A stretch of DNA of 14,518 nucleotides from Pseudomonadota bacterium. GTDB lineage: Bacteria; Pseudomonadota; Gammaproteobacteria; Burkholderiales; Burkholderiaceae. The position numbers were made by a program, and so were the translations under genes. The notes below the pieces were generated by a model. It was not told the DNA's origin. It did not search any database and saw nothing but the letters and a program-made list of their open reading frames with translations. Within the stretch, counting starts at the first letter, position 1. The number at the start of each line of letters is the position of its first letter. Location: the NCBI GenBank assembly GCA_963205525.1, contig CAUJJP010000150.1, positions 1 to 14,518 of the forward strand. The letters run 5' to 3'. Shown piece by piece: positions 1-14,518 of the stretch.

Positions 1-1
1 G

Positions 2-283
2 GTGGTGGGCAGCCTGGGCCTGACCTTCGGCAACGCCAGCGCGCTGACCATGGACTGCGCACGCGACCAGATCGGCTACGCGGCGGCCATGATGGGCGTG
101 CTGCAGTACACGGTGGGCGCCCTCAGCGGCCTGGCACTGGCACCGCTGGGGCAGCTGCTGGGCGGCGGCCATGCGGCGCTCGCGCTCGCGCTCACCCTGT
201 TCGCCTGCAGCGTGATGGCGCTGCTGCTGCGCCGCGCGGCGGTGGGACGGGCGCCGCGCGCGCTGGTGACTTCCCTGCCCTGA
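2..283 (+). CDS. MFS transporter, Bcr/CflA-like, C-terminal fragment (5' end outside window)
   Basis: Only about the last 93 residues are visible; the frame is open at the window edge, so the true start lies upstream and the GTG at position 2 is not a start. The piece reads LTFGNASALTMD, then a small-residue helix, a loop, and a second helix rich in A/L ending in LLLRRAAVG. This matches the last two membrane helices of 12-helix Bcr/CflA drug exporters of the major facilitator superfamily, where a G-L-T-F-x-N-A-x-A-L stretch opens helix 11. Such proteins use the proton gradient to expel small molecules across the inner membrane; the substrate cannot be told from this end. It is followed after 3 nt by a strong GC hairpin and then by a regulator on the same strand. 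The MFS assignment is fairly safe; the subfamily is less so. Confidence 0.75.
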   Translation: MVGSLGLTFGNASALTMDCARDQIGYAAAMMGVLQYTVGALSGLALAPLGQLLGGGHAALALALTLFACSVMALLLRRAAVGRAPRALVTSLP

Positions 284-286
284 GCG

Positions 287-316
287 CTGGCCGGGGCCGT
301 TCCCGGCCCTGGCCAG
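287..316 (+). terminator. GC-rich hairpin after the MFS gene, possible terminator
   Basis: Arms CTGGCCGGGGCCG (287-299) and CGGCCCTGGCCAG (304-316) pair over 13 bp with one G-U pair, and the loop is TTCC. It starts 3 nt after the MFS stop. No T-tract follows on the + strand, so it is not a classic intrinsic terminator. It may stabilise the mRNA 3' end or assist factor-dependent termination between the exporter and the regulator. Confidence 0.5.
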
Positions 317-334
317 ACCCCCAAGAGCGAGGCG

Positions 335-2131
335 ATGTCGGCGCGGCCGCGCTGGCTAAGATCGCTCCAGGCGCAGCATCGGGGCCGCAGCATGGGGCTG
401 GAATCCGGATTCTCGATCGGGGGGCGAGAGGTGGTCCCGCTCGAAGGCCGGATCGTCGGCCCGGCCGGCACGCTGCGCGTCGAGCCCAAGGCGATGGCGG
501 TGCTGCTCGAGCTGGCGCGCCACGCCGGTGAGCCGCGCTCGCGTGCGCAGATCGAGAGCGTTGTCTGGCCGCGCGGCCACATCTGCGAGGACGTGCTGAC
601 GCGCGTGATCGGCCAGCTGCGCCGTGCCCTCGGTGACGACGCCCGGCCCCCCGCGGTGCTGGAGACGATTCCGCGCCGCGGCTACCGCCTGTGCGTGGCC
701 ACGCAGCCGCTGTCCCACCACCTGGCGGCAACCGCGGCCAGGCAGGAGTCGCTGCTCGTGCTGCCGTTTCGGCATTTGGCGCCGCACGGTGACGCCTTCA
801 TCGTCGACGGCCTCACCGAGCTGCTGATCCTGCGCCTGTGCAGCCTGCGGGGGGTGCGGACGCTGTCGCGAACGACCTCGATGCAGTTTGCCGCCGCCGA
901 CACCTGCCTGGCGCAGATCGCCGCACGCAGCGGTGCCGACTGGATCGTCGAGGGCACGGTGCTGCAGGCGGGCGACCGGGTGCAGGTCATCGTCCAGCTC
1001 GTCGATGCGCGCACCGACGCCCACCTCTGGGCGGCCGACTACACGTGCGGCCTGCAGGACGTGCTGGGAATGCAGAACGAGATCGCCGAGCGTGTCGCGG
1101 CGGCGATCCGGGCGCAGCTTGGCACGGGTGTTTGCGCGCCTGCCGCGCCACCCTCGCTCGCACCCGAGACGATGCGTGCCTACCTCCGTGGCCGCCAGCT
1201 GTTGAGCCGGCGCACGGTGCCGGCGCTGCGCGAGGCGCTCCAGGCCTTCGAGACCGTGGCCGCGGCTGCGCCGGGCTGCGCGCCGGCCTGGGCGTCGCGC
1301 GCCGAGTGCGAGATGCTGCTGATGCATGACGGCGCGGAGCGCCCGGACACCCTGCTCGGGCTCTGTGAGCAGCATCTGGAGCACGCGCTCGCCCTCGATC
1401 CGCAGCTCGGGATTGGTCTGTCGACGCGCGCCGCGCTGCGCTTTTTCTTCGCGCTGGACTTCGACGGCGCGGCGCGCGACCTGGAGCGTGCGCTCGAGCT
1501 GCTGCCGAGCTACGGCCTGGTGATGGTGCAGCTTGCGAGCGTCGCCGCGGTGCGCTTTCGGTTCGCCGAGGCGCACGCCTGGATCGAGCAGGCGCTGCTC
1601 GTCGACGCGTTTGACGTCGGCATCAACATGAACGTCGGCGACCACATGATCCTGCAGCGCCGGCCGGCGGAAGCAGTGCAGGCCTTGCATCGCGCGCTGC
1701 TCATCGAGCCTGCGCACCGGCCGAGCAGGCTGCGCCTGGCCTGGGCGCTGGCGCTCGGCGGGCAGGGCGAAGCCGCGGCGGCGCGCCTGGCGGCGAGCAG
1801 ATCGAACGCCAGTGGCGGCGAGGACGACGCCGTCTGGCAGGAGTACGCCGCGCTCGTCGCCGCGGCCTTGGGCGACACCGGCAAGGCAGCGCGGCACGCC
1901 GACGAGTTGCAGCGCCTGGCGGCGACGCAGCGCGTCACTTCCTGGTCGCTTGCGCGGGCGGCGGCTGCCGCAGGCCGGCTCGACCTTGCCCTCGATGCGC
2001 TCGCCGCCGCAGCCAAGGAACGCACCAGCTCCTGGCCCTTCCTGCGCCTGACGCCGGCCTTCGACGCCCTGCACGGCAATGCGCGATTCGAGGCCCTGGC
2101 GCAGCGCCTGCCGCGCCCGCCGCAGGCCTGA
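335..2131 (+). CDS. Winged-helix transcriptional regulator with TolB-like and TPR regions
   Basis: 598 residues. Residues about 30-120 form an OmpR/CadC-type winged-helix DNA-binding domain: EPKAMAVLLELARHAGE, then VLTRVIGQLRRALGD as recognition-helix region, and the wing ETIPRRGYRL. Residues about 137-262 resemble the TolB/FlgO-like N-terminal domain found in CadC-like and adenylate-cyclase-like regulators (LLVLPF..., VDGLTELL, IVEGTV, VQLVDARTDAHLWAADY). The remainder is Ala/Leu-rich paired helices, as in tetratricopeptide repeats. No membrane helix separates DNA-binding and sensor parts, so it is probably cytosolic, unlike classic CadC. ATG 335 has GAGG just upstream; ATG 392 (residue 20) is a plausible alternative because family members usually begin close to the winged helix. 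It converges on a PEP-CTERM gene 47 nt away. A decayed second copy of its 3' part lies at 3183-3304, next to the paralogous PEP-CTERM gene, hinting that the pair belongs together. The ligand is unknown. Confidence 0.85.
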   Translation: MSARPRWLRSLQAQHRGRSMGLESGFSIGGREVVPLEGRIVGPAGTLRVEPKAMAVLLELARHAGEPRSRAQIESVVWPRGHICEDVLTRVIGQLRRALGDDARPPAVLETIPRRGYRLCVATQPLSHHLAATAARQESLLVLPFRHLAPHGDAFIVDGLTELLILRLCSLRGVRTLSRTTSMQFAAADTCLAQIAARSGADWIVEGTVLQAGDRVQVIVQLVDARTDAHLWAADYTCGLQDVLGMQNEIAERVAAAIRAQLGTGVCAPAAPPSLAPETMRAYLRGRQLLSRRTVPALREALQAFETVAAAAPGCAPAWASRAECEMLLMHDGAERPDTLLGLCEQHLEHALALDPQLGIGLSTRAALRFFFALDFDGAARDLERALELLPSYGLVMVQLASVAAVRFRFAEAHAWIEQALLVDAFDVGINMNVGDHMILQRRPAEAVQALHRALLIEPAHRPSRLRLAWALALGGQGEAAAARLAASRSNASGGEDDAVWQEYAALVAAALGDTGKAARHADELQRLAATQRVTSWSLARAAAAAGRLDLALDALAAAAKERTSSWPFLRLTPAFDALHGNARFEALAQRLPRPPQA

Positions 2132-2178
2132 CGCGGCCGGTGCGCGCGCGGGTGGCTGCGGGTGGCGCCCGTGCCGAC

Positions 2179-3036
2179 CTAGGCGTCCGCCCGTGACCGC
2201 CGACGCGCCAGGAGCAGCACGCCGATCAAGCCGGGAAGGAACAAGGCGACCGTCGCCGGTTCGGGGATGGCCGCAGCGGTGTAGTCGAAGCCCGACTCCG
2301 ACTCAATGAGAAATTCGGACACCGGCGTGCCATCGAGCAGTTCGACGTGCCCGCCCAGCCACCGCGAGGCGAACGTCGACTGGACGTCGAAACTCTGGTC
2401 CCACGGGCCCGAGAAGTCGCCTTCGACGCTGACCGACAAGGTGGAGATGAGGTTGAACCATTGACCGTTCTTGACCTTGAAGGCCCCCTCTTGAGTCTCG
2501 CCGACGTCGAGGGAGAAGTCCAGGTCGCTCGGCGAATCGATCACAAGGCTGGGCCTGGTGATCCAGGTCCCGTGGAAGTTGAGGCCCATGCTGTAGCGGA
2601 CCTGTGCGGCGGTGTGGACCCAGTAGGTCTGGGTCCGTTCCATGTGCCCGCGCAGCCCGATCGAGAAGTCGACGACGACATACTCACCGAGTGCCACATC
2701 GGGCGTCAGAACCCGCAACTGTTCCTCCCAACTGGAATACGCATCCAGGAATCCCGCGCCGCCCGTCCCATGCCCACAACAGGGCCGGTTGCCCCACATC
2801 GATGTGCTGGTGCTATTGCGGCCATGGTCCGCCATCGCCGCGGCGTCCTCGCCCTCGATGGCGTAGACCAGCGAAATCGGCCCGGCCGGTGCGGATGAGA
2901 CTGTGCGGTCCACTTCCACCGTGACGCTCGCTGGACGGGGCTGGGCAAGGGCGTGCAGCGGGTATGCGGCCAGCGCGAGCAACAGCGCGAAGACGTACGA
3001 CTGCGTTGCGGGTTTGCAGATGTGCAGGCGGTCCAT
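2179..3036 (-). CDS. PEP-CTERM sorting domain protein, copy A
   Basis: 285 residues, exported. An N-terminal signal peptide (hydrophobic core FALLLALAAYPLHALA, cleavage near residue 31) leads to a mature domain I cannot assign to a known fold. The C-terminus from residue about 257 is a textbook PEP-CTERM signal: IPEPAT, a hydrophobic helix, then ARRRSR. Such tails are recognised by exosortase (EpsH/XrtA type) and the protein is thought to be processed on its way to the cell surface or exopolysaccharide matrix. Mid-protein features are the RPCCGHGTG motif with adjacent cysteines, and GQWFNLISTLSV. ATG 3036 is chosen because the minus strand has GAGGAG at 3050-3045, 8 nt before it, and the signal peptide follows. 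It is roughly three-quarters identical by eye to copy B (3335-4204), and the two share a leader of about 120 nt. No exosortase gene is in the window. The exact function is unknown. Confidence 0.88.
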   Translation of the reverse strand: MDRLHICKPATQSYVFALLLALAAYPLHALAQPRPASVTVEVDRTVSSAPAGPISLVYAIEGEDAAAMADHGRNSTSTSMWGNRPCCGHGTGGAGFLDAYSSWEEQLRVLTPDVALGEYVVVDFSIGLRGHMERTQTYWVHTAAQVRYSMGLNFHGTWITRPSLVIDSPSDLDFSLDVGETQEGAFKVKNGQWFNLISTLSVSVEGDFSGPWDQSFDVQSTFASRWLGGHVELLDGTPVSEFLIESESGFDYTAAAIPEPATVALFLPGLIGVLLLARRRSRADA

Positions 3037-3157
3037 GGCGTCGGCTCCTCAAGCGTCGGCGGCCGGCACGGTGCGCCGCCGCGGGACCCATCTTGCAACC
3101 GCGACGGCCTGGATGGAAGACGTCGGCGCCGAGGAATTTCCGAGGGTTTGAGCTTGC
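3037..3157 (-). repeat. Leader of PEP-CTERM copy A, shared with copy B
   Basis: About 120 nt upstream of copy A aligns in patches with 4205-4325 upstream of copy B. On the minus strand both begin with GCAAGCTCAAACC(C)TCGGAAA at 121 nt from the start codon, carry GTYGCAAGAT about 55 nt from it, and end in a purine-rich Shine-Dalgarno sequence. Similarity stops at 3157, where regulator remnant sequence begins nearby. The region is therefore part of the duplicated unit and probably holds the 5' UTR and perhaps promoter elements. I could not name a sigma-70 or sigma-54 box with confidence. Confidence 0.6.
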
Positions 3158-3182
3158 CGCCCGGCGTGGCGTGCCGTCGCTG

Positions 3183-3304
3183 CGGCCGAGCAAGCTGCGC
3201 CTGGCGTGGGCGCACGCGCTCGCCGGACAGGCCGAAGCCGCGGTGGCCGCTTCGATCTGGCGCTCGATGCGCTGGTGCAGCGGCTGCCGGTGGCGCCGCG
3301 CGCC
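3183..3304 (+). pseudogene. Decayed remnant of a second copy of the TPR regulator (3' part)
   Basis: Three collinear blocks match the intact regulator at 335-2131. First, 3186-3243 aligns with 1721-1778 with about 7 differences in 58 nt (RPSKLRLAWAHALAGQAEAA against RPSRLRLAWALALGGQGEAA). Second, about 3246-3275 aligns with 1973-2003 (RFDLALDAL against RLDLALDAL), in a different reading frame. Third, about 3266-3289 aligns with the last codons at about 2089-2112 (ALVQRLP against ALAQRLP). The material between the blocks is missing, there is a frameshift, and no start or winged helix exists. It is therefore a non-coding remnant of a paralogous regulator that once converged on PEP-CTERM copy B, just as the intact regulator converges on copy A. 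The exact edges are uncertain. Confidence 0.75.
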
Positions 3305-3334
3305 GATCGCCGCCGTGCCGGACTTTGCGCGGGT

Positions 3335-4204
3335 CTACGCGCCCACCTTCCTGGTCCGCCTGTGCGTCAGAAGCAGCAAGCCGATCAAGCCGGGGGCGAA
3401 CAAAGCAACCGTGGCCGGTTCGGGGATGGCCGCAGCGGTGTAGTCGAAGCCCGACGCCGACTCGATGGTGAAGTCGGACACCGGCGCGCCATCGAGCAGT
3501 TCGACCTGCCCGCCCAGCCACCGTGCGGTGAGCATCGACTGGACCTCGAAACTCTGCTCCCACGGGCCCGCGTAGGAGGCTCCGACGTTGACTGACAAGG
3601 TGGAGATGAGGTTGAACCATTGACCGTTCTGTACCTTGAAGGCCCCCTGTTGGATCTCGCCGACGTCGAGGGAGAAGTCCACTTCGCTCGGCGAATCGAT
3701 CAAGAATTCCGGCCTGTTGATCCAGCTCCCGTGGAAGTTGAGGCCCATGCTGTGGCGGACCTGCGCGTTGGAGTGGACATAGGTGGTCTTGGTCCGTTCC
3801 ATGTGCCCGTGCAGCGCGATCGAGAAGGCGACGACGACCCACGCACCGGGTGCCGCGTCGGGCGTCAGAACCCGCAACTGGTCCTCCCATCTGGAACTCG
3901 CACCCAGGAATCCCGCGCTGCCTGTCCCGGACCCGCAACAGGGCCGGGTGCCCCACATCGATGTGCTGGCGCCATCGAGGCCATAGTCCGCCCTCGCCGC
4001 GGCGTCCTCGCCCTCGATGGCGTGGTTCAGGTGGATCGGCCCGAGCGGTGCGGATGACGTCGCACCGTCGACTTCCACCGTGACGCTCTCTGGATGGAGA
4101 CTCAGTGCACCGGCGTACAGCGGGTATGCGGCCAGCGCAAGCAGCAGCGCGGCGCTGCGCACCAGGATCCCGGGCTTGGAGAGGTGGGGGCGGGTGATGG
4201 TCAT
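3335..4204 (-). CDS. PEP-CTERM sorting domain protein, copy B
   Basis: 289 residues and a clear paralog of copy A. The signal peptide core is SAALLLALAAYPLYAGA. The mature region keeps VTVEVD, IEGEDAAA, TSMWG.RPCCG.GTG, QLRVLTPD, HMERT, MGLNFHG, FSLDVGE, GQWFNLISTLSV, SRWLGG-like ARWLGG, VELLDG and SGFDYTAAA. The C-terminus from residue about 260 is IPEPAT, a hydrophobic helix, then THRRTRK, the PEP-CTERM exosortase signal. It is predicted to be exported and processed at the envelope. ATG 4204 is preferred: AAGGAG lies on the minus strand at 4218-4213, 8 nt before it, and the signal peptide starts there. The frame stays open far upstream through the Mrp gene, but that is only a high-GC shadow. 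Its stop lies about 30 nt from the regulator remnant. The paired cysteines and the length are shared with copy A, so both copies look intact and probably functional. The molecular role is unknown. Confidence 0.88.
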   Translation of the reverse strand: MTITRPHLSKPGILVRSAALLLALAAYPLYAGALSLHPESVTVEVDGATSSAPLGPIHLNHAIEGEDAAARADYGLDGASTSMWGTRPCCGSGTGSAGFLGASSRWEDQLRVLTPDAAPGAWVVVAFSIALHGHMERTKTTYVHSNAQVRHSMGLNFHGSWINRPEFLIDSPSEVDFSLDVGEIQQGAFKVQNGQWFNLISTLSVNVGASYAGPWEQSFEVQSMLTARWLGGQVELLDGAPVSDFTIESASGFDYTAAAIPEPATVALFAPGLIGLLLLTHRRTRKVGA

Positions 4205-4325
4205 GGCGCTCGCTCCTTGGGTCGCCGACGACACCGACGCCGTGCCGCCGCGCCGCCGATCTTGCGACCGCGTCGGGTTCGAGGAAAGAGCCGCACGCCG
4301 ATGTTTTTCCGAGGTTTGAGCTTGC
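4205..4325 (-). repeat. Leader of PEP-CTERM copy B, shared with copy A
   Basis: Counterpart of 3037-3157. Conserved blocks are GCAAGCTCAAACCTCGGAAA at 4325-4306 and GTCGCAAGAT at 4268-4259, at nearly the same distances from the start codon as in copy A. The stretch beyond, 4326-4415, has no recognisable gene. It separates this leader from the third PEP-CTERM remnant, and any promoter for copy B probably lies in or beside it. Confidence 0.6.
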
Positions 4326-4415
4326 TGCTCCCGCCGACGCGCGAACTGCTTGGGGCTCGGCGGCAGGGCAGTGCAATCCACTGACCAGCCGCGCGCCCCA
4401 CGATTCCGAGCCCCC

Positions 4416-4646
4416 TCAGTCCGGCACCACCTCTCGACGGCGCACCATCCACAAGCCTGCCGCGCCCAGCCCGAGGAGCAGCGCCGTCGCGGGCTCGGGC
4501 ACCGGCCGCACGCTGCCGCCCAGCAGCACGCGGCCGAAGATCGTTCGGGTGGAGCTCGAATTGCCGCGCAGGGAGAGCTGCAAGTGCCGCGTCTGCAGAT
4601 CCTGGCGCGGCACGAAGGCGGTCCCGTGGCTGCTCTTCCAGCCGAA
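4416..4646 (-). pseudogene. 3' remnant of a third PEP-CTERM gene
   Basis: The minus-strand frame ends in VPEPATALLLGLGAAGLW followed by MVRRREVVPD, a complete PEP-CTERM signal (PEP motif, hydrophobic helix, basic tail), with stop at 4418-4416. The preceding residues (WKSSHGTAFVPRQDLQTRH, then SSTRTIFGRVLLGG) look like the end of a mature domain and read on upstream of the only nearby start, GTG 4613. No signal peptide or full domain exists before the Mrp operon begins at 4676, so the 5' part has been lost. The tail is not closely related to copies A and B (VPEPATALLLG against IPEPATVALF), so it comes from a different family member. A short expressed peptide from GTG 4613 is possible but unlikely to be exported. 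Confidence 0.6.
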
Positions 4647-4663
4647 GCCAGGCGACCGTCCCC

Positions 4664-4669
4664 TAGACT
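4664..4669 (+). promoter_or_regulatory. Possible -10 box of the mrp operon (leaderless start)
   Basis: TAGACT ends 6 nt before the ATG of mrpA, and no Shine-Dalgarno sequence precedes that ATG. This spacing would put the transcription start at or next to the A of ATG, giving a leaderless mRNA. The same geometry (TACAGT, 6 nt, ATG) is seen before the small Trp-rich gene at 14073. No convincing -35 box is visible, so this is tentative. Confidence 0.4.
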
Positions 4670-4675
4670 GGTGCC

Positions 4676-7564
4676 ATGTTGCTGTTCCTGCTGCTGCCCT
4701 TTGCCGGCTGCCTGGTGGCGGCGCTGCTGCCGACCACGGCGCGCAACCTGGAGTCGCTGTTCGCGGCCGGCGTCGCGCTGGCGGTGGCGCTGCCGCTGGC
4801 GGCGCTGTACCCGCAGGTCGCGGCCGGCGCGGTGCTGGTGCAGCGCCTGCCCTGGCTGCCCGGTCTGGGCGTGGACCTGGTGCTGCGCATCGACGGCTTT
4901 GCCTGGATGTTCGCCATGCTGGTGAGCGCGATGGGGCTGCTGGTCATCGTCTACGCGCGCTACTACATGGCGCCGCAGGACCCGGCGGCGCGCTTTTACG
5001 CCCTGCTGCTGGGCTTCATGGGCGCCATGCTGGGGGTGGTCGTCAGTGGCAACCTGGTCCAGCTGGTGGTGTTCTGGGAGCTCACCAGCGTGTTCAGCTT
5101 CCTGCTCATCGGCTACTGGACGCAGCGCAAGGACGCGCGCCGTGGTGCGCGCATGGCCTTCACGGTCACCGGCGCTGGCGGGCTGTGCCTGCTGGCCGGC
5201 GTGCTGCTGCTGGGGCACATCGTCGGCAGCCTGGAGCTGGACGCGGTACTCGCCGCCGGGCCCCGGGTGCGCGAGCACGCCCTGTACGCGCCGGCCCTGG
5301 CGCTGGTGCTGCTGGGTGCGCTGACCAAGAGCGCGCAGTTCCCGTTCCACGTCTGGCTGCCGCGCGCGATGGCGGCGCCGACCCCGGTGTCGGCCTACCT
5401 GCACTCGGCCACCATGGTCAAGGCCGGGGTGTTCCTGCTCGCCCGCCTGTGGCCGGTGCTGGCGGGCAGCGACGCCTGGTTCTGGATCGTCGGCGGCGCC
5501 GGGCTCGCCAGCTTGCTGCTCGGTGCCTGGGTGGCGATGTTCCAGCACGACCTCAAGGGCCTGCTGGCCTACTCGACGATCAGCCACCTCGGGCTCATTA
5601 CCCTGCTGCTGGGCCTGAACAGCGAGCTGGCGGCGGTGGCGGCGGTGTTCCACATGATGAACCACGCGACCTTCAAGGCCTCGCTGTTCATGTCGGTGGG
5701 CATCATCGACCACGAGAGCGGCACGCGCGACATGCGCCGGCTGCGCGGCCTGTGGCGCGCCATGCCCGTCACCGGCAGCCTGGCCATCGTGGCGAGCGCG
5801 GCGATGGCCGGGGTGCCGCTGCTCAACGGCTTCCTGAGCAAGGAGATGTTCTTCGCCGAGACCGTGTTCATCGCCGCCCACCCAGCGGTCGAGATCGGAC
5901 TGCCGCTGCTGGCCACCGCGGCCGGCGCGTTCGCGGTCGTGTACTCGCTGCGCCTGGCGCACGGCGTGTTCTTCGGTCGCGGCACGCTCGCCTGCCCGCG
6001 CCAGCCGCACGAGCCCACGCACTGGATGCGGGTGCCGGTGGAGCTGCTGGTGCTGGCCTGCGTGGTGGTCGGCACGCTGCCGGGCTGGGCGATCGCGCCG
6101 CTGCTGGACACCGCGGCGCGCCCGGTGGTCGGTGCCGAGCTGCCGGCCTACAGCCTGGCGCTGTGGCACGGCTTCACGGCGCCGCTGGCGATGAGCCTGG
6201 TGGCCAGCGCCTGCGGGCTGGCGATCTACCTGCGCCTGGCGCCGCGCCCGGGCCGCGCGCGCGGCCCGCTGGCCCTGCCCGATGGCGAACGGCTGTTCCA
6301 CCGCGCGCTGATCGCTGGCATCGCCCTGGCACGCGGGCTGGGCCGGCACCTGGGCACGCGGCGTCTGCAGCCGCAGCTGCTGCTGATGCTGCTCGCCGCC
6401 GCGCTGGCGGGGCTGGCTTCGGCGCTCGTCGTGCCGCTGAGCTGGGGCGACCGCACGCGCGTGCCGGCGATGCCGGCCTTCGTGCTGCTGTGGGTGGTGG
6501 CCGGCGCCTGTGCCATCGGCGCCGCCTGGCAGGCCAAGCAGCACCGGCTGGCGGCGCTGGTCATGTTGTCGGTGGTGGGGCTGGCGATGTGCCTGAGCTT
6601 TGCCTGGTTCTCGGCGCCCGACCTCGCGCTCACCCAGCTCGCGGTGGAGGTGGTGACGACGGTGCTGTTCCTGCTCGGGCTGCGCTGGCTGCCCAAGCCG
6701 GCCGCGGCGCGGGCCACGCCGCTGGCGTCGCGCGCCTGGTGGCGGCGCCGGCGCGACCAGCTGGTCGCGCTCGCCGTGGGCGCCGGGCTGGCGGCGCTGT
6801 CCTATGCCTTGCTGACGCGGCGCGCGCCGCGGTCGATCGCGCCCTTCTTCCTGGACCAGGCGCTGCCGGCCGGCGGCGGGCGCAACGTGGTGAACGTGAT
6901 CCTGGTCGACTTCCGCGCCTTCGACACCCTGGGCGAGATCACGGTGCTGGCCATCGTCGGCATCACCGTCTACGCGCTGCTGCGGCGTTTCCGGCCACCG
7001 CCGGAAGCGATGGATGAACCGGCGCAGCAGCAGGCGGTGGCCGGCCGGCCGGGCAGCGACCTGCGCCCGCGCGCAGGCGCCGCCGATGCTGCGCCGCCCT
7101 ACCTGGACGTGCCGGCGGTGCTGGTGCGGCTGCTGCTGCCGCTGGCCGCGGTGTTCGCCCTGCACCTGCTGCTGCGCGGCCACAACGCGCCCGGCGGCGG
7201 CTTCGTCGCCGCGCTGGTGCTGGCGATCGCCGTCGTCGCGCAGTACGTGGTCGGCGGCACGCGCTGGGTGGAGGCGCGGCTGCGGCTGCAGCCCACGCGC
7301 TGGATCGCGGCCGGGCTGGCGCTGGCGCTGGCCACCGGGCTCGGGGCACTGGCGCTGGGCTACCCCTTCCTGAGCTCCTACACCGCGCACCTGCAGTGGC
7401 CGCTGCTGGGTGAGCTGGAGCTGCCCACGGCGGCGCTGTTCGACCTCGGTGTGTTCGCGGTCGTGGTCGGCTCGACCCTCTTGCTGCTGACCGCGATCGC
7501 CCACCAGTCGCTGCGCGCGCGCAGGCGCGAGGATGCGGCCGACGAAGCCAGGGAGCCGCGCTGA
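4676..7564 (+). CDS. mrpA: Mrp Na+(K+)/H+ antiporter, fused subunits A and B
   Basis: 962 residues, integral inner-membrane protein. Residues about 1-500 are a NuoL/MrpA-type proton-translocating module. Key charged residues are Glu135 in VVFWELTSV, Lys218 in LTKSAQFPFHVWLP, and His243 and Lys249 in HSATMVKAG. The MrpA C-terminal part carries NVVNVILVDFRAFDTLGE with Asp745. From about residue 815 a MrpB domain follows, with HNAPGGGFVAAL at 836. Such an A-B fusion is typical of group 2 (Pha/Sha-type) Mrp systems of proteobacteria and matches their length of about 950-970. The complex exchanges cytoplasmic Na+ or K+ for external H+, supporting alkali and salt tolerance. ATG 4676 fits family N-termini and lacks a ribosome binding site. 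The stop TGA at 7562-7564 overlaps the ATG of mrpC by one base. It is the first gene of the operon A(B)-C-D-E-F-G. The cation preference cannot be read from sequence. Confidence 0.95.
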   Translation: MLLFLLLPFAGCLVAALLPTTARNLESLFAAGVALAVALPLAALYPQVAAGAVLVQRLPWLPGLGVDLVLRIDGFAWMFAMLVSAMGLLVIVYARYYMAPQDPAARFYALLLGFMGAMLGVVVSGNLVQLVVFWELTSVFSFLLIGYWTQRKDARRGARMAFTVTGAGGLCLLAGVLLLGHIVGSLELDAVLAAGPRVREHALYAPALALVLLGALTKSAQFPFHVWLPRAMAAPTPVSAYLHSATMVKAGVFLLARLWPVLAGSDAWFWIVGGAGLASLLLGAWVAMFQHDLKGLLAYSTISHLGLITLLLGLNSELAAVAAVFHMMNHATFKASLFMSVGIIDHESGTRDMRRLRGLWRAMPVTGSLAIVASAAMAGVPLLNGFLSKEMFFAETVFIAAHPAVEIGLPLLATAAGAFAVVYSLRLAHGVFFGRGTLACPRQPHEPTHWMRVPVELLVLACVVVGTLPGWAIAPLLDTAARPVVGAELPAYSLALWHGFTAPLAMSLVASACGLAIYLRLAPRPGRARGPLALPDGERLFHRALIAGIALARGLGRHLGTRRLQPQLLLMLLAAALAGLASALVVPLSWGDRTRVPAMPAFVLLWVVAGACAIGAAWQAKQHRLAALVMLSVVGLAMCLSFAWFSAPDLALTQLAVEVVTTVLFLLGLRWLPKPAAARATPLASRAWWRRRRDQLVALAVGAGLAALSYALLTRRAPRSIAPFFLDQALPAGGGRNVVNVILVDFRAFDTLGEITVLAIVGITVYALLRRFRPPPEAMDEPAQQQAVAGRPGSDLRPRAGAADAAPPYLDVPAVLVRLLLPLAAVFALHLLLRGHNAPGGGFVAALVLAIAVVAQYVVGGTRWVEARLRLQPTRWIAAGLALALATGLGALALGYPFLSSYTAHLQWPLLGELELPTAALFDLGVFAVVVGSTLLLLTAIAHQSLRARRREDAADEAREPR

Positions 7565-7926
7565 TGGAGGCGGTGATTGCGATCGCCATCGGCGTCCTCA
7601 GCGCGGCCGGCGTCTGGCTGGTGCTGCGTCCGCGCAGCTTCCAGGTCCTGATCGGGCTGTCGCTGCTGTCCTATGCGGTGAACCTGTTCATCTTCAGCGT
7701 CGGCAGCCTGTCGCTGGCGCAGCCGCCCATCGTGCAGCCGGGGCTGGCGCCCGACCTCGCGCACTACAGCGACCCGCTGCCGCAGGCGCTGGTGCTGACC
7801 GCGATCGTGATCGGCTTCGCGACCACGGCGCTGTTCCTCGTCATCCTGCTGGCGCTGCGCGGGCTCAGCGGCAGCGACCACGTCGACGGCAGCGACCCCG
7901 TCGACGGCGGCGGGGACCGGCCGTGA
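7564..7926 (+). CDS. mrpC: Mrp antiporter subunit C
   Basis: 120 residues, NuoK-like, with three predicted membrane helices: about residues 3-22, 27-47 and 75-98. The family hallmark DPLPQALVLTAIVIGFATTA is complete, as is the GLSLLSYAVNLFIF stretch. It is part of the hydrophobic core of the Mrp complex in the inner membrane. ATG 7564 overlaps the mrpA stop and has AGGGAG about 8 nt upstream. The stop TGA 7924-7926 overlaps the GTG of mrpD. The extreme C-terminus is an acidic tail containing a duplicated G-S-D-x-V-D unit that arises from an 18-nt repeat at 7870-7905. This tail is probably not functionally essential, since it lies after the last helix. Confidence 0.94.
   Translation: MEAVIAIAIGVLSAAGVWLVLRPRSFQVLIGLSLLSYAVNLFIFSVGSLSLAQPPIVQPGLAPDLAHYSDPLPQALVLTAIVIGFATTALFLVILLALRGLSGSDHVDGSDPVDGGGDRP
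7870..7905 (+). repeat. 18-nt tandem repeat in the mrpC C-terminal tail
   Basis: Two adjacent copies of GGCAGCGACCMCGTCGAC (7870-7887 and 7888-7905) differ at one base. They encode G-S-D-H-V-D and G-S-D-P-V-D. This is a small in-frame slippage-type duplication in the cytoplasmic or periplasmic tail of MrpC. Confidence 0.8.
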
Positions 7927-9554
7927 GCGCGGCGTCCGGGCACTGGGTCGTGGCGCCGGTGCTGCTGCCGCTGGCCACGGCGGCGCTGATGCTGGTGCTG
8001 GGCGAGGCGCGGCGGCGGCTGAAGGCGGCGATCGGCGTGGCGTCGACCGCGCTCGGGCTGGCGCTGGCGGTCGCGCTGGCGCTGCAGGTCGATGCGCAGG
8101 GCGCGCTGGCGGTCTACCTGGTGGGCAACTGGGCCGCGCCCTTCGGCATCGTGCTCGTGGCCGACCGCCTGTCGGCGCTGATGGCGGTGCTCACCGGCGC
8201 CGTCGGGCTGGCGGCGCTGCTGTACGCGCTGGCGCGCTGGCAGCACGCCGGGGTGTTCTTCCACGCCCTGTTCCAGCTCCAGCTCGCCGGCCTGTACGGC
8301 GCATTCCTGACCGGCGACCTGTTCAACCTGTTCGTCTTCTTCGAGGTCCTGCTCGCGGCCAGCTACGCGCTGCTGCTGCACGGCGGGGGTGCGCCGCGGG
8401 TGCGCGCCGGGCTGCACTACGTGGCGGTGAACCTGCTGGCCTCGCTGCTGTTCCTGATCGGGGTGGCGGTGCTGTACGGCGTCACCGGCACCCTGAACAT
8501 GGCCGATCTCGCGCTCAAGCTGCCCCAGGTCCCGGCCAGCGACCGCGGCCTGCTGCACGCCGGTGCCGCCATCCTGGCCCTGGCCTTCCTGGCCAAGGCC
8601 GCGGTCTGGCCGCTGAACTTCTGGCTGCCGCCGGCCTACGCCGCCGCCAGTGCGCCGGCGGCGGCGCTGTTCGCGCTGCTCACCAAGGTTGGCGTCTACG
8701 CCGTGCTGCGGCTGTGGACGCTGTGCTTCCCGCCCGGCGCCGGGGAGTCGGCCGGCTTCGGCGGCCAGGCGCTGGTGGCCGGCGGCCTGCTGACGCTGGC
8801 GCTGGGCGCGGCCGGCATGCTGGCCTCGCAGCAGCTGGCGCGCCTGCTCGGCTACGCCGTCATCGCCTCCTCCGGCACCCTGGTGGCGGCGATCGGCTTT
8901 GGCGCCCCGGCGCTGGCCGGCGGCGCCCTGTACTACCTGGCGAGCTCGACCCTGGCGGCGAGCGCCCTGTACCTGCTGGTCGAGCTGCTGGAGCGCAGCC
9001 GCCAGGTGGAGCTGCTGCCGCGCCGGCTCGACCACGGGGTGGACGTGCTGCCCTTGTTCATCGACGCCGAGCCGCCGCCGGGGGCGAACCTGGACGACGA
9101 CGAGGAGCTGCTGGTCGGGCGCGCCATCCCGGGCGCGATGGTCTTCCTCGGCCTGGCCTTCACCGTGTTCGCGATGGGGGTGGCCGGGCTGCCGCCGCTG
9201 GCCGGGTTTGTCGGCAAGCTGGCGATGCTGCTGGCGCTGCGCGAGATCGGCGGCGTCGCGGGCTGGCTGCTGTTCGCGCTCCTGATCGGCTCCGGGCTCT
9301 TGTCCGCCCTGGCCCTGCTGCGCGTGGGGGTGCGCCACTTCTGGGCCGCGCCGCAGCGTCCGCCGCCACGCGTGCGGGTGCTCGAGACCCTGCCCATCGC
9401 CGGCTTGCTGGGCGCCAGCCTGCTGCTGGCGGTGTACGGCGACGCGGCGCTGCGCTACATGGATGCCAGCGCGCGCGCCCTGCACGCCCCGCAGCCCTAT
9501 CTGGACGCGGTGCTGTCGGCGCGTCCGCTGCCCGCGGTGGGAGGTCGGCCGTGA
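7923..9554 (+). CDS. mrpD: Mrp antiporter subunit D
   Basis: 543 residues from GTG 7923, which overlaps the mrpC stop by 4 nt (GTGA). The frame is open further upstream inside mrpC, but this start gives the family-type N-terminus SAASGHWVVAPVLLPLATAALML. It is a NuoM/N-like proton-translocating subunit with about 14 membrane helices. The conserved Glu141 in FVFFEVLLAASYALLLHG and lysines Lys225 (AFLAKAAVWPLNFWLPPAY) and Lys255 (LLTKVGVYAVLRLW) match the charged axis of antiporter modules. A hydrophilic loop, LDHGVDVLPLFIDAEPPPG followed by DDDEELLVG, precedes the last helices, as in PhaD/MrpD proteins. It acts together with MrpA in the inner-membrane complex. The stop TGA 9552-9554 overlaps the GTG of mrpE. 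Confidence 0.94.
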   Translation: MSAASGHWVVAPVLLPLATAALMLVLGEARRRLKAAIGVASTALGLALAVALALQVDAQGALAVYLVGNWAAPFGIVLVADRLSALMAVLTGAVGLAALLYALARWQHAGVFFHALFQLQLAGLYGAFLTGDLFNLFVFFEVLLAASYALLLHGGGAPRVRAGLHYVAVNLLASLLFLIGVAVLYGVTGTLNMADLALKLPQVPASDRGLLHAGAAILALAFLAKAAVWPLNFWLPPAYAAASAPAAALFALLTKVGVYAVLRLWTLCFPPGAGESAGFGGQALVAGGLLTLALGAAGMLASQQLARLLGYAVIASSGTLVAAIGFGAPALAGGALYYLASSTLAASALYLLVELLERSRQVELLPRRLDHGVDVLPLFIDAEPPPGANLDDDEELLVGRAIPGAMVFLGLAFTVFAMGVAGLPPLAGFVGKLAMLLALREIGGVAGWLLFALLIGSGLLSALALLRVGVRHFWAAPQRPPPRVRVLETLPIAGLLGASLLLAVYGDAALRYMDASARALHAPQPYLDAVLSARPLPAVGGRP

Positions 9555-10045
9555 GGGCGCGGCGCTGGCTGCCGGCGCCGGGGCTGTCGCTGGCGATCTT
9601 CGCCGGCTGGCTGCTGCTGGCGCGCACGCCCTCGCTGGCACAGGCTCTGCTCGCCCTCGCCCTGGCGCTGGCGGTGCCGTGGCTGGTGGCGCCGCTGCGT
9701 CCGCGCCCGGGGCCGCTGCGCCGCCCGGGGGTGCTGTGCGCGCTGATCCTGCGCGTGGGGCGCGACGTCGTGCGCTCGGCGCTGCAGGTCGCGCTCGGCA
9801 TTCTGCGTCCGCGGCGGCGCGCGCCGCGCGGCGGCTTCGTGTGCGTGCCGCTGGACCTGCGCGACGCCCACGCGCTGGCCGCGCTGGCGATGATCGTCAC
9901 CGTGGTGCCCGGCACCGTGTGGTCGGAGCTGGCGAGCGACCGCAGCGCGCTGCTGATCCACGTCTTCGACCTCGACGACGAGGCCGCCTTCATCGCCCAC
10001 TTCAAGCGCGACTACGAGCAGCCGCTGAAGGAGATCTTCGAATGA
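9551..10045 (+). CDS. mrpE: Mrp antiporter subunit E
   Basis: 164 residues from GTG 9551, which overlaps the mrpD stop (GTGA); GGGAGG at 9539-9544 lies 6 nt before it. Two N-terminal hydrophobic segments are followed by the MrpE signature region: RVGRDVVRSALQVALGIL, then FVCVPLDLRDAHALAALAMIVTVVPGTVWSEL, and a short soluble C-terminus (LLIHVFDLDDEAAF, ending [10 protein letters not shown]) typical of the family. MrpE has no respiratory-chain homolog and supports assembly and activity of the Mrp complex. The length fits the family (about 160 residues). The stop TGA overlaps the ATG of mrpF. Confidence 0.93.
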   Translation: MRARRWLPAPGLSLAIFAGWLLLARTPSLAQALLALALALAVPWLVAPLRPRPGPLRRPGVLCALILRVGRDVVRSALQVALGILRPRRRAPRGGFVCVPLDLRDAHALAALAMIVTVVPGTVWSELASDRSALLIHVFDLDDEAAFIAHFKRDYEQPLKEIFE

Positions 10046-10320
10046 GCCCTTTGCTGGCCGGCGCCACCGGCATCACCTTGCTGCTGTACGCGCTGGCGCT
10101 GGCCGTCGCCTTGCTGCGCATGTGGCGCGGGCCGGGCGCACCGGACCGCGTCCTGGCGCTGGACTTCGCCTCCGTGCTGGGGGTGCTGGTGCTGGGGGTG
10201 CTGGCGATCCGCGACGGCAGCCAGAACCTGTTCGAAGCGGCGCTGCTGCTCGCGCTGTGCGGATTCGTCGTCTCGCTGGCGCTGGCCAAGTTCCTGCTGC
10301 GAGGCGAGGTGATCGAATGA
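10042..10320 (+). CDS. mrpF: Mrp antiporter subunit F
   Basis: 92 residues with three membrane helices. The family motif [19 protein letters not shown] is present, followed by a helix ending at [20 protein letters not shown] 10042 overlaps the mrpE stop by 4 nt (ATGA), and AAGGAG at 10028-10033 lies 8 nt upstream. MrpF is a small hydrophobic subunit needed for a complete Mrp complex; some family members have also been linked to bile-salt or cholate efflux. The length is usual for the family. The stop overlaps the start of mrpG. Confidence 0.93.
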
Positions 10321-10691
10321 CGGCGACCTGGTCCGAATGGCTGGTGGCCGCGCTGCTGCCGGCCAGCGGCGTCCTGGTGCTGGTGGCGGCACTCGGCCTG
10401 TGGCGGCTGCCCGACCTGTTCCAGCGCCTGCACGCGCCGGCGCTGGCGTCCACGCTGGGGAGCTGGCTGGTCGCGCTGGCGTCGGTCATCCACTTCAGCG
10501 CCCTTGAGGGCCTGGCGCTGCAGGCCTGGCTGGTCATCGTCGTGCTGTCCATCACCGCGCCGGTGACCACCGTGGTGCTCGCGCGTGCGGCGCTGTTCCG
10601 CGGCCGGCGCGACGGCGCCGCGCTGCCGGCCTCGCCCGCTGGCGCGACGCCGCCGGCCGAGTCCGTTGCGCCGAGCCGGGGAAGGCCATGA
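10317..10691 (+). CDS. mrpG: Mrp antiporter subunit G
   Basis: 124 residues. ATG 10317 overlaps the mrpF stop (ATGA). It has three membrane helices and the MrpG hallmark GLWRLPDLFQRLHAPALAST; the family form is R-x-PD-x-x-x-R-x-H-A-x-x-x-A-x-T. A later helix, WLVIVVLSITAPVTTVVLARAA, carries the conserved TAPV. The last 25 or so residues are a low-complexity A/P/S/R tail beyond the last helix. It completes the Mrp complex. The stop TGA 10689-10691 overlaps the ATG (10688) that opens the first of two 62-nt repeats leading into the stress protein gene. Confidence 0.93.
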   Translation: MTATWSEWLVAALLPASGVLVLVAALGLWRLPDLFQRLHAPALASTLGSWLVALASVIHFSALEGLALQAWLVIVVLSITAPVTTVVLARAALFRGRRDGAALPASPAGATPPAESVAPSRGRP

Positions 10692-10749
10692 GCGCGCCGG
10701 GCCGCCCCAAGCGCTCATACCGTAGCCCTTCAAGGGCGGAGGTTGCCTT
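10688..10749 (+). repeat. 62-nt coupling repeat, copy 1
   Basis: The unit is identical to the next 62 nt. It opens with ATGAGCGCGCCG, contains the inverted match GCGCTCAT (10711-10718), a 13-nt palindrome GCCCTTCAAGGGC (10725-10737) and a Shine-Dalgarno GGAGG (10738-10742), and ends 7 nt later where the next ATG starts. The ATG overlaps the mrpG stop. It opens a 21-codon frame (MSAPGRPKRSYR then SPSRAEVAL) whose TGA (10751-10753) overlaps the ATG of copy 2. I recall similar SAPGRPK-type N-terminal runs in annotated Burkholderiales proteins, so this is probably a dispersed intergenic repeat of that order. Whether the peptide is made is unknown. Confidence 0.9.
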
Positions 10750-10811
10750 ATGAGCGCGCCGGGCCGCCCCAAGCGCTCATACCGTAGCCCTTCAAGGGCG
10801 GAGGTTGCCTT
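10750..10811 (+). repeat. 62-nt coupling repeat, copy 2
   Basis: Exact second copy. Its 21-codon frame starts at ATG 10750 and stops at 10813-10815, overlapping the ATG of the stress protein gene at 10812. Internal parts are GCGCTCAT at 10773-10780, GCCCTTCAAGGGC at 10787-10799 and GGAGG at 10800-10804. The stress gene itself begins ATGAGCGCG, the first 9 nt of a third unit. The original gene junction was therefore probably a direct mrpG/usp ATGA overlap into which the units were added. Confidence 0.9.
10800..10804 (+). promoter_or_regulatory. Repeat-borne ribosome binding site of the universal stress protein
   Basis: GGAGG lies 7 nt before ATG 10812. It belongs to the 62-nt repeat, so the repeat supplies translation initiation for the downstream gene. 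GCGCTCAT at 10773-10780 could pair with ATGAGCGC at 10812-10819 and enclose this site in a loop. Confidence 0.7.
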
Positions 10812-11708
10812 ATGAGCGCGAGCACCGTCTTGCACCGCATCCTCGCCGCCACCGACCTGTCGGCGCCGGCACGCCAGGCCGCGCAGCGCGCGGCGCGGCT
10901 GGCGCGCGAGACCGGCGCCAGCCTGACCCTGTGCCACGCCCTGGCGCAGGCGCCGCTGCAGGAGCTGCGCCAGTGGCTGGGGGCGCCGGCCGCCGACGAG
11001 CTGCTGGCGCGTTCGCGCGAGGAGCTGCAGGCGCTGGCGCTGGAGCTGCAGGGCCTGCGCCACGGCCCGGTGGCGGCGCGGCTGGACGAGGGCGCGGTGA
11101 TCGAGACCCTGATGCGTGCCGCCGAGATCGAGCGTGCCGAGCTGCTGGTGCTGGCCGCGCGCGGCGTCGGTTTCCTGCGCCGGCTGGTGCTGGGCACCAC
11201 CGCCGAGCGGCTGCTGCGCTGCACCGCGATTCCGCTGCTGGTGGTGCGCCAGCCGCCGCACGAGCCCTACCGGCGTGCCCTGCTGGCGCTGGACTTCTCG
11301 CCCTGGACGCCGGCCGTCATCGCCCAGGCGCGCGCGGTGGCGCCGCACGCGCGCTGGCTGCTGTTCCATGCCTGGCAGGTGCCGTTCGAGGAGAAGCTGC
11401 GCTTCGCCGGCGTGGACGCGGCGACGATCGCCCACTACCGCGAGCAGGCACGCCTGCGCGCCACCCAGCAGCTGCACGCCGCGGCCGAGCAGGCCGGACT
11501 CAAGCCCGGCCTGTGGGAGCCCTGCCTGGTGGAAGGCGATGCGAGCCTGCGCCTGGTCGAGCAGGAACAGCTGCGCGCCTGCGACCTGGTGGTGATAGGC
11601 AAGCACGGCCAGAGCGCGGCCGAGGACTTGCTGCTGGGCAGCACCACCAAGCACCTGCTGGCCGAGGGGCTGAGCGACGTGCTGATCAGCACCTTGCCGG
11701 CGCGCTGA
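10812..11708 (+). CDS. Universal stress protein with two UspA domains
   Basis: 298 residues in two tandem UspA-like domains, about 1-148 and 150-298. Domain 1 starts STVLHRILAATDLSAPARQAAQRA and ends LGTTAERLLRCTAIPLLVV. Its ATP-loop is imperfect: the expected first Gly of G-2X-G-9X-G-(S/T) is Ala. Domain 2 starts YRRALLALDFSPWTPAVI and has a full loop, GKHGQSAAEDLLLGSTTKHLL, with exact G-2X-G-9X-G-S spacing, so nucleotide binding is more likely there. It is cytosolic. Double-domain Usp proteins bind ATP and support survival under stress, but the precise action is unclear. ATG 10812 has the repeat-borne GGAGG upstream and continues the mrp chain of overlapping stops and starts, so it is probably co-expressed with the antiporter in salt or alkaline stress. 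No clear intrinsic terminator follows; 147 nt separate it from acs. Confidence 0.92.
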   Translation: MSASTVLHRILAATDLSAPARQAAQRAARLARETGASLTLCHALAQAPLQELRQWLGAPAADELLARSREELQALALELQGLRHGPVAARLDEGAVIETLMRAAEIERAELLVLAARGVGFLRRLVLGTTAERLLRCTAIPLLVVRQPPHEPYRRALLALDFSPWTPAVIAQARAVAPHARWLLFHAWQVPFEEKLRFAGVDAATIAHYREQARLRATQQLHAAAEQAGLKPGLWEPCLVEGDASLRLVEQEQLRACDLVVIGKHGQSAAEDLLLGSTTKHLLAEGLSDVLISTLPAR

Positions 11709-11844
11709 GCCCCGGGCCGAGGGAACCCGTCGCCGCGGGCAGGGTCATTCCCCGGGTCTACCCTGAGCGGGAAGTGGGAGAGTAAGGCCTCAGTCAGACG
11801 CTTTGGCCACAGTCGCGGCCGACCATTCGTACACACCACCAGGC

Positions 11845-11850
11845 AGGAGA
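11845..11850 (+). promoter_or_regulatory. Ribosome binding site of acs
   Basis: AGGAGA lies 5 nt before ATG 11856 and decides the start. The stretch 11709-11855 between the stress gene and acs holds no gene, and I could not find a convincing promoter in it. Confidence 0.75.
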
Positions 11851-11855
11851 AACGC

Positions 11856-13826
11856 ATGAGCGAAAGCACCGAGTCCCGGATCTACGAACCCAGCGCCGCT
11901 GTCGTCAAGGGCGCGCACATCTCGGGCATGGATGCCTACCGCAAGCTCTGCGCCGAGGCCGAGGCCGACTACGAGGGCTACTGGGCGCGCCTGGCACGTG
12001 AATTCGTGAGCTGGAAGACGCCGTTCACCCAGGTGCTGGACCAGAGCCAAGCGCCGTTCTACAAGTGGTTCGCCGACGGCACGCTCAACGTCTCCTACAA
12101 CTGCCTGGACCGCAACGTCGAGCGCGGCCTGGGCGACAAGACCGCGATCATCTTCGAGGCCGACGACGGCGCCGTCACCAAGGTCAGCTACAAGGAACTG
12201 CTGGCCACCGTCAGCCGCTTCGCCAACGTGCTCAAGGCGCGCGGCGTGAAGAAGGGCGACCGGGTCGTCATCTACATGCCGATGAGCGTCGAAGGTGTGG
12301 CCGCGATGCAGGCCTGCGCGCGCATCGGCGCCACCCATTCGGTGGTGTTCGGCGGCTTCTCGGCGCAGAGCCTGCGCGACCGCATCCACGACGCCGAGGC
12401 GGTGATGGTGATCACCGCCGACGAGCAGGCGCGCGGCGGCAAGCACCTGGCGCTGAAGGCGATCGTCGACGAAGCGCTGGCCATGCCCGGCACCGAGAGC
12501 ATCCGCGACGTCATCGTCTACCGCCGCACCGGCGGCCAGGTGGCCTGGAAGGAGGGGCGCGACCTCTGGCTGCACGAGCTGCTGGCCGGCGCCAGCACGC
12601 AGTGCGAACCCGAGTGGGTGGGTGCCGAGCACCCGCTGTTCCTGCTCTACACCAGCGGCTCCACCGGCAAGCCCAAGGGCGTGCAGCACAGCACCGGTGG
12701 CTACCTGCTGCAGGCGGCGCTGAGCTGCAAGTGGACCTTCGACCTCAAGGACGACGACGTCTTCTGGTGCACCGCCGACATCGGCTGGGTCTCCGGCCAC
12801 AGCTACATCAGCTTCGGCCCGCTGGCGCTGGGCGCGACCGAGATCGTGTTCGAGGGCGTGCCCACCTATCCGGACGCCGGGCGCTTCTGGAAGATGATCG
12901 AGCGCCACCGGGTGAGCGTCTTCTACACCGCGCCGACCGCCATCCGCAGCCTGATCAAGGCCGCCGAGTCCAACGAGGCGGTGCACCCGCGCAAGTACGA
13001 CCTCAGCAGCCTGCGCATCCTGGGCTCGGTCGGCGAGCCGATCAACCCGGCGGCCTGGGAGTGGTATTACCAGAACGTCGGCGGCAGCCGCTGCCCGATC
13101 GTAGACACCTGGTGGCAGACCGAGACCGGTGGCCACATGATCAACCCGCTGCCGGGTGCCACCCCGCTGGTGCCGGGCTCCTGCACCCTGCCGCTGCCCG
13201 GCATCATGGCCGCCATCGTCGACGAGACCGGCACCGAGGTGCCGCACGGGCAGGGCGGCATCCTGGTCGTGAAGAAGCCCTGGCCGAGCATGATCCGCAC
13301 CATCTGGCGCGATCCGGACCGCTACGTGGCGAGCTACTTCCCGGCCGAGCTCAAGGGCTGCTACCTGGCCGGCGACGGCGCCAGCCGCGACGCCAAGACC
13401 GGCTACTTCACCATCACCGGCCGCATCGACGACGTGCTCAACGTCTCCGGCCACCGCATGGGCACGATGGAGATCGAGTCCGCGCTCGTGAGCTGCACCG
13501 AGCTGGTGGCCGAGGCGGCAGTGGTCGGCCGCCCCGACGAGACCACCGGCGAGGCGATCTGCGCCTTCGTCGTCCTCAAGCGCCCGCGGCCCAGCGGCGA
13601 GGAGGCGAAGAAGATCGCCAACGAGCTGCGCAACTGGGTGGCCAAGGAGATCGGCCCGATCGCCAAGCCCAAGGACATCCGCTTCGGCGACAACCTGCCC
13701 AAGACCCGCAGCGGCAAGATCATGCGCCGCCTGCTGCGCAACATCGCACGCGGCGAGACCATCACCCAGGACACCTCGACCCTGGAGAACCCGGCCATCC
13801 TGGATCAGTTGGCGCAGACCAACTGA
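11856..13826 (+). CDS. acs: Acetyl-CoA synthetase (AMP-forming)
   Basis: 656 residues, the normal length. It activates acetate with ATP to acetyl-AMP and then forms acetyl-CoA (EC 6.2.1.1); it is cytosolic and serves acetate assimilation. ANL-superfamily motifs occur in order: A3 loop [11 protein letters not shown] at 265-275; TWWQTETGG at 418-426, with the tryptophan usual in the acetate pocket of short-chain synthetases; hinge region [21 protein letters not shown]; and the A10 lysine Lys621 in [14 protein letters not shown], the catalytic lysine that Pat-type acetyltransferases modify in relatives. The N-terminal domain ([30 protein letters not shown]) is complete. ATG 11856 follows AGGAGA by 5 nt. 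It stands alone between the stress gene and a terminator. Its stop codon is inside a hairpin, and its last 12 codons are repeated 155 nt downstream. Confidence 0.97.
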
Positions 13827-13843
13827 TCCGCGGGCCGCGCGCC
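13788..13843 (+). repeat. 56-nt direct repeat, copy 1 (acs 3' end)
   Basis: It covers the last 12 acs codons ([12 protein letters not shown]), the stop and 17 nt of flank. An exact copy lies at 13943-13998, 155 nt downstream. Inside, arms GGATCAGTTGG (13802-13812) and CCAACTGATCC (13819-13829) form a perfect 11-bp stem with a 6-nt loop that contains the stop codon in its 3' arm. The copy is too long and exact to be chance. Confidence 0.95.
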
Positions 13844-13854
13844 AGCGCGGCCCG
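13831..13854 (+). terminator. Strong GC hairpin directly after acs
   Basis: CGGGCCGCGC (13831-13840) and GCGCGGCCCG (13845-13854) pair perfectly over 10 bp around the loop GCCA, 4 nt after the acs stop. There is no T-tract. It stands back to back with the stop-codon hairpin at 13802-13829, so the two together would make a very stable mRNA 3' structure. The second repeat copy keeps only the 5' arm. Confidence 0.5.
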
Positions 13855-13890
13855 GCGCCCGGCAGGGCGCGGCCAGGTACCGGCGCAGGC

Positions 13891-13916
13891 TCACATGCGC
13901 GGGCACGCGCATGTGA
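13891..13916 (+). other. 10-bp inverted repeat between the acs 3'-end copies
   Basis: TCACATGCGC (13891-13900) and GCGCATGTGA (13907-13916) are perfect inverted copies around the loop GGGCAC. A second small hairpin, GGCCC-GCA-GGGCC, follows at 13918-13930. Neither has a T-tract. They fill the spacer of the duplicated region and could be RNA structures or the trace of a palindromic repeat element. Confidence 0.6.
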
Positions 13917-13942
13917 AGGCCCGCAGGGCCGGCCGCAGCCAC

Positions 13943-13998
13943 AACCCGGCCATCCTGGATCAGTTGGCGCAGACCAACTGATCCGCGGGCCGCGCGCC
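13943..13998 (+). repeat. 56-nt direct repeat, copy 2 (non-coding copy of the acs 3' end)
   Basis: Exact copy of 13788-13843, including the 11-bp hairpin (13957-13984). It has no upstream coding context in its frame, so it is not translated as acs. It sits just before the intrinsic terminator at 14008. The original acs-to-terminator spacing was probably copy 1 running straight into the terminator, and 155 nt was added. Confidence 0.95.
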
Positions 13999-14007
13999 TG
14001 GCACTTG

Positions 14008-14036
14008 AACTGGCCGCCTTCGGGCGGCCAGTTTCG
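14008..14036 (+). terminator. Intrinsic terminator of acs
   Basis: AACTGGCCGCC (14008-14018) pairs with GGCGGCCAGTT (14023-14033) over 11 bp around a TTCG tetraloop, followed by a short T-run (GTTTCGTC). This is the best rho-independent terminator in the window. It separates acs from the small Trp-rich gene, and because the stem starts with AA it may act in both directions. Confidence 0.85.
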
Positions 14037-14060
14037 TCGGGGCCGACGCTTGCCCTGGGC

Positions 14061-14066
14061 TACAGT
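14061..14066 (+). promoter_or_regulatory. Possible -10 box for the small Trp-rich gene
   Basis: TACAGT lies 6 nt before ATG 14073, downstream of the acs terminator. The spacing is identical to that of TAGACT before mrpA and suggests a transcript starting at or next to the ATG. GAGG inside the 6-nt gap could alternatively be a weak ribosome site if transcription starts further upstream. No clear -35 box is visible. Confidence 0.35.
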
Positions 14067-14072
14067 GAGGGC

Positions 14073-14381
14073 ATGGCATTCCTGCTGCTCGGGCTGGCGC
14101 TGCTGGCCATGAAGTTCGCCGAGTTCGGTCCGGTCGCCGCCTGGTCGTGGTGGATCGTGCTCGCGCCCTTCGCGCTCGCGGTGGCGTGGTGGGCCTGGGC
14201 CGACTCCACCGGCCTGACCCAGCGCCGCGCGATCGCCAAGCTGGAGCAGCGCAAGCTCGATCGTCGCCAGCGCGACATGCACGCCCTCGGCCTGGACCCC
14301 AAGCAGAGGTCGCGTGCGCCAGGTGCCACCGCATCGCGGCCGGCGGCGCGCTCCGACTCCGGCGAGGCGCCGCGCCGCTGA
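14073..14381 (+). CDS. Small Trp-rich membrane protein (TIGR04438-like)
   Basis: 102 residues. Residues about 2-15 and 22-44 are hydrophobic helices. The core FGPVAAWSWWIVLAPFALAVAWWAWADSTG, six tryptophans within about 22 residues, followed by a charged helix (RRAIAKLEQRKLDRRQRDMHALGLD), matches the small Trp-rich family I know from Burkholderiales (as I recall, TIGR04438). The function is unknown; it is presumably an inner-membrane protein with a basic cytoplasmic tail. The last 25 residues are low-complexity R/A/S/P and longer than in typical members as I remember them. ATG 14073 starts exactly at the usual family N-terminus, M-x-F-L-x-L-G-L. It appears to be transcribed on its own after the acs terminator. 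It is the strongest taxonomic marker in the window. Confidence 0.85.
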   Translation: MAFLLLGLALLAMKFAEFGPVAAWSWWIVLAPFALAVAWWAWADSTGLTQRRAIAKLEQRKLDRRQRDMHALGLDPKQRSRAPGATASRPAARSDSGEAPRR

Positions 14382-14442
14382 TACCAAGTCGCTTTCAATA
14401 ACTTAGATATCATGCAGATCCACGGACTTCAAGGAGCCGCGG

Positions 14443-14518
14443 ATGAAGGCATTGATCGTGGGCGACAAGCCGACCGTGCGACGGTTGGCCGAGCGACTCA
14501 AGGCGGCCCAGAGCCACT
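14443..14518 (+). CDS. Unidentified gene, 5' end only
   Basis: ATG 14443 is preceded by AAGGAG (14431-14436) at 6 nt spacing. 25 codons are visible (MKALIVGDKPTVRRLAERLK, then AAQSH) before the window ends. The opening beta strand plus a following basic helix resembles the start of a response-regulator receiver or other Rossmann-like domain, but the acidic pair expected after the strand in receivers (V-D-D) is V-G-D here. I do not assign a function. The 60 nt upstream (14382-14442) are strikingly AT-rich for this window (CTTTCAATAACTTAGATATC) and probably hold its promoter, though no clean -35/-10 pair stands out. Confidence 0.65.
   Translation, partial: MKALIVGDKPTVRRLAERLKAAQSH

Follow-up and report, generated by a model that had tools for sequence, protein, structure and literature searches.

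The window, by which we mean the whole stretch of DNA that was analysed (14,518 nucleotides of the Burkholderiaceae contig CAUJJP010000150.1), carries genes matching antiporter subunits of the MrpA, C, D and G types (NCBIfam), and between mrpG and a usp gene downstream of these it carries a tandem repeat that Tandem Repeats Finder placed at 10688-10820 with a period of 62, 2.1 copies and a match of 100%. The repeat consists of two 62-nt units, 10688-10749 and 10750-10811, which are identical to each other, and 10812-10820 is the first 9 nt of the unit again. The features of this locus are as follows.

10317..10691, plus strand: mrpG-type antiporter subunit, 125 codons including the stop (TIGR01300, 69 bits, cut-off 63.1)
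10688..10749, plus strand: unit 1, cassette of 62 nt (repeat search, comparison)
10750..10811, plus strand: unit 2, same as unit 1 (repeat search, comparison)
10688..10753, plus strand: predicted mini-ORF 1, 21 codons and a TGA over the next ATG
10750..10815, plus strand: predicted mini-ORF 2, 21 codons and a TGA over the usp ATG
10695..10711 in unit 1 and 10757..10773 in unit 2, plus strand: fixed core CGCCGGGCCGCCCCAAG (comparison across copies)
10688..10718, plus strand: predicted hairpin 1 of unit 1, arms ATGAGCG and CGCTCAT flanking the core, containing the ATG of the unit (single-unit fold)
10719..10743 in unit 1 and 10781..10805 in unit 2, plus strand: predicted hairpin 2, ACC, stem, GGAGGT, with the Shine-Dalgarno sequence (SD) as its 3' foot (single-unit fold)
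10812..11708, plus strand: usp gene, its first 9 nt, ATGAGCGCG, being the start of the unit

The TGA stop of mrpG is part of the ATGA at 10688-10691, and all three joints, mrpG to unit 1, unit 1 to unit 2 and unit 2 to usp, are ATGA, which is one of the two stop/start overlaps (4 nt or 1 nt) that define termination-reinitiation pairs. Each unit translates into MSAPGRPKRSYRSPSRAEVAL followed by a stop, 21 codons whose stop overlaps the following ATG. GGAGG with a 7-nt spacer is supplied by the units ahead of the ATGs at 10750 and 10812, and upstream of the first ATG (10688) the sequence is GGGGAAGGCC, which belongs to mrpG. A preliminary description of this repeat as two exact 62-nt units with ATGA at each joint, an SD in each unit and a usp gene that begins with 9 nt of the unit proved exact. 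The usp product is UspA-type; PF00582 is found in its listed homologues, of which the nearest (P0002-P0006) share 80-89% identity with it, and the NCBIfam match, to UspE, is weak only. Within the window a 20-nt core probe, with up to 3 mismatches allowed, matched at the two units only, and Rfam at gathering score gave 0 matches in the window. Two other observations concern distant parts of the window. In 13788-13985 the 3' end of acs and its TGA stop are duplicated exactly over at least 43 nt (13788-13830 and 13943-13985, period 155), with the palindrome CACATGCGCGGGCACGCGCATGTG between the copies, and on the minus strand two adjacent paralogous proteins (2179-3036 and about 3335-4170) have ends of the form IPEPATVALF.PGLIG.LLL, which we take to be of the PEP-CTERM type.

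Further copies of the 17-nt core, CGCCGGGCCGYCCCAAG, are present in contigs of IMG/VR. When 67 distinct copies from IMG/VR and from plasmid L012 were compared, 43 of them paired at at least six of seven positions to the left and right of the core; the mean was 5.03 of 7 compared to 2.46 for shuffled partners, the largest of 1000 shuffles being 3.0, and the paired arms differ in sequence among these copies. Three IMG/VR copies (L027, L041 and L022) have one arm mismatch or wobble in an otherwise standard body. The same was seen in a single genome, G013, where 22 of the 45 copies read pair at all seven arm positions and the mean is 5.58, while shuffling the partners gave 3.22 and, in 2000 shuffles, no value above 3.89. 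In the long-form copies L146-L179 of this genome the 45-nt bodies are nearly identical and the 7-nt self-complementary arms are quite different, and among the 22 copies with perfect arms there are 10 pairs with at most 2 differences in the body and at least 3 in the arms. From this comparison the arms of the long form in G013 seem to change en bloc.

The family has two forms, a long one in which the core is followed by a GC-rich hairpin and a short one, that of the window, which has an SD at its end. A 16-nt core was present, in up to 48 copies, in 29 of the 33 genomes or records reached via usp relatives and plasmids, and the reversed pattern was present in none of them. A screen of 200 genomes from the order found the 17-nt core in 22, with a maximum of 140 copies and 0 matches for the reversed control, and ATGAGC shortly before the core was found in 105 of 399 genomes of the family. 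In an order-wide search the strict pattern of the SD form was found in 4 of 399, and thus the SD form looks concentrated in one family. The plasmid search gave 2 matches and the phage search none, and a search of the genus around G140 gave G140 itself only. We also observed tandem cores with spacings near 80-111 nt in G556, G609 and G628, the last with 140 exact cores over 4.9 Mb of sequence, and in L083 a diverged core-like hairpin, GCCCGGCCGCCCGCGGGCGGC, which by eye seems to be placed just before the start of a usp relative. G590 and G013 are also among the genomes rich in copies.

Where the copies lie was examined on 127 distinct copies, which came from 30 tool-chosen loci, 80 hand-chosen regions from listed places, other fetched loci and the window. 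Of these, 94 had no CCCC run right after the core and were taken as the short, SD-type form. A copy was counted as lying at a junction when an upstream frame of at least 60 codons ended at the TGA of its ATGA, a flank of at least 90 codons being required. This was so for 72 of 92 short-form copies (frame 0, 50; frame 2, 20) and for 118 of the 336 ATGAGC sites that these loci contain elsewhere (35.1%; frame 0, 60.1%; frame 2, 63.1%). The Fisher p of 1e-13 for this preference is overstated because copies share descent, and unit lengths too are inherited within subfamilies. The copies had been selected by their left ATGAGC, with the exception of the BLAST set from G140, in which 54 matches, not all of them elements, were listed and the 24 loci read gave 16 single or array sites. 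At these G140 sites 12 of the 15 with flank lie at a TGA junction, and 6 of the 16 consist of 2 or 3 units in an array. On Variovorax plasmids the same hydrolase gene is preceded by the 62-nt form on one plasmid and by the 65-nt form on another; the 62-nt copy (L011) precedes its start without an upstream overlap. On the Variovorax plasmid L012 a tail-like stretch, GGAGGTTGCCTT, precedes the unit before the hydrolase gene, as if an array had been cut, and an IS110-family transposase (1550-2806, minus strand) lies about 190 nt before it. Comparison of the copies shows that the element is dispersed and sits at start codons, above all at the 4-nt overlaps ATGA and GTGA, and that it starts with ATGA and ends right before the next RTG.

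Empty and filled sites were compared at two places. The long-form copy L152 of G013, which is also in G020, is missing from the relatives G002 and G088. Its target is duplicated, with CTCATGC on both sides of the insert and a single TTCATGC in G002 and GTCATGC in G088, and the BLAST overlaps of 6 and 7 nt correspond to a target duplication of 6-7 bp; CTCATGC contains a start codon of the opposite strand. Because the sequences left and right of the core are so often complementary, the idea of templated copying was raised, and for L152 templating of the right arm from the host flank is ruled out, as the empty site puts both arms inside the insert. With short-form copies, the ATGA(GC) that occurs twice may be element sequence and not a target duplication.

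The second place is a junction between an ABC-transporter ATPase and a permease, both named by eye from sequence, for which 60 genomes were searched; it was read in 37, and both anchors were present in 34. A bare RTGA overlap was found in 26 of the 34, and 8 have an insert exactly at the overlap, of 65 nt in G013, G080, G063, G035 and G078, 62 nt in G069, 59 nt in G053 and two units of 65 nt in G041. All 26 empty and all 8 filled junctions have a stop/start overlap, and all 8 filled ones keep the upstream stop, an open mini-ORF of 20-22 codons and ATGA at every joint. The core with at most 1 mismatch is present in only 4 of the 8 inserts (G013, G080, G063 and G041); G035 and G069 were assigned by eye from the tail, and for G053 and G078 the assignment uses only place, size and frame. 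At this junction the near relatives of G013 (G070, G065 and G002) have no insert. The flank tree requires 6 changes of the filled state, at least 5 of them forced by supported branches, 5 when G053 and G078 are left out and 3 with the four sure cases only, where a change may be a gain or an exact loss. Judged by these alignments, the ABC junction is the same chain that the preliminary description recognised in the window, here with 0, 1 or 2 units and at an unrelated operon. An empty mrpG-usp site was not found among 42 usp relatives, in which the core (up to 2 mismatches) is absent at the junction and the upstream gene is not necessarily mrpG.

Of the 94 short-form copies, 63 had a callable downstream start, defined by an SD and a long frame, and 31 had none. 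In 29 of the 63 the element is fused in frame to the downstream gene, in 27 it ends in an RTGA overlap, in 5 the stop falls 2-10 nt short of the start, and 2 copies (L346 and L357) are uncoupled. The distance to the next start is 60 nt in 26 copies, 65 in 18, 77 in 4 and 59 in 3; it is 62, 63, 66 and 74 in 2 copies each and 61, 82, 85 and 90 in 1 each, so that modulo 3 it is 0 in 31, 2 in 29 and 1 in 3. RTGA is found at 60 of the 63 downstream starts. The 62-nt spacing of the units in the window is also found in G402 (L226). The 60-nt form encodes MSPPGRPKGEYRSAQHEGTP and similar peptides, and a composite of this peptide was matched by 235 database proteins in a search that could find only proteins of about 46-147 residues. 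Fourteen of these, which are unrelated proteins, were read, and each has 2-3 runs at its N-terminus, in 9 of them before a Pfam domain. N-terminal runs of the MSAPGRPK type, which the preliminary description had mentioned for Burkholderiales, thus do occur in database proteins. The domains that follow the runs include PF03652, PF01121, PF02594, PF02686 and PF01722, which we take to be the YqgF, CoaE, DUF167, GatC and BolA families.

The predicted hairpins were examined both by folding and by comparison. A single unit folds moderately better than its shuffles (z -1.92; hairpin 2 alone -1.37), and in a 156-nt fold both units pair mutually rather than as separate hairpins (z -4.07). Because the two units pair mutually when folded together, the fold by itself is no proof of the hairpins, and comparison among copies does more to support them. 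The arms of hairpin 1 covary from copy to copy, and hairpin 2 has compensatory changes among relatives. For hairpin 2, which covers the SD, a tail of the form ACC-3-4-3-4-3-GGT fits 54 of the 94 short-form copies, and the 32 distinct rows were aligned. In these, 97.3% of the cells are paired, 20 cells are changed on both sides, and such both-side changes occur in three of the four pairs of the inner stem. Covariation was 0.274 compared to 0.103 after shuffling, with 0 of 500 shuffles as high, and pairing drops to 22-49% in slid structures; in the plain number of stem pairs with both-side changes, which is 3, 47 of the 500 shuffles did as well. The tail of the units in the window is the same SD hairpin with a loop 2 nt longer.

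The element resembles several known systems. Rickettsia palindromic elements (RPE) are described in PMC10969869 as small mobile palindromes that insert into coding sequence without breaking the frame and lengthen the protein by a peptide. The same paper reports in-frame fusions for some MITEs too, so that the insertion of elements into reading frames is already known. By that account RPE are about 150 bp long and integrate into genes, whereas the element here is about 59-77 nt long and lies at gene starts or stop/start overlaps. Unlike RPE it carries its own ATG and SD, and instead of in-frame insertions within an ORF its copies are found at the start codon, 29 of 63 as in-frame extensions and 27 of 63 ending in RTGA overlaps rather than fusions. 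Like a MITE it is small, non-autonomous and dispersed, and L152 has a direct repeat of its target, that is, a target-site duplication. Unlike a MITE it has no terminal inverted repeats in the two elements tested, as only 9 of 16 positions match in L152 and 7 of 16 in the window unit, values reached by 46% and 73% of shuffles, respectively. It shares hairpins, many copies and frequent arrays with REP/RAYT repeats as these are presented in PMC2817692, but it sits at start codons and its copy number does not track Y1_Tnp. In the 31 genomes compared, whose assemblies are partly fragmentary, Y1_Tnp was found in 23, and copy number correlated neither with Y1_Tnp (Spearman 0.06) nor with reverse transcriptase (Spearman 0.16). 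The core was within 3 kb of 0 of the 28 Y1 loci read, and no Y1 match was obtained in G008 (19 copies) or G016 (14 copies), again in assemblies that are partly fragmentary. RAYT/Y1 and reverse transcriptase were rejected as movers for lack of correlation with copy number, and within these two families no mobilising gene was found. We file it as a small non-autonomous mobile repeat and not as a MITE, since the two elements tested lack terminal inverted repeats, nor as REP/RAYT. Finally, gene pairs coupled by termination-reinitiation through ATGA or TGATG, as outlined in PMC6728339 and PMC10666635, resemble the joints of the window in their ATGA and in an SD-like stretch upstream, but unlike in ordinary coupled pairs it is here an insertion, with its mini-ORF, that restores the overlap. 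In searchable full texts, which include few subscription journals, the core and the peptides were not found and a 12-nt word was shared at most, by two papers, and among part of the matching titles no element specialised for ATGA overlaps was found.

Very probably, then, the two units of the window are copies of a short, non-autonomous, nearly translation-transparent mobile element of Burkholderiales, the transparency being predicted from its frames. Comparison establishes its anatomy, dispersal, empty sites, junction preference and frame keeping. The suggestion made at the outset, that a self-propagating repeat might have become harmless inside operons, draws support from the dispersal, the empty sites, the ATGA preference and the 0, 1 or 2 units at one orthologous ABC junction. 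The other idea put forward there is that the units may be a tunable translational spacer. A unit confined to this locus, or without relation to start codons, had been named as the finding that would speak against it, and what the survey of copies gave was a dispersed family with 72 of 92 copies at junctions compared to 118 of 336 control sites. That first reading was largely right; it overlooked the hairpin core, the hairpin that covers the SD and the in-frame 60-nt subfamily, and did not see that 62 nt is one length of several.

Another explanation, possible but in our judgement improbable, is a neutral parasite like a MITE or REP that inserts widely near starts, where those insertions that spare translation survive, so that coupling is an effect of survival and not a property of the element. 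It is consistent with this that members with the GC hairpin and no SD tail are also at start codons, even antisense as in L152, and that a TGA junction is the site of 17 of the 31 GC-hairpin members that have both ATGAGC and flank. A parasite of this kind does not, however, lead one to expect the open frame, the SD near the next start and the compensated SD hairpin of the short subfamilies, or that at one junction the 62- and 65-nt versions, and likewise a 59-nt insert of unsure descent, keep the frame. Rather doubtful is the explanation that mini-ORFs and hairpins form a regulatory leader, a translational switch for the ratio of MrpG to Usp in which the number of units is the dial. The SD inside a hairpin and the 0-2 units among relatives at one junction would suit a leader, but the same element is found before many different genes, and 26 of 34 relatives at the tested junction are without it. 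That the MSxPGRPK peptide is itself a useful, selected product is very unlikely: the in-frame copies of 60 nt do share a conserved peptide, but the conserved part is the DNA core, present outside such frames in long-form copies, and the C-terminal halves differ in the 62- and 65-nt forms. Hardly any credence is left for a purely local origin, in which slippage duplicated in tandem a sequence that had never been mobile. The identity of the two units, like that of a recent duplication, would suggest such an origin, but as a full account it is refuted by related units in other loci and genomes and by the empty sites; the second unit may be a product of slippage or may have been inserted beside the first.

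How a mobile element of this sort could be tolerated inside an operon can be pictured as follows. Comparison shows that a stop is left to the upstream gene and a start to the downstream gene, the SD and the reading frame between them coming from the element in one of two modes, either as a 20-codon in-frame N-terminal extension or as a mini-ORF that closes with a TGA on the following start. In the window a ribosome finishing mrpG would restart at the ATG of unit 1, open both hairpins while translating the mini-ORF and thereby free the SD, stop at the next ATGA and restart there, and therefore units could be gained or lost without uncoupling usp from mrpG. The element would persist in operons because it is translation-transparent. 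In the reporters of PMC10666635 hardly any termination-reinitiation coupling is left once the gap is about 20 nt, and PMC6728339 states that an SD often matters for it. It follows from this gap limit that 62 or 124 nt left untranslated should cut usp off from mrpG, and that coupled junctions should tolerate insertions badly.

We think it somewhat probable that the niche of the element is the 4-nt stop/start overlap itself, that is, that it targets ATGA, has evolved a translation-transparent body, stacks in operons and, in its 60-nt form, seeds N-terminal extensions. For genome annotation there are two cautions, that start codons beside such repeats are ambiguous and that some short 'hypothetical proteins' of the MSPPGRPKGEYRSAQ type are repeat-derived. 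An element that evades the gap limit would be a natural test bed in which the same gene pair is found in related species with 0, 1 or 2 chained mini-ORFs, and it suggests a route by which proteins may acquire short N-terminal runs.
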